54,416 nucleotides of DNA from assembly GCA_022181065.1 (NCBI GenBank), contig BQMY01000099.1:1-54416 (forward strand). The letters run 5' to 3'. Below are positions 1 through 54,416 of this stretch, one piece after another. The DNA is from Melioribacteraceae bacterium. GTDB lineage: Bacteria > Bacteroidota > Ignavibacteria > Ignavibacteriales > Melioribacteraceae. The notes under the pieces are model-generated. The model was not told the DNA's origin. It searched no databases and was given only the letters and a program-made list of their open reading frames with translations. Within the stretch, counting starts at the first letter, position 1; every line of letters begins with the position of its first letter. A program made the position numbers and the translations under genes.

Positions 1-179
1 ATATTTTTCTGGCTGTCCCATAATTTACTCCTTTGATGGTGCAACTTATTTCAGGACTTCACAGGTGATTGCAGAAGGGTTGTGAGGGTGCTTCCCCGCC
101 TTGCGGGACAGGCGATAAACTCAGCAGCCCTCCATGCTGATGCAATCTATTTTAAAAAAACTTTTGTTATGTTCATTTC

Positions 180-866
180 TTATACCAGCTTCTTCCCTTT
201 CGCAATTAGCCAGATCGTGAGGGATAATTCACCAACCACACCCGGAATAATAACGATCATCGATAAAATTTCTTTATACTCAAGATAGTCGGACATGAGG
301 AAATAGGCGGTACTATCCACAAGATAACCCACACCCGCGACTAAAAGAAGATAGCCTATAAATTTCGGGACAATTCCCGATTTTAATATCAATCCCGCCA
401 AAGCGAAAAGATGCACCCCGAAAAACACAAGTCCAACCAGCCATGTAATGTTGAAATCACCAAGTCCGGCCATTACAAGCGCATTTAGAATATCACTACC
501 TTTCTCTATTGGCAAACCGCCGCCAATAATATTCATAACTGACACGAGGTGGTATAATGCCACTCCAAAAATGGCAGCGTTTACAAGTCGGAACCAACCC
601 GCGAAAAGTGATAAGTTTTCATCTGTATTTTTAAAGAGAAGATAAAGAGCCCAGGCAACAACAACATCAGCAATTACCATAATTACAAAACTTAGTACCC
701 CAACCCTGAACATAAAATTGCTTTCGGTCAGATTGGAAATTGTGGCGGCTGCATCACCCGGAACAACTAAACCCTCCACAACTACAAAGTTCGCGAAAAT
801 ACCAGTAACAAAAATCACCAGATATGCCCATCCAGCCAAAATGGGAAGATTTTTATTCTGAAACAT
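180..866 (-). CDS. DUF4386-like multi-pass membrane protein
   Basis: A 228-residue hydrophobic protein with about six predicted membrane helices (near residues 8-30, 50-75, 85-108, 138-160, 165-185 and 200-222). The overall pattern, an N-terminal helix followed by a short polar loop, a helix pair and a central Phe-Arg-Leu-Val-Asn-Ala segment, resembles the DUF4386 family of uncharacterised bacterial inner-membrane proteins. No catalytic residues can be named. The ATG at 866 is preceded by a strong ribosome site (AAGGAGG, 7 bases upstream), so the start is secure. It has its own upstream gap that also holds the terminator of the next gene, so it is probably a single-gene unit. Function unknown; family assignment is from memory of the pattern. 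Confidence 0.75.
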   Translation of the reverse strand: MFQNKNLPILAGWAYLVIFVTGIFANFVVVEGLVVPGDAAATISNLTESNFMFRVGVLSFVIMVIADVVVAWALYLLFKNTDENLSLFAGWFRLVNAAIFGVALYHLVSVMNIIGGGLPIEKGSDILNALVMAGLGDFNITWLVGLVFFGVHLFALAGLILKSGIVPKFIGYLLLVAGVGYLVDSTAYFLMSDYLEYKEILSMIVIIPGVVGELSLTIWLIAKGKKLV

Positions 867-1002
867 TTGTTTTCCTCCTTGCTTGAATTATCAGGATATT
901 TCATCCACTTATCAAATATAAAATAATTTCTTTTTCAGCACAGTAAAATTGAAATTAAGTTTATTAAAGGATATTTAGACTGATGAGATTGATAAATGTT
1001 AC

Positions 1003-1031
1003 AAAAAAAGGTCGGGCGAAAACACCCGACC
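1003..1031 (-). terminator. Rho-independent terminator of the chemotaxis receptor gene
   Basis: On the minus strand an 8-base GC-rich stem (GGTCGGGT / GCCCGACC with one G-U type pair) closes a short loop and is followed directly by seven T. It sits about 40 bases past the stop codon of the receptor gene that ends at 1070. Confidence 0.85.
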
Positions 1032-1069
1032 AAGCCGTAATTGGATAATTTCCCTCTTAACCAACTATA

Positions 1070-2812
1070 CTAATTGTAATGTTCATTCAGCATGAAAGGA
1101 TTTTTACTTTCAACTCCTTTTGATTCATCGTGAAGGACTGAATTACGTATATTAAATCTGTCAACCAGGGAACTGAGATTCACGGTAAGATTATTTAGAT
1201 TTTCAGATGCCCTTGCAATTTCCTGCGTTGTTGACGCGGTTTGATGCGCGACACTGCTGATCCCTTCAATACTTCTGCTTATCTGTTCCGCGGAGGATGA
1301 TTGTTCTTCACTTGCGGTTGCTACCTGATTTACATCATCAACCACTTTTACAGACGCTTCGATGATCTGACGAAGAGAATTTCCTGCTTCTTCGGCAAGT
1401 TTTTTGCCTTTACTAACCTCTTCGTTACCGGTTTTTATAGATTCAACAGCACCGGTTGTATCAGTCTGAATCTGTTTAATCATGGTAGCGATTTCTTTAG
1501 TTGCTTTGGTAGTCCTCTCAGCAAGTTTTCTCACTTCATCCGCGACAACGGCAAAACCGCGTCCATGTTCTCCTGCTCTCGCTGCCTCGATCGCCGCGTT
1601 AAGCGCGAGCAGATTTGTCTGGTCTGCAATTTCATCAATCACCTGGATAATTTCCCCAATCTGATCACTGCTGTGTCCTAATTGTTCGATTGTTGAGGCG
1701 GCACGATTTACAACATCGGCAATTCTTTCAATACCTTCTATAGTCTTTTTAACGACCTCACCACCGGTTTTGGCAATTTCCCCCGCGTTTTTCGCGTTTG
1801 AGGCGGCACCGTTTGAGTTTCGGGATGTTTCCACAATTGTGGTAGTCATCTGCTCAACGGCACTTGCCACCTCACTCGACTGCATCGACTGTTCCTGAGC
1901 TCCTGCCGCCATCTCTTCAGCGCTTGATGAAATCTGCGCGCTCGCCGTAGAAGTAGCTCCTACCGCGTCCCTGATCTGCAATAACATGGAATTAAAATTC
2001 TCGACAGATTTGTTAAATCCATTAAACAATTTTCCGATATCATCATTTTCTCTTTCGGGCTTAACATTGATAGTAAGATCACCATCAGCGAATTTGCTCA
2101 TCTCTGAAAGCAGAGTTTTGGTTGATCTTTCCAGATAATTCTGAATTTCCTTTATATTTGTAATATCAGCAACATATTCCAACGCTCCCACAATGTTACC
2201 CTGACCATCTGTAATCGGGGCGCCTGTGTACATTATCGGCAGATTACCCCCACCGGCATGCGAAACAGTTTCCTCTGTTACTTCACTATTTCTTTTCATT
2301 GCCTGCATGCAAGCGCATTTATCTGTGCGGCAATGATCAGTTTTGAAATAGTCATAACATTTTTTGCCCACAAGGTTTTCCTGAGTAGTGTTCAGCAATT
2401 TAGCCCCTTTTTCATTCATATACTGAATATTAAAATCCTTGTCGATAAGCATCACCGGTGTGGGGACTTTATTAAGATTCTGAACCTGCATATCCAGCTT
2501 CTGCACCAAAACTTTTAAGGAGCCTGCAAGGTGCCCAACTTCATCATTTGTATTAACATTAAAATCAACGTTGGTATTGCCCGATTCATATGCTTTTACA
2601 TCACCTAACAATTCCAGGATAGGTACGCACATCTTATTTGCAGAAAATAATGATGCACCAATAACAGCAGCATAAACTACTAAATTGAATAGGCTAAACA
2701 ACTCTGAAAAATTAAAACCATGGTTGGATATTGTCATCACAAGGACAGGCAAAAGCCCTAGTGATAAGAGTAAAATAACTAGCTTCGTTTTGATACTTGA
2801 TTGATTGTCCAT
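1070..2812 (-). CDS. Methyl-accepting chemotaxis protein with a Cys-rich PAS domain
   Basis: A 580-residue receptor that would signal through CheA/CheW. Two close membrane helices (about 10-28 and 40-58) leave only a very short periplasmic loop, so there is no ordinary periplasmic sensor. A HAMP domain follows (about 60-110), then a PAS domain (about 113-225) with four cysteines at 152, 161, 166 and 168, then a second HAMP-like stretch (about 235-285), then the methyl-accepting coiled coil. The hairpin tip motif [18 protein letters not shown] with the following [18 protein letters not shown] is intact. Start ATG at 2812 has GGAG 8 bases upstream. No CheR/CheB-tethering pentapeptide is seen at the C-terminus. 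No other chemotaxis genes are nearby. The input is probably cytoplasmic, perhaps redox or metal, which is an inference from the cysteines. Confidence 0.93.
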
Positions 2813-2920
2813 TTAAGCTCTCCCGCTGAATGATAATTTGCCCTAAAATGTAGAAAAGTAGATTATATTATTATACCTATAGGATTATCGAGCTCGTAAT
2901 TAATAATTTTAATGATATTC

Positions 2921-2981
2921 AATAAGCGAGAATTATTTGCAGTAAGCGCGACAATTTTGCAGTAAACGAGACTATTGTTGC
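2921..2981. repeat. Three phased 20-21 bp direct repeats
   Basis: Three back-to-back copies: 2921-2940, 2941-2960 and 2961-2981. Each has the form ARTAARCGMGA followed by an AT-rich stretch ending in TTGC, and the first bases of a fourth copy (AGTG) follow. They lie between the end of the GH16 gene (3018) and the start of the receptor gene (2812), about 110-170 bases upstream of the latter. Being phased at two helical turns, they could bind a regulator of the receptor gene. No protein is known for them. Confidence 0.6.
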
Positions 2982-3017
2982 AGTGAAAAAACATATTCCT
3001 GAATTGAAGAAGCAGTT

Positions 3018-5135
3018 TTATTTGAGCAGATTAAGTTTAATTACCCTGAAATGATCAACAAATCGTAAATTGGCAAAATAGATTCCGCTCGGCAAAGTCT
3101 CGGCATTGAAATCAACAGAATAATTTCCGGGTGCCAACGAATCATCAATTAGTTCTGTGACTAAATTTCCCAAAACATCATAGATTTTCAAAGTAACGGG
3201 ATGACTCTGTAGCGATGGTGGAATTGTAAAACTAATTTTTGTTGACGGGTTAAAAGGATTGGGGTAGTTTTGATTTAATGTAAATTTAACTTCATTTAAT
3301 TCATTCTCGACTGAGCTCACCTCATCGATAGAAAAGTTATTACCGGAAGTATCTCTCAATGATGTATTGGATTTATCAATCAACATTACAAGGCATTCAT
3401 CCGATACTAAATCCGGAACTCTCCATCTGTGAATACCAAATTCGCTTGTAACTTCCTGTGTAATAAATTCCCAGTTTGAGCCGTTGTCGGTGCTGATACC
3501 TATCATCAGATTATCTACCATCAGCGAGCTCCATCTCACTTCGGCAATACCATTTTTGGTGTACGATTCTCCGCCATCGGGTGATATAAGATTAATTTTC
3601 GGCTCAGCGTTTACGGGGTAGAACTCGAAATAGTTCAGATTGAAACTCCCAACATCAATTTTTACCCGGAGAGTATAAGTACCCGGTTCAAGAACCGCAG
3701 TCGTTTCAACTGTCTGCCATTCCTGCCAACCACCTGTATTTGGAACGGAGATAATTCCGGTAATATCTGTACCATCCAGCTCAATGTGAAATTTTCCATC
3801 ACCATTTTCCGAAGCAACACGGGCAGATATTATATGTTCACCACCTGTATCAAGAGTAATATCATAATCAAGCCATTCGCCTGCAGAGGTATATCCGATG
3901 TTGTATCCTTCACCAACATCAGTACAACCCTCAATATCAACCTGACTTGCACTTCGGTAAGCGCCACCATTATTGGATGCATCAGTATCATAATATGCTT
4001 CACCCGCAGAGCCGATATTAAAATTTTCAGCCTCAATTTTTCCCGGCAATAGATTTAACCAACCTTTATAAGGTGCCTCAACACAATTAGCACCGACTTT
4101 AATCTGCATAGATTCCGATTTTCCCTCAAATCCATCAGAAGTAACCGCGACAGCTTTTATATTGTAGCAGCCAGGTTTTACGTTTTCCCACGTCATAATA
4201 TATGGTTCAATTTCCGTGGTGCCTATCCTTACCTGATCCTGATAGAAATCAACACGTTTTATATTTCCTTCAAAATTCACGTCAGCATTGATGACGATTA
4301 CGTCTCCAGGTTCAAAACTTGTACTGGTTGGTTCAGAAATTGTAACAACCGGAATTGCAGCAAGATTATTATAAACTCTCACATAATCAACGTACATCTT
4401 CTGCGGAAATTGTGTTGACGCATTAGGATTACCGGGCCAGTTCCCTCCAACAGCTACATTGAGGAGTATGAAATGTTCTTCATGAAATTCACTCATCGTT
4501 TCGGAGGTGATATCAGATTGATAATATTCATTCCCATCAACAAACCAGCGAATGGAATTTGGGGTCCATTCAATAGTGAAAATGTGATAATCATCTGCAA
4601 AAATACCGCTGTTTAACGAATAATGATCACCCTGATATTTATGACCATTATCATCCCAATGAAGAGTTCCGTGGGCGACATTATCATTATTGGTGCCGCC
4701 AATCATCTCCATTACATCAATCTCACCGCACGCAGGCCAACCGATGGAGGAGATGCTCTCACCAAGCATCCAGAACGCGGGCCAGATACCCTGACCGAAA
4801 GGTAATTTGATGCGTGCCTCAACTTTGCCGTACCTGAAAAACTGTTTACCCTGTGTTTTTAGTCTGGCAGAAGTATATTCCCTTCCTCCAAAATTTTCTT
4901 TTTTCGCTTCAATAACCAGTTTACCATCCTGGATATAGGAGTTATTATCACCATCCCGATAATATTGAAGCTCATTGTTTCCCCAGCCTCCGCCGCCGGT
5001 TTCTCTTGTCCAATCATTTGTATTAAGCGAGGTGCCCGCAAACTCGTCAGACCAAACGAGCGTATAATTTTGGGCTGAAACAAAAATATTTACAGTAACA
5101 AACAAAAAGATGAAATATTTTGATTTAGTTGTCAT
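3018..5135 (-). CDS. Secreted GH16 beta-glucanase with CBM6 and T9SS tail
   Basis: An endo-beta-1,3(4)-glucanase (laminarinase/lichenase type) exported to the surface. The reading frame extends to a TTG at 5159, but the ATG at 5135 begins a proper signal peptide (MTTKSKYFIFLFVTVNIFVSA), so I use that. Numbered from the TTG: GH16 domain about 31-265 with the catalytic signature GEIDVME (Glu146, Asp148, Glu151); an Ig-like domain about 270-355; a CBM6 domain about 370-515 beginning KIEAENF; a Kre9/KNH-like sandwich (SPDGGE) about 525-615; and a T9SS sorting domain with NYPNPFNPST and a terminal Lys. It is the last gene of the long operon, 39 bases after the other GH16 gene. CBM6 modules commonly bind beta-glucan chain ends. 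Substrate is inferred from family. Confidence 0.93.
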   Translation of the reverse strand: MTTKSKYFIFLFVTVNIFVSAQNYTLVWSDEFAGTSLNTNDWTRETGGGGWGNNELQYYRDGDNNSYIQDGKLVIEAKKENFGGREYTSARLKTQGKQFFRYGKVEARIKLPFGQGIWPAFWMLGESISSIGWPACGEIDVMEMIGGTNNDNVAHGTLHWDDNGHKYQGDHYSLNSGIFADDYHIFTIEWTPNSIRWFVDGNEYYQSDITSETMSEFHEEHFILLNVAVGGNWPGNPNASTQFPQKMYVDYVRVYNNLAAIPVVTISEPTSTSFEPGDVIVINADVNFEGNIKRVDFYQDQVRIGTTEIEPYIMTWENVKPGCYNIKAVAVTSDGFEGKSESMQIKVGANCVEAPYKGWLNLLPGKIEAENFNIGSAGEAYYDTDASNNGGAYRSASQVDIEGCTDVGEGYNIGYTSAGEWLDYDITLDTGGEHIISARVASENGDGKFHIELDGTDITGIISVPNTGGWQEWQTVETTAVLEPGTYTLRVKIDVGSFNLNYFEFYPVNAEPKINLISPDGGESYTKNGIAEVRWSSLMVDNLMIGISTDNGSNWEFITQEVTSEFGIHRWRVPDLVSDECLVMLIDKSNTSLRDTSGNNFSIDEVSSVENELNEVKFTLNQNYPNPFNPSTKISFTIPPSLQSHPVTLKIYDVLGNLVTELIDDSLAPGNYSVDFNAETLPSGIYFANLRFVDHFRVIKLNLLK

Positions 5136-5198
5136 AACCACTAATCTGCAATTGAACAAAAGTTTTACCGCGACGGAGTACCAGAGTAACCATGCGAG

Positions 5199-6029
5199 TT
5201 AATTTTTTTGATAGACTCTTATATAATCCACTTCCATTCTTTGTGGAAATGTTGTGTTTTCATCAGGATAACCGGGCCAGTTACCTCCAACAGCTATATT
5301 GAGTATAAGGTGGAATCTTCTATTGAATGGCGCGGGATAATCATGCCCGGTGCTGTGCCATTCAGTTTGTGTGGCATAGAGATTGTCATCAATGTACCAG
5401 CGCATTTCGTTTTCTTCCCACTCAAATACGAAAACATGAAAATCTGAAGCGAATGATCCATTCTGGAGAGTAATACTTTCACCTGTATGAACATTATTAG
5501 GTGAAGTTCCGCCATAATGAATGGTTCCATAAACAGTTTCGGGCTGATGACCAAGTAATTCCATTATATCTATTTCTCCACTTGCAGCCCAGCCGCCATA
5601 TACCCAATCGGTAGGAAGCATCCAGATCGCCGGCCAGATTCCCTGTCCGTATGGTAATCTTGCCTTAACTTCAATTCTGCCATACAGCCAGTCACCTTTC
5701 CCCCTTGTTACAATTCTCGCGGATGTATATTCAACTCCCGCGTCAGGATATTGGTGAGCCTCTATTACAAGATGTCCGTTTTCAGCGCGGGAATTTACTT
5801 CATCATCGGTATAGTACTGGAGTTCATTATTTCCCCAGCCGCTATCTCCTATATCATATCCCCACTTTGTTGAGTCGGGCTTGCCTGTATAGTCGAATTC
5901 ATCACTCCAAACCAGTGTGTATTCATCTGATCCTGTTTCAGGCTCTGACGGGTTATCATCAGATTGACAACCCGCCTGAGAAAAGATCAATAACAAAATC
6001 GGCAATAAAACTAATTTATTTAATCTCAT
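5199..6029 (-). CDS. GH16 beta-glucanase lipoprotein
   Basis: A single-domain GH16 enzyme of 276 residues with a lipoprotein signal peptide (lipobox SQAGC, Cys21), so it is membrane tethered rather than released. The catalytic signature is GEIDIME (Glu152, Asp154, Glu157), and the aromatic GQGIWPAIWML segment before it is typical of laminarinases and lichenases. It lacks the CBM6 and T9SS tail of its neighbour, which makes the two a tethered/secreted pair acting on the same kind of polymer. The ATG at 6029 lies 2 bases after the stop of the symporter gene, so translation is probably coupled. Likely product: laminari- or mixed-linkage oligosaccharides; the exact linkage cannot be read from sequence. 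Confidence 0.93.
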   Translation of the reverse strand: MRLNKLVLLPILLLIFSQAGCQSDDNPSEPETGSDEYTLVWSDEFDYTGKPDSTKWGYDIGDSGWGNNELQYYTDDEVNSRAENGHLVIEAHQYPDAGVEYTSARIVTRGKGDWLYGRIEVKARLPYGQGIWPAIWMLPTDWVYGGWAASGEIDIMELLGHQPETVYGTIHYGGTSPNNVHTGESITLQNGSFASDFHVFVFEWEENEMRWYIDDNLYATQTEWHSTGHDYPAPFNRRFHLILNIAVGGNWPGYPDENTTFPQRMEVDYIRVYQKN

Positions 6030-6031
6030 TT

Positions 6032-7669
6032 TTACCAGAATACTGTGTATAAAACTGCCAAAATTAAAAGAATCGTGTAAGCCATAATATTGAACGCTCT
6101 TTCGGTAACAAAAATTTCAGAAGTAAGAGAGATACCGTTTTTATCATCATCTACGTCTGAAGTTGTCAAACTGACCATTGCGATAATTACAATACTGATA
6201 AGGAATGTATATAACATCTGATCCATAAATGGTAACCCGATAAAATCGAGTTTCAGGAATAACGCCACTGGTATTGATAGAAGCGCGCCATATATAGCTC
6301 CTCTCGTTGTAACTTTTTTCCAGAAGAGACCAAGCATGGCAACTGCAAGTATTCCCGGGCTAACGAGTCCGGTGTATTCCTGAATATACTGGAACGCCTG
6401 TGGTACACTACTCAGCAATGGTGCTACAAGTCCGCCAATGATCAACGCGATAGCAGCACTCATTCTTCCCACTTTAACGAGCTGTTTTTCAGATTTGTCT
6501 TTTCCAATATAAGGCTTGTAAATATCCATTGTGAAAATTGTGGCTGTAGAATTAAGCATTGAAGCAAGAGAAGAAACTATCGCTGCTGTAAGAGCCGCAA
6601 CCACAACACCTTTCAGACCAACCGGAATAAAGTGGCTGATCAGCCATGGATACGCTTTATCATAATTTATTCCGCCATCACCTTTCGCGAATGAGTCACG
6701 GATACCATCAATAACCGCTGTTCCTTCAGGCTGCATATAAAGTACATAAACTATAATTCCCGGAACTACTACAATCAAAGGAATGATAAGTTTCAGGAAA
6801 GCAGCGAAAGCAATACCTTTCTGCGCTTCTTTAAGAGATTTTGCCGCAAGAGTTCTTTGAATAATGTACTGGTTAAAACCCCAATAGTAGAGGTTGGCAA
6901 TCCACATACCTCCCACCAGAACGGCTATTCCGGGCAGATTATCGAACTCGGGGTGACTCCGGTCGAGGATCATATCAAATCTGTCTCCCGCGGTATCAAA
7001 AAGATGTGACATACCCGCGATAACACCACCATCCGGTGTTACGTGATCAAGAGCGATTACTGTTGCGATGATTCCGCCAAGAACAAGTAAAATCACCTGT
7101 ATAACGTCAGTCCACGCAACAGCTGATAAACCTCCGTATAACGAGTAAGCCGCGGCTATCACACCAAGCAGTACAATAAAGGGCAGGATAAGTGTGCCGT
7201 CACCCACACCCATAATTGTATCAAGAGCTTTGGCACCGAGGAACAGCACCGATGTAAGGTTTACAAAAATAAATAGGAATATCCAGAATATCGCGAGAAT
7301 GGTTTTTAACGTTTTATTATATCTTTTCTCAATATATTCGGGAATTGTGTAAATCTTTTTCTCAATGAAAACAGGTAGAAAATACTTACCTACAATAATA
7401 AGTGTTAGCGCTGCCATCCACTCATAGGATGCGATCGCTAGTCCGCCAGCAAAACCTGAGCCAGACATACCAATAATCTGTTCTGCCGAGATGTTCGCGG
7501 CAATTAATGAAGCGCCTATTGCCCACCAGGTTAGTGAATTACCCGCAAGAAAGTAATCTTTACTATCCTTTTCGTGGCCTTTTTTGTTTCGTGATACATA
7601 AAGCCCTAAACCTACAATTCCAATAATGTAAAGGGCAAAAACAACATAGTCAATATTCGAAAAATTCAT
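6032..7669 (-). CDS. Sodium/solute symporter (SSS family), sugar type
   Basis: A 545-residue inner-membrane transporter with about 14 hydrophobic helices, of the sodium/solute symporter family and closest in pattern to the SGLT-like sugar transporters. Visible family landmarks are the early DYFLAGNSLTWWAIGASL segment, ISAEQIIGMSGSGFAGGLA, the NQYIIQRTLAAKSLKEAQKG segment in the middle, and SSLASMLNSTATIFTMDIY. It would import glucose or a short glucan product using the sodium gradient. The ATG at 7669 has AGGA 8 bases upstream. It is in the operon between GH3 (17-base gap) and GH16 (2-base gap). A second, diverged member opens the same operon, suggesting two different imported sugars. Confidence 0.92.
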   Translation of the reverse strand: MNFSNIDYVVFALYIIGIVGLGLYVSRNKKGHEKDSKDYFLAGNSLTWWAIGASLIAANISAEQIIGMSGSGFAGGLAIASYEWMAALTLIIVGKYFLPVFIEKKIYTIPEYIEKRYNKTLKTILAIFWIFLFIFVNLTSVLFLGAKALDTIMGVGDGTLILPFIVLLGVIAAAYSLYGGLSAVAWTDVIQVILLVLGGIIATVIALDHVTPDGGVIAGMSHLFDTAGDRFDMILDRSHPEFDNLPGIAVLVGGMWIANLYYWGFNQYIIQRTLAAKSLKEAQKGIAFAAFLKLIIPLIVVVPGIIVYVLYMQPEGTAVIDGIRDSFAKGDGGINYDKAYPWLISHFIPVGLKGVVVAALTAAIVSSLASMLNSTATIFTMDIYKPYIGKDKSEKQLVKVGRMSAAIALIIGGLVAPLLSSVPQAFQYIQEYTGLVSPGILAVAMLGLFWKKVTTRGAIYGALLSIPVALFLKLDFIGLPFMDQMLYTFLISIVIIAMVSLTTSDVDDDKNGISLTSEIFVTERAFNIMAYTILLILAVLYTVFW

Positions 7670-7686
7670 TCCGGGTTCCTGTAAAT

Positions 7687-9909
7687 TTAGTTCACGGTAA
7701 ATGATTGAGATAAATTGGATACTGTTACTTTAAATTCACCGGGTTCGATAACTTTTTTGTTATCTCTACCATAAAAAGCAAGAGCATCAGATTTAAGAGA
7801 GAAATATACGGTTTTCTCTTCGCCCGGTTTTAATAAAATTTTATCAAAAGCTTTCAATTGTTTTACAGGTCTGGTAACTGTTCCAAATAAATCAGTAAGA
7901 TAAACTTCAACCGCCTCTTTACCCGCTCTTTTTCCTGTGTTTTTAACTTTAACGGATACTTTAATTTCATCGGTTTTGCTGTAATCTGATTTATCAAGTT
8001 TCAGATCACTGTACTTAAAAGTTGTATAGCTTAATCCATGACCGAAAGTCCATTGCGGAGTAACATAGTTAACATCAAACTCTTCAATAGGTTTATAGTC
8101 ATATGTGGTATAACCGTTTACATATTTCGGGTAGCTGAATGGAAGTTTTCCACTTGGATTGTTATCACCAAACAAAACATCAGCAATAGCGTCTCCGCCT
8201 TCCATTCCGGGAAGCATCGCAACCAGAATCGCGCCGGATTTATCAACAATTTCATTCATTACTCTCGGTCTGCCCTGTATCATTACCAGCACTATAGGTT
8301 TACCTGACCCTGACAGTTTGTGTACCAATTCAATCTGTTTACTGTCCAACGCCAGATTATTGATATTACCCGGTGTTTCACAATATGGAGCTTCACCCAG
8401 ACAAGCAACAATTACATCTGCGTCTCCTGCTGATTTGACAGCATCTTCTGTGTTTGCTGCATAAATAACATTATCAGTTCCGATTTTTGCCTGCACAGCT
8501 TCCAATACTGTATTTTTTTCATGAGGATAAGCTTCTTCCATATCCCCCTGCCATGTGATTGTCCACCCACCGTTCAATACAGAAAGTTTGTTAGCGTTCG
8601 GACCTGTAACAAGCACTTTGGCGTCTTTCGAAAGCGGCAGCAGATCGTTTTCATTTTTTACGAGTGTAAGAACCTCAGCTGCGGCTTCTTTATTGATATT
8701 TGTAAATTCTTTTGTAGCGAACTTATTGAACATCGATTCATCCGGATAAGGATTATCGAACAGTCCAACCTTCATTTTTACATATAAAATTCTGCCAACT
8801 GCGTCATCGATTCTCTCCATCGGAACTTCGCCATCTTTTACCAGTTCCACGAGAAGTTCATAGAAAGAATAGTCGAATGGAACCATACTCATATCCATTC
8901 CCGCCATCACAGCCATTTTAACAGCTTCTTTTGGAGTTGCCGCAACCATGTCGCGTGTATGTAAACGCTCTATGTCTTCCCAGTCGGAAACAATAAAACC
9001 TTTAAAACCCAATTCCTTTTTGAGCACTTCAGTAAGCAGGTAGCTATCAGAGTGGGTTGGAATTCCATTTATTTCACCAGAGTTTACCATTACAGTCAGG
9101 CAACCCTGATTGACTGCTTCTTCAAATGGTGGCAGGAATATATCCCGTACCATTCTTTCAGGTATCCATGCAGGTGTACGATCCTGTCCGTTTTTAGGTA
9201 CGCTATACCCGAGGTAGTGTTTCATACATGTGGCAACTCTATCGGGATCACCCATATTATCACCCTGCTGACCAATAACGTAGTTTCTTCCCATGACAGT
9301 GGTCAGGTGAACATCCTCTCCGAATGTTTCCCAGAATCTTGGCCATAAAGGTTCGCGACCCATGCCAAGTACCGGATTAAAATTCCATGGAATACCCGAT
9401 GCTCTCATTTCTATAGCTGTAATTTCACCGGCTTTTTTTACAAGTTCCGGATTACGGGAAGCAGCCATAGATATAGCCTGCGGGAACAAAGTAGCACCCA
9501 ATGTATAAGTTACACCGTGGATGGCGTCAATTCCATAAATAACAGGAATTTTAACTTTGGTTTCATTAAGAGCAATATCCTGAATCAGATTGATTATATC
9601 GTGCCAGTGTTCTTTGGAATATGCCATCTGCCAAACATTAAGAAATGAACCGATATGGTATTTTGTTATCGCTTCACGAACAACAGCGGTATCAATCATA
9701 TGAACTGTATCAAGATTACCGGGCTGTTTGGAAATAGATTGCATAGTTATTTGGGTCATCTGACCCACTTTTTCTTCAACTGTCATTTCAGACAGTAATT
9801 TTTCAATTTTATCCTGCATTACCTCTTCTTTGAGAACTGTTTTTTCAGGCATAAATTTGTAAGCCGACAAAGCTAACAGAAGAATTAAACCAAAAATTGT
9901 TCCTTTCAT
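7687..9909 (-). CDS. GH3 beta-glucosidase
   Basis: A periplasmic or envelope beta-glucosidase of about 740 residues. The frame can begin at a GTG (9915), but the ATG at 9909 has GGAG placed 5 bases upstream, so I use it. Residues 1-22 form a signal peptide or anchor. The GH3 N-terminal barrel (about 35-390) includes the KHYLGY substrate motif and the nucleophile motif VSDWED (Asp311 in the longer numbering). The alpha/beta sandwich (about 410-620) and a C-terminal fibronectin-III-like domain (about 650-740) follow, as in full-length BglX-type enzymes. It would split cello- or laminari-oligosaccharides released by GH9, GH5 and GH16 into glucose. It has no T9SS tail, consistent with action inside the outer membrane. 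Confidence 0.94.
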   Translation of the reverse strand: MKGTIFGLILLLALSAYKFMPEKTVLKEEVMQDKIEKLLSEMTVEEKVGQMTQITMQSISKQPGNLDTVHMIDTAVVREAITKYHIGSFLNVWQMAYSKEHWHDIINLIQDIALNETKVKIPVIYGIDAIHGVTYTLGATLFPQAISMAASRNPELVKKAGEITAIEMRASGIPWNFNPVLGMGREPLWPRFWETFGEDVHLTTVMGRNYVIGQQGDNMGDPDRVATCMKHYLGYSVPKNGQDRTPAWIPERMVRDIFLPPFEEAVNQGCLTVMVNSGEINGIPTHSDSYLLTEVLKKELGFKGFIVSDWEDIERLHTRDMVAATPKEAVKMAVMAGMDMSMVPFDYSFYELLVELVKDGEVPMERIDDAVGRILYVKMKVGLFDNPYPDESMFNKFATKEFTNINKEAAAEVLTLVKNENDLLPLSKDAKVLVTGPNANKLSVLNGGWTITWQGDMEEAYPHEKNTVLEAVQAKIGTDNVIYAANTEDAVKSAGDADVIVACLGEAPYCETPGNINNLALDSKQIELVHKLSGSGKPIVLVMIQGRPRVMNEIVDKSGAILVAMLPGMEGGDAIADVLFGDNNPSGKLPFSYPKYVNGYTTYDYKPIEEFDVNYVTPQWTFGHGLSYTTFKYSDLKLDKSDYSKTDEIKVSVKVKNTGKRAGKEAVEVYLTDLFGTVTRPVKQLKAFDKILLKPGEEKTVYFSLKSDALAFYGRDNKKVIEPGEFKVTVSNLSQSFTVN

Positions 9910-9937
9910 TATCACTCCGGAAAGAAAAACGTCAATA

Positions 9938-11938
9938 TTATTTAAGAAATATCATTTTGTCGAATCTTGAATTATTTATCCCCTCAATCCGGTAAAAATA
10001 GACTCCCGAACTGAGTTCAAATCCATCATCCCCTTCCGGAATCCACACAATATTATTTTCACCAGATGCCGCAAAAATATTATTTTCTGAAACTTTATTA
10101 CCTAGTGCGTCATAAACTTTTAATCTGGTTTCCATATCTCTTGCAGAGTAAAAATTTATAATTGTGGATCCGTTAAAAGGATTAGGATAGTTACGCGGAA
10201 CGCGTAAATCAAAATTGATAGACCCTTTCTTTTCACCAACAGAAAGGATATTAAACTTGTTGAAATAACCCGATACAAAAACCAGCGGGGAATTCCAATT
10301 AATTGCAATTTCATTTGAAGCGTAGCTTTCAGTTTCATCTACGAAACACATTGCAGGAGGTGTATCTCCATTAAATAGTGATTGCAGCAAAGGATCGTTG
10401 AGGTACTGGTTTGGTCCACCTGATACCAAACCGGGTAAAGGTTCATCAATACCATCGGCAACAGATTGACGATGATGCGGATTTTGCAGACTCTTTTCCC
10501 CAACACCGGTTACAAAAGAAATATCATGTGCGTTGGTGCCTAGAATGTAATTCATCTGATCCAATGCAATATTATAAAACTCCTCTTCACCTGTTAGCTC
10601 ATATGCCGCGATGAAAAGAATTGCATGGTTCAGTACCCTTGAGTTACTACCCCAGTGAAAATCACCATCTTTCATAATAAGTTTGAAAGAGTTGTCTTGG
10701 GCTAAACCACTTACTTCCTCGCAATACGAGATCAGGTCTTCTTTAATTGTTGATTCAAGCACTGAGTTTATATATGAATTGTTGGTGATGTATGAAAGCA
10801 TCCCCAGTTCTTTAAGATTTGGCCAACTCATACTTCCATCAAAAGGATCAAACGAATTGAAATTCGCCTGGATGTAATTTTGATAAACAACATCACCTGT
10901 CAGTTTGAGTAGCTCCACAGCTGCCCAGAACCGTTCGTCCCTATCATTTCCATCACCATATTCACCTGTTACTGTTCCTTCAGGATTACGAAATCCTCCG
11001 ACCGGAACTATATCAGGATGGGATTCGAGAAACTCCCATGCGCTGATTGCTGCGGCAGAACATTTTGATGAAAACTCCTGATCATATCCTTCATAAATTC
11101 TTGCCGCCATTGCCATCATAGCCGCAAAATCGCCTGTAGCAGTGCTGGCAATCTCATAGATATATCGAACAGATTCATCCGTTTCGGGCATGATCATTCC
11201 GGAAAATTGCTCCGGTGTAAGTTTGGCGAAAACTCCGCCATTATCATGCTGCATCGTAAAGAGCCAATCCAGTTCGAACTTTACTTCATCGAGCAAATCC
11301 GGAATGCCATTTCCGCTTTCCGGAATTCCAATATTATCATGATGAAACTTCTCGGGGAATAGCTCATAACCAAGTAACATGGTACCAACACTCACTCCCG
11401 CGTTAACGACATATTTACCATAATCGCCCGCGTCATGCCAGCCGCCCTTTGAAAGTTTAAAACCTTCAAGTCCGGTAGTTGAATGATAGTGTCCGTCAAG
11501 TTTATGGCATCTTAGATGATGATAAGCCCCTGCTTCACCGATAAAAAGCTGTGTACCGCATCGCTGGAAATAAAATCCTTTTAACGACTTATTATACAAC
11601 TCGCTGTAAATCGTATCAGAAATCCCAAACTTTGCGGAACTAGTACCATTTACGGTTTTGATGTAGTATTGACCTGGGGAATTGAAATCGGAAAAATCAC
11701 CACTGTAAATAACCAGACCGGTAAGAGGATCAGGCTCGCTGTTTTCAGTGAATTCTCCTGAGAAGACTACCTGATCAGAATTTGCGTTCAAAACCTCAAA
11801 TGTGATCGACCCGTCAGAAGTGTAAACCAGTTTAGGGCTATCGGTGAGATAGCCCAACTGATTAACAAAAACCCCTGATGCGAGTGTTATGCTTAGAGTA
11901 GCAAGTAATAACGATATAAAAAATACATACCTGCTCAT
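9938..11938 (-). CDS. Secreted GH9 endoglucanase with T9SS tail
   Basis: An endo-beta-1,4-glucanase of 666 residues. After a signal peptide (1-20) comes the N-terminal Ig-like domain usual in theme-D GH9 enzymes (VNQLGY at about 25-30), then the (alpha/alpha)6 barrel with the catalytic aspartate motif GGWHDAGDYGKY (Asp169, Asp172), the HHRQS motif, and near the end ASNEIAINWNSPL, whose Glu is the proposed proton donor. A T9SS sorting domain with NYPNPFNG ends the protein. It overlaps nothing but starts 2 bases after the PorV-like gene stop. In a locus otherwise rich in beta-1,3-active families this enzyme points to mixed-linkage glucan or cellulose as part of the substrate. Confidence 0.93.
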   Translation of the reverse strand: MSRYVFFISLLLATLSITLASGVFVNQLGYLTDSPKLVYTSDGSITFEVLNANSDQVVFSGEFTENSEPDPLTGLVIYSGDFSDFNSPGQYYIKTVNGTSSAKFGISDTIYSELYNKSLKGFYFQRCGTQLFIGEAGAYHHLRCHKLDGHYHSTTGLEGFKLSKGGWHDAGDYGKYVVNAGVSVGTMLLGYELFPEKFHHDNIGIPESGNGIPDLLDEVKFELDWLFTMQHDNGGVFAKLTPEQFSGMIMPETDESVRYIYEIASTATGDFAAMMAMAARIYEGYDQEFSSKCSAAAISAWEFLESHPDIVPVGGFRNPEGTVTGEYGDGNDRDERFWAAVELLKLTGDVVYQNYIQANFNSFDPFDGSMSWPNLKELGMLSYITNNSYINSVLESTIKEDLISYCEEVSGLAQDNSFKLIMKDGDFHWGSNSRVLNHAILFIAAYELTGEEEFYNIALDQMNYILGTNAHDISFVTGVGEKSLQNPHHRQSVADGIDEPLPGLVSGGPNQYLNDPLLQSLFNGDTPPAMCFVDETESYASNEIAINWNSPLVFVSGYFNKFNILSVGEKKGSINFDLRVPRNYPNPFNGSTIINFYSARDMETRLKVYDALGNKVSENNIFAASGENNIVWIPEGDDGFELSSGVYFYRIEGINNSRFDKMIFLK

Positions 11939-11940
11939 TC

Positions 11941-12957
11941 CTAGAAATTAACACCAATTGAGAACTTCTGTATTTCTTTTAGGCGACCGAAATCACCATA
12001 CATATAATCTACACGAATGCTCACATTTCCGACAAGCAGTTGTCTTAATCCTGCGCCCAAGGTAAATGTCTCTTCCGATTCGTCAAGGAAAAGAGATTTA
12101 TACCCGCCGCGGACAGAAAACCTGTCGTTAAACACATACTCACCACCAAGATTTATACTTTCGTAGTTATCGTTGGGGTGCGACGCGTCAACCGCAAGCA
12201 ATATTTTGTGCATACCTGAAAATACATTTTTGTAGGAAACACCCACTTTAAAACCGAGTGGAAGATCCCACTCTTCGGTATATAAATTAGCCGGAATACG
12301 ACCATTGTTACCGGAAGACTCAGGTTCAGCATCGTACAATATTGTTGTGCTGGTACCCGCCAACTGCATTTTCGGGCCAAAGTTTGTTATAGACATACCA
12401 AGTGTAAATCCTTTGAACGGAGTGTCATACAGAATACCCATATCGAGGGCTAACGCGATATCACTCATTCTCCAGATGCTCTGATATATAACTTTCGGGT
12501 TAAAACCAATAGAGAAATTATCTGTAAGGTTCATCGCCCAGGCAACACTGAAAGCCACATCCCTCGCGGAAAAGGTTTCACCTGTTCCATCAGGATTATC
12601 AATTGTTGTAACTTTCATGTCACCAATATCAGAGTTGATCAAACTGAGGCCTATAGCCCCGAAACCGCCAAGATTATAGTTTACGCCTATAAAATCGTAA
12701 CCGATATCCGCGATCCATGTTGTGTGATCGACCATTACACCATTTTCAATTCTTGCCAGACCCGCAACGTTCCAGTAAAGCGCTGACTGGTCATCAGCTA
12801 CCGCAACGAATGCGCTGCCCATACCGGATGCTCTCGCACCCTGACTAATATTCAAAAACTGTGCAGCGGTAGTTCCCCTTTTCGATACGCTAGACTGCGC
12901 AAAAAGAGTTATCGAAAGTGAAAGTACCACAAAAATATTTATTAAAATTCGGTTCAT
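11941..12957 (-). CDS. PorV/PorQ-family outer-membrane barrel protein
   Basis: About 338 residues. The frame begins with tandem GTG codons at 12969, but the ATG at 12957 starts a clean signal peptide (MNRILINIFVVLSLSITLFA). The N-terminal signature AAQFLNISQGARASGMGSAF followed by ADDQSALYWNVAGLA is the hallmark of PorV/PorQ (UPF0164-like) proteins, which are 14-stranded barrels; PorV carries T9SS substrates to the attachment step. The rest is alternating beta strands ending in Phe. It lies 16 bases after the large Asp-rich gene and 2 before GH9. Such paralogs are often encoded next to T9SS cargo, so this one may serve the neighbours rather than the whole secretome; that is an inference. Confidence 0.85.
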   Translation of the reverse strand: MNRILINIFVVLSLSITLFAQSSVSKRGTTAAQFLNISQGARASGMGSAFVAVADDQSALYWNVAGLARIENGVMVDHTTWIADIGYDFIGVNYNLGGFGAIGLSLINSDIGDMKVTTIDNPDGTGETFSARDVAFSVAWAMNLTDNFSIGFNPKVIYQSIWRMSDIALALDMGILYDTPFKGFTLGMSITNFGPKMQLAGTSTTILYDAEPESSGNNGRIPANLYTEEWDLPLGFKVGVSYKNVFSGMHKILLAVDASHPNDNYESINLGGEYVFNDRFSVRGGYKSLFLDESEETFTLGAGLRQLLVGNVSIRVDYMYGDFGRLKEIQKFSIGVNF

Positions 12958-12973
12958 TTCTTTCACCACCCGC

Positions 12974-15900
12974 TTATTTGATTAGTGCAAATTTTCCAAT
13001 ATGCTCTCCAACTTCGGGAGCATCTACATGATAAATATATATTCCGTAAGCCACTTCCATTCCGTCTTCGGTTACAAGGTTCCATGATGCTGTACCGTCA
13101 GTTGGTGAGTACTCTTTATAAATAGTCTTTACGAGCGCACCGGAAATTGTATATACTCTTATGGTACATTCGGCAGGAAGATTTACAAAGTCGATTCTTC
13201 TTTCACCACGACCTGTTTGGTTCAGGTTCCTTGCTTCCCAGCTTGCTGAAGCTACATAAGGATTTGGGACAACGGATATTTTTTCCAGATCAGTTTCCGC
13301 TTCCACGTTATCAACACCGGCTGCCTGAGTACTGAACGAGAATTTATCCCCTTCGAAGAACTGTTTTCTGGCAACAATACGGAAAATATCACCAGCTACC
13401 GGCTCCATCGGCTGTACGTTTGGAATACCGGGCGCGTCATATTCTATTTTCCATGTGAACCGGTATGTACTCGGATCAGTATCATCGATATATTCCATTA
13501 TGATAATATCATCGTCAATGGTGAACCCGTTTCCGAATTCATCGTCGATATAGAAATCACACTGTTTTCCGGTAAGAGTATTTGTAATTGTGAAATTCAC
13601 CGGGAGTCCCTGAGTTCCAAAGGAAGTATCGACAACATCATCAAAGAATTTTATTTCATAGTTTCCGGGCCACGCTACAGTTCTTGCAGGGTTAAACAAG
13701 TCGTTCTTGTAAACATTCATCGTAAGATTACTTGTACCAATCAACCAACCTGTTAAACTGTCCACTACTCCGGTTGCAGTATCATTTATTACCGAAATTG
13801 CCAATCCATCAAAAGGCTGGGTGAATTTTTTTGCTCCGAACTCATCAGCTGTGTATGCAGTAACAATTGTGTCACTCTGACCACTATAGTTTCTTACAAC
13901 AAACGCGTTTGCTGTTTCATATTCCGGTATTCCACCATCAGCTTTGAATCCAACTTCATACTGCGCGCCTTCAAGAATGGCACCCGAGTTCAGAACCGAT
14001 ACTTCAAGATAACCGGTACCTATACCTGAGCTAACACTTGAAACATCACCATCAACCTGCGGAGGCTGATATCCTGCTGCGGGAGCATTTGGAGTTATAA
14101 CAGCGCAGTTGATATCAACAAACTGGATATTACCCGCAAAATCTTCGGTGATAATCTTTGTGCACTCTGAAGGAATTAGTCCTTTTGTACCAAATTCAGG
14201 ATCACCCATATCATAGGAAACCACAGCGTAATAGTATTTCTGACCATTTACAACATCCTCATCAACATATGAATGCTGCAAACCCGAGTTGTTGCCTCTC
14301 CAGAAATGAGCACCGTTTATACCGATTGGATCAGGACCTTCGATATCATCAATCAGATCAAACTGCGCGATAGGTTTCCAGTATTTCGGTTCACCTTTTG
14401 AATCTGTAATCAGCTTGATGTCATTAAATTCAGGCTCGGTACTTCTGTATATCATGTAACCTTCAAAGTCCTTTTTATAACCTGAAGAAGGATCGTCCGG
14501 AATATCATATCCCAGGAACGGATCGCGTGATTCCTCGGCAATATCATCCCAGTAAAGGAATACTTTCTTATCACCGGGAACCGCTGTTACCACAGGTTTT
14601 AGAGGAGGTTTTGAGAAGTTATAGTTTGCGTTGTAAATTTCCTGGACTGTTTCCTTGTTGAATACAAGGTCTTCGAAATTACTACCAAAAACCAAAGCCA
14701 TTGAAAATCTTTCACGACGATTCAATTCCAGCGGGAATGGACCCGATGAAAACGCCATCGAAATATTAGCTCTCTGCAAAGTAGTATCGAAGTTAAGATA
14801 GTTCAATCTTTCCCACATTGACTCATCATCTTTTGGCCAGCCACCGCCTGTACCACCATCACCAAGGCGATAGATCGACAAACTGGTAAGACCTATCATA
14901 TCCGATTCATCAATATCGGTTTTATCAAAGTTAGGTTCACCAGCGGTAGGCAGGCCATCACCTTCACCAAGATCGGGACCTGTATATTGTCTGTCAAGCG
15001 GACCAATACCATCCTGACCAACATCGTTATTCAACGGTTCGTTATCTTCAGGGTCCCACTTGCCGTTACCATTCAAATCTGAATAAGCTGTCCAGTCGCC
15101 GTCATTATCAACACCATCATCGCGGCGTTCGTCAACCATTCCGTCTTCGTCATCGTCTATACCGTTAGTAGCGTTACCGGGTGATTCAAGATAGGCGTAA
15201 CCGTAGTAACCGGTTGGCCAGCTGCCGGGAACTCCCACACCATTGTTATCATAAGCGTATGCAAGGTCGAGTTGAGTATCGTAACTCGCGTTATCATCAT
15301 CACTATCATCGGTACCACCCACACCTGTATCTGTGTAGAAACCGAAAATAGATTTATCATAAACCGAGTCGGAAAGATTCACAATATCGTAATGCCAGAA
15401 AATGATATCTTCTGCAAGCACGTGCGACCACTGGAAACCTCTTACTTCAACTCTTAAACCCAAACCACCTCTATTGGAATCGGCAGCGACAGGATAATAA
15501 CTGTAAGGTGCTCTTGTAAACTCTTTATCTTTTGAGTCATCCATAACAAAAAACGTCTCAAAATCGGAGTTTGCAATACCCTTACCGAAATACCCGTACC
15601 ACAAGCCGTCCCAGGTTGTATCAGCAGTTTCAATTTCCGGAAGCGCATTAGGCCAGGTTTCAGGCCATGAATTAGGATTGGTATTAATCGCGGGAGTTGT
15701 AAGGTTTACATTCATATATCCCGGAACCGGTTCCAATCCCCAGATAAGACCGGTTACACGGTCTTTATCCATCCATTCGCGGTAAGAAGTTTCAAGGGGA
15801 TGTACCACCTGTCCGTTACCCGGCGCGGTAATTTCCGAAGCAATTAATACCGCGACACCGTCAAGATAACTGTGACCGGTACCTTTTGGCCATTCGCCGG

Positions 15901-16099
15901 AAGGCTGAAAAGGCCACTGCCCAACTTCACCATTGTTATAAAATAAAGTACGCACCTGGTTACCGTCCATGGTTCCTTCACGGCGAAACTGAATATCACC
16001 GTATTCATCGGAGCGGTAAACCTGCGTCTGTTGACTTATTTGAGCAGATATTACTCCTGAAATCAGAAGTAATAGCAATAATAAAAATTTTCGATACAT
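12974..16099 (-). CDS. Large secreted Asp-rich protein next to the TonB receptor, T9SS-like tail
   Basis: A 1041-residue protein with a signal peptide (1-19) and a beta-rich body. Residues 262-400 are packed with Asp/Asn/Gly, including DDDEDGMVDE and DLNGNGKWDPED, which look like calcium loops of the EF-hand/thrombospondin-3 kind. A fibronectin-like stretch (about 500-640) follows. The C-terminal 90 residues (VVPNPYVASASW, then a CTIRVYTISGALVKTIYKE segment, terminal Lys) form a T9SS-type sorting domain with a divergent first motif. The ATG at 16099 has AGGAG 8 bases upstream. It sits between the TonB receptor (28-base gap) and the PorV-like gene (16 bases). I do not recognise an enzyme; a surface lid, adhesin or glycan-capture role for the receptor is the simplest guess. 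Confidence 0.8.
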   Translation of the reverse strand: MYRKFLLLLLLLISGVISAQISQQTQVYRSDEYGDIQFRREGTMDGNQVRTLFYNNGEVGQWPFQPSGEWPKGTGHSYLDGVAVLIASEITAPGNGQVVHPLETSYREWMDKDRVTGLIWGLEPVPGYMNVNLTTPAINTNPNSWPETWPNALPEIETADTTWDGLWYGYFGKGIANSDFETFFVMDDSKDKEFTRAPYSYYPVAADSNRGGLGLRVEVRGFQWSHVLAEDIIFWHYDIVNLSDSVYDKSIFGFYTDTGVGGTDDSDDDNASYDTQLDLAYAYDNNGVGVPGSWPTGYYGYAYLESPGNATNGIDDDEDGMVDERRDDGVDNDGDWTAYSDLNGNGKWDPEDNEPLNNDVGQDGIGPLDRQYTGPDLGEGDGLPTAGEPNFDKTDIDESDMIGLTSLSIYRLGDGGTGGGWPKDDESMWERLNYLNFDTTLQRANISMAFSSGPFPLELNRRERFSMALVFGSNFEDLVFNKETVQEIYNANYNFSKPPLKPVVTAVPGDKKVFLYWDDIAEESRDPFLGYDIPDDPSSGYKKDFEGYMIYRSTEPEFNDIKLITDSKGEPKYWKPIAQFDLIDDIEGPDPIGINGAHFWRGNNSGLQHSYVDEDVVNGQKYYYAVVSYDMGDPEFGTKGLIPSECTKIITEDFAGNIQFVDINCAVITPNAPAAGYQPPQVDGDVSSVSSGIGTGYLEVSVLNSGAILEGAQYEVGFKADGGIPEYETANAFVVRNYSGQSDTIVTAYTADEFGAKKFTQPFDGLAISVINDTATGVVDSLTGWLIGTSNLTMNVYKNDLFNPARTVAWPGNYEIKFFDDVVDTSFGTQGLPVNFTITNTLTGKQCDFYIDDEFGNGFTIDDDIIIMEYIDDTDPSTYRFTWKIEYDAPGIPNVQPMEPVAGDIFRIVARKQFFEGDKFSFSTQAAGVDNVEAETDLEKISVVPNPYVASASWEARNLNQTGRGERRIDFVNLPAECTIRVYTISGALVKTIYKEYSPTDGTASWNLVTEDGMEVAYGIYIYHVDAPEVGEHIGKFALIK

Positions 16100-16127
16100 C
16101 AGGGTTCTCCTGTATCATTAAAATAGT

Positions 16128-18791
16128 TTAGAAACCAATGCTGAATCCTAACCTTATCTGTCTCGGAGTAGAGTACATGCCAGGATTACTTACATATTCA
16201 TCAATTGTATTCAAACCGATAATTTCACCGGCGTTTCTTGTATTGAGATCGCTATTCGCTCTACCTGTAGTAGCGTAAACACCATACTCATTTCTGATAT
16301 CGAGTACATTATATACCCACAGATAAGTATGAAGGCGTAAACCGTATAGATCAAAGAATTTATCGGCTCGAAGATCGAGGTTAAGGAAAGTTGGTTTTCT
16401 ACCACCATTTTCAAATCTTACACCGTTTGAAATTCTAATATCTTCTGTATATGGAGTACCTGAACCAAAACTAAAAATGAGTCCAAGCATCCAGTCACCC
16501 GGATTACCAACATTTGCGGTTAAATTAAGCGTTGAACGCTGATCCCAATCCAATGGAACTACTTTCTTTTCAGATTCAACCGGTGGATCAGTCTGATTAT
16601 CATTATAAACAGCGTAAGGATCGGAAGCATTACCTTCAGCAACCTGATAAGTGTAATCAACTTTGGCGCTGAAATAATCCGCGAATCTCTTGTCGAACGC
16701 TATAATAAATCCTTTCACGTTACCATAGTCACGGTTAACGAAACGAGCGTACTTGAAACCTTCGTAGGTATTTATAATTTCCATACCAAGCAGGTTACGG
16801 ATATCACTGTAATATACTGTGAGATCGAGTGCAACGTTCGGGAAAACAACCTGCTGCAATCCAATTTCATACTGGATGCGTCTTTCAACTTTCAGGTTAG
16901 GATTACCTGTTATAGATGATAGAGACTGTCCCTGACTTATGATATATTCGTCATTCAGGTACAAGTTTTCAAATCTTGGTATCTGGAGAAAATGACCATA
17001 AGAAAAGTATATAGCTCCCTGATCAGTAATAGGGAATGATACACCAAGACGCGGTGAAAACTGCTGTTCAGCTTCTGATGGTACCGTTTCATTATAACCC
17101 GGAAAAGCTTCATTATTCAGAGGATTTCTGATATCAGCAGGCAAAGTTGAATTCGAATTGAAATAATCATATCTGACACCAAGATTGATGATCATGATGT
17201 CATATTCCATTTTATCCTGAATATATGCCGAGAATTCGTATGGACGCTTTCTGTAGGACTGGTTTCCTTCAGAGTGTTCCTGGCTGTATCCCAAAGTAAA
17301 TATCGGCATACCAAAATCATCAATCTGACCATCGGTAAGGTTTACGATACTTTTACCGTGGTTGTACATATCATGTATTCTGGTTTCACCACCAATTTTA
17401 ACCTTGTGCTCTTTTGAAAGCTGCGACTCAATCGCGAACTGACCAATATAGGTGAGTGTATTCCTGTTATAACGATCAACCTGATTTCCACCATAGCGGT
17501 ACGTGTAGGCTGAAGTTGGAATTCCCAACTGTGGATCAACATATCTTTCATCATACGGATTTTCGTATAGGTATCCGTAATATTTGTGAAGATTTGATGA
17601 AAACTTTAAGCTCATATATGTGCTGTTTGATGGATAATAGAACATCTGGAAATTGTGTATAAGGTTATCACGATAGTGATTATTCCTTCCATCAGGTGCC
17701 CAGCGGTACCCATGGTCGTAATATTTATTCCAGTTGTTATCAAAAAAGAGTGAATAACTGAATTTCCAGTTAGGTATTGAGTAAGTAAGTTTTCCGTTGA
17801 ATGATTTCTTTTCATAAGGATTCATTCCAACGTATTCTCCATCACCTGTCGGGAAAAACGGACTAATATCATCTATATTATAAACTCTTCTGCCATAAAG
17901 ATAGCCTTCTTCCTCAAAGTAGCGACCTGTTACAAAAAATGTAAGGTTGGGTATCAGTTTCGTTGGCCCGCTAAGTGAAAACTGTATATCCTTGGGTCCA
18001 TCGAGGGAGAGTTTATCGGCATTTGGAAAAAGCTGACTATCATCAGCCAGATAATTGCCGATAAATCCTGAGGCACTACCTTCGTAGCTGGTTTGTGAAC
18101 CTTCTTTCGTTACAATGTTAACAATACCGGAAAGTGCCTGTCCGTATTCCGCGTTAAAGGTACCGGAAATAACTTCCAGCTGCCTTACAGAGCTGTTTTC
18201 AACCTCAACAGAAATAGCACCGTTAAAAGCGTCGGTTACCGAAATTCCATCAACAAGGTACGCAACTTCACCAAGACGACCACCACGGAAGTGACCTGCC
18301 ATAACACCGGCTTGCAAGTTAACAACCTGCTCAATGCTCTCAACCGGGATCATGCTGATATCATCAGAAGAAACTGTAACAGACGTGGATGTTAAATCTT
18401 TCTGGATTAATGGCTTCTCCGCCTGAATAACCACTTCCTCCCCTAACTCAAGAACGTCTGTTTTTAACTTTACATCAATTGCGGTGGTCAAGTCAATTTT
18501 AACATGTACATCAGTTATAATTGTCTTTTTATAACCGATTGCACTAACAGCAAGATTGTATGTTCCCGGAGGAATATTATTTATAAAATAGTAACCTTCA
18601 AGATCACAAGCTGCACCAAAGTAAGTTCCTTCAAGAATCACATTCGCGCCAACAACTGGTTCACCGGTTTCATCATCGATGATATATCCGGAAACTTTTC
18701 CTGTTTGTCCCGCGAAAGCCAACCCGTTAAAGAGGAGAAAAAAGAGTAAAAAGTTTAAGACAGCGAAGTACCAATGTTTGGTATTTTTCAT
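16128..18791 (-). CDS. TonB-dependent receptor with carboxypeptidase-regulatory-like N-terminal domain
   Basis: An 887-residue outer-membrane transporter. Signal peptide 1-27, a carboxypeptidase-D-regulatory-like domain (about 32-112, VSGYIIDDETGEPVVGANV), a plug (about 140-235, including VAYLVDGISVTDAF and YGQALSGIVNIVT), then a 22-strand barrel ending in the expected terminal Phe. It would pull oligosaccharides through the outer membrane using TonB energy. It resembles SusC in architecture but is shorter than typical SusC proteins and no SusD follows; instead the next gene is the Asp-rich secreted protein. Start ATG at 18791 has GGAGG just upstream. A hairpin lies between it and the preceding CBM9 gene and may set relative expression. 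Confidence 0.93.
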   Translation of the reverse strand: MKNTKHWYFAVLNFLLFFLLFNGLAFAGQTGKVSGYIIDDETGEPVVGANVILEGTYFGAACDLEGYYFINNIPPGTYNLAVSAIGYKKTIITDVHVKIDLTTAIDVKLKTDVLELGEEVVIQAEKPLIQKDLTSTSVTVSSDDISMIPVESIEQVVNLQAGVMAGHFRGGRLGEVAYLVDGISVTDAFNGAISVEVENSSVRQLEVISGTFNAEYGQALSGIVNIVTKEGSQTSYEGSASGFIGNYLADDSQLFPNADKLSLDGPKDIQFSLSGPTKLIPNLTFFVTGRYFEEEGYLYGRRVYNIDDISPFFPTGDGEYVGMNPYEKKSFNGKLTYSIPNWKFSYSLFFDNNWNKYYDHGYRWAPDGRNNHYRDNLIHNFQMFYYPSNSTYMSLKFSSNLHKYYGYLYENPYDERYVDPQLGIPTSAYTYRYGGNQVDRYNRNTLTYIGQFAIESQLSKEHKVKIGGETRIHDMYNHGKSIVNLTDGQIDDFGMPIFTLGYSQEHSEGNQSYRKRPYEFSAYIQDKMEYDIMIINLGVRYDYFNSNSTLPADIRNPLNNEAFPGYNETVPSEAEQQFSPRLGVSFPITDQGAIYFSYGHFLQIPRFENLYLNDEYIISQGQSLSSITGNPNLKVERRIQYEIGLQQVVFPNVALDLTVYYSDIRNLLGMEIINTYEGFKYARFVNRDYGNVKGFIIAFDKRFADYFSAKVDYTYQVAEGNASDPYAVYNDNQTDPPVESEKKVVPLDWDQRSTLNLTANVGNPGDWMLGLIFSFGSGTPYTEDIRISNGVRFENGGRKPTFLNLDLRADKFFDLYGLRLHTYLWVYNVLDIRNEYGVYATTGRANSDLNTRNAGEIIGLNTIDEYVSNPGMYSTPRQIRLGFSIGF

Positions 18792-18835
18792 GTCCTCCTC
18801 GTCAAATTAAGATATAAAAATTTGGAAAATTAAAC

Positions 18836-18859
18836 CGGGCGCGGCTTAAACCGCACCCG
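18836..18859 (-). other. Intercistronic hairpin between CBM9 and TonB receptor genes
   Basis: A 9-bp GC-rich stem (CGGGTGCGG / CCGCGCCCG with one G-U pair) with a 6-base loop, starting 7 bases after the CBM9 gene stop. Only a broken T run follows (TTTAATTTT), so it is more likely a partial terminator or an RNA-stabilising hairpin than a full stop. Confidence 0.65.
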
Positions 18860-18866
18860 ATAAAAA

Positions 18867-21353
18867 TTATTTAAGAAGAATCATTTTTTTGGTGCTGACA
18901 AATTCACCGGCTTTAATTGAATAGAAGTAAACACCACTTGTCAAGCGAGACGCGTTGAAATTAACATGGTGAATACCAGCATTCTGGAATTCGTTTACAA
19001 GAGTAAGAACTCTTTCACCAAGAACGTTATATACTTCCATAGTTACTTTGGAAGCTTCAGGAATTGAATAACGAATAGTTGTTGCAGGGTTGAACGGGTT
19101 AGGATAGTTCTGATCAAGATTGAATGACAAAGGCATATTTGTTTCGTCTTCAACATCACTTACCCATTCGTTGCCAATCCAGGTGTGTGTCCAGCGAGAT
19201 ACATCAGCATGAGACTGGTCTTCGTTGTTTACGGAATAAGTCATGATACCTTCACGCTGATCAGTACCTTCTGTATCGTTGTCATTAACTGAAAAGTCGA
19301 TTGGAATACGGCAGCCAACGCTCGGGATAAATCTTGCGTCACCACCGATAGCTGCAAGACTATCGAGAGAAATTCTTGCTTCTACAGCGTAGCCTGAAGG
19401 GAATTTAGCTTCCCAGTGATAATCAGCTTCTGATACATGCCATACCTGAGCACCACCAAGGTTATCAATGATAATCTGATTACTGTTAAATCTGAAGTGA
19501 TAATCAGGCTCGTCACCACGCTGATAGCTAATATGTGAAGCACCATGCCAGTTGTAAAGACCAATATAAAGGTCAGGAGAGTCAACCAACCATGATGAGA
19601 AAGTGGTATCAGCACTTACAACGTCATCTTCTACATCGAAACCTACATATAGATAATCGTCGTCGAAGGCAACATAACTGTCAACTGAACAGTCAGCGTT
19701 ATTGTCGATAGTGGTGTTAGTTACAACAGTTCCGCTACCATCTTCAGGATACATTCTGAATACATCATAACCTGCCCATTCGGAGAAGTTACCGTCAGCA
19801 ACAAAACCTGTAGGTGCAGTGGCGCCTATAACAGCAACACCTTTTGCGGTATTTGCAACAGCAGAGGCGGTTCCGGCAACATCACTTGCGTTTGCGAAAG
19901 CGTCTTTACAAACTATTGCGTAATAATATGAAACTGACTGATCACTTCCGGGAGCGATAATAAGATGTTCAACAGCCTGTGTTCCTTCAGCAACACCCTG
20001 TGCTACAATTTCAACACCTGTTGCTTCGAGGTCAGTAATAGGATCGAAGCTGTAATAAATATCATAAGTTTCACCATCTTCACCATCAACATCAACCCAT
20101 GTTACGATGTTCTGGTAAGTATCAGGAGAAACTGTAAGTCCTTCGACTGCCGCAGGAGCTACAACATCTATAGTAGGATTACCTGTCCACATGTAGTCAA
20201 ATTCAACAACCTGACCTGCCTGGGAAACACCCGGAGACATAAATTGGAATACACCAATAGAATCAGTATTGAAGTTGGTTGTACCTTCGGCGTCAACAAA
20301 ATCTGTGAGAGCAAGAGCATATTCATGCCATGCGCCATCAGCTGTTGGGGTGAAGTCCTGAGAAACTTTACCATCAGCGCCTGATTCAAACTGGAATCTT
20401 AAGTCGCCTGTACCGGCGGGAGTTTTCATAGCGAATTTAAGTGAATCCATTTCCCATCTGAAAGTACGGTTAACTTTAGGATCTATATTCCATCCTGCAC
20501 CCGAGAAACCGTTACCCCATTCGTCACCGATAACCCATTTCAGCGCGTTTGTTGCCGGATCAATACCGCCACCTTCAACTAATTCCAATGTTGACTGACC
20601 CCATGTGAACTGGGAAAAATTAGGATCAACGGTTTTACCGTTAAACACAAGCAGCGGATTTTCGGCTAAACCTGTTAATTCGAACAAGTCAAAAACAATT
20701 GCACCGGAAACGAAATCGCCATCGCCGCCACCTGAAACTGAAAATTCGAATCCGTAACCTCTGATTTTATCGAGATCAAGAGTTTCGTTACCGGGGATAC
20801 CTGACCAACCGGTTAGGTTAAAGCCGTTTCCATCCCAGTCATCGTTTCTGACCATAGGCATTCTTATATTCTGCCAGCCTGGCTCGTTGTCAAGAATGTA
20901 ATGGAATGAGTAATAAAGTTCTGTATCGTTAGCATTAAATGTATTCGCTCCGTTTGGAGAGTCACTTCCATCATAAAACTGAATACGCAAATGAACTCTG
21001 CCTACAGAATCCTGTGGTACAACATTGTTATACCAGATACTTAATGTATCATAGTTTGAAAAGTCATAATATCCGTTTGAATCAGGGCACCACTGTTCAA
21101 GCTTACCAAAACCACCCCATTCTTCAATGTTGTGGATTGAATAATCAAGACGCATTGCGTGCGATCCTTCCTGAACAGGATCTGTGACATAAGTATAATC
21201 AAGAATGGAATTGTCAGGATCTGCCTGGTCAGAAAAAACTTTGGTCCAGTAAGTGGTATCCTGAGCTGTGTTGTAATCATCAACGATCTGTGTTTGGGCA
21301 AAGAATGTACCCGCCAAAATCATCAACGTTAAGAAAGTAAGTAGGTTTTTCAT
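18867..21353 (-). CDS. Surface glycan-binding protein with CBM9 and T9SS tail
   Basis: An 828-residue secreted protein. Signal peptide 1-19; two consecutive beta-sandwich domains (about 22-225 and 230-395) with the look of carbohydrate-binding modules (bound-polymer style phrases such as HAMRLDYSI and LHIRIQFYDGS-like strands); a fibronectin-III-like domain (about 400-510); a CBM9-like module (about 515-740, with FVADGNFSEWAGYD and DDDYLYVGFDVEDDVV); and a T9SS sorting domain (QNYPNPFNPATTI, terminal Lys). No catalytic domain is evident. ATG at 21353 has GGAGG 7 bases upstream. Positioned directly before the TonB receptor, it occupies the slot where Bacteroidota loci keep SusD or surface glycan-binding proteins, and I infer that role. 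Predicted to capture beta-glucan at the cell surface. Confidence 0.82.
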   Translation of the reverse strand: MKNLLTFLTLMILAGTFFAQTQIVDDYNTAQDTTYWTKVFSDQADPDNSILDYTYVTDPVQEGSHAMRLDYSIHNIEEWGGFGKLEQWCPDSNGYYDFSNYDTLSIWYNNVVPQDSVGRVHLRIQFYDGSDSPNGANTFNANDTELYYSFHYILDNEPGWQNIRMPMVRNDDWDGNGFNLTGWSGIPGNETLDLDKIRGYGFEFSVSGGGDGDFVSGAIVFDLFELTGLAENPLLVFNGKTVDPNFSQFTWGQSTLELVEGGGIDPATNALKWVIGDEWGNGFSGAGWNIDPKVNRTFRWEMDSLKFAMKTPAGTGDLRFQFESGADGKVSQDFTPTADGAWHEYALALTDFVDAEGTTNFNTDSIGVFQFMSPGVSQAGQVVEFDYMWTGNPTIDVVAPAAVEGLTVSPDTYQNIVTWVDVDGEDGETYDIYYSFDPITDLEATGVEIVAQGVAEGTQAVEHLIIAPGSDQSVSYYYAIVCKDAFANASDVAGTASAVANTAKGVAVIGATAPTGFVADGNFSEWAGYDVFRMYPEDGSGTVVTNTTIDNNADCSVDSYVAFDDDYLYVGFDVEDDVVSADTTFSSWLVDSPDLYIGLYNWHGASHISYQRGDEPDYHFRFNSNQIIIDNLGGAQVWHVSEADYHWEAKFPSGYAVEARISLDSLAAIGGDARFIPSVGCRIPIDFSVNDNDTEGTDQREGIMTYSVNNEDQSHADVSRWTHTWIGNEWVSDVEDETNMPLSFNLDQNYPNPFNPATTIRYSIPEASKVTMEVYNVLGERVLTLVNEFQNAGIHHVNFNASRLTSGVYFYSIKAGEFVSTKKMILLK

Positions 21354-21385
21354 TGTTTAACCTCCAATTAGAAAATACTGGTTAT

Positions 21386-23014
21386 TTATGCTAAAATGGT
21401 CCAAAATGCTACGGCAGCAACAACAAGAAAGCCGTACATAACAATCTCCCTTTTTTTCACATTGAGTTTATTCAAGGTTACTCCGCTTTGTTTTAGAATA
21501 TGTACACCAACGTGAACCCCATACGAATCAAGTTTTTCTCTAAAGCTTTGATCCTTCCGGGTGTAGAGACTAACTGCTGCCATAACCATGGTTGAAAAGA
21601 CAAAAAGTAAAATCGCGAAGTGCAGATAATTAATACTTGCTATATATTTTAATACCGCGTTGTCGATAAATTGATTATAAGTTGAAATTTCAGCCGTAAG
21701 GCGTAACAAGCCCAGGAAACCACCACTGACCAGAGTAGTGAAAGCCGCGTTAGCGTTCGCTTTTTTCCAGAAAAATCCCATTAAAAATACAGCGGCTATT
21801 GGTGGTGCAATGTATGCCTGGATACTCTGCAGATAAACATATACACTGGAACTCATTATCCTTATTAGAGGCACCCAAAGGATCGCGAATATCACAGTGA
21901 GGGTTACAACGAGCCTTCCTACCAGTACAAGTTTTCTGTCGGAAGCTTCGGGATGTTTCGGTTTGTAAATATCAAAAGTGTAGAGTGTCGCGGTACTGTG
22001 GAATACACTCGCCAGGGAAGACATAAGCGCCGCGATTAACGCGGAAACAACTAAACCCTTCAACCCGGCAGGAAGAAGTGAACTTGTCACAAGAAACGGA
22101 AACGCGGCATCACCCTTTACTTCAGGGTATAAAACTACCGCGATTAAACCGGGAACGACAAAAATAAATACCGGTAAGATTTTAAGAAACGCGGCGAAGA
22201 TAGTTCCTCTCCGCGCGTCTTCAATTCCGCGCGCCGCAAATATTCGCTGCACCATAAACTGATCGGTACACCAATACCAGATAGCGATAATAGGAGCGCC
22301 AAATATTATCCCTGTCCATGGAAAATCCGGGTCGCTCATCGGTTTGAACAAGGAAAAATAATCGGCCGGCAGCTTATCAACCAATGCTGAAACGCCGCCG
22401 ACCTCACTGAGACCGTAAATCGTTAATAAACCTGAACCTGTAATTATAACCAGACCCTGAAAAATCTGTGCTCTTACTACAGAATGCATACCTCCGGTTA
22501 CAGTATATAAGCCTGTCAGTAAAACCATCACAACAGCTGATGTGAACATATCCCAACCAAGCACTTCTCTTAACAGAAGACCGCCGGCAAATATGGTTAT
22601 TGACATTTTGGTAAGGATATATGCGAGGATGGAAACATAAGTGAGGTAAGTTTTGCTGCGGTGATCAAATCGCATTTCAAATAGCTGAGGAACAGTGTAA
22701 ACTTTTGTTTTAAGAAAAATCGGTGCGAAAAACCATCCAAGCAGCAGGAGAATAAAGATCGCGAGCCATTCAAACTGCCCGACCGCGAGTCCTCGTGACG
22801 CGCCTGCCCCGGCTAAACCCACAATATGTTCACTGGAGATATTGGTTGAGAAGAGTGACATCCCGATAGCGAACCATCCCAGGTTTCTGCCTGCAAGAAA
22901 ATAATCTGATTTTTTCTGATCCTTGTCCTTGAAGTAAAAAACTACTATAAGGAGGGTTATCAAAAAATATCCTAATATTACCAGACTGTCCGCTATGTTA
23001 AGATTACCTATCAA
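21386..23014 (-). CDS. Sodium/solute symporter (SSS family), first gene of the long operon
   Basis: A sodium/solute symporter with about 14 helices, related to but distinct from the one at 6032-7669. Landmarks: DYFLAGRNLGWFAIGMSLF, ISSEHIVGLAGAGASRGLAVG, TDQFMVQRIFAARGIEDARRG and SSLASVFHSTATLYTFDIY. The frame can be drawn from a GTG at 23071 (561 aa), but that start and the first dozen codons overlap a sigma-54 promoter match whose predicted transcription start is about 23033. The first sensible start downstream is TTG at 23014, with AGGG 5 bases upstream, giving about 542 residues that begin just before the first helix. ATT at 23029 behind AAGGAG is an alternative. Imports a monosaccharide or short glucan; specificity unknown. 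Confidence 0.9.
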   Translation of the reverse strand: MIGNLNIADSLVILGYFLITLLIVVFYFKDKDQKKSDYFLAGRNLGWFAIGMSLFSTNISSEHIVGLAGAGASRGLAVGQFEWLAIFILLLLGWFFAPIFLKTKVYTVPQLFEMRFDHRSKTYLTYVSILAYILTKMSITIFAGGLLLREVLGWDMFTSAVVMVLLTGLYTVTGGMHSVVRAQIFQGLVIITGSGLLTIYGLSEVGGVSALVDKLPADYFSLFKPMSDPDFPWTGIIFGAPIIAIWYWCTDQFMVQRIFAARGIEDARRGTIFAAFLKILPVFIFVVPGLIAVVLYPEVKGDAAFPFLVTSSLLPAGLKGLVVSALIAALMSSLASVFHSTATLYTFDIYKPKHPEASDRKLVLVGRLVVTLTVIFAILWVPLIRIMSSSVYVYLQSIQAYIAPPIAAVFLMGFFWKKANANAAFTTLVSGGFLGLLRLTAEISTYNQFIDNAVLKYIASINYLHFAILLFVFSTMVMAAVSLYTRKDQSFREKLDSYGVHVGVHILKQSGVTLNKLNVKKREIVMYGFLVVAAVAFWTILA

Positions 23015-23043
23015 ATTTTCCCTGTTAATAAACAATCTCCTTA

Positions 23044-23059
23044 TGCATTTTTGATGCCA
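23044..23059 (-). promoter_or_regulatory. Sigma-54 promoter of the ten-gene operon
   Basis: Minus-strand TGGCATCAAAAATGCA: GG and GC separated by exactly 10 bases, matching the TGGCAC-N5-TTGCA consensus except for A instead of T just before the GC and T instead of C in the upstream half. Predicted transcription start is about 23033, leaving a 19-base leader before the TTG start at 23014. An NtrC-type activator is encoded 4 kb upstream. Confidence 0.65.
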
Positions 23060-23371
23060 AAAGAAGAACACCCGTTAACACGGCTTTTTTGATACGTTAA
23101 TTTTCTAAAAGAACCAACTCATTATTATTTTGATAATACCTTTATTATCTTTTTAATAAGAGAATTGCGATATAAGGCATTTTATTATTCGTTAACAAAC
23201 CTTCATATTGGTGCAGGCTACCATGAATACTGAAATTCGTCATTTTGTCTTTTTTAGTTTGTCGGCAAAAACTGATAAAAATGTAATTTTATTTAGTTAT
23301 TACTTCAGCATACGTAAAGCTTAATTTCTTTCCGCTGTGAATAAATCACGTTATTATTTTAATAATAGAAT
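23060..23371. other. AT-rich upstream region of the ten-gene operon
   Basis: No gene is seen here. It holds two AT-rich dyads of the form TTATTAT-N3/4-ATAATA (23122-23138 and 23351-23367), possible enhancer sites for the sigma-54 activator at about 65-80 and 295-310 bases upstream of the promoter. Confidence 0.4.
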
Positions 23372-23403
23372 AAAAAAAGGAGCCGAATATTCAGACTCCT
23401 TCA
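23372..23403 (-). terminator. Terminator of the GH5-GH128 unit
   Basis: On the minus strand AAGGAG pairs with CTCCTT around the self-complementary GAATATTC, and the stem is followed by seven T. It begins 14 bases after the stop of the GH128-like gene, closing that two-gene unit before the promoter of the next operon. Confidence 0.8.
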
Positions 23404-23416
23404 TAACCATTATCCA

Positions 23417-24358
23417 CTAATTGAAACTATTAATATCTATTTTTTTGTATGGCAGACTTATATAAAGTTTTCCCAATTCGGTTAGCTTTCCAGGCTCTTC
23501 TTCAAAAAGATAAGTATATTTATTATCCGGGTAAGTTCCTCTTCCAATAAACCAGGCATAACGGAATACATCATCACGGTTTTCGCAAATAGCTACCATC
23601 TCCGTCATCTGCTCCATCTGTTTAGCGTATGAATTAATTATTGGATTCCAATTCGCCATTTCGGTAATCCATATTTGTTTACCATATTTAGCAAGTCTGT
23701 CAAGCTGTGCTTCAAGTCCGTAGTCATACCAGTGAAATGCCAGATAATCTATTTTAGGGTCTTTACCTTCGTTCGAATTCCTGTATGCTTCATAAAACGC
23801 ATCGAGCCACACCACCGGATCAGAGTAACCACTCATCGTTCCCCAGTTCATCCCGGGTCCCACCAGATAAACAGTTCTACCCTCTTCTTCCAAATCAGAA
23901 ATAACTTTTTCATATTTCACCCAATTTTCAGCGGCAAACTCCGGGGTCTGATTCGCCTGATCAGTTAAGTTCGGTTCATTCAATACGAGCAAATATTCGA
24001 TTTCATCATTAGCAAGTATGAGATTTTTCACTTCAACATAATCAGCCGCCGGATTTCCTCCCCACAGCATCGGGATATATTCCATGCTGTAATCAGAGTA
24101 ATAATTGTCAGGAGCATCTGTACTTAACCCCCAGTTATACCACCATGATACGCTAGATTTTAGAGAGTCAAAATCAGCAGCGTTGGTTAAATTATATGCC
24201 AGTCCCCGCTTACTGCTTTTTTCAATACCACCCTGATCTTCGGGGGGTGATACCGGGTCATCATCTTCCCCATTACAACCACTGATTAACAACAGCAGCA
24301 TAATGGTTATATATTTTATTAAGTCAAATTTTCTATTATCCATATCAGTTAGAACCAT
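23417..24358 (-). CDS. GH128-like beta-1,3-glucanase lipoprotein
   Basis: A 313-residue lipoprotein (lipobox LISGC, Cys28). From residue 50 it follows the Asl1/GH128 fold: an opening KRGLAYN strand, SWWYNWG, EYIPMLWG, the acid/base motif LVLNEPN (Glu128), FHWYDYG, and the nucleophile motif IWITEMANW (Glu233). GH128 enzymes are endo- or exo-beta-1,3-glucanases acting on laminarin-type chains. Its ATG shares one base with the TAA of the GH5 gene (TAATG), so translation is coupled. The lipid anchor suggests it works at the membrane on oligosaccharides, upstream of the GH3 enzyme. The Asp/Glu-rich linker after Cys28 is typical for exported lipoproteins of this phylum. Confidence 0.85.
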   Translation of the reverse strand: MVLTDMDNRKFDLIKYITIMLLLLISGCNGEDDDPVSPPEDQGGIEKSSKRGLAYNLTNAADFDSLKSSVSWWYNWGLSTDAPDNYYSDYSMEYIPMLWGGNPAADYVEVKNLILANDEIEYLLVLNEPNLTDQANQTPEFAAENWVKYEKVISDLEEEGRTVYLVGPGMNWGTMSGYSDPVVWLDAFYEAYRNSNEGKDPKIDYLAFHWYDYGLEAQLDRLAKYGKQIWITEMANWNPIINSYAKQMEQMTEMVAICENRDDVFRYAWFIGRGTYPDNKYTYLFEEEPGKLTELGKLYISLPYKKIDINSFN

Positions 24359-26349
24359 TATTTCAAATAGATCATCTTTTTTGTAAATGTCTGTTCGCCG
24401 ATGGTTGCTTTTACCAGATATACACCGGATCCGGCATTATTAGCACCTGTAGGCTCCCAACTGTAAACATGTGTTCCTTGTATCTTTTCTTTGTTGGCAA
24501 TGACTTTAACGAGCTGTCCGAGCGAATCAAATATTTCTATACTTGCGTCCGATTCGACAGGGGCGTAAACTTTTATGTTGGTTGATCCGTTAAAGGGGTT
24601 AGGATAATTTTGATATAAATTGAATTGTTCCGGAGTAGTTTCATCGTCAATCCCGCTAACGTTAACAGGGATAAAATCGAGATAATGAAGATTGAAATTA
24701 TCAAATATCACCTGAACAAGTATGCTGTTTTCACCTGCGTTAAGTTCAATAGTATCGGTATGAAAATCTGACCAATTTTGCCACCCTCCCGTGTTATCAA
24801 TATTGATAAGCGACTGAAGAGCCGTACCATTGTAAACTAACTTTAGTTTACCACCACCACCCGATGATGCTGCTCTGAATCTGACTTTATATGTACCGGG
24901 ATATTGGACATTTACAGTATATTTTAACCACTCTGTATTGTCCATCCAGCCGACATTATAGCCAATTGTGCTATCATCGCTGCACTCCTCAATATCAACA
25001 CCGTCGTTTCGGTAGCTGTAGCCATTGTTGTATGCCCCGCCGCCAATATTCTGGTAGTCAACATCCTGATAAGTTACACCACGTCTTCCCATATCATAAT
25101 TGACAGCGTAAACTTTGCCCGGAACCATGTTATCAGCAAATGGAACGGCACTGTTATCTTCTACCTGTCTGAACATCGCGTCGATTACATCGGGTCTGTA
25201 AACACAATTTTCAAGCAGTAAAGCATCTGTCATGGTCTGCAACGCAACTTTGGCAAAGGCCGCAGATGGTCGTGGCGCTGAGCCGTTCCAATAATTTAGC
25301 ACCTGCTGATATTGTTCTGAAATTGGTGCGGAAAACATTCCGGCAATAGAGTCAAATTTTTTGTGCGGCCAGAATGCCCAACCGATATTATGAGTAGCCA
25401 TAAGCTGGATTAATTCTGTGAACCATACGTTGGAGTTTTCGCCGGTTTCACCCAGCCATAAAGGAATATTATGCTGATTCCTGATATCGAGCAGATATTG
25501 GATTGCTCCCTGATCATTGGCATTCCAATACTTATGAAAACTGTACACCATGTTATCATCCCAGGGAGGAGTAAGTCCGGCAAAATCGGTTGCGTACCAG
25601 TTCCCCTCAATGTAAAGAATATGATTAGTATCAACTTCTCTGATGGCGTTTGTTATATCAATATAAAGCTCTCTCAAAAGCTGATTGTTTGGTCCAAGTT
25701 CCCATTTGGGTTCGTTTATGAGGTCATATCCTGCAATCCATTCTTTATCCTTGTAGCGAGTAGCAATCTCTTTCCAGATATCCACAGTACGTTCCCTGTT
25801 TGCTTCACTTTCCCATAAAGAGGGAAAAAGCGGATCGTAATCGCTGATATTCTCGTCACTTTGACCACCGGGCGCGCAATGCATGTCAAGAATGAGATAC
25901 ATTTCATTATCCTCGCACCATGAAAGCAAAGAATCAAATATCGCGAAACCCTCTTCAAGATAAACACCGGGCTGATTTCTGGGAGTTATATTATCATAAT
26001 GGAATGGCAGTCGAATTGAGTTGAATCCAAACTCTTTCATCCGCTGGATATCTTCTCTTTTAACGTAATTAGCTCTGTAGTTGTCGTAAAACTCTTCTGT
26101 ATCCGCTTCACCAAGCAGATCGAGTATCAAAGTTTTGATTTCGCTGGGAGAGTTACCTCCACCTGATGATGTGTGCAGCATATAGCCTTCAGGCACGAGC
26201 CAGCCGCCTAACCCCATGCCTTTAAATACAATCTCGGTGCCATTGGCGTCAACAATTTTTTTCCCTTCTGTACGAAGAAAACCCTCGGCACCGGTTACCG
26301 AGAATGTAACAACAATAAAAATCAACAAACAAGACAATTTAATCCGCAT
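24358..26349 (-). CDS. Secreted GH5 glucanase with CBM6 and T9SS tail
   Basis: An endo- or exo-beta-glucanase of about 663 residues. Two ATG codons compete (26361 and 26349). GGAG lies 6 bases before the second and the predicted sigma-54 transcript starts near 26372, so I choose 26349. In the longer numbering: signal peptide to about 25, GH5 barrel 28-370 with RLPFHYDN, acid/base DLINEPKW (Glu217) and nucleophile WLGETGEN (Glu305); a CBM6 module about 415-570 (KVYAVNYDMGRRGV start, WMDNTEWLKYTV); and a T9SS sorting domain (QNYPNPFNGSTNI, terminal Lys). The opening FLRTEGKKIVDANG is shared with the GH5 group active on beta-1,3- or mixed-linkage glucans as well as cellulose. First gene of a two-gene unit with GH128. 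Confidence 0.92.
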   Translation of the reverse strand: MRIKLSCLLIFIVVTFSVTGAEGFLRTEGKKIVDANGTEIVFKGMGLGGWLVPEGYMLHTSSGGGNSPSEIKTLILDLLGEADTEEFYDNYRANYVKREDIQRMKEFGFNSIRLPFHYDNITPRNQPGVYLEEGFAIFDSLLSWCEDNEMYLILDMHCAPGGQSDENISDYDPLFPSLWESEANRERTVDIWKEIATRYKDKEWIAGYDLINEPKWELGPNNQLLRELYIDITNAIREVDTNHILYIEGNWYATDFAGLTPPWDDNMVYSFHKYWNANDQGAIQYLLDIRNQHNIPLWLGETGENSNVWFTELIQLMATHNIGWAFWPHKKFDSIAGMFSAPISEQYQQVLNYWNGSAPRPSAAFAKVALQTMTDALLLENCVYRPDVIDAMFRQVEDNSAVPFADNMVPGKVYAVNYDMGRRGVTYQDVDYQNIGGGAYNNGYSYRNDGVDIEECSDDSTIGYNVGWMDNTEWLKYTVNVQYPGTYKVRFRAASSGGGGKLKLVYNGTALQSLINIDNTGGWQNWSDFHTDTIELNAGENSILVQVIFDNFNLHYLDFIPVNVSGIDDETTPEQFNLYQNYPNPFNGSTNIKVYAPVESDASIEIFDSLGQLVKVIANKEKIQGTHVYSWEPTGANNAGSGVYLVKATIGEQTFTKKMIYLK

Positions 26350-26377
26350 TTTTAGCTCCATTATGACATAAGGAGCT

Positions 26378-26416
26378 AAAGAAGCAAAAAGTAAGCCAAA
26401 GTAATTTTGCTTCTTT
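26378..26416. repeat. Perfect 12-bp inverted repeat over the sigma-54 promoter
   Basis: AAAGAAGCAAAA (26378-26389) and TTTTGCTTCTTT (26405-26416) are exact reverse complements. The -12 element is inside the left arm and the -24 element in the 15-base spacer. It could be an operator; it is upstream of the predicted transcript start, so it is not an RNA hairpin of this mRNA. Confidence 0.7.
26383..26398 (-). promoter_or_regulatory. Sigma-54 promoter of the GH5-GH128 unit
   Basis: Minus-strand TGGCTTACTTTTTGCT: GG and GC separated by exactly 10 bases, with TGGC and TTGC both matching the consensus. Predicted start about 26372, giving a 23-base leader that contains GGAG for the ATG at 26349. Confidence 0.72.
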
Positions 26417-26500
26417 AATTACGGTATAAGTTATTTCACAATTGTAAAGTAGCTATTATTATAATAACCTGAGTTCGTTGAAAACATGATTCTTTATTTC

Positions 26501-26640
26501 CAAGTCCCCCTTCCGAAGGGGGAAATCACTCCGCCTCCGGCGGATTTTGTGATGGGGGATGACAAAAAGTCATGAAAAAGTAAAAGAATCATCCTCCGCA
26601 TTCCGACATTCGTCGGAATCCACCTCCTTCAAAGGAGGAC
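26501..26640. repeat. Dispersed palindrome-rich intergenic repeat, copy A
   Basis: Made of short palindromic modules (CCCCCTTCCGAAGGGGG, CCGCCTCCGGCGG, CCGACATTCGTCGG, CCTCCTTCAAAGGAGG). A related copy lies in reverse orientation at 32976-33132, and fragments of the same modules occur at about 38100-38170 and 39500-39590. It occupies most of the gap between the activator gene and the GH5 promoter. Confidence 0.8.
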
Positions 26641-26673
26641 CTTAGAACGAAATGACTTTGTCACCAGACTAGA

Positions 26674-26711
26674 GTTATTATTATAATAACAAACTTTATT
26701 ATAATGATAAC
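26674..26711. repeat. AT-rich 16-bp inverted repeat after the activator gene
   Basis: GTTATTATTATAATAA (26674-26689) pairs with TTATTATAATGATAAC (26696-26711) with one mismatch and a 6-base loop, 2 bases past the activator stop codon. A similar half (TATTATTATAATAA) recurs at 26454-26467 on the far side of the dispersed repeat. It may be a weak terminator (no T run) or a binding site. Confidence 0.55.
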
Positions 26712-26713
26712 TT

Positions 26714-28168
26714 TTACTTTATCCCCAACTCTTTAAGCATACGGTGCAAATTTGGAGGAGCTAAACCCATCTTTTTTGCTGCTTCGGCATCTGAAGCGGA
26801 ATTATCGCGGACAAAAGTAAAATATTTTTTCCGGAATTCTCTCTCCACTTCCCTTAGTGGAAGGATTTCATCCCTCTCCTTGAAGTTGATTATATGAGGC
26901 AAGTCTTCTTCCAATCCCGGGCGTTTTAGCATTGAACTTTTAACACCTTCAAGATTTATCTCACCTCTGAAAAAGAAAAGCAGCCGCTGGATAAGATTTT
27001 TAAGCTCGCGGACATTACCGGGCCATTCGTGATTAAGGAGAAACTCCATAGCGTCGGGAGTGATATTCGGAACACTCATCCCCATATCTTTACAATAAAA
27101 ATCGAGATAATAATGAATAAGATCGCGCACATCTTCTCTCCTTTCGCGGAGTGGCGTAATATAAACCGGCACAACATTTAACCTGTAATAAAGATCCTCC
27201 CTGAATCTTCCGGCTCTAACTTCATCTTCAAGTTTTTTATTGGTAGCGGCAATAACTCTTACATTCACCTTGAATTTTTGGGTACGCCCCAATTTTTCAA
27301 TTTCGCCTTCCTGCAAAAATCTCAGAAGTTTTACCTGCGCCGATTGAGGTAATTCCGCTACCTCATCCAGAAAAACTGTACCGTTATCGGCAATTTCAAA
27401 AAGTCCGGCTTTTTTGGAATTTGCGCCGGTGAAAGCTCCTTTCTCAAAACCAAATAACTCACTCTCAATCAAATCTGAAGGGATACTGCCGCAATTTATG
27501 GGCACAAAATTTTCGAAACGCCTTTCACTTTTATAGTGAATATTTGTTGCCACAAGTTCTTTACCGGTTCCGGAAGCACCATTGATCAGCACATTTATAT
27601 CACCTCTCGCTAATTTATCAATAGTCTCCTGAAGTAAAACTGTGAGGGGTGAAGTACCAATTATCACCTTCTTGCTTAATATATCCTCGATATTCCGATT
27701 AAGTTTTTTGTTTGATTTATAAGATGATTTTTCAAGTTCCCGCTTTTCGTAGGCGTTAAACAAACTGACGATGAAATCGGTAGGTTGATATATGAAATCC
27801 TCTATATCACCGGGATATTTTGTGCAATACCAGAATGCGCCCGCTTCAAGCAGAACATTTGCAAAATCAAAGTCAGTAATGTTTATAGTATGTTTGGTTA
27901 TGACTATTACCTGAATCAAAGGACTAACAAATTTTATTTTGCGTATCAACTCTTCACCGCGCAATCCGCCTGCAATCTGATAATCCATTATTACAATATC
28001 ATAACCTTCAGGCTCAGCTTTCAGGAGGTTAAGGGCATCATTACCACTCGATACAACATTTTTAATATTAAAAGCATCCTCAATAAGCGCAAGTGTATTT
28101 CTTACACGTCTTACATCGTAATCTTCATCTTCGATCAACAATATTTTAATATTTTTATATAATTTCAT
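26714..28168 (-). CDS. Sigma-54-dependent response regulator (NtrC type)
   Basis: A 484-residue transcription activator: receiver domain 1-130 (acidic pocket Glu13/Asp14, phospho-acceptor Asp62, Thr91, Lys117), AAA+ domain about 165-395 with Walker A GASGTGKE (197-204), the sigma-54 contact loop GAFTGA (244-249), Walker B GTVFLDE (263-269) and the VRVIAATN sensor, and a Fis-type helix-turn-helix at the C-terminus (about 450-484). All elements needed to open a sigma-54 promoter are intact. It follows the kinase gene by 6 bases and is the last gene of a three-gene operon whose neighbour downstream is the GH5 sigma-54 promoter. I infer that it activates the two glucan units. Confidence 0.95.
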   Translation of the reverse strand: MKLYKNIKILLIEDEDYDVRRVRNTLALIEDAFNIKNVVSSGNDALNLLKAEPEGYDIVIMDYQIAGGLRGEELIRKIKFVSPLIQVIVITKHTINITDFDFANVLLEAGAFWYCTKYPGDIEDFIYQPTDFIVSLFNAYEKRELEKSSYKSNKKLNRNIEDILSKKVIIGTSPLTVLLQETIDKLARGDINVLINGASGTGKELVATNIHYKSERRFENFVPINCGSIPSDLIESELFGFEKGAFTGANSKKAGLFEIADNGTVFLDEVAELPQSAQVKLLRFLQEGEIEKLGRTQKFKVNVRVIAATNKKLEDEVRAGRFREDLYYRLNVVPVYITPLRERREDVRDLIHYYLDFYCKDMGMSVPNITPDAMEFLLNHEWPGNVRELKNLIQRLLFFFRGEINLEGVKSSMLKRPGLEEDLPHIINFKERDEILPLREVEREFRKKYFTFVRDNSASDAEAAKKMGLAPPNLHRMLKELGIK

Positions 28169-28174
28169 ATACCC

Positions 28175-29671
28175 TTAGTTTTGTATAATTATTGAATATT
28201 TACATCCTTTATCAGGATTGTTTTCAACATCCAGCTTCCAGCCGCACTTTGAAACAGCAATGTTATAAGCTATATAACAGCCATAACCGGAATTTTTATT
28301 TTTCAAGTTTTTTGTAGATATATCTTCCCTGAACAATTTCTTTACCCCTTTCTCATCAGCTTCCAGTAGTGACGCATCGATTCCGGGTCCATCATCAATA
28401 ATTTCCAGCAAAGTGTAATGTTCAGTCTCAAAATATTTGGTATTTATCGTAACTTTTACATTTTTGTTTCCGGAATGATCAATTGAATTCTGGATGAGAG
28501 GTTCAATAACTTCCCAAATAACAAACTCATTCACCCTTACCGGAGGTGTTGCTGAATCAAAATTTAGCTCAAATTTAAACAATTCGGTTGATGTAGTGAT
28601 GCGCAGGAAAAGATTGTTTATCAGAAATTTTATGACAGAATTTATATCTGTACGGAAAAGATCACCCCTGATGGTACTCATTGGGGGGTCATACCATTTC
28701 ATATCATAGATAACACGCGAAATAAAATTGCTATATTTTTTAACCCTTTCTTTGATCTCCTCGATATTATTTTCGTTAAGCTCCCTGAGATCTTCCTTGA
28801 TAAAACCCATCACTTTTTCTGCCTTGTGGTGGGTGTGGTAAATACGTTTGGTAAAAAGCGATTCCTTCTCGTGACGTACCTGTTTTTTGATATTCTCTTC
28901 ATGTTCCTCAAAAAGCAACCGCTGCGCCTCATCCCTTTCCCGAACAGTATAAGATGAAATATAATACATTGCCAGGAGTCCCAGTAAAATAAATGATGAA
29001 TAAATTACGGTAGCTTCATCATAACTAACAATTATCTCTTTCGTTATTATTGTAAAATCAGGATGATTTTTCATGAAAAAAGCGCCCAGATATTCACCAT
29101 GCGGGACGAATGGAACAAGAATATGAAATGCATTATCTTCCTTGCTGAGCAGACTGAAAATTTCTTCGTTGACACGCATTGAATTTTCATGCTCGAGGTA
29201 AAAATTGAGGGCGTTACCATGACTTTGCAGGTTATTACTTTTACTTCCGGTATTGGAAACAAGATAATTGAATAATTCCTCTCCATCATCAATAACAAGT
29301 TCATGATCAGATTTTGAAATTATCAAACAAACTTCTTCAACGTGTTGATCCAGCAATTGCTGGCTGAAAATTATATTGAACGACTCAATAATTTTTTTAC
29401 TTTGGGTCTCTGTGAAATTTTTCTCTCTCGGGATGTTTTCAATTAAAAGTTCAAGAGAAGTTGATGTAAGGTTGGCAATCCTTTCGGCTGAATCTTTTTG
29501 ATACCAGCTCTGGGTATCTGTTAAAAATTCTTCAAGGGAATTTTTCTGGATGTATGAAAGCAGCAATTGAAAAACAATTAGTATAACGAACAACAGGGTA
29601 AGATGCCTGATCTCAAATCGGTACTTCTGGATCTTAGCTAAAAACCTGTCTAATTCGGTTTTTGATTTCAT
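28175..29671 (-). CDS. Membrane sensor histidine kinase paired with the sugar-binding protein
   Basis: A 498-residue kinase. Helix one about 22-40, an extracytoplasmic region 41-218 without a recognised domain, helix two about 220-240, then a coiled coil and a degenerate dimerisation segment around IYHTHHKAEK (His279, His281, His282), so the phospho-acceptor is uncertain. The ATPase domain is complete: N box EPLIQNSIDHSG (Asn395), G1 box IDDGPGID (425-431) and G2-like SGYGCYIAY (461-469). The ATG at 29671 overlaps the stop of the binding-protein gene by four bases (ATGA), which indicates tight coupling. Presumed partner of the sigma-54 regulator encoded 6 bases downstream. Confidence 0.88.
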   Translation of the reverse strand: MKSKTELDRFLAKIQKYRFEIRHLTLLFVILIVFQLLLSYIQKNSLEEFLTDTQSWYQKDSAERIANLTSTSLELLIENIPREKNFTETQSKKIIESFNIIFSQQLLDQHVEEVCLIISKSDHELVIDDGEELFNYLVSNTGSKSNNLQSHGNALNFYLEHENSMRVNEEIFSLLSKEDNAFHILVPFVPHGEYLGAFFMKNHPDFTIITKEIIVSYDEATVIYSSFILLGLLAMYYISSYTVRERDEAQRLLFEEHEENIKKQVRHEKESLFTKRIYHTHHKAEKVMGFIKEDLRELNENNIEEIKERVKKYSNFISRVIYDMKWYDPPMSTIRGDLFRTDINSVIKFLINNLFLRITTSTELFKFELNFDSATPPVRVNEFVIWEVIEPLIQNSIDHSGNKNVKVTINTKYFETEHYTLLEIIDDGPGIDASLLEADEKGVKKLFREDISTKNLKNKNSGYGCYIAYNIAVSKCGWKLDVENNPDKGCKYSIIIQN

Positions 29672-30999
29672 CGCACCAAAACCCGTCCTTCCCGTATCAT
29701 ATCATTTGCTTTTTTTAACGCGTCCTCAACTTCCATTTCCAGAGTTATTGCCTGATTAAGATAGTAGGAAATTATATCCGATACCCTGGTGTAGTCTGCC
29801 AGAAATGGTCTGTGAACACCATGTTCAAAAAACCGGTCAAAATATTTTAGATCAGGATATTTCCCGGTTATCTCTTCATTGAGATAGATATCTTTTTTAA
29901 CCGGATTATGTTTTCCATTTTCGAACATTATAAGTTGTGACTCTTCACTTGTCAAATAATTAATAAAAATAAGCGCTTCTTTTTTATGCTTCGAGTATTT
30001 GGATATCATCAAATTCCAGCCGCCGAAGATAAATGCCGGTTCGGTTCCTTCATAATGAGGCATAGGCGTACTTTCAATGGACAGCAATAATTGTTCCGAT
30101 TTTATTTCCTTCCTGAAATCAATAGTGAATCCCGGCCAGCCCCTCACAAAAACCGCATTATTTTTGATGAAATACTCGCGAGCATGATTCTCCTTGAATC
30201 CTGTAACTTCCGGTGGCGAAATTTTATATGTATTAACTAAATCTACGAGAGTTTGCAGTGCCCGCACAGATTCGGGTCTCGTGAGATCTATCTCTTCAGA
30301 TTCAAAAAAGGAACGATTCTGGTTAAGGATCATTTCCAGATAACTGCAAACCAGGCCTTCATAACTATCAGCCGGAAAAAGATAATAAGGGTTGTCGAAC
30401 TTCTTTCCAATTTCAATGAATTTTTTCCAGGTGATCGACTCAATAAGCTCTCTTTTTAGTGACGTATCTTTAACAACCGTGTTGAACAAGTCAGTTCTGT
30501 AAAACATCAATCCTACATCAAGATAAAGCGGTATTGCATGAAGTTCGCCATCAACATAGCAAGGCTTCAGTGCGTTCTCAACGAAATTATCCAGTTCACT
30601 CTGATCAAATTCGTCTTGTAAGCTCTCGGTCCATCGGGCAAATCTGCGCACCCAGATGTGATCAACTGAAAACACATCCAATTTATCCGCCTTGCTTCTA
30701 AGCGATCGGGCGAGGAGTTCTTTTCGTTCGTTGGTACTAAACTTCTCAAACGGTAAATCAACCGTAACAACTTTTATACTGCCGGCATACTTTTTGTTAA
30801 ACTTTTCAATGGTCTTCTTGTGCGCTTCTGTGATATTATCGGCAAAATGTAAAATAACTTCGTTGCCATTTTGTATGTAACTGGAATCAGAGGTAAAAAC
30901 TACATAAAATATCAAAGCGCCGAAAATTATGATAGTTGAGGCTATCGTAAGATAGTTTTCCCTGGTAAACTGACTAGCGTTTTTGATAAATTTAATCAA
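29668..30999 (-). CDS. Membrane-anchored extracellular sugar-binding protein (sensor subunit)
   Basis: A 443-residue protein of the family-1 ABC sugar-binding type: after a cytoplasmic stub and one helix (17-36) come the two-lobed binding-protein motifs, including IPLYLDVGLMFYRTDLF, the FGGWNLMISKYS segment and a KKEALIFINYLTSEESQ helix. The helix is not followed by a cleavage site or lipobox, so the protein looks membrane anchored. No ABC permease or ATPase gene is near; the next two genes are a histidine kinase and a sigma-54 regulator. I therefore read it as a ligand sensor. The start is a TTG at 30999 with only a weak ribosome site (GGG 7 bases upstream), and no ATG is available before the helix. 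Confidence 0.85.
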   Translation of the reverse strand: MIKFIKNASQFTRENYLTIASTIIIFGALIFYVVFTSDSSYIQNGNEVILHFADNITEAHKKTIEKFNKKYAGSIKVVTVDLPFEKFSTNERKELLARSLRSKADKLDVFSVDHIWVRRFARWTESLQDEFDQSELDNFVENALKPCYVDGELHAIPLYLDVGLMFYRTDLFNTVVKDTSLKRELIESITWKKFIEIGKKFDNPYYLFPADSYEGLVCSYLEMILNQNRSFFESEEIDLTRPESVRALQTLVDLVNTYKISPPEVTGFKENHAREYFIKNNAVFVRGWPGFTIDFRKEIKSEQLLLSIESTPMPHYEGTEPAFIFGGWNLMISKYSKHKKEALIFINYLTSEESQLIMFENGKHNPVKKDIYLNEEITGKYPDLKYFDRFFEHGVHRPFLADYTRVSDIISYYLNQAITLEMEVEDALKKANDMIREGRVLVR

Positions 31000-31121
31000 G
31001 ATTAGGCCCGGTTGAATTATAAAATTGTTTCGGATGATACATTAATCTACTTTGGTATCGGAATTTATAAAATATATTTAACCTTTTACAAGTATAAAAA
31101 TCAGATTAAAATTTGGTAATT

Positions 31122-32921
31122 ATGAAAAAATATATCTTCACTACATTCCTTTATTTGTTTGTTTTCGCTTTTTCTTCACATGCTCAAGTTGAAAAGCTGC
31201 TGGTATACAGTGACAGAAACTCAATTTCTGAAATGGAGTTCAAGAAACAATTTGAACTTAGCCCGATGGTTTACAATACCACCGATGTGGATGAGAAGAA
31301 ACGTATATTCCTGATCTCAATGGCATCGGCAAAACTATGGGCAGCCGAAGCTGAAGAAATGAGCCCGTACTCAAATCCACTTATAAAATACTCACTATCA
31401 GAAATTGAAAAAAAATTAATGCGGGATGTATTATATAAAAAGGAAATTGAGTCAAAAGTGCAATTTACTTCTGGTGAGCTTGCAGAAGCAAAAAACAGAT
31501 ACAAGATAAAACTCGATGTGCTGTTCATTACATCTCAGTCAAAAACCGGCACTGAGATTGCATATAAAAAATTGCAAGAAGGAATATCTCTTGATTCACT
31601 CGGATTATTTGTAAAAGATATTCAAATTAATAGAATGAATGTTGGCTACGGCGACATGTTCGAAACTTACGAGAATATACTCTATGCGTTAAGACCCGGT
31701 GAGTATTCTCAACCACTACTTACTGAAGCAGGACATACAATTTTTTACCTCCTGCAGAAAAATGTCGATATCGAGAAAGCATCTTTACCGGAGGACAGAC
31801 TAACCTCCTCTGCTAAATCACTGCTTGAAAAACATAAGATCAAGGAGATTTATCAAGACTTTAACAAAATTTTTCTGGGAAATGTAAAAGTTACGGCTGA
31901 TGTAAATCTGTTTAATAGTCTGACTGAAAAACTAGCTGCTATTACAACTCCAAAAATAATTGATGATACATCCGGTGTGAGTCTGTCATTTTATGATATT
32001 TTTGGTCTGACAAATCGATTTACTGAAAATGAGCTTAATTCTCCATTTATAAAATTTGAGCAAAATCCTGTTACCCTCATGGATTTTCTAGGCAGCCTTG
32101 GATTCGAGGGACTGAAATTACCGGGTGATGATCTGCGCACCATAAAAAATATTATTAACGGATGGATTAAAAATTATATCCGACTCGAACTACTTGCACG
32201 TGAAGCACAAAAAAGAGGATTTGAAACTCATCCTGAGGTTGTTTCAGAGTTGCAAATGTGGAAAGATAATTATTTTGCCACCTATGCCATACAACAAATC
32301 ACCAAAGAGGTAGATGTGACTGAGGCAGAAATTTCTGAATATCTCACTGATACAGAGCGGGAAGGATTTTCCGGATTGTATAAAATATTCGGTTTATCTA
32401 CAACCTCAATTGAAAAAGTAAATATTCTTCTAGAATCTCTGGATAAAGATGAAAATTTTATAAACAGTGTAAAAAAACTCAAATCAGGGTCTGATATTTA
32501 TATAGACCATGATTATGTACCACTCCACGAAACAGATGAATTATCAGTTTACGTTCAGGGTATGAAAGAAGGAGAAGTTTTCGGTCCACTCGAAACCGAT
32601 GGCAGATACTCAGTTTTTCAGTTGGTAGATATTAAAAAAATGGAAACATCCATAAATAGTGAAGCATTCCGAAAAGGTGCGGAATCGAGGATTTATAACC
32701 GTAAATTGGAAAAGATTATCGAAGAAAAAACAATTGAACTCGCAAAAAAATATAATCTTGAAGTAAATACAGAGTTGCTCAAAAATATCAAAGTGAACGA
32801 CATCAACATAGTTGTGATGCGATCATTCGGCTTTGGAGAAAAGATGCTGGCAGCCCCGATGATCCAGCGCAATTTTGAATGGTTCAAACGTTATCTGGAA
32901 GAAAAAAGCGAAAGTTTGTAA
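31122..32921 (+). CDS. SurA/parvulin-like periplasmic chaperone
   Basis: About 599 residues with a signal peptide (MKKYIFTTFLYLFVFAFSSHA). The frame opens at a TTG (31113), but the ATG at 31122 starts the signal peptide. Two segments have the shape of degenerate parvulin rotamase domains: about 130-230 (DVLFITSQSK, YGDMFETYENILYALRPGEYSQPLLTE-type strand) and about 405-520 (LYKIFGLS, VQGMKEGEVFGPLETDG). Charged helices flank and join them, as in SurA and PpiD. It would help outer-membrane or secreted proteins fold. Key rotamase residues look lost, so chaperoning rather than isomerisation is likely. It is the only sizeable plus-strand gene in this half and is divergent from the sensor operon. 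Confidence 0.72.
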   Translation: MKKYIFTTFLYLFVFAFSSHAQVEKLLVYSDRNSISEMEFKKQFELSPMVYNTTDVDEKKRIFLISMASAKLWAAEAEEMSPYSNPLIKYSLSEIEKKLMRDVLYKKEIESKVQFTSGELAEAKNRYKIKLDVLFITSQSKTGTEIAYKKLQEGISLDSLGLFVKDIQINRMNVGYGDMFETYENILYALRPGEYSQPLLTEAGHTIFYLLQKNVDIEKASLPEDRLTSSAKSLLEKHKIKEIYQDFNKIFLGNVKVTADVNLFNSLTEKLAAITTPKIIDDTSGVSLSFYDIFGLTNRFTENELNSPFIKFEQNPVTLMDFLGSLGFEGLKLPGDDLRTIKNIINGWIKNYIRLELLAREAQKRGFETHPEVVSELQMWKDNYFATYAIQQITKEVDVTEAEISEYLTDTEREGFSGLYKIFGLSTTSIEKVNILLESLDKDENFINSVKKLKSGSDIYIDHDYVPLHETDELSVYVQGMKEGEVFGPLETDGRYSVFQLVDIKKMETSINSEAFRKGAESRIYNRKLEKIIEEKTIELAKKYNLEVNTELLKNIKVNDINIVVMRSFGFGEKMLAAPMIQRNFEWFKRYLEEKSESL

Positions 32922-32975
32922 ACGCGAGAAAATTTTAAGATTTTATCGCACAAAAAAGCAAAAACGTTTTGATAC

Positions 32976-33132
32976 AAAGTCCTCCTTCGAAGGAGGTGGA
33001 TTCCGACGAATGTCGGAAGACGGAGGATGATTTATTACTTTTTTTGTAACTTTTAGTCATCCCCCATCACAAAATCCGCCATTGGCGGAGTGATTTCCCC
33101 CTTCAAAACCTGTGCGCCACAGGCGTAGGGGG
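32976..33132. repeat. Dispersed palindrome-rich intergenic repeat, copy B (inverted)
   Basis: Reverse-complement relative of the repeat at 26501-26640, with the same order of modules (CCTCCTTCGAAGGAGG, CCGACGAATGTCGG, GTCATCCCCCATCACAAAA, CCGCCATTGGCGG). The two copies bracket the sensor operon and the chaperone gene. The rest of the 300-base gap holds the hairpin listed next and no gene. Confidence 0.8.
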
Positions 33133-33170
33133 ACGTGAAAATCAACAACCAGGTTTTTCAACAATCTCAG

Positions 33171-33189
33171 GCCTCCGGAAACCGGAGGC
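33171..33189 (-). terminator. Hairpin after the 824-residue secreted protein gene
   Basis: A perfect 8-bp stem (GCCTCCGG / CCGGAGGC) with a 3-base loop, about 33 bases after the stop codon of the gene ending at 33222. No T run follows, so termination would not be classic. Confidence 0.5.
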
Positions 33190-33221
33190 TTAACTTTAGA
33201 CTTTAGACCATCGACTTATAA

Positions 33222-35696
33222 CTATTTAAGCAGCATCAGCTTTTTCACATCATTATATTTTCCGTCATTCGATTCCAGTCGGTAGAAATATACCCCGCTG
33301 GATAAAGTAGATGCGTTTAATTCGGTTTGGTGTAATCCTGCACTCAACTCACCGGAAAGTATTGTCTTAACTTCTCTTCCGAGTACATCATAAAGCTTTA
33401 ATGATATATTAGCTGATTGGGGCAGTGTAAATCGAATCGTTGTCACAGGATTAAATGGATTGGGATAATTTTGCGAGAGTGTAAAACTGTTTGGTAATTC
33501 ATTATTATTCAGGGATGTTAAATCGTCGAACGAAATAACTTTACCATATACATCCTGTCCGGTGCTGTTATCATTTATTTCCGACCAGAAATAGTATAAG
33601 TCGTTACCGGAAACAGCCGTCTTGAAAACATTTCGGGTATCGTTGGGTATAGAACAAACCGCCTTATCTTTCTCTACAACATTACCATTAAAATCGTAAA
33701 TGGAGTAGTATATATCATCATTTTTAGGGTAATTAACTATAAATCGTTCATTCCCGATTCCATAAAATGAAACATTCCACGATACTTCACTCACTACAGG
33801 TATCTCCGCGAGATTGCCATTTTCGATATCGACCAACCTTCCATATAGAGCACCCTGCTGGTTGATAGAGTACATATAGTCAATAAATATGTTTTCTTCG
33901 AGATGAGCGAACATATTATTGAAAGTATGGATTGTTCCGGTTACAGGCTCAAGATTCTGATTTAACCTTAACACACTTCCCACGTTTACAAGGTAGAAAG
34001 TTTCATCTTTAAGTGGAATTATTCCAAGTCCGGAAGACCCGCCAAACTGCGAGGCATCTGCTTCGGTGATAAATTCTCCCTCTGCTGTAAAAGTCTGCAC
34101 AACGGCTTCGTTCAGATTTTTCACAGTATAAACTACAATAACATCATTCGAGAGTAAATCAGCTGTGAGTCTGCTCGCGACAGCAGGCGCGTTCCTCAGG
34201 AGTGTATCAACTTTTATAGTATCGAGATTTGCCGAATAATATACCAATCCGGCAAAACGTCCCTCCGGCTTTATCTCAAACCATGGCAATATCGCTCTGC
34301 CATCAGATAAAAATTTGAATTTATCAGTGACTGGAATTTCCAGTTCATCACCCAGTGAGCCATCAGCTGAAATAAATCTGCCAAGATGCGTTTTTTCATT
34401 ATTGTAAGCGGCGAAAACACCCGTACCCGGTTTTGCTGACAATGAGAAAATATTTTCGTTTCCACCAATTGTATCGTCATTTAGCTGTTTCGATTGTATC
34501 GGACGCATTTCGCTTAATTTGTTCAGAAATATGTCGTTCTCTTCTTCGGATACAACAACAATGGTATTATCGTTCTCTAAATAAAGTTCGTCGGCGATTT
34601 GAAATACCATCCCTGAATCAATATGAGCTGTGCTTCCGAAAACCCCCTCGCTGTTGCATGATAACTGGAAATTATATGTTTTTTGCTGAGCATCATCCTG
34701 AACAGAAGTTATCACCATAAATTCACCCGGAGCCGTTAATGTAACTCCGAAATTCGTAACTTTTCTGGCAGTGTAATCTATCCCCCAGTTAACAGGAAGA
34801 TTATAAATTCTGCCCCGACCGTCAGGAAAACCTTCTTTTGTAAAGACCTGCGCACGGATTAACGATGAGTCAGGATTGAGCGCCAGAGCAAGGTATTTGT
34901 CATTTCCGTTATCAAATATTTTGATACCCGCGTTTATATCCGAAGGTACAAATGCTTCCTTGTTAACAGAAAATATTCCGGAATTTATACTGTCAGCGAG
35001 TGGATTATCATTCTTATCGTAGAAAGTTATTAGTCCGGTCTGGAATGTCGGATTTATATAAGGATCAATATAAAATATGGCGTAACTTTCATCTTCAAGC
35101 ATTCCAACGGTATGTTTTCCCGAAAAAACGGTACAGCCCGAATCACGTTTGGCGGAGATAAGATTCCCCTCCATATCGAAACGATTGATTTCCATCGGAC
35201 CGTTCATCTTGGTGACAACCAAGAGCGAGGTATCACACGGTATAATATTCACTTCCTCACCGTAAGCACCGATTCCACAACCCGGAGGTTGGTAAGTTAA
35301 ATATTCGGTGGAGTTAACAACCTGCCCATCTATAATCTTTACAAAATGAAATCTGGTATAATAGCTTGTATCGCTCGTGAAATAAGACTCACTAACTGTA
35401 AAAAATGAATTATCATTAATAAATTTGATCGGCGAACGTCTGAATGTTTGGAAATTGCTTCCATTCAAACTAAAACCATCAGAAATTTTTTGCCCGTAAG
35501 AAGTAAGGTGACCTTCTCGTGTATCCCGCCAAACAGCAAAATAATTTGCATCCGAAGTATGGTAGAGCAATGGTTCATATTGCAGGAATGTTGATGGCTG
35601 AAGATCATTGTTGACCTTGAATTCCGATGTGCTACTTAAACTTTGCGCCATCGTTGATATGGTTGCAAGAATTAAAACTATAAAAATTTTACGCAA
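33222..35696 (-). CDS. Secreted protein of unknown function with T9SS tail
   Basis: An 824-residue protein with a signal peptide (about 1-17) and a T9SS sorting domain (SQNYPNPFNPVTTIRFTLP, terminal Lys). The body (about 20-730) is all-beta with recurring strands that read like blades of a propeller (repeated phrases of the type FAVWRDTREG, YFAVNYP-like, FDMEGNLISAK, FDKNDNPLA), but I could not define blades with confidence. No catalytic motif is recognised. Start is TTG at 35696, supported by a strong ribosome site GGAGGGG 2 bases upstream; no closer ATG exists. It is alone in its unit. Possible roles are adhesion or ligand display; nothing in the sequence decides this. Confidence 0.75.
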   Translation of the reverse strand: MRKIFIVLILATISTMAQSLSSTSEFKVNNDLQPSTFLQYEPLLYHTSDANYFAVWRDTREGHLTSYGQKISDGFSLNGSNFQTFRRSPIKFINDNSFFTVSESYFTSDTSYYTRFHFVKIIDGQVVNSTEYLTYQPPGCGIGAYGEEVNIIPCDTSLLVVTKMNGPMEINRFDMEGNLISAKRDSGCTVFSGKHTVGMLEDESYAIFYIDPYINPTFQTGLITFYDKNDNPLADSINSGIFSVNKEAFVPSDINAGIKIFDNGNDKYLALALNPDSSLIRAQVFTKEGFPDGRGRIYNLPVNWGIDYTARKVTNFGVTLTAPGEFMVITSVQDDAQQKTYNFQLSCNSEGVFGSTAHIDSGMVFQIADELYLENDNTIVVVSEEENDIFLNKLSEMRPIQSKQLNDDTIGGNENIFSLSAKPGTGVFAAYNNEKTHLGRFISADGSLGDELEIPVTDKFKFLSDGRAILPWFEIKPEGRFAGLVYYSANLDTIKVDTLLRNAPAVASRLTADLLSNDVIVVYTVKNLNEAVVQTFTAEGEFITEADASQFGGSSGLGIIPLKDETFYLVNVGSVLRLNQNLEPVTGTIHTFNNMFAHLEENIFIDYMYSINQQGALYGRLVDIENGNLAEIPVVSEVSWNVSFYGIGNERFIVNYPKNDDIYYSIYDFNGNVVEKDKAVCSIPNDTRNVFKTAVSGNDLYYFWSEINDNSTGQDVYGKVISFDDLTSLNNNELPNSFTLSQNYPNPFNPVTTIRFTLPQSANISLKLYDVLGREVKTILSGELSAGLHQTELNASTLSSGVYFYRLESNDGKYNDVKKLMLLK

Positions 35697-35798
35697 GTCC
35701 CCTCCGGACTAAAAGATAAAAACATCTTTATTGATTTACAAAATACTATTTTAAGATTCAAAAAGCATTGAAAAGATTCTTATGTTAGAGCAGGAAAA

Positions 35799-36107
35799 TC
35801 ATGTTTTAAGTTTTTTATTCAGGATTGATTCTACTTTATCTATTTTACTGGTTAGTCGGCTGCTATCACCTTTACGGTAATCTACTTTCAAATGAACCCC
35901 AATCCGGTTGTTGTTTTCCGCCATTACTTTGAAGCATCCTGAAACAACAGCCATACATTCGTCCCAATCTCCTTCAAGGATAGTACCCATCGGAGTGAGT
36001 CTGTACTCAACCCCCGATTTATCAATATAATCAAGAATTTTAGCTACTTCGCTGCTGAGACTTTCACTTTTTCCTGTCGGACTTATACTAAATTCAAGAA
36101 GTACCAT
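35799..36107 (-). CDS. MTH1187/YqgV-family thiamine-binding-like protein (DUF77)
   Basis: A 102-residue soluble protein of the MTH1187 family (formerly DUF77): the opening MVLLEFSISPTG, the central YRLTPMGTILEGDWDE segment and the short C-terminal helix are typical. Family members form tetramers with a ferredoxin-like fold and some bind thiamine or related pyrimidines. The ATG is 5 bases after the M28 peptidase gene stop, so the two are co-transcribed. I saw no TPP riboswitch upstream of the unit. Why it travels with a peptidase is not clear from the sequence. Confidence 0.85.
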   Translation of the reverse strand: MVLLEFSISPTGKSESLSSEVAKILDYIDKSGVEYRLTPMGTILEGDWDECMAVVSGCFKVMAENNNRIGVHLKVDYRKGDSSRLTSKIDKVESILNKKLKT

Positions 36108-36112
36108 ATTTC

Positions 36113-37885
36113 TTAAAGCTCCACTTCCAGTTTTACAATTTCTTCACCGCGTTTAACTTGTACTTCAATAATTTGACCTTTTTTCAAGTCGCCAAGACGG
36201 TGCATATAATCATATATATTTTCAACTTCCTTTCCATCCATCGAGACAATGATATCGCCACGTAGCATACCTGATTTTTGGGCAGGACGATCAGGCATGA
36301 CCGCGTCTATTTTCAACCCTTTTACACTTCCTCCGGAAAAATCGGGCATGATACCAAGTGTAACCTTGAAACTTCTTCTGGTATCAGTTCTTTCTTTTGG
36401 TCCCGCTTCCTGGAACGTAATGTTTGAATCACTATTGGCAATTTCAAATACAACATCATAAGCAAAGTTTGCTATATCTTCAAGCGCGCCATAATTGAGT
36501 TTTTCGTAATCATCAGCGGGCGTATGATAATCATCATTTATACCTGAGAACAAAAACATCACCGGAATATCATTCGCGTAAAATGAAGCATGATCAGAAG
36601 GGCCTAATCCTTCAGGAGAAAAACTAGGAGTAATATTCCATTTTTCCGCTTTACCATTGAGAATATCATGGAGTTCAATTCCTGTTCCTGTTCCGCCAAT
36701 TGTGAGGTTTCTTTCTGTAGAATCGAGCCTTCCGATCATATCAAGATTAGCCATAAATTTAAGAGATTCAAGTTCCACGGGAGGTTTTTCAACAAATGCT
36801 TTGGAACCGAGCAAGCCCATCTCTTCTGCGTCAAAGGCTGTATAAATTAAAGTTCTCTTTATTTTATTCCTGTTTGCGGCAAATTTTTCAGCAAGTTCGA
36901 GCACTGCGGCAGTTCCCGAAGCATTATCGTCAGCACCATTATGAATAGCGGTCGTATCTGGTCTTCTGGAACCCGAACCGCTCCCCCCCATGCCAAGATG
37001 ATCATAGTGCCCGCCGAACAGAACATATTGATTTTTTAGTTCAGGATCGCTTCCCTCAAGGTACGCAACCACATTTCTTGCATCAGCTTTTTCTTCGACT
37101 ACCTCAACATTCAGTGATACATCTCCAATCTCAAAACTGTTTGGTTTTAATCCCTGTTCGTAAAAGTTCTCCATCTCGAATGTTGTTAAATCCGCGGCAG
37201 CCAGAATTTCATCGAATTTGTCCCGTTTAAGATGCACTACAGGAATTCCGATACCGTTTATTCCACTTCTGGAAGAAAGCTTCATCAACATATCGCCTTC
37301 ATCAAACTTTTTACCGCTTACAAATACTATCGCGGAAGCCCCGTTATCTTTAGCTGTGAGAACCTTTTTAGTCAGCGCGGAATTTTCATCAAATATATTT
37401 GTAAGAGAGTCATTTTCCGGTGCGCCTCGTAATACAAAGACTATACTGCCTTCAGTCTCTGCATCTTCGTAATCATTCCATTTCAATTTTTCATCATCTA
37501 TATCAAAGCCATATCCTACGAAAATCCCTTTGCCTTTTGCTTCACCGTTGGATGAAAGTGTAGTTGGTGTGTAATCCTTCTCTACCTCGAACGTTATTCC
37601 ATTCGCACCAAAGTTATTTGTCTCACCGAGATTGACTCCGGTGGTAATCTCGAAATTATGATAAGGATTTTCATTAAAAAATTTATAACCATACTCCTGG
37701 AGATGTTTTACCAAATATTCTGATGCCAGTTTGCTTCCCGGTGTCGCCGGTTTTCTACCCTTCAACTCATCAGAAGCCAGATATTTAACATGTGCCTTTA
37801 ACTCTTCAGCCGTTATTTCCGGATTTTTCTGTGCTGAAACCACCATAGAAATCACAAACAGTATCAATAATATTTTACGGGACAT
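36113..37885 (-). CDS. Secreted M28 zinc aminopeptidase with PA and PDZ domains
   Basis: A 590-residue exported peptidase. Signal peptide 1-18; a protease-associated insert about 110-225; the M28 catalytic domain about 270-490 with the two-zinc ligands visible in GGHYDHLGM (His), NGADDNASG (Asp), FDAEEMGLLGS (catalytic Glu then ligand Glu), NLDMIGR (Asp) and DDYHTPADD (His); and a C-terminal PDZ domain about 505-590 (GMLRGDIIVSMDGKEV). It would remove N-terminal residues from peptides in the periplasm or outside. GGAG lies 5 bases before the ATG at 37885. There is no T9SS tail. It leads a two-gene unit with the thiamine-binding-like protein. Confidence 0.93.
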   Translation of the reverse strand: MSRKILLILFVISMVVSAQKNPEITAEELKAHVKYLASDELKGRKPATPGSKLASEYLVKHLQEYGYKFFNENPYHNFEITTGVNLGETNNFGANGITFEVEKDYTPTTLSSNGEAKGKGIFVGYGFDIDDEKLKWNDYEDAETEGSIVFVLRGAPENDSLTNIFDENSALTKKVLTAKDNGASAIVFVSGKKFDEGDMLMKLSSRSGINGIGIPVVHLKRDKFDEILAAADLTTFEMENFYEQGLKPNSFEIGDVSLNVEVVEEKADARNVVAYLEGSDPELKNQYVLFGGHYDHLGMGGSGSGSRRPDTTAIHNGADDNASGTAAVLELAEKFAANRNKIKRTLIYTAFDAEEMGLLGSKAFVEKPPVELESLKFMANLDMIGRLDSTERNLTIGGTGTGIELHDILNGKAEKWNITPSFSPEGLGPSDHASFYANDIPVMFLFSGINDDYHTPADDYEKLNYGALEDIANFAYDVVFEIANSDSNITFQEAGPKERTDTRRSFKVTLGIMPDFSGGSVKGLKIDAVMPDRPAQKSGMLRGDIIVSMDGKEVENIYDYMHRLGDLKKGQIIEVQVKRGEEIVKLEVEL

Positions 37886-38036
37886 TTTTTCTCCGAGATT
37901 TGATTTATCCTCGAAAATACTTACTTATTTTATTTTATGGTATAAAAAAATATAATTTTTTAAGTCGTATATCTTAAATCATCGATAAGTTTAATAATAG
38001 ATTCTAACTTTCGCGCGAATAACAAATTTTAATTTA

Positions 38037-38256
38037 TTGTCATTCCTGCGCAGGCAGGAATCCAGTCTTTTCAAAACTGACCTCATCCCCTAACCCCTTC
38101 ACGCCACGGCGCACAGGTTCGAAGGGGGAAAACCACGTTTTTTGTGATGGGGGATGACCAAAAGTCACGAAAAGATAACACATCAGTTTAAGCTTTTCCT
38201 TCAAATGCGGTAAAAGAAACTTCCGCATCATTCGCCGTGGCGAAGCGGAATGACAA
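38037..38256. repeat. 220-bp element with 10-bp terminal inverted repeats
   Basis: Ends TTGTCATTCC and GGAATGACAA are exact reverse complements. Inside are palindromes of the same modules found in the dispersed repeats (GATGGGGGATGAC, CTGCGCAGGCAG). It is related to the 267-bp modules at 39041, 39630 and 40071, whose ends read TTGTCATRCCC. The gap 37886-38370 otherwise holds only the promoter region of the M28 gene. Confidence 0.65.
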
Positions 38257-38370
38257 CCTCTTGATTGCCTGTCCTGCTAAAAACATTACAACTCATTATT
38301 TTTTCACAGATATTTCATTTGCATGTAATATTCATTACTTTGAGCCACAACTTAAAAAGAATATTAAATT

Positions 38371-38823
38371 ATGACATTACAAGACGCATATAACTTTTTT
38401 GAAAATTTAAAAATCGACACAACTATTAAGTCAGAAATAAAAGTTTATGAAAGATTTAAATATATACTATCCGAATTGAAAATTAGAAAGTTTTCAAAAG
38501 ACGAAATTCGATCCATTGAAACTAAACTTGAAAGTCTTGATTTAAAATCCAATCCTGAGAATAGAAAAAAATTCTTTAATAAGGCACTAACTAAATTTGA
38601 AGAGTATTTAAAGAATACATTTTCTTTAATCTCAAAGGACTATTATACAAAACTCTACGGAGGTTTAGGATTGTCTTTTGGACTTCTTTTTGGAGTTGTA
38701 TTTTTATCTAGTTGGGAGCGATCTTTAGGTATATCCCTGGGGTTGATTATCGGAATGGTAATAGGTGCAACTGCTGGACAATCTATGGACTCGAAAGCTA
38801 AAACTGAAAGCAGAGTATTGTAA
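38371..38823 (+). CDS. Small hypothetical protein with a C-terminal glycine-rich membrane hairpin
   Basis: A 150-residue protein on the plus strand. Residues 1-85 are charged and helical (possible coiled coil, rich in Lys/Glu/Asn), and residues 92-140 form two membrane helices rich in Gly (GGLGLSFGLLFGVVFL and SLGISLGLIIGMVIGATAG) joined by a short WERS turn. The base composition is more AT-rich than the neighbours. The region before the ATG is A-rich with only a weak ribosome site. I do not recognise a family. It stands alone between two repeat-rich stretches, so acquired or orphan status is possible. Confidence 0.6.
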   Translation: MTLQDAYNFFENLKIDTTIKSEIKVYERFKYILSELKIRKFSKDEIRSIETKLESLDLKSNPENRKKFFNKALTKFEEYLKNTFSLISKDYYTKLYGGLGLSFGLLFGVVFLSSWERSLGISLGLIIGMVIGATAGQSMDSKAKTESRVL

Positions 38824-39040
38824 TTTAAAAACAAATTTAACCCTTAAAAATTCAGCTGACATAAAGTACCAGGCACAACATTGTTTATAGTGCATACACT
38901 AACCGTCATACTGAAACGGTTGAAACCGTTCCACTCTCCCATCATGTTCTTTGACCCGCACGGTTAAAACCGTGGGTTAATTTACAAACCTCAGTTACAT
39001 GGAGTACATCCCAATCTGGCAGATTAAAGTTTTCATTTTT

Positions 39041-39307
39041 TTGTCATGCCCTCGCAGGAGGGTATCCAGTCTTTTCAAAGCGGACTTCAAACCAATCTAA
39101 ACCTGTGCGCCCTGGGTGCATCCTTTCTAAACCTGAGGTTTGTAACCTCAAGTAAAGGGAAGGACTTCTAAAACAATCTGACGAAAATAATTCTTTATCT
39201 TCCTGCATTTGTTAAATGGAGGGTTCGACGCGTCGGAGGGAGTGGGTTAAGTTTGCTGCAACTCGACAATCTAATCATCTGGATACCTGCCTTCGCGGGT
39301 ATGACAA
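39041..39307. repeat. 267-bp module, copy 1
   Basis: Ends TTGTCATGCCC and GGGTATGACAA form an imperfect terminal inverted repeat (10 of 11). First of three copies in the tandem island. Confidence 0.75.
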
Positions 39308-39446
39308 CCTGGTTAGGGATCATACACATAAATCATACACCGTCATACAGAAACTGTTAAAACCGTTCCACTCTCCCATCATGTTCTTTGTCCTGCACGA
39401 CTGAAGTCGTGGGTTAAGTTACAACCCTCAGTTACATGGAGTACAT

Positions 39447-39589
39447 GGGGCTGTCTCAAAAGGGAAGGACTTTTGACCCTTGGCCAAGCTGCTGGTTTTA
39501 AAAGTCCTCCTTCTGAAGGAGGTGGATTCCAACGAAGTTGGAAGACGGAGGATGATTTATCTGGTATCGAGACTTTTTTGGTCATCCCC
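39447..39589. mobile_element. 143-bp MITE-like insertion with 5-bp target duplication
   Basis: This segment interrupts the second tandem unit exactly between bases that are adjacent in the other copies. It is flanked by TACAT on both sides (39442-39446 and 39590-39594). The ends GGGGCTGTCTCAAAAG and CTTTTTTGGTCATCCCC form an imperfect terminal inverted repeat (GGGG-TG-C--AAAA conserved). Its interior carries the CCTCC...GGAGG and CCAACGAAGTTGG modules of the dispersed repeats at 26501 and 32976. It has no gene, so any movement would need a transposase encoded elsewhere. Confidence 0.65.
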
Positions 39590-39629
39590 TACATCCCCAA
39601 TCCGGAAAATTATATTATTCGTGTTTCTT

Positions 39630-39897
39630 TTGTCATACCCTCGCAGGAGGGTATCCAGTCTTTTCAAAGCGGACTTCAAACCCATCCTGAACCTGTGCGC
39701 CCTGGGTGCATCCTTTCTAAACCTGAGGTTTGTAACCTCAAGTAAAGGGAAGGACTTCTAAAACAATCTGACGAAAATAATTCTTTATCTTCCTGCATTT
39801 GTTAAATGGAGGGTTCGACGCGTCGGAGGGAGTGGGTTAAGTTTGCTGCAATTCGACAATCTAATCATCTGGATACCCGCCTTCGCGGGTATGACAA
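39630..39897. repeat. 267-bp module, copy 2
   Basis: Ends TTGTCATACCC and GGGTATGACAA are exact reverse complements. Second copy in the tandem island. Confidence 0.75.
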
Positions 39898-40070
39898 CCT
39901 GGTTCAGGATCATACACATAAATCATACACCGTCATACTTAAACGGCTAAACCGTTCCACTCTCCCATCATGTTCTTTGACCCGCACGGTTAAAACCGTG
40001 GGTTAATTTACTACCCTTAGTTACATGGAGTACATCCCCAATCCGGAAAATTATATTATTCGTATTTCTT

Positions 40071-40337
40071 TTGTCATACCCTCGCAGGAGGGTATCCAGT
40101 CTTTTCAAAGCGGACTTAAACCCATCCTAAACCTGTGCGCCCTGGGTGCATCCTTCCCAAATCTGAGGTTTGTAACCTCAAGTAAAGGGACAGACTTTTA
40201 AAACAAGCGGACGAAAAATATTCTTTATCTTCCTGCATTTGTTAAATGGAGGGTCCGACGCGTCGGAGGGAGTGGGTTAAGTTTGCTGCAACTCGACAAT
40301 ATTATCATCTGGATACCCGCCTTCGCGGGTATGACAA
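40071..40337. repeat. 267-bp module, copy 3
   Basis: Ends TTGTCATACCC and GGGTATGACAA are exact reverse complements. Third copy; the start of a fourth unit follows near 40461 and decays after about 60 bases. Confidence 0.75.
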
Positions 40338-40640
40338 CCTGGTTCAGGATCATACACATAAATCATACACCGTCATACTTAAACTGTTAAAACCGTTCCA
40401 CTCTCCCATCATGTTCTTTGACCCGCACGGTTAAAACCGTGGGTTAATTTACAACCCTCAGTTATATGGAGTACATCCCCAATCCGGAAAATTATATTAT
40501 TCGTGTTTCTTTTGTCATGCCCTTCGCCACGGCGAATTGATCGGGCAGCCAGTTTTTTTAGGTTTTAGATTTCCAGTCAAGCTGGAAATGACAATGTAAT
40601 TATTTTCCCCACCCGTGACAAGAATATGTAAAGTAGTTAC

Positions 40641-42332
40641 TCACATATACGCCCTGCGCAATTTTTCGCGATCCAGACTGTTGACGAGATCAAACTCTTC
40701 GTCGTAAACTTTCTCCTCGTCGCCGTAATATTTATTTTCCGAGCTATCCCACTGTTTTTCCGTTTTTACATTCGCCCCGGAAAGCACAGCCAGTTTTTCC
40801 ACCACGATGTTGTTGCCGGTCTCCATATCAACTTTCCCCTTGATGAGATAAGGTCCCATCGACATTGTAAGCTCGGCGTATTCAGCGTAAACTTTGGGGA
40901 AAAGCACCGCTTCGAACGTACCAGTCAGGTCTTCCAGCGAAAGGAATTTCATTATTTCCCCCGAACGTGTTTTAATACGTTTAGCCGTCATGAACCACCC
41001 CACCATCTTCACCGTTTTACCATCGTACTTGTGGAGGTCGGCTGCTTTTGTGACAGATTTTTTATTCACCGCGTCAAAAAATTCCAGCGGATGCCGCGAT
41101 ACCATATACCCGAATGTTTCATACTCAATGGAGCAGATTTCCTCAATGCTGTATTGGGTTTCGGTCACTATCTCCTTCTCCAGCCGGAACATGTCGGCGG
41201 CAAACAAATCGTTGTAACTTTCATCAAGCAGCTTCCTGTGGTGGAAGTATATATCAAGCAGACGCATAAGTGTTGGACGCGTATGCTTAAAACAATCCAT
41301 AGCGCCGCACCTGATAAGTATCGCGCACTCTTCGTAACCAATGCGTGTACGGATTATAAAATCGGCGAGCGACATAAATTCGCCATCCTTCTCCCGCTCG
41401 GCAATGATACGTAAAGCCGAATTCCGCGAGAAGTTTTTTATCGCCATAAACCCGATACGTATTTTCTTTTTGCGAGCCTTGTAATCGTACTCGCTCATAT
41501 TTACATCAGGGAGAAAAATTTTAATTCCCATACGTTTGCTCTCCTGCATGTAAACCGCCGCCGAATAATAGCCTCCCCTGTTGCTGAGCACACTCGCCAT
41601 AAACTCGGCGGGATGATGTACCTTCAGGTACGCCACCTGGAACGAAAGCAGCGCGAACGAAGCGCTGTGAGCCTTGCAGAAAGCGTATCCGGCGAAAGAC
41701 TCAATCTGCCGCCACAACTCTTTGGCGATTTTATCGGAAATATTCCTCTCCGCGCACGAGTCATAAAACTTGCGGGTGAGTTTGTGCATCGCGTCTTTCG
41801 AGCGCATTTTTCCACTCATTGCGCGGCGCAGCAGGTCCGATTCCTCAAGCGAAAGTCCGGCAATATGATGCGCCACTTTTATCACGTCCTCCTGGTAGAT
41901 CATTACACCGTAAGTTTCACCGAGATATTTTTCCATTTCGGGCAGAAGGTATTTACGGCGTTTGGGATCGCGGTGGCGGGCGACAAACTCCTGCATCATA
42001 CCGCTTTCGGCAACACCGGGACGTATAACGGAACTCGCCGCGGTAAGCATCTCGAACGTATCGCAATTGAGCCTCTTCAGGAGTGAGCGCATCCCGGGCG
42101 ATTCGATGTAAAAGCACCCGATAGTATTCCCTTCGCGCATCATCTTTTTTGTGGCGGGGTCTTCGAAAAGCATGCGGTAGTCGTAGATATCGAAATCAAC
42201 CCCTTCCCCCTTGCCGGGCAGAGGTTTATATATAACCGGAACCACCTCCTTTTTACCTTTCGGGAGACGGTAGGTTTTCATATCGAGTATCGGTTTTTTA
42301 CCGCTTTTTATGTCGAGAATATCGCTTGCCAT
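40641..42332 (-). CDS. DnaE-type error-prone polymerase, C-terminal half only
   Basis: 563 residues that align by eye with the second half of the DnaE2/ImuC-like polymerases of Bacteroidota: NTIGCFYIESPGMRSLL, SSVIRPGVAESGMM, YGVMIYQEDVIKVAHHIAGL, LLRRAMSGK, IESFAGYAFCKAHSASFALL and the OB-fold region near the end. The PHP domain, the early palm and all three catalytic aspartates of DnaE (E. coli 401, 403 and 555) are missing, so it cannot polymerise alone. Clear homology starts near residue 45; the first 44 residues are a basic stretch I cannot place. A LexA-like palindrome lies 10 bases before the ATG, as if the shortened gene kept or acquired an SOS promoter. The gene is visibly more GC-rich than its neighbours (41821-41880 has 35 of 60 G or C). 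A decayed remnant or a non-catalytic partner are both possible. Confidence 0.8.
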   Translation of the reverse strand: MASDILDIKSGKKPILDMKTYRLPKGKKEVVPVIYKPLPGKGEGVDFDIYDYRMLFEDPATKKMMREGNTIGCFYIESPGMRSLLKRLNCDTFEMLTAASSVIRPGVAESGMMQEFVARHRDPKRRKYLLPEMEKYLGETYGVMIYQEDVIKVAHHIAGLSLEESDLLRRAMSGKMRSKDAMHKLTRKFYDSCAERNISDKIAKELWRQIESFAGYAFCKAHSASFALLSFQVAYLKVHHPAEFMASVLSNRGGYYSAAVYMQESKRMGIKIFLPDVNMSEYDYKARKKKIRIGFMAIKNFSRNSALRIIAEREKDGEFMSLADFIIRTRIGYEECAILIRCGAMDCFKHTRPTLMRLLDIYFHHRKLLDESYNDLFAADMFRLEKEIVTETQYSIEEICSIEYETFGYMVSRHPLEFFDAVNKKSVTKAADLHKYDGKTVKMVGWFMTAKRIKTRSGEIMKFLSLEDLTGTFEAVLFPKVYAEYAELTMSMGPYLIKGKVDMETGNNIVVEKLAVLSGANVKTEKQWDSSENKYYGDEEKVYDEEFDLVNSLDREKLRRAYM

Positions 42333-42342
42333 ACGTCCAAAC

Positions 42343-42362
42343 TAGTAAACATTTGTTCACTA
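42343..42362 (-). promoter_or_regulatory. LexA-like SOS box before the DnaE half gene
   Basis: Minus-strand TAGTGAACAAATGTTTACTA: 9-bp arms TAGTRAACA / TGTTYACTA with one mismatch. Its core GAAC-N4-GTTT is one base from the Gram-positive type LexA box GAAC-N4-GTTC. It ends 10 bases before the ATG at 42332. LexA specificity in this phylum is not known to me, so identity is inferred from the palindrome and the gene type. Confidence 0.55.
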
Positions 42363-42448
42363 ATATTTAATCAATTGTAATGAAAAAGTCAAATGATTAA
42401 TGGGGGTTGGGTGGGTAGGTTGAGGTTGGTCTGTAGTCTAATAATGTA

Positions 42449-42470
42449 GGGGAGGGTCACTGACCCTCCC
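42449..42470. repeat. REP palindrome, left of the RAYT gene
   Basis: GGGAGGGTCACTGACCCTCCC, a 9-bp stem with a very short loop, preceded by TAG and followed by GAAAAAA. It is 15 bases past the transposase stop codon and pairs with an inverted relative at 43012-43033. Confidence 0.75.
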
Positions 42471-42485
42471 GAAAAAACACGTGAA

Positions 42486-42974
42486 TCAAACTCTATCGGG
42501 GTTTTCCTGATCAATTGACCATTTCAGAGGATTTTGCTCAATATATAATCTGACTTCATATAATTCCCTCTCGTTTCTGATAATTCGATCGAAAAAACTA
42601 CGCTGCCAGACCGGAGCCCCAGGTGTACCTCTTTCGAGATTTATTTTCTTTGCTGAATAGGACTTTAGTTGTCTTATGATTTCTGTTAAAGGAACAGTAG
42701 ATTTATTTACCGGATACGAAGGGAAATTTAATTGCGCAATCCCGTGAAAATGATTTGGCATAATACAGTAAGAATCGAGCATTATCCCCTCATTAAAATT
42801 CGGTAAATCGAGCCATACGCTATTAAGAATTTCCCCATATTGGGTGAGACAATTTTTATCATTAACAATTTTACTTAATAAACATTTGCGCTGATGCGTT
42901 ACGAATGTGAAAAAATAAAACCCTTCTTGAGCATAATTATAATTATTCAGGCGTGGAGATTTTCGATTCGGCAT
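42486..42974 (-). CDS. REP-associated tyrosine transposase (RAYT, IS200-like Y1 family)
   Basis: 162 residues from the ATG at 42974; the frame extends upstream to 43049, but that part runs through the right-hand REP palindrome and is not homologous. Opening PNRKSPRLNNYNY, then FFTFVTHQRKCLL, the metal-binding HUH motif MPNHFHGI, the catalytic-tyrosine helix LTEIIRQLKSYSAKKI (Tyr in QLKSYS), and VWQRSFFDRIIRNERELYEV with YIEQNP near the end, all typical of RAYT proteins. These enzymes nick single-stranded DNA at REP hairpins and are thought to spread them. Here REP palindromes lie on both sides in inverted orientation, so the gene and its substrate sites are together. Confidence 0.92.
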   Translation of the reverse strand: MPNRKSPRLNNYNYAQEGFYFFTFVTHQRKCLLSKIVNDKNCLTQYGEILNSVWLDLPNFNEGIMLDSYCIMPNHFHGIAQLNFPSYPVNKSTVPLTEIIRQLKSYSAKKINLERGTPGAPVWQRSFFDRIIRNERELYEVRLYIEQNPLKWSIDQENPDRV

Positions 42975-43011
42975 TGTATTTCTAATTTTTGTTGATACCC
43001 TCGTAAAAAAA

Positions 43012-43033
43012 GGGAGGGTTACTGACCCTCCCC
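43012..43033. repeat. REP palindrome, right of the RAYT gene
   Basis: GGGAGGGTTACTGACCCTCCCC, preceded by TAAAAAAA and followed by TAC. It is the inverted counterpart of the copy at 42449-42470 and includes the mirrored T/A flank. Confidence 0.75.
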
Positions 43034-43064
43034 TACAAAACATTTGCATAAGTGATTGTAAAGA

Positions 43065-43078
43065 CGGGATATATCCCG
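43065..43078. repeat. 14-bp perfect palindrome
   Basis: CGGGATATATCCCG, fully self-complementary, in the gap between the RAYT element and the large cohesin gene. Probably another short dispersed palindrome; no function assigned. Confidence 0.5.
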
Positions 43079-43132
43079 CCTCTACATCTTAATTCATTGT
43101 GACTTATGACTATCAACTTGGTCAACAGTCTG

Positions 43133-43153
43133 AGACGCCATGTATGGGCGTCT
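43133..43153 (-). terminator. Hairpin after the cohesin-repeat gene
   Basis: AGACGCC and GGCGTCT form a 7-bp stem with a 7-base loop, 30 bases beyond the stop codon at 43183. There is no T run, so it is a weak terminator call. Confidence 0.4.
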
Positions 43154-43182
43154 ACTCAGTACTTTGTACTAATCACTCAGCA

Positions 43183-46100
43183 CTATTTCATCAACATCAT
43201 TTTTTTGACGCTTGAATGTGAATTGCTGCCTGATACCGCTTTCATCTGAATGTGATAGAAATACATTCCCGACGCGTAACCTGAAGCGCTCCAGTTTACT
43301 TCGTAATAACCTGTTTCCTGAACTACATCAACCAAAGTTTCAACTTTCTGACCGAGCATATTGTAAATAGTTACAACAACACTGCTCGCTTCAGGAATCT
43401 GATATTTGATCGTTGTGGTCGGGTTGAACGGGTTAGGATAGTTCTGCGCCACTTCAAATGTTTTTGGAGTGAAATCAACTTCAACTTCAGTTTCAGCGAT
43501 GTAATTTTCGGTACCATCGTAATCCATCTGTTTCAACCGATAATAGACCGTACCGTTGTAGGCAACATCCTTGAACTGATCCATGAAGCTGTAGCTCTGC
43601 TGCTCGGATGTTGTACCCTTACCATCGATAAACTGCATTGACTCCCAATCACCATCGGTTTTACGCTCAACTTCAAAACCTTTGTTATTGGTTTCGGTTG
43701 CGGTTTTCCAGGTAACAGTAATCATATTATCACCTGTGCTTACCGTGAAGCTGGTCAACTCAACCGGAATCGGAGTAGATACCTCACTCAGGTTCGAATA
43801 CGCTGAAACTGTATCAGAATTATACGCGAATACCCGGTACGTATATTCTGTCAAAGGTTCAACAGTTGTGTCCTGATAAACTGAAATGTCAGCTATAACA
43901 GAATCAATTACCGCAAATGGCTCAACAGAAGTTGAATCACCCGTTTTACGTTCAATTTTGAATCCTGTTTCGTTGTCCGAGTTATCGACCCAGTTAAGTT
44001 CAACAGTTTCAAAATCCGGGGCAAAAGCCATTAATTCTGTTGGAGCGGCGATTGGCTCGGCAACTACAGAAAGCATTCCGGATACGTTGTTCGTACCATC
44101 CCAGAAGCCACCACCTGATTCGCTGTAACCGCCATAGAAAGTATCGCCTTCAAACTCGAAGCGGGTAGCGTAATAATAATCGCCCCGTGGCAATTCACTT
44201 CCGATGTATGCCATATACAAATCAGCATCTTCCACATCTTCAACATAAGCTGCCTCAACCCAGTTTGACCAAGATAGCGGATTTGTATTGGAAGTATTGT
44301 AACCAACGTAAGCGGTTACACCTGCTCCCTGTCCGGAACCGGATGTTAAGCCTTCAATGACAACCTTACCTGAAACCATCACCGAATCGTCCTTGAAAAT
44401 AATTGCATTTTCCGGTGATTCAAGGTTTACAAAACTAACTGAAAATGCAGTTGTGAAACTCCATGCGTCTGTCCAGTCACTCATTCCGGCATCATTAATA
44501 CTTTTAACTCTCCAGAAGTATTCTGTATCTCCACCAAGAGTAAGTGTCAAGGTTGTATCTCCAACTGTGCTGTCTGCAACAACCGAACTGAATGCATCAT
44601 CAGTTGCAACCTGAAGCTGATACTCGAGAGTATTTGACGAGCTATTCCAGACAAAAGGTACTTCGATTGGAACATCAACGGCACCATTTTCTGGAGAAAC
44701 CAATGAAGTAATTGTTGGTTCAACACTGTTAACCCAACCATCGGTGTACATTACCTCAATTATATTTCCTTCTGTGTCAGCAAATTCCGTCTGAGTTGTA
44801 TTTATCGCAAGATCAGAATATCCTCCGATATAAAGCATTTTCAACTCAACCATTGTACCATTTAATTGGGTAAAGCCATCAAGACCATCCCACGCTACTA
44901 CAAGTGTGCCGTTGACACCGTTTGCGAGAGCGCCTTCAAGTTGAGGATCAAAATTGATTGCTCTTCCCCACTGAAGAACTTCCGGATCATAGCCGACATT
45001 AAGTGTAATAGCGCCAACGTTGACCATATTTTCAACAACAACCGGAATGGTAACGCTATCACCAAATTCAGCAATAATCTCGGGTAAGATCACCTTTGCT
45101 TCCAATGGTTCGGTTATACTGAATGCGGCATCGGATATATCAAACAAGTTATCATTATTTGCGTCAATAACTTTAATTTTACATTCGTCGGAAATCGCGA
45201 GAGGAACGCTCCATGAATAGTTGAATGTTTCACGGCTGTTTGAAGAAGTAACTACTTCCAACCCTCTTCCGGATTTCTTTTGTGATTTTGAATTCAGGTT
45301 GCTGCTGTAATCCTGAACCATCGTTTCCCATGTAGCGCCGTTATCTGAAGAGAACTCAATATCAAATGAGCTTAATGCTATTGCATTCCACGTGATAGTC
45401 TGAGTTGTACCTGCAGGATAACTTTCACCTCCGTTTGGAACCACAACGGTTATCGAAGCGGACTGTGTAATCGCGAAGAAATCATCACTCATATCTGTCA
45501 AAGAGCCATTGTTCTGGTCAGTGATTCTAATCTTAACCTGACTCTCTTCCAGATTCGGTACTGTCCAGTTATAAGTTTCGGTAGAGGCACTGATGTTATC
45601 GTCAATCAAAACGTAAGACCCACCATCGTCAATAGTATATTCAATGGTTAACTCAGTTGCCCCGTCCTGTGCCCACGCGATTTCTTCAACGTCGCCACCG
45701 AGGAATGTTTCACCGCCATTCGGACTAAGAAGTGTAAGATAATTACCAACTGATGAGGAAACACTACCATCAACATATGTAGCCTCAAGTACGTTACCTT
45801 CAGTGTCAGCCAGTTCTGAAATATTCTCATTAAAATTAAGATCTGTTTCTCCGGCAACATAATCAAATACAAGATCGAATAATTTACCGTCGCCGATATT
45901 CGCGCCCGTAAATGTCGGACTTGCATCTGTCCAGGAAACAAGCACAGCATCACCGTTGATCGCCTGATTTATCAATATACCTGATTCAACTTCGCTATTG
46001 ATATTCTGAGCTTCAACAAACGAAAGTATTAACGGATTATATTCAAGACGTAATGTTATCGCGCCAATACCGTTAAAGCTAAACACATCAACGGGAACGG

Positions 46101-49100
46101 TAACCTGGGTTCCCGGTGCTCCTGAAACATCGCCAGCTTGTACAGTAAGCGGTAGTGGAATTGAAATCGTAAATACCGCGTCACTTACATCAGCGATTTC
46201 CGCAAAATCCGGTGTGGATATTCGTACCAGGGCTTCATCCGTGTTTACATCGGGAACTGTCCATGAGTAAGAACCATCAGAAGCGTTAACGCCGTCATCA
46301 ATGAAAATCCAGTCTGTACCATTGTTGGTTGAATATTCAAGTTCAACCGTATTTAACCCAACCTGAGTCCATGTGATATTTTCAGTAGTTCCCGCGATCC
46401 AGCTTTCACCACCATTTGGTGATGTTAAGGCAACAGAGGCGTTAAGACTGATACTGAATACTTCATCACTTTCATCAGTAATAGAAGCGTTGTTCATGTC
46501 AAACAAACGTACTTTTACTTCATCAGAACTTGTGTTAGGCAGCAACCATTCATATTCACCATCGGCCGCGGCAATACCATCAGCAATAAAGATCCAGTCT
46601 GTACCATTATTTATAGTATATTCCGCCTGAAGTATGTTTACGCCACCACTTGCCCATTTGATCATGGTATTTGTGTTTCCAAGCAGGGTTTCACCACCAT
46701 TAGGCTGTAAAACAACAATATATTCATTTACAGAACTTGTTACAGAACCATCTACATACTGAGCATCAAGGGGTTCACCTAATGTATTAGCAAGTTCACT
46801 AACCGAAGTATTGAATGTAAATTCGGAAGTACCGCCTGCATATTCAAATACCAAATCGAATAGCTTACCGTTACCTATATTCGCGCCTGTAAACGTAGGA
46901 CTATTATCAGTCCATGAGACTAAAACAGCATCACCATCAACAGCTTCGTTAATAAGTATTCCTGATTCAACTTCGCTGTTAATATTCTGCGCTTCAACGA
47001 AAGTGAGCATAAGAGGATTATATTCCATTCGCAATGTAACAGCGCCAATTTCGTTGAATGCTGTTACATTTACAGGCATAGTAACCTGAGTTCCCGGAAC
47101 ACCGCTTATATCATCAGCGGAAACACTTAGAACCTCAGGCTCAAGAATTGTGAATACAGCATCAGATTCGTCAGTAAGGGTTCCATTATCGACATCGGTT
47201 ACCTTTACTTTTGCTTCGGTTGTTGGAGTATTCGGCACAGTCCAGTTATAGGAACCATCAGCCGTTGTACTTTCTTCAATCACCAACCAGTCGATACCGT
47301 TGTTGGTAGTATATTCCAGTTTGACGTTTTCAAGTCCGGCACTTTCATATGTGATTTCAGAAGTAGTTTCCGCAGTAATCTCTTCACCACCATTAGGTGC
47401 GACAAGAGTAATAAATGGATTTACGATTGTAAATACAGCATCACTAACATCTGTAACCAGAGGATTGTTAGTGCTTGTCAATCGCACAAGCGCTTCCTCT
47501 GTTTCCTTAGCGGGTACAGTCCAGACATAGTTACCATCGACAGCATTAACATCAGTAGCAACGGAGTTCCAGTCAGTACCATTATTAGTTGAATACTCGA
47601 TATTAATTTTGTCAACCGCGCTGCTCTGCCACAAGATTCCGTATGTTTCCCCGGAAACGAGTGTCTCGCCACCGTTAGGCTGAGTAACCTGAATAACTCC
47701 TTCAGCGGAAATTGTAAAGACCGCGTCACTTACGTCCTCAGCCTCAACATTATCAGCATCGCTCACTCTTACTAAAGCGTTGAGAGTTGAAGGAGCCGGA
47801 ATTTCCCACGCAAAACTACCGGTTGCGGGAGTTGAAGCGATCACATCACTCCAGTCAGTACCGTTATTCGTGGAATATTCAATTTTGACATTTGTTATAT
47901 CATAGGTTTCGTAAATTATATTTTCAGTTGTACCAACTTCCCAAATCTCGCCACCATTCGGTGAAGACACCAAAACCTGTACAGGATATAACGCGCCATT
48001 ATCAAGAGATACAGATAGTACATTGCCCAGTACATCGGAAACTTCTGTTTCAGAAGCATTAAAAGTTATTGCCTGTTCACCGTCTGCGGGCGTACCATTA
48101 AATACAAGTTTGAGATCGAACATCTTGTCATCTTCAATGGAGGTACCTGTCAAATCATCCCAGGCAAAAGTAAAGACTCCGTTAACCGCGTTTACAAGTG
48201 GATTGGCAAGATTACCATTAAGATTTTCAATACCAACATACTCTACAACCGCAGGATCAAACTCAATTTTAAGTGTTATAGCGCCAACTTCCAATAAATC
48301 TGTTGCCGTTACCGGAACCAAAACTTCATCGCCTGCAGACAATTCATCTAATGTCCCGATTGCAAGCTGTACCGATTTGACCGAAAATACTGAGTCACTT
48401 ACATCAGTAACCGAACTGTTTTCGTTGTCAGAAACCCTCACAAGCATCTCTTCGCTGTCAATATCGGGAACTGTCCATGTGAATCCCTGATTGGTTCCTC
48501 CTTCATCAATCATATTCCATGATGAACCGTTATCAGAGGAATATTCCACATCAAACATAAATACACCGTTGGCAGTCCATTCAATTTCCTGTTGAGAACC
48601 GGCTATAAATACCTCTCCGCCATTTGGTGAGGTAAGAGTAATAGAGGGTAATGAAATAGTAAATACCGCGTTACTAACATCGGTAACCGCCGCATTGTCA
48701 ACATCAGTAACTCTCACCAATGCTTGCTCTGTCGGGTTGTTTGGAACAGTCCAGTTATAAGTACCTGATGAAGCCGCCACACTAGCTTCAATGGTGCTCC
48801 AGTCTGTACCATTATTAGTAGAAAGTTCAATTTTAATATTTGTAACATTAACAGAATTCCATGTGATATCATGTGTGGAACCAACAAGATAATCTTCACC
48901 ACCGTTGGGCGATGTAATACTAATAGTAGGTTCTTCGGCAATAGTGAAAGCCGCGTCACTAACATCAGAATAACCGTCACGCGCTGATTGTGTAATTCTA
49001 ACAAGATTTTCCGCGCCCGGAGCATCCGGTACTGTCCATGCCAAACTGCCCGAGGCAGCATTTACACCCGCCTGAATAGTATTCCAGTTTGTACCGTTAT

Positions 49101-50907
49101 TTGTGGAGTATTCTATATCGATACTGGAAATATTAAAAGCTTCCCAGGTAATATTTTCTTCATCACCAACCTGCCATATTTCACCACCGTTTGGTGCAGT
49201 TACCAGTAACGGATATGGTGTTACAACACCATCATCATAAGATGTCGCAAGCGCGTTACCTGCTATATCGGCGATTTCAGTTTCTGCCTGATCAAAGGCT
49301 AAACCCTGAAAACCATCACCGGGAGTACCATTAAATGTAAAGTTAAGATCTGCCAACTTATCGTCACTAATGGTAGTACCGTTAATATTATCCCATGAAA
49401 GAGTAACCACTCCATTAGCTTCGTTAATAGTAGCTGAGGAAATGTTAGAATTCAGGTTTTCAAATCCATCGTAGGTCATGTTGGTATTATCAAAATTCAT
49501 TTTGATAGTAATAGCACCAACGTTAAGAAGATTTACACCATCGAGGTTGAATGTTAATGATTCACCCTGATTAACATCCTGAAAATCGTTTAAGGTCAAA
49601 CTAACAGAAGCAACTGTAAACTGAGCGTCACTAACATCATTAACGCCTGCGTCATCAACATCAGAAATTCGGACAAGGAGATTCGAGCCTGATAATGCTG
49701 TTGGCACTAACCATTCGTAGCTTCCGTCACTCGGAGTAGATGCTTCGATTGAATTCCAGTTTGAGCCGTTATCGTCTGAATAATCTATTGCGACATTAGT
49801 CACTCCAACACTGGTCCATTCAATATTAGTAGCTCCACCCGCAACAACAGTTTCACCGCCATTTGGAGCTGTAACAGTAATTGAAGGGGCGAGAATACTA
49901 AATACCGCGTCACTCTGATCGGTTACAGAACCATTCTCCACCGCTGTTAATCGAACTAATCCTTCGGTGGTTGGAGTTTCGGGGACGGTCCACTCATATG
50001 TTCCAGAACTCGCCGCTACAGATGCTACTACTTCATTCCAGTCTGTACCATTATTGGTTGAATACTCAATTTTTACATTGGTTACAGCCGCGCTGCTCCA
50101 TGTAATATTTTGAGTACTTCCCTGAAGCCATTCTTCTCCTCCGTTTGGAGATGTAATATTAATTAATGGCTGTTCTGTAATGGTAAAAACCGCGTCACTC
50201 TGATCATTTTGAGCTGTATTGGAAGTGTTTGAAATACGAACCAACGCTTCTGATGTCGCGTTATTCGGAACACTCCACTCATAAGAGCCACCATCAGCTG
50301 AAACACTGTTTTCAATTGAAATCCAGTTTGTACCATTGTTAGTGGAATATTCAAGGTTGAGTTGATTTATGTTAAATGTTTCCCATGTAATATTTTGGGT
50401 TCCACCGCCTTGCCAGACTTCCCCGCCATTCGGCGCGGTTAACAACACCGGATAGGGTGTAACAAAACCATCTGTATAATTTGTAGCGAGTGCTCCCCCA
50501 AGTTCATCGGAAACACCACTATTTTCGTTAAAAACAAGGTCTTCCTGACCATCACCGGCAGTACCGGTGTAAGTAAAAACGAGATCAAGAATTTTTGTAT
50601 CGCCTTCGTTAAGGGCCGCGAGTCCTAACCAGTCAATTGTGAATTTGCCATTTTCAAAAGTTATAAGGGCATCATCCACAACATTGGGGTTGATATTTAT
50701 CGCGTTTCCGCCGGTAAGTTTTGTATCATCGTAATCAACAATGAAAGTAAAACTACCAACGCCGTTAAAGTTCTCTACATTCAGCGGAAGTGTTACCTGT
50801 TCACCCGGCTGCACGTCGGTTTGATTACCGAGTGTAACATTGATATCCTGGGCGAGTAAACTTCCTGTAAACAAGAGAGATAAGAATAGAAAAACTATTT
50901 TTTTCAT
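43183..50907 (-). CDS. Giant secreted protein with six cohesin-like domains and T9SS tail
   Basis: About 2574 residues from the ATG at 50907 (a TTG at 50931 is also open, but the ATG begins the signal peptide MKKIVFLFLSLLFTGSLLAQ). Six cohesin-like domains, each with a VGAITLKxxYD-type core and a DGxV ending, map to about 50449-50853, 49210-49606, 47970-48374, 46720-47140, 45743-46158 and 44722-45104. Between them are thirteen roughly 93-residue SPNGGE...YSTNNGTDW...WTVP sandwiches of the Kre9/KNH-like type, arranged 3-3-3-2-2. After cohesin six come a fibronectin-like domain, an unrecognised domain (about 44060-44450), two more fibronectin-like domains and a T9SS sorting domain (QNYPNPFNPTTTIKYQIP, terminal Lys). 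Cohesins bind dockerins in cellulosomes, so this could be a surface scaffold; cohesin-like domains also occur in unrelated adhesins. Confidence 0.85.
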   Translation of the reverse strand: MKKIVFLFLSLLFTGSLLAQDINVTLGNQTDVQPGEQVTLPLNVENFNGVGSFTFIVDYDDTKLTGGNAININPNVVDDALITFENGKFTIDWLGLAALNEGDTKILDLVFTYTGTAGDGQEDLVFNENSGVSDELGGALATNYTDGFVTPYPVLLTAPNGGEVWQGGGTQNITWETFNINQLNLEYSTNNGTNWISIENSVSADGGSYEWSVPNNATSEALVRISNTSNTAQNDQSDAVFTITEQPLINITSPNGGEEWLQGSTQNITWSSAAVTNVKIEYSTNNGTDWNEVVASVAASSGTYEWTVPETPTTEGLVRLTAVENGSVTDQSDAVFSILAPSITVTAPNGGETVVAGGATNIEWTSVGVTNVAIDYSDDNGSNWNSIEASTPSDGSYEWLVPTALSGSNLLVRISDVDDAGVNDVSDAQFTVASVSLTLNDFQDVNQGESLTFNLDGVNLLNVGAITIKMNFDNTNMTYDGFENLNSNISSATINEANGVVTLSWDNINGTTISDDKLADLNFTFNGTPGDGFQGLAFDQAETEIADIAGNALATSYDDGVVTPYPLLVTAPNGGEIWQVGDEENITWEAFNISSIDIEYSTNNGTNWNTIQAGVNAASGSLAWTVPDAPGAENLVRITQSARDGYSDVSDAAFTIAEEPTISITSPNGGEDYLVGSTHDITWNSVNVTNIKIELSTNNGTDWSTIEASVAASSGTYNWTVPNNPTEQALVRVTDVDNAAVTDVSNAVFTISLPSITLTSPNGGEVFIAGSQQEIEWTANGVFMFDVEYSSDNGSSWNMIDEGGTNQGFTWTVPDIDSEEMLVRVSDNENSSVTDVSDSVFSVKSVQLAIGTLDELSAGDEVLVPVTATDLLEVGAITLKIEFDPAVVEYVGIENLNGNLANPLVNAVNGVFTFAWDDLTGTSIEDDKMFDLKLVFNGTPADGEQAITFNASETEVSDVLGNVLSVSLDNGALYPVQVLVSSPNGGEIWEVGTTENIIYETYDITNVKIEYSTNNGTDWSDVIASTPATGSFAWEIPAPSTLNALVRVSDADNVEAEDVSDAVFTISAEGVIQVTQPNGGETLVSGETYGILWQSSAVDKINIEYSTNNGTDWNSVATDVNAVDGNYVWTVPAKETEEALVRLTSTNNPLVTDVSDAVFTIVNPFITLVAPNGGEEITAETTSEITYESAGLENVKLEYTTNNGIDWLVIEESTTADGSYNWTVPNTPTTEAKVKVTDVDNGTLTDESDAVFTILEPEVLSVSADDISGVPGTQVTMPVNVTAFNEIGAVTLRMEYNPLMLTFVEAQNINSEVESGILINEAVDGDAVLVSWTDNSPTFTGANIGNGKLFDLVFEYAGGTSEFTFNTSVSELANTLGEPLDAQYVDGSVTSSVNEYIVVLQPNGGETLLGNTNTMIKWASGGVNILQAEYTINNGTDWIFIADGIAAADGEYEWLLPNTSSDEVKVRLFDMNNASITDESDEVFSISLNASVALTSPNGGESWIAGTTENITWTQVGLNTVELEYSTNNGTDWIFIDDGVNASDGSYSWTVPDVNTDEALVRISTPDFAEIADVSDAVFTISIPLPLTVQAGDVSGAPGTQVTVPVDVFSFNGIGAITLRLEYNPLILSFVEAQNINSEVESGILINQAINGDAVLVSWTDASPTFTGANIGDGKLFDLVFDYVAGETDLNFNENISELADTEGNVLEATYVDGSVSSSVGNYLTLLSPNGGETFLGGDVEEIAWAQDGATELTIEYTIDDGGSYVLIDDNISASTETYNWTVPNLEESQVKIRITDQNNGSLTDMSDDFFAITQSASITVVVPNGGESYPAGTTQTITWNAIALSSFDIEFSSDNGATWETMVQDYSSNLNSKSQKKSGRGLEVVTSSNSRETFNYSWSVPLAISDECKIKVIDANNDNLFDISDAAFSITEPLEAKVILPEIIAEFGDSVTIPVVVENMVNVGAITLNVGYDPEVLQWGRAINFDPQLEGALANGVNGTLVVAWDGLDGFTQLNGTMVELKMLYIGGYSDLAINTTQTEFADTEGNIIEVMYTDGWVNSVEPTITSLVSPENGAVDVPIEVPFVWNSSSNTLEYQLQVATDDAFSSVVADSTVGDTTLTLTLGGDTEYFWRVKSINDAGMSDWTDAWSFTTAFSVSFVNLESPENAIIFKDDSVMVSGKVVIEGLTSGSGQGAGVTAYVGYNTSNTNPLSWSNWVEAAYVEDVEDADLYMAYIGSELPRGDYYYATRFEFEGDTFYGGYSESGGGFWDGTNNVSGMLSVVAEPIAAPTELMAFAPDFETVELNWVDNSDNETGFKIERKTGDSTSVEPFAVIDSVIADISVYQDTTVEPLTEYTYRVFAYNSDTVSAYSNLSEVSTPIPVELTSFTVSTGDNMITVTWKTATETNNKGFEVERKTDGDWESMQFIDGKGTTSEQQSYSFMDQFKDVAYNGTVYYRLKQMDYDGTENYIAETEVEVDFTPKTFEVAQNYPNPFNPTTTIKYQIPEASSVVVTIYNMLGQKVETLVDVVQETGYYEVNWSASGYASGMYFYHIQMKAVSGSNSHSSVKKMMLMK

Positions 50908-50920
50908 GAACTTTCCCGCT

Positions 50921-51640
50921 TTATTTAGCAACTAAAAATTTTCCGCTAAAACCTTTATGTGTAATATTTTTTCCTGTTGGAATAAATGAAAGTATGTAAA
51001 TCCCGTTAGCCAGCGATGAGATATCAAGCTTAATAATTTCACTGTAATCAGTGAAACTTTTATGATAAACTTCCTCTCCTGTGATTGAGTAAATCTTAAA
51101 GCTGCCCTGATATTTCTTCTTGCCGGCGGAAATGTATAAAAAATTTGCGCCCGGGTTAGGATAAAAGCTCATTTTACCTTCGGATTTGCTTTCTTCAATT
51201 CCCGTAAGTTGAGTAACTTTGCCATTTTCGAACAGTACATTTATAACTGTGCCCGATGTATCGGCAAATTCATTACCCTGAATAAAATTGAGCTCGCTTA
51301 CATTTCCATTAAAATTGAACTTCAAAAAAAAGAGTGTGTCAGATAAGAAATTTTCCCCTGAAAAATTTTCCCACGAAAGCAAAAAAATACCGTTGGAATA
51401 GTTGATAAAACTGCCTGAAAGTTTCTCCGACAGATTTTCATATCCAAGATATTCAAGTCCTTCCTGTGCCTCAATTTTAAGAGTTATTGCCCCGACACCG
51501 GTTAAATTTTGTGCCACAACAGGAACGGATACCTCCCCGCCCGCGGAACCAACAACAGGTAAACTTACCTTTGCGGATTGAGCGGAGAAATCAACCGTTA
51601 TTAAACTTATTAACAATATGTATAGATAAAGATTCCGCAT
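50921..51640 (-). CDS. Single cohesin-like domain protein with T9SS tail
   Basis: 239 residues: signal peptide 1-20, one cohesin-like domain about 23-150 (core VGAITLKIEAQEGLEYLGY, ending VLFENGKVTQ), a short linker, and a T9SS-type sorting domain with the short form FYPNPGANFLYI and a terminal Lys. It could display one cohesin at the surface, like an anchoring unit. It ends 13 bases before the ATG of the giant cohesin gene, so the two are probably one transcript. The ATG at 51640 has no clear ribosome site and follows a hairpin (51651-51674), so its translation may be low or coupled to processing. Confidence 0.8.
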   Translation of the reverse strand: MRNLYLYILLISLITVDFSAQSAKVSLPVVGSAGGEVSVPVVAQNLTGVGAITLKIEAQEGLEYLGYENLSEKLSGSFINYSNGIFLLSWENFSGENFLSDTLFFLKFNFNGNVSELNFIQGNEFADTSGTVINVLFENGKVTQLTGIEESKSEGKMSFYPNPGANFLYISAGKKKYQGSFKIYSITGEEVYHKSFTDYSEIIKLDISSLANGIYILSFIPTGKNITHKGFSGKFLVAK

Positions 51641-51650
51641 AAAATTATGA

Positions 51651-51674
51651 GGGAACCGGATAAATCCGATTCCC
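51651..51674 (-). other. Hairpin between the two upstream cohesin genes
   Basis: GGGAATCGGAT and ATCCGGTTCCC (minus strand) pair with one mismatch, 11 bases past the stop of the gene ending at 51686 and 11 bases before the next ATG. TTTT occurs downstream only after a gap, so it looks like a processing or attenuation hairpin. Confidence 0.55.
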
Positions 51675-51685
51675 CTACAATTAAA

Positions 51686-54416
51686 TTATTTAAGCAGAAT
51701 CATTTTTTGTGTTTTAACGAATGTCTGATTTTCAGATTTAGCGTAAATGCGGTAGAAGTAGATACCACTTGATACTCCCGAAGCATTCCACTGCAATTTG
51801 TAAGAACCTGCTTTTTGTTCCTGATCCATCAACTGAGTTACTTTTTCACCAACGGTGTTATAGATTTCAACAACAACTTTACTCTTCGAAGGAAGATCAT
51901 ATTCAATTGTTGTGCTCGGGTTGAACGGATTAGGATAGTTCTGACGTAATGAGAACTCTGTAGGTTTAACAACTTCAACTGTAAATGATGCGATTGAAGG
52001 ATCAGTTACTTCACCATTAGCGTTCGCGAATTCGGTGTATGATCCCATGTTCAATTGTAATGTTGAACCTGCTTCAAACTTCGCGGTTGGTTTGAATCTC
52101 AATACCATCAACGCGTCATCAGCTTCAAGTTTTACAGCGTCAAGTTCTGCCCACGATACTGTAACACGACCGTCAACATCATTGTAGATCGCTCCGTCCG
52201 CGACAAAATTAACACTTACAAGTTCCGCCATTTCAGTTGGATATTCAAACTGGAATGTGACCGCGCCAAGTTCGGTTGATTGTTTAACTACAACCGGTAC
52301 TTCAAATTCATCTTCAACATTTACATCAATTTTTCCCGCAAGAGGCATAGTAGCGAATTCCGCGGCTTTGGCAAGTGCCGGGCTGTAAGAACCATTCACA
52401 TCACCATAGCAGATACCCGCAAGATCCTGTACAACATCATCACCGTTAAGAGTGACCACTGGTGATTCAAATGCCCAGTCACCGGCAGGGAAAGAAGTGA
52501 TCAACTGTACAACTCTTCTTCTCACTACAAGAGCGTCAGTAGAGTTAACTGTAGATGAAGCGTTAACATCAGCAGCTTCCAGTTTCAGGTCTTCGAGAGT
52601 GATCAACTGTACAACATGACGTCTGATCAGTAACGCGTCAGTTGAGTTAACACCACCCCATTCGGTTTCACTTTCAGCAACAACATTATATTCGCCGTTA
52701 GGAACATCTGTAAACATATAGTTACCGGCACCATCGGTTGTTGTTTCAGCAACCATGTTGTCATCCTGATAGAGATAAACTGTTACACCACCAAGAGGTG
52801 AGTTGTCGCCATTATCATAAGTAACCATACCTGTAACGGCAAATGTAGAAGGTGCGATTGTAAATACAGCATCACTTACATCGTAAACCATCGCATCACT
52901 TGAATTTGAAACTTTAACCAAAGCTTCATTGGTAGGAGTATCCGGTACTGACCACATATAATCAGAACCAGTAGCGTTTTCAAGTATTGTATTCCAGTTC
53001 GCGCCGTTATCTGTTGAGTAAGCAAGGTCAACCATATCAAATCCGTTGGCTGCCCAGGTTATTTCATACATGTCACCCGCGCTTAATTCTTCACCGCCAT
53101 TAGGTGTTAGAAGTCTGATCGGCGCCAGTGAAACACTACCATCGAAATATGTTATTGTAATAGGATTACCAAGTACATCGGATACTTCACTGCCCGCTTC
53201 ATTAAACGTAACAGCACTTTCACCCGATACATACTCGAACTTAAGATCAAATAATTTGGCATTTCCAAAATTTATACCCTGAAGTGAGTTATCAACCCAG
53301 GAAATAAATATAGAACCGTCAGCGCCATTAACAAGAGCACCCGAGAACTGTGAATGAGTATTAGCCAATCCGACAAAATTTAATGCCGTATCATCATAAC
53401 CCAATTCAAGTGTAACCGCGCCGATACCATCAAATTCTGTAACATCTACAGGAACGAAAACTTCGTCACCCGGTAAACCTTCAACATCACCTGCTGTCAT
53501 GGTAACCGGCTCAACAACAGTAATATTTGAAGTTACATCGTCTGAAAGTAAACCATCGGATACTGTTACTGTGAATGAGAAATCACCAAGCTGAGTTGCC
53601 AATGGTGTCCATGAGAACATACCATCTTCTGTAAGGTTTGCGCCTGCCGGAAGATCATCACTTGAGAATGTAATATCATCTTCTTCGTCATCTACCGCAG
53701 TGTACGGGAATGAATATTCAAATGTCGCCGGAATTGTCACATCATCAATATAATTAACAAACGTTGGAGCTGTATTACCAGGAGTTGTAACTTCTGCAAC
53801 GTTACTATAATCTGATGATACATCATCAGCAACCGCTTTAACTCTGTAGTTATATGTTGTAAACTCTGCAACTGTTTCATCTGTGTATGATGTAACATCA
53901 GCACCAAGTTCAGCAATTACTTCATAAGCTTCTGTTGCGACTTCACGTTCAACGACAAAACCTGTTTCGTTATCACTATTGTCTGTCCACGCAAGATCAA
54001 CTGCGCCAAGAACAAGCGCTTCAGCCGTCAAATCTGTTGGAGCGTTTACAGTTACTGCTGTTTCACCAAAAGTAAGAGTAATATTTAGTGAGGTCAAAGC
54101 GGTGTTTGTAATTGCGAAGTTATAAGTACCGGGTCCGAAGGTTTCATTAACGAGAACCCCGCCGAAAGGATCCTGAACATTTGCTTCAACATTTTCAGGA
54201 ACGGTGAAATTAACATCATAACCGGTTGAGCCATCACCCAACTGCCATTTAAGAACATAATCTTTTGAACCTTCGAAAGTTTCGTCACCCTGACGGTAAT
54301 CAATTAACGAACCGGTGGTTCCATCAGGCAGAATCAATCTTGAATCAAATACGCCTGCTGGTGGGAGTGGAGGAAGCTCAGCTTCACCCAATGCCACGTC
54401 AATAGCATCAGTTGCT
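51686..54416 (-). CDS. Cohesin- and dockerin-like secreted protein with T9SS tail, 5' end outside the window
   Basis: Open to the window edge, so the N-terminus is missing. In order: an ELPPLPPAGVFDSRL opening seen in many T9SS proteins; a fibronectin-III domain; a cadherin-like Ig domain (DGMFSWTP); a cohesin-like domain (about 53125-53515); a TPNGGE sandwich; a carboxypeptidase-regulatory-like domain (TYDNGDNSPLGGVTVYLYQD); a dockerin-like segment (about 52500-52670) with two VNSTDAL repeats, the second with good calcium-loop spacing in ADVNASSTVNSTDALV; a third partial loop (GDVNGSYSP); a second cohesin-like domain (about 51985-52360); and a T9SS sorting domain (QNYPNPFNPSTTIEYDLP). Having both halves of a cohesin-dockerin pair in one chain could allow self-assembly or linking to the giant protein; pairing is untested. 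Confidence 0.85.
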   Translation of the reverse strand, partial: ATDAIDVALGEAELPPLPPAGVFDSRLILPDGTTGSLIDYRQGDETFEGSKDYVLKWQLGDGSTGYDVNFTVPENVEANVQDPFGGVLVNETFGPGTYNFAITNTALTSLNITLTFGETAVTVNAPTDLTAEALVLGAVDLAWTDNSDNETGFVVEREVATEAYEVIAELGADVTSYTDETVAEFTTYNYRVKAVADDVSSDYSNVAEVTTPGNTAPTFVNYIDDVTIPATFEYSFPYTAVDDEEDDITFSSDDLPAGANLTEDGMFSWTPLATQLGDFSFTVTVSDGLLSDDVTSNITVVEPVTMTAGDVEGLPGDEVFVPVDVTEFDGIGAVTLELGYDDTALNFVGLANTHSQFSGALVNGADGSIFISWVDNSLQGINFGNAKLFDLKFEYVSGESAVTFNEAGSEVSDVLGNPITITYFDGSVSLAPIRLLTPNGGEELSAGDMYEITWAANGFDMVDLAYSTDNGANWNTILENATGSDYMWSVPDTPTNEALVKVSNSSDAMVYDVSDAVFTIAPSTFAVTGMVTYDNGDNSPLGGVTVYLYQDDNMVAETTTDGAGNYMFTDVPNGEYNVVAESETEWGGVNSTDALLIRRHVVQLITLEDLKLEAADVNASSTVNSTDALVVRRRVVQLITSFPAGDWAFESPVVTLNGDDVVQDLAGICYGDVNGSYSPALAKAAEFATMPLAGKIDVNVEDEFEVPVVVKQSTELGAVTFQFEYPTEMAELVSVNFVADGAIYNDVDGRVTVSWAELDAVKLEADDALMVLRFKPTAKFEAGSTLQLNMGSYTEFANANGEVTDPSIASFTVEVVKPTEFSLRQNYPNPFNPSTTIEYDLPSKSKVVVEIYNTVGEKVTQLMDQEQKAGSYKLQWNASGVSSGIYFYRIYAKSENQTFVKTQKMILLK

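What the first reader, a model, noticed from the sequence alone, without database searches (positions are those of the whole stretch)
43183..50907. Six-cohesin giant protein as a possible surface scaffold delivered by type IX secretion
Six cohesin-like domains in one chain is scaffoldin-like, yet here each pair is separated by two or three Kre9/KNH-like sandwiches instead of short linkers, and export is by T9SS instead of S-layer anchoring. Two neighbouring genes encode further cohesin-like domains. This would be a cellulosome-like or adhesive architecture not familiar to me from Ignavibacteriota-type genomes.
Basis: partly seen in the sequence, partly recalled or inferred. Interest (0 to 1): 0.75.

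Follow-up and report, generated by a model that had tools for sequence, protein, structure and literature searches.

The report
Six-cohesin surface scaffold, not a cellulosome
A giant exported protein with six socket-like domains is encoded next to a protein that carries a matching kind of plug, and the same plug-then-sockets gene pairing recurs in related bacteria, which points to a way of assembling cell-surface proteins that is not the cellulose-digesting cellulosome.

Summary
The 2574-aa protein at 43183-50907 (-) has six cohesins, 13 Kre9-like spacers and a type IX secretion tail; the small gene at 50921-51640 adds one cohesin, and the truncated gene at 51686-54415 two more plus a dockerin. 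A cellulosome is not supported: searches of the 4.9-Mb genome find ten cohesins and only two dockerins, both on cohesin-bearing, non-enzymatic type IX proteins; the window's GH5, GH9 and one GH16 enzyme have their own type IX tail and no dockerin. Instead this is one example of a recurrent pair: a dockerin gene followed directly by a gene with one to six cohesins (45 pairs). On a tree those cohesins sort by the dockerin type of the upstream gene (3 changes, minimum 2, shuffled mean 36.8). Predicted folds: a type-I-like cohesin and a dockerin apparently inserted in a transthyretin-like domain. Best reading: a non-cellulosomal, type IX-exported dockerin-cohesin surface assembly. Binding is inferred, not shown. 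Melioribacter roseus, a cultured relative, carries a version, so it is testable. New variant of a known kind.

The parts
43183..50907 (-). Giant six-cohesin T9SS protein ('B', 2574 aa): signal peptide, 6 cohesins, 13 Kre9-like spacers, fn3-like stretches, T9SS tail
50461..50838 (-). Cohesin 1
   Evidence: (76 bits)
49612..50442 (-). three Kre9/KNH-like spacer modules
49222..49599 (-). Cohesin 2
   Evidence: (71 bits)
48379..49203 (-). three Kre9/KNH-like spacer modules
47992..48363 (-). Cohesin 3; modelled together with two following spacers
   Evidence: 86 bits; model pLDDT 92.5; Z 17.7 to CaCohA2 6kgd
47146..47970 (-). three Kre9/KNH-like spacer modules
46741..47127 (-). Cohesin 4
   Evidence: 86 bits; 72% identical to cohesin 5
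46165..46713 (-). two Kre9/KNH-like spacer modules
45760..46146 (-). Cohesin 5
   Evidence: (91 bits)
45115..45735 (-). two Kre9/KNH-like spacer modules, the second split by an insert
   Evidence: three HMM pieces
44731..45093 (-). Cohesin 6
   Evidence: (86 bits)
43186..43458 (-). type IX secretion C-terminal domain of the giant
   Evidence: Por_Secre_tail; TIGR04183 34 bits, cut-off 23
50921..51640 (-). Small T9SS protein with one cohesin (239 aa)
51215..51568 (-). cohesin of the small protein
   Evidence: 64 bits, model built with it; not found by Pfam
51686..54415 (-). Dockerin protein ('A'), N-terminus cut by the contig end: weak fn3, He_PIG, cohesin, Kre9-like, TTR-like/dockerin, cohesin-like, T9SS tail
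53132..53503 (-). first cohesin of A
   Evidence: 88 bits
52856..53113 (-). Kre9/KNH-like module of A
52400..52837 (-). transthyretin-like (CarboxypepD_reg) domain with the dockerin apparently inserted before its last strands
   Evidence: model m03a76ed2e713, pLDDT 94, pTM 0.90; TTR-like folds align across model residues 1-145; sequence test mixed
52508..52669 (-). dockerin, WGGVNSTDAL type
   Evidence: Dockerin_1 32.7 bits; 76 bits with the local model, built with it
51986..52336 (-). divergent cohesin that follows the dockerin
   Evidence: 67 bits; Z 13.8 to 5nrk
51689..51955 (-). type IX secretion C-terminal domain of A

Best explanation
This is a non-cellulosomal cohesin-dockerin locus. 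Three adjacent same-strand genes encode T9SS-exported proteins: A (51686-54415, dockerin plus two cohesins), a one-cohesin protein, and the six-cohesin giant. Shown by sequence or prediction: domains, T9SS tails, gene order, recurrence of 'dockerin gene then cohesin gene' in relatives, sorting of those cohesins by dockerin type, and a cohesin fold close to dockerin-binding cohesins. Inferred: A's dockerin plugs into cohesins of the two downstream proteins, the giant offers six sockets spaced by 2-3 sandwich modules, and so several copies of A (a non-catalytic Ig-type chain here) are clustered on the surface, for adhesion or a fibrous coat rather than for polysaccharide digestion.
For: Domain content and order. 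Same three-gene set in a second genome. Of the 80 best dockerin matches in 196 genomes, 77 were recognised by my model, 43 have a cohesin in the same ORF, 32 have a cohesin-bearing ORF directly downstream on the same strand within 700 bp (69 have over 1000 bases of room there), and 53 have a cohesin in the same or an adjacent ORF; in the window's family 22 of 25 recognised. In the fetched loci 45 of 70 dockerin-bearing T9SS ORFs with room are followed by a cohesin ORF, against 4 of 45 T9SS ORFs with neither domain (loci were chosen around these genes). Cohesins of the genes downstream of a dockerin gene (45 pairs, 96 rows) need 3 changes of dockerin-type label on the tree (minimum 2; shuffled mean 36.8; 0 of 200 as low), the S type being one clade at 100/100; my first labels gave 5 against 35.3. 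The giant's cohesins fall with the W type, the type of the neighbouring dockerin. Genome-level co-occurrence: 90 both, 21 cohesin only, 30 dockerin only, 55 neither. Fold: Z 17.7 to CaCohA2 from a dockerin complex, 15-17 to other type I cohesins. SprA present.
Against: No binding has been measured or modelled as a complex. A itself has cohesins, so its dockerin may bind within A or between copies of A. The first calcium loop of the dockerin lacks the usual acidic residues (SETEWGGVNSTD, read by eye), so the plug may be weak or one-sided. The one-cohesin gene, not the giant, is A's direct neighbour. 24 of the 77 recognised dockerins have no cohesin in the same or adjacent ORF; 21 genomes have cohesin without a dockerin match. 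In the named genomes the control is no lower than the pairing: 2 of 6 T9SS ORFs with neither domain are followed by a cohesin ORF, against 21 of 48 with dockerin. Cohesin-only T9SS ORFs are followed by another cohesin ORF in 21 of 62 cases, so cohesin genes cluster anyway. The label tree shares ancestry and near-copies, so the shuffle test is lenient. Adhesion or coat function rests only on the absence of catalytic domains here and on the beta-helix and Ig content of relatives.
Confidence: 0.6

Rival explanations
1. A true cellulosome-like enzyme scaffold: dockerin-bearing glycoside hydrolases dock on the giant.
For: Six cohesins in one chain; a cellulose/beta-glucan locus lies in the same window. 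In relatives of another family of the order, W-type dockerins sit on enzymes: of 10 tail-less dockerin proteins scanned, 7 have a polysaccharide deacetylase domain, 2 a DMFA2_C domain and 1 a C39 peptidase domain; one search adds a GH18, a deacetylase and a CotH protein.
Against: Own genome (4.9 Mb, completeness 100 by the tool's figure): only two dockerins by three searches, neither on an enzyme. The GH9, GH5 and one GH16 enzyme of the window carry their own T9SS tail and no dockerin. No CBM in the giant. Melioribacter roseus, same lineage, was reported to have no dockerin on its cellulases (PMC3534657, passages read).
Confidence: 0.07
2. The cohesins are only structural beta-sandwiches (as the Kre9-like modules are) in long adhesins, and the dockerin is a calcium-binding stiffener that packs within A; there is no intermolecular docking.
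For: Cohesins alternate with other sandwich spacers; COH-DOC-COH-T9 in single proteins without a cohesin neighbour is common; the A model has high pTM (0.90) over dockerin and cohesin; degenerate first calcium loop; cohesin genes cluster with each other anyway (21 of 62).
Against: Does not explain the directed gene pairing or the sorting of downstream cohesins by upstream dockerin type, nor tail-less dockerin enzymes directly followed by cohesin-T9 genes (L085, L146).
Confidence: 0.24
3. A polymerises with itself: the dockerin of one A binds a cohesin of the next, and the giant is a branching or end point of that fibre.
For: A carries both dockerin and cohesin in window and relatives (58 of 103 dockerin ORFs end DOC-COH-T9).
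Against: The cohesin after the dockerin is the most diverged of the ten (18-27% identity to the other nine), and those of W-type A proteins form their own group in the tree, as if it had lost or changed the docking role.
Confidence: 0.09

Closest known systems
Non-cellulosomal cohesins and dockerins (Peer et al. 2009, recalled, not held; Archaeoglobus fulgidus cohesin 2xdh)
   Same: Cohesin and dockerin modules in neighbouring or the same proteins without cellulases (recalled); fold match Z 16.8
   Different: Here six cohesins with 2-3 spacer sandwiches between them, T9SS tails, and a recurrent dockerin-then-cohesin gene order
Ca. Stygibacter (Cloacimonadota) cellulosome-like complex, PMC8542988 (passages read)
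   Same: Large non-catalytic multi-cohesin protein with a conserved C-terminal domain for surface attachment, proposed from metagenome-assembled genomes
   Different: There dockerins are on GH18, GH57 and peptidases and the scaffoldin has CBM domains; here no dockerin enzyme and no CBM
Clostridial cellulosome (CipA/CipC-type scaffoldin, type I cohesins)
   Same: Type-I-like cohesin fold, several cohesins in one chain
   Different: No dockerin-bearing glycoside hydrolases found, no CBM, T9SS tail instead of S-layer anchoring
Melioribacter roseus locus (G008, L094; identified by its 3,300,414-bp length)
   Same: A 2189-aa dockerin-cohesin-T9 protein with three genes of 2, 2 and 1 cohesins downstream
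   Different: Another dockerin type (Q); no Kre9-like spacers found in these ORFs; the published genome paper reports no cellulosome

Membership tests
Cohesin (PF00963) | score over Pfam cut-off | tested here: met
   135 bits whole protein, 5 stretches; in the genome search 5 of the giant's 6 exceed 24.1 bits, one scores 20.6
Cohesin (PF00963) | cohesin fold | tested here: met
   Z 17.7, 127 residues, rmsd 1.8 to 6kgd; one of the six modelled
Cohesin (PF00963) | binds a dockerin | not testable with these tools
   no complex prediction or assay
Type I cohesin | closer to type I than to types II/III | tested here: inconclusive
   Z 15-18 for type I, 12-13 for type II, 13-15 for type III entries; consistent with type I, but types are defined by binding as well
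Dockerin type I (PF00404) | score over cut-off with two repeats | tested here: met
   32.7 bits, cut-off 22.9; two NSTDAL segments
Dockerin type I (PF00404) | two calcium loops with the canonical ligands | tested here: inconclusive
   second loop DVNASSTVNSTD mostly keeps them, first loop SETEWGGVNSTD does not; read by eye, motif recalled
Cellulosome | multi-cohesin scaffoldin | tested here: met
Cellulosome | dockerin-bearing glycoside hydrolases in the genome | tested here: not met
   two dockerins, both on non-enzymatic proteins
Cellulosome | carbohydrate-binding module on the scaffoldin | tested here: not met
   none at E 0.01 in Pfam
T9SS cargo | C-terminal sorting domain over cut-off | tested here: met
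   Por_Secre_tail on all three proteins (31.7, 44.2, 42.4 bits, cut-off 27)
T9SS cargo | T9SS translocon in the genome | tested here: met
   SprA_N 176.5 bits; PorV family protein at 11941-12969; other components not searched
T9SS cargo | surface location | not testable with these tools
   needs fractionation or imaging

The most novel reading that the evidence does not exclude
Ignavibacteriota and other Bacteroidota-group bacteria share an undescribed, modular T9SS-exported coupling system with at least three separate dockerin-cohesin pairings (here called W, Q and S), of which two (Q and S) lie side by side in one genome (G127): they join giant beta-helix or Ig chains to multi-socket anchors, tether subtilases, and in some lineages hold tail-less enzymes that reach the surface only by docking to a T9SS-exported cohesin protein. 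The W dockerin is a domain inserted in a transthyretin-like sandwich, a presentation for which one paper search found nothing.
Probability: 0.35. Interest if true: 0.8.

Novelty: new variant of a known kind. Interest (0 to 1): 0.6.

Why it matters
Cohesin-dockerin pairing is known mainly as the joint of cellulosomes. A recurrent gene pair in which the partner is a non-catalytic giant or a protease would mean that the joint is a more general surface-assembly device in bacteria with type IX secretion, would explain many unannotated giant proteins in these phyla, and would supply sets of possibly orthogonal plug-and-socket pairs. Genome surveys that require a dockerin-bearing glycoside hydrolase (PMC11557425; passages read) cannot see it. 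A cultured relative, Melioribacter roseus, carries a version, so the claim can be tested.

Tried and rejected
Cellulosome reading: rejected for this genome.

Intergenic hairpins between A and B genes as a shared regulatory feature: 21 of 45 pairs have a hairpin below -10 kcal/mol (median -9.6), but so do 18 of 59 control T9SS gene ends (median -6.1), and none was found in L098; the terminator scan around the locus found no more than shuffles (9 against 8.6). Left as a lead.

Dockerin insertion by sequence: with the dockerin cut out, the CarboxypepD_reg profile match of three proteins extended in one only (to position 77 of 82; the other two stopped at 57). The insertion rests on the model and its structural matches. 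Whether dockerin and following cohesin touch in the model could not be seen (no coordinates or error matrix).

Mapping the dockerin-binding face residue by residue: only looked at by eye (T30 and W68 of alignment A5 are invariant in all nine window cohesins); contact positions of known complexes are recalled and not tested.

Peer et al. 2009 could not be opened. Paper searches for print precedents. Their lists are capped (for example 20 of 132); in the rows listed I saw no T9SS cohesin-dockerin system of Ignavibacteriota. Only PMC8542988, PMC3534657, PMC11557425 and PMC12484212 were opened, and only passages were read.

Limits of the counts: my cohesin, dockerin and tail models were built from the window and from the fetched loci themselves. 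Three of the top 80 dockerin matches were not recognised and count as misses. Some of the 20 of 24 cohesin-less dockerin ORFs without a T9SS tail are cut by contig ends. Two tree rows (L146, L087) were relabelled Q to W after the first tree, because their dockerin letters read NATDAL and my text pattern had missed them; row L150, labelled W by pattern only, remains out of place.

Full report
Observation. The ORF 43183-50931 (-) is 2582 aa from a TTG and 2574 aa from the more likely ATG at 50907. It has six cohesins, 13 Kre9/KNH-like modules between them (3, 3, 3, 2, 2), fn3-like stretches (by eye) and a type IX secretion (T9SS) tail. The six cohesins are 27-41% identical to each other except cohesins 4 and 5 (72%), so most are old copies. 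Both neighbours have cohesins, one of them missed by Pfam, and the dockerin at 52511-52657 is over the Pfam cut-off. The upstream protein A is cut by the contig end.

Genome. Searches of the window's own genome (4.90 Mb in 164 contigs, completeness 100 by the tool) with Pfam and with alignments find ten cohesins, nine in this locus and one on contig C82, and two dockerins, one in A and one in the C82 protein; the two remaining dockerin matches, one from each alignment search, are at E 0.43 and 0.27. The C82 protein has DUF4397, a cohesin, a dockerin and a T9SS tail. No enzyme carries a dockerin by these models. The same window holds a beta-glucan/cellulose locus (GH16+CBM6, GH16, GH3, GH9, GH5+CBM6, transporters, a TonB receptor); its GH9, GH5 and one GH16 protein carry their own T9SS tail and no dockerin in Pfam. 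So the six-cohesin protein is not, by this evidence, an enzyme scaffold. SprA is in the genome.

Relatives. Among 196 genomes searched (the window's included), 111 have cohesin and 120 dockerin matches (E up to 0.01 and 0.1), and they co-occur (90 both, 21 cohesin only, 30 dockerin only, 55 neither; odds ratio 7.9; shared ancestry not corrected). I fetched stretches around clusters, first chosen mostly because both domains lay on one contig, then those of the 80 best dockerin matches not yet held (which also include six cohesin regions). Annotated with models built from these domains, the loci show a directed order: a gene whose product ends in dockerin, often cohesin, and T9SS tail, followed at once by a gene with one to six cohesins, usually with a T9SS tail. 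Census of the 80 best dockerins: 77 recognised; 43 with cohesin in the same ORF; 32 with a cohesin-bearing ORF directly downstream (same strand, under 700 bp; 69 have over 1000 bases of room); 53 with cohesin in the same or adjacent ORF; 24 recognised ones with neither, 20 of them without a T9SS tail. In the fetched loci 45 of 70 dockerin-bearing T9SS ORFs are followed by a cohesin ORF against 4 of 45 T9SS ORFs with neither domain and 21 of 62 with cohesin only (the loci are not a random sample). In named genomes found by a W-dockerin pattern (78 loci kept of 306 stretches) the figure is 21 of 48, with 2 of 6 for neither; loci with the pair include records titled Bacteroidales, Lentimicrobiaceae, Melioribacteraceae and Ignavibacteriales.

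Partner types. Dockerins fall by eye into W (WGGVNSTDAL, behind a CarboxypepD_reg domain), Q (GDVxxxGxVQAYDAS) and S (GDANGDLxINVLDI, on subtilases where scanned) types. The 96 cohesins of genes downstream of a dockerin gene (45 pairs) sort by that type on a maximum-likelihood tree: 3 label changes, minimum 2, shuffled mean 36.8, none of 200 shuffles as low; S is one clade at 100/100. With my first, partly wrong labels it was 5 changes against 35.3. Genome G127 has both Q and S pairs (L080, L143), with cohesins in different clades, so the sorting is not only by organism. The cohesins of the giant, of the small protein and the first of A, in the window and in L098, form one group (99) inside the W part of a quicker tree, matching the W dockerin of A. 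This is what docking with co-evolution would give; it does not prove binding.

Cargo. N-terminal parts of dockerin proteins differ: right-handed beta-helix (L080, L110), repeats that look beta-helical to the eye but have no such Pfam hit (L092, L096), subtilase (L112, L127, L144), and, in another family of the order, tail-less polysaccharide deacetylases, a GH18, DMFA2_C and CotH proteins, some directly followed by a cohesin-T9 gene (L085, L146). In the window A has He_PIG, Kre9-like and weak fn3 modules. So the same joint seems to serve several uses, enzymes among them, in other genomes.

Structure. The model of cohesin 3 with two spacers (pLDDT 92.5, 10 rows) matches cohesins best: Z 17.7 to CaCohA2 from a dockerin complex, 15-17 to clostridial type I cohesins, 16.8 to the non-cellulosomal Archaeoglobus cohesin, 12-13 to type II. 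The model of A's tail (289 aa, pLDDT 94, pTM 0.90, 42 rows) has strands 2-55, three helices 65-109, strands 121-143, and a cohesin 165-289 (Z 13.8 to 5nrk). The transthyretin-like domain of human carboxypeptidase D (5aq0, 82 residues) aligns over 78 residues spanning model residues 1-145 (Z 10.9, rmsd 1.7), most simply explained if the helical dockerin is inserted before the last strands. A sequence test of this was mixed.

Taxonomy. Loci of the window's family coincide in contig length with records titled Melioribacteraceae bacterium CHB1 (75,728 bp) and Ignavibacteriales Tobar12.5m-G23 (276,472 bp), and G008 has the length given for Melioribacter roseus, 3,300,414 bp. So the window is probably from Melioribacteraceae, Ignavibacteriota. 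The M. roseus genome paper says that no cellulase gene has dockerin or scaffoldin domains and takes this as absence of cellulosomes. Its locus in L094 fits: cohesins exist, and its one dockerin match is on the 2189-aa protein, whose Pfam hits include no cellulase.

Mechanism. Most likely (0.60): A, the small protein and the giant are exported by T9SS; A's dockerin docks in cohesins of the other two; the giant spaces six sockets along a chain of sandwiches; the result is a clustered non-catalytic surface assembly. Export, docking, stoichiometry and adhesion are inferred. Rivals: structural sandwiches without docking (0.24), self-polymerising A (0.09), true cellulosome (0.07).

Novelty. Cohesin-dockerin modules outside cellulosomes are known (Peer et al. 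2009, recalled), and a T9SS-linked scaffoldin was proposed for Ca. Stygibacter. I did not meet the recurrent dockerin-then-cohesin gene pair with matching types, the six-cohesin chain with sandwich spacers or the inserted dockerin in the listings of the papers searched, capped lists from a library that lacks most subscription journals. New variant of a known kind.

Noticed in passing
window 3018-26361: Beta-glucan/cellulose use locus on the - strand: GH16+CBM6, GH16, SSF, GH3, GH9, PorV-family protein, TonB receptor, CBM9 protein, SSF, GH_cc, GH5+CBM6; four with T9SS tails, none with a dockerin.
   Followed up: partly
window 42486-43049: IS200-like transposase domain (Y1_Tnp) just downstream of the giant.
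   Followed up: no
window 40641-42332: 563-aa DNA polymerase III alpha finger/HHH/OB protein that seems to lack the N-terminal part of a full alpha subunit; broken gene or small polymerase not examined.
   Followed up: no
window 51650-51675 and A-B gaps of relatives: Strong hairpins, many without a clear T-run, after the stop of A in many pairs (19 of 45 at -15 kcal/mol or below), possibly setting the ratio of A to B; control gene ends also have hairpins (18 of 59 below -10) and none was found in L098.
   Followed up: partly
L114, L118, L119, L122, L124, L125, L137, L115, L116: Tail-less polysaccharide deacetylases and a GH18 with a W-type dockerin in relatives of another family: a possible chitin-related, cellulosome-like set.
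   Followed up: partly
L112, L127, L133, L143, L144: Dockerin-T9SS genes of S type (subtilases where scanned: L112, L127, L144) followed by genes with weak cohesins (19-35 bits), a separate cohesin clade.
   Followed up: partly
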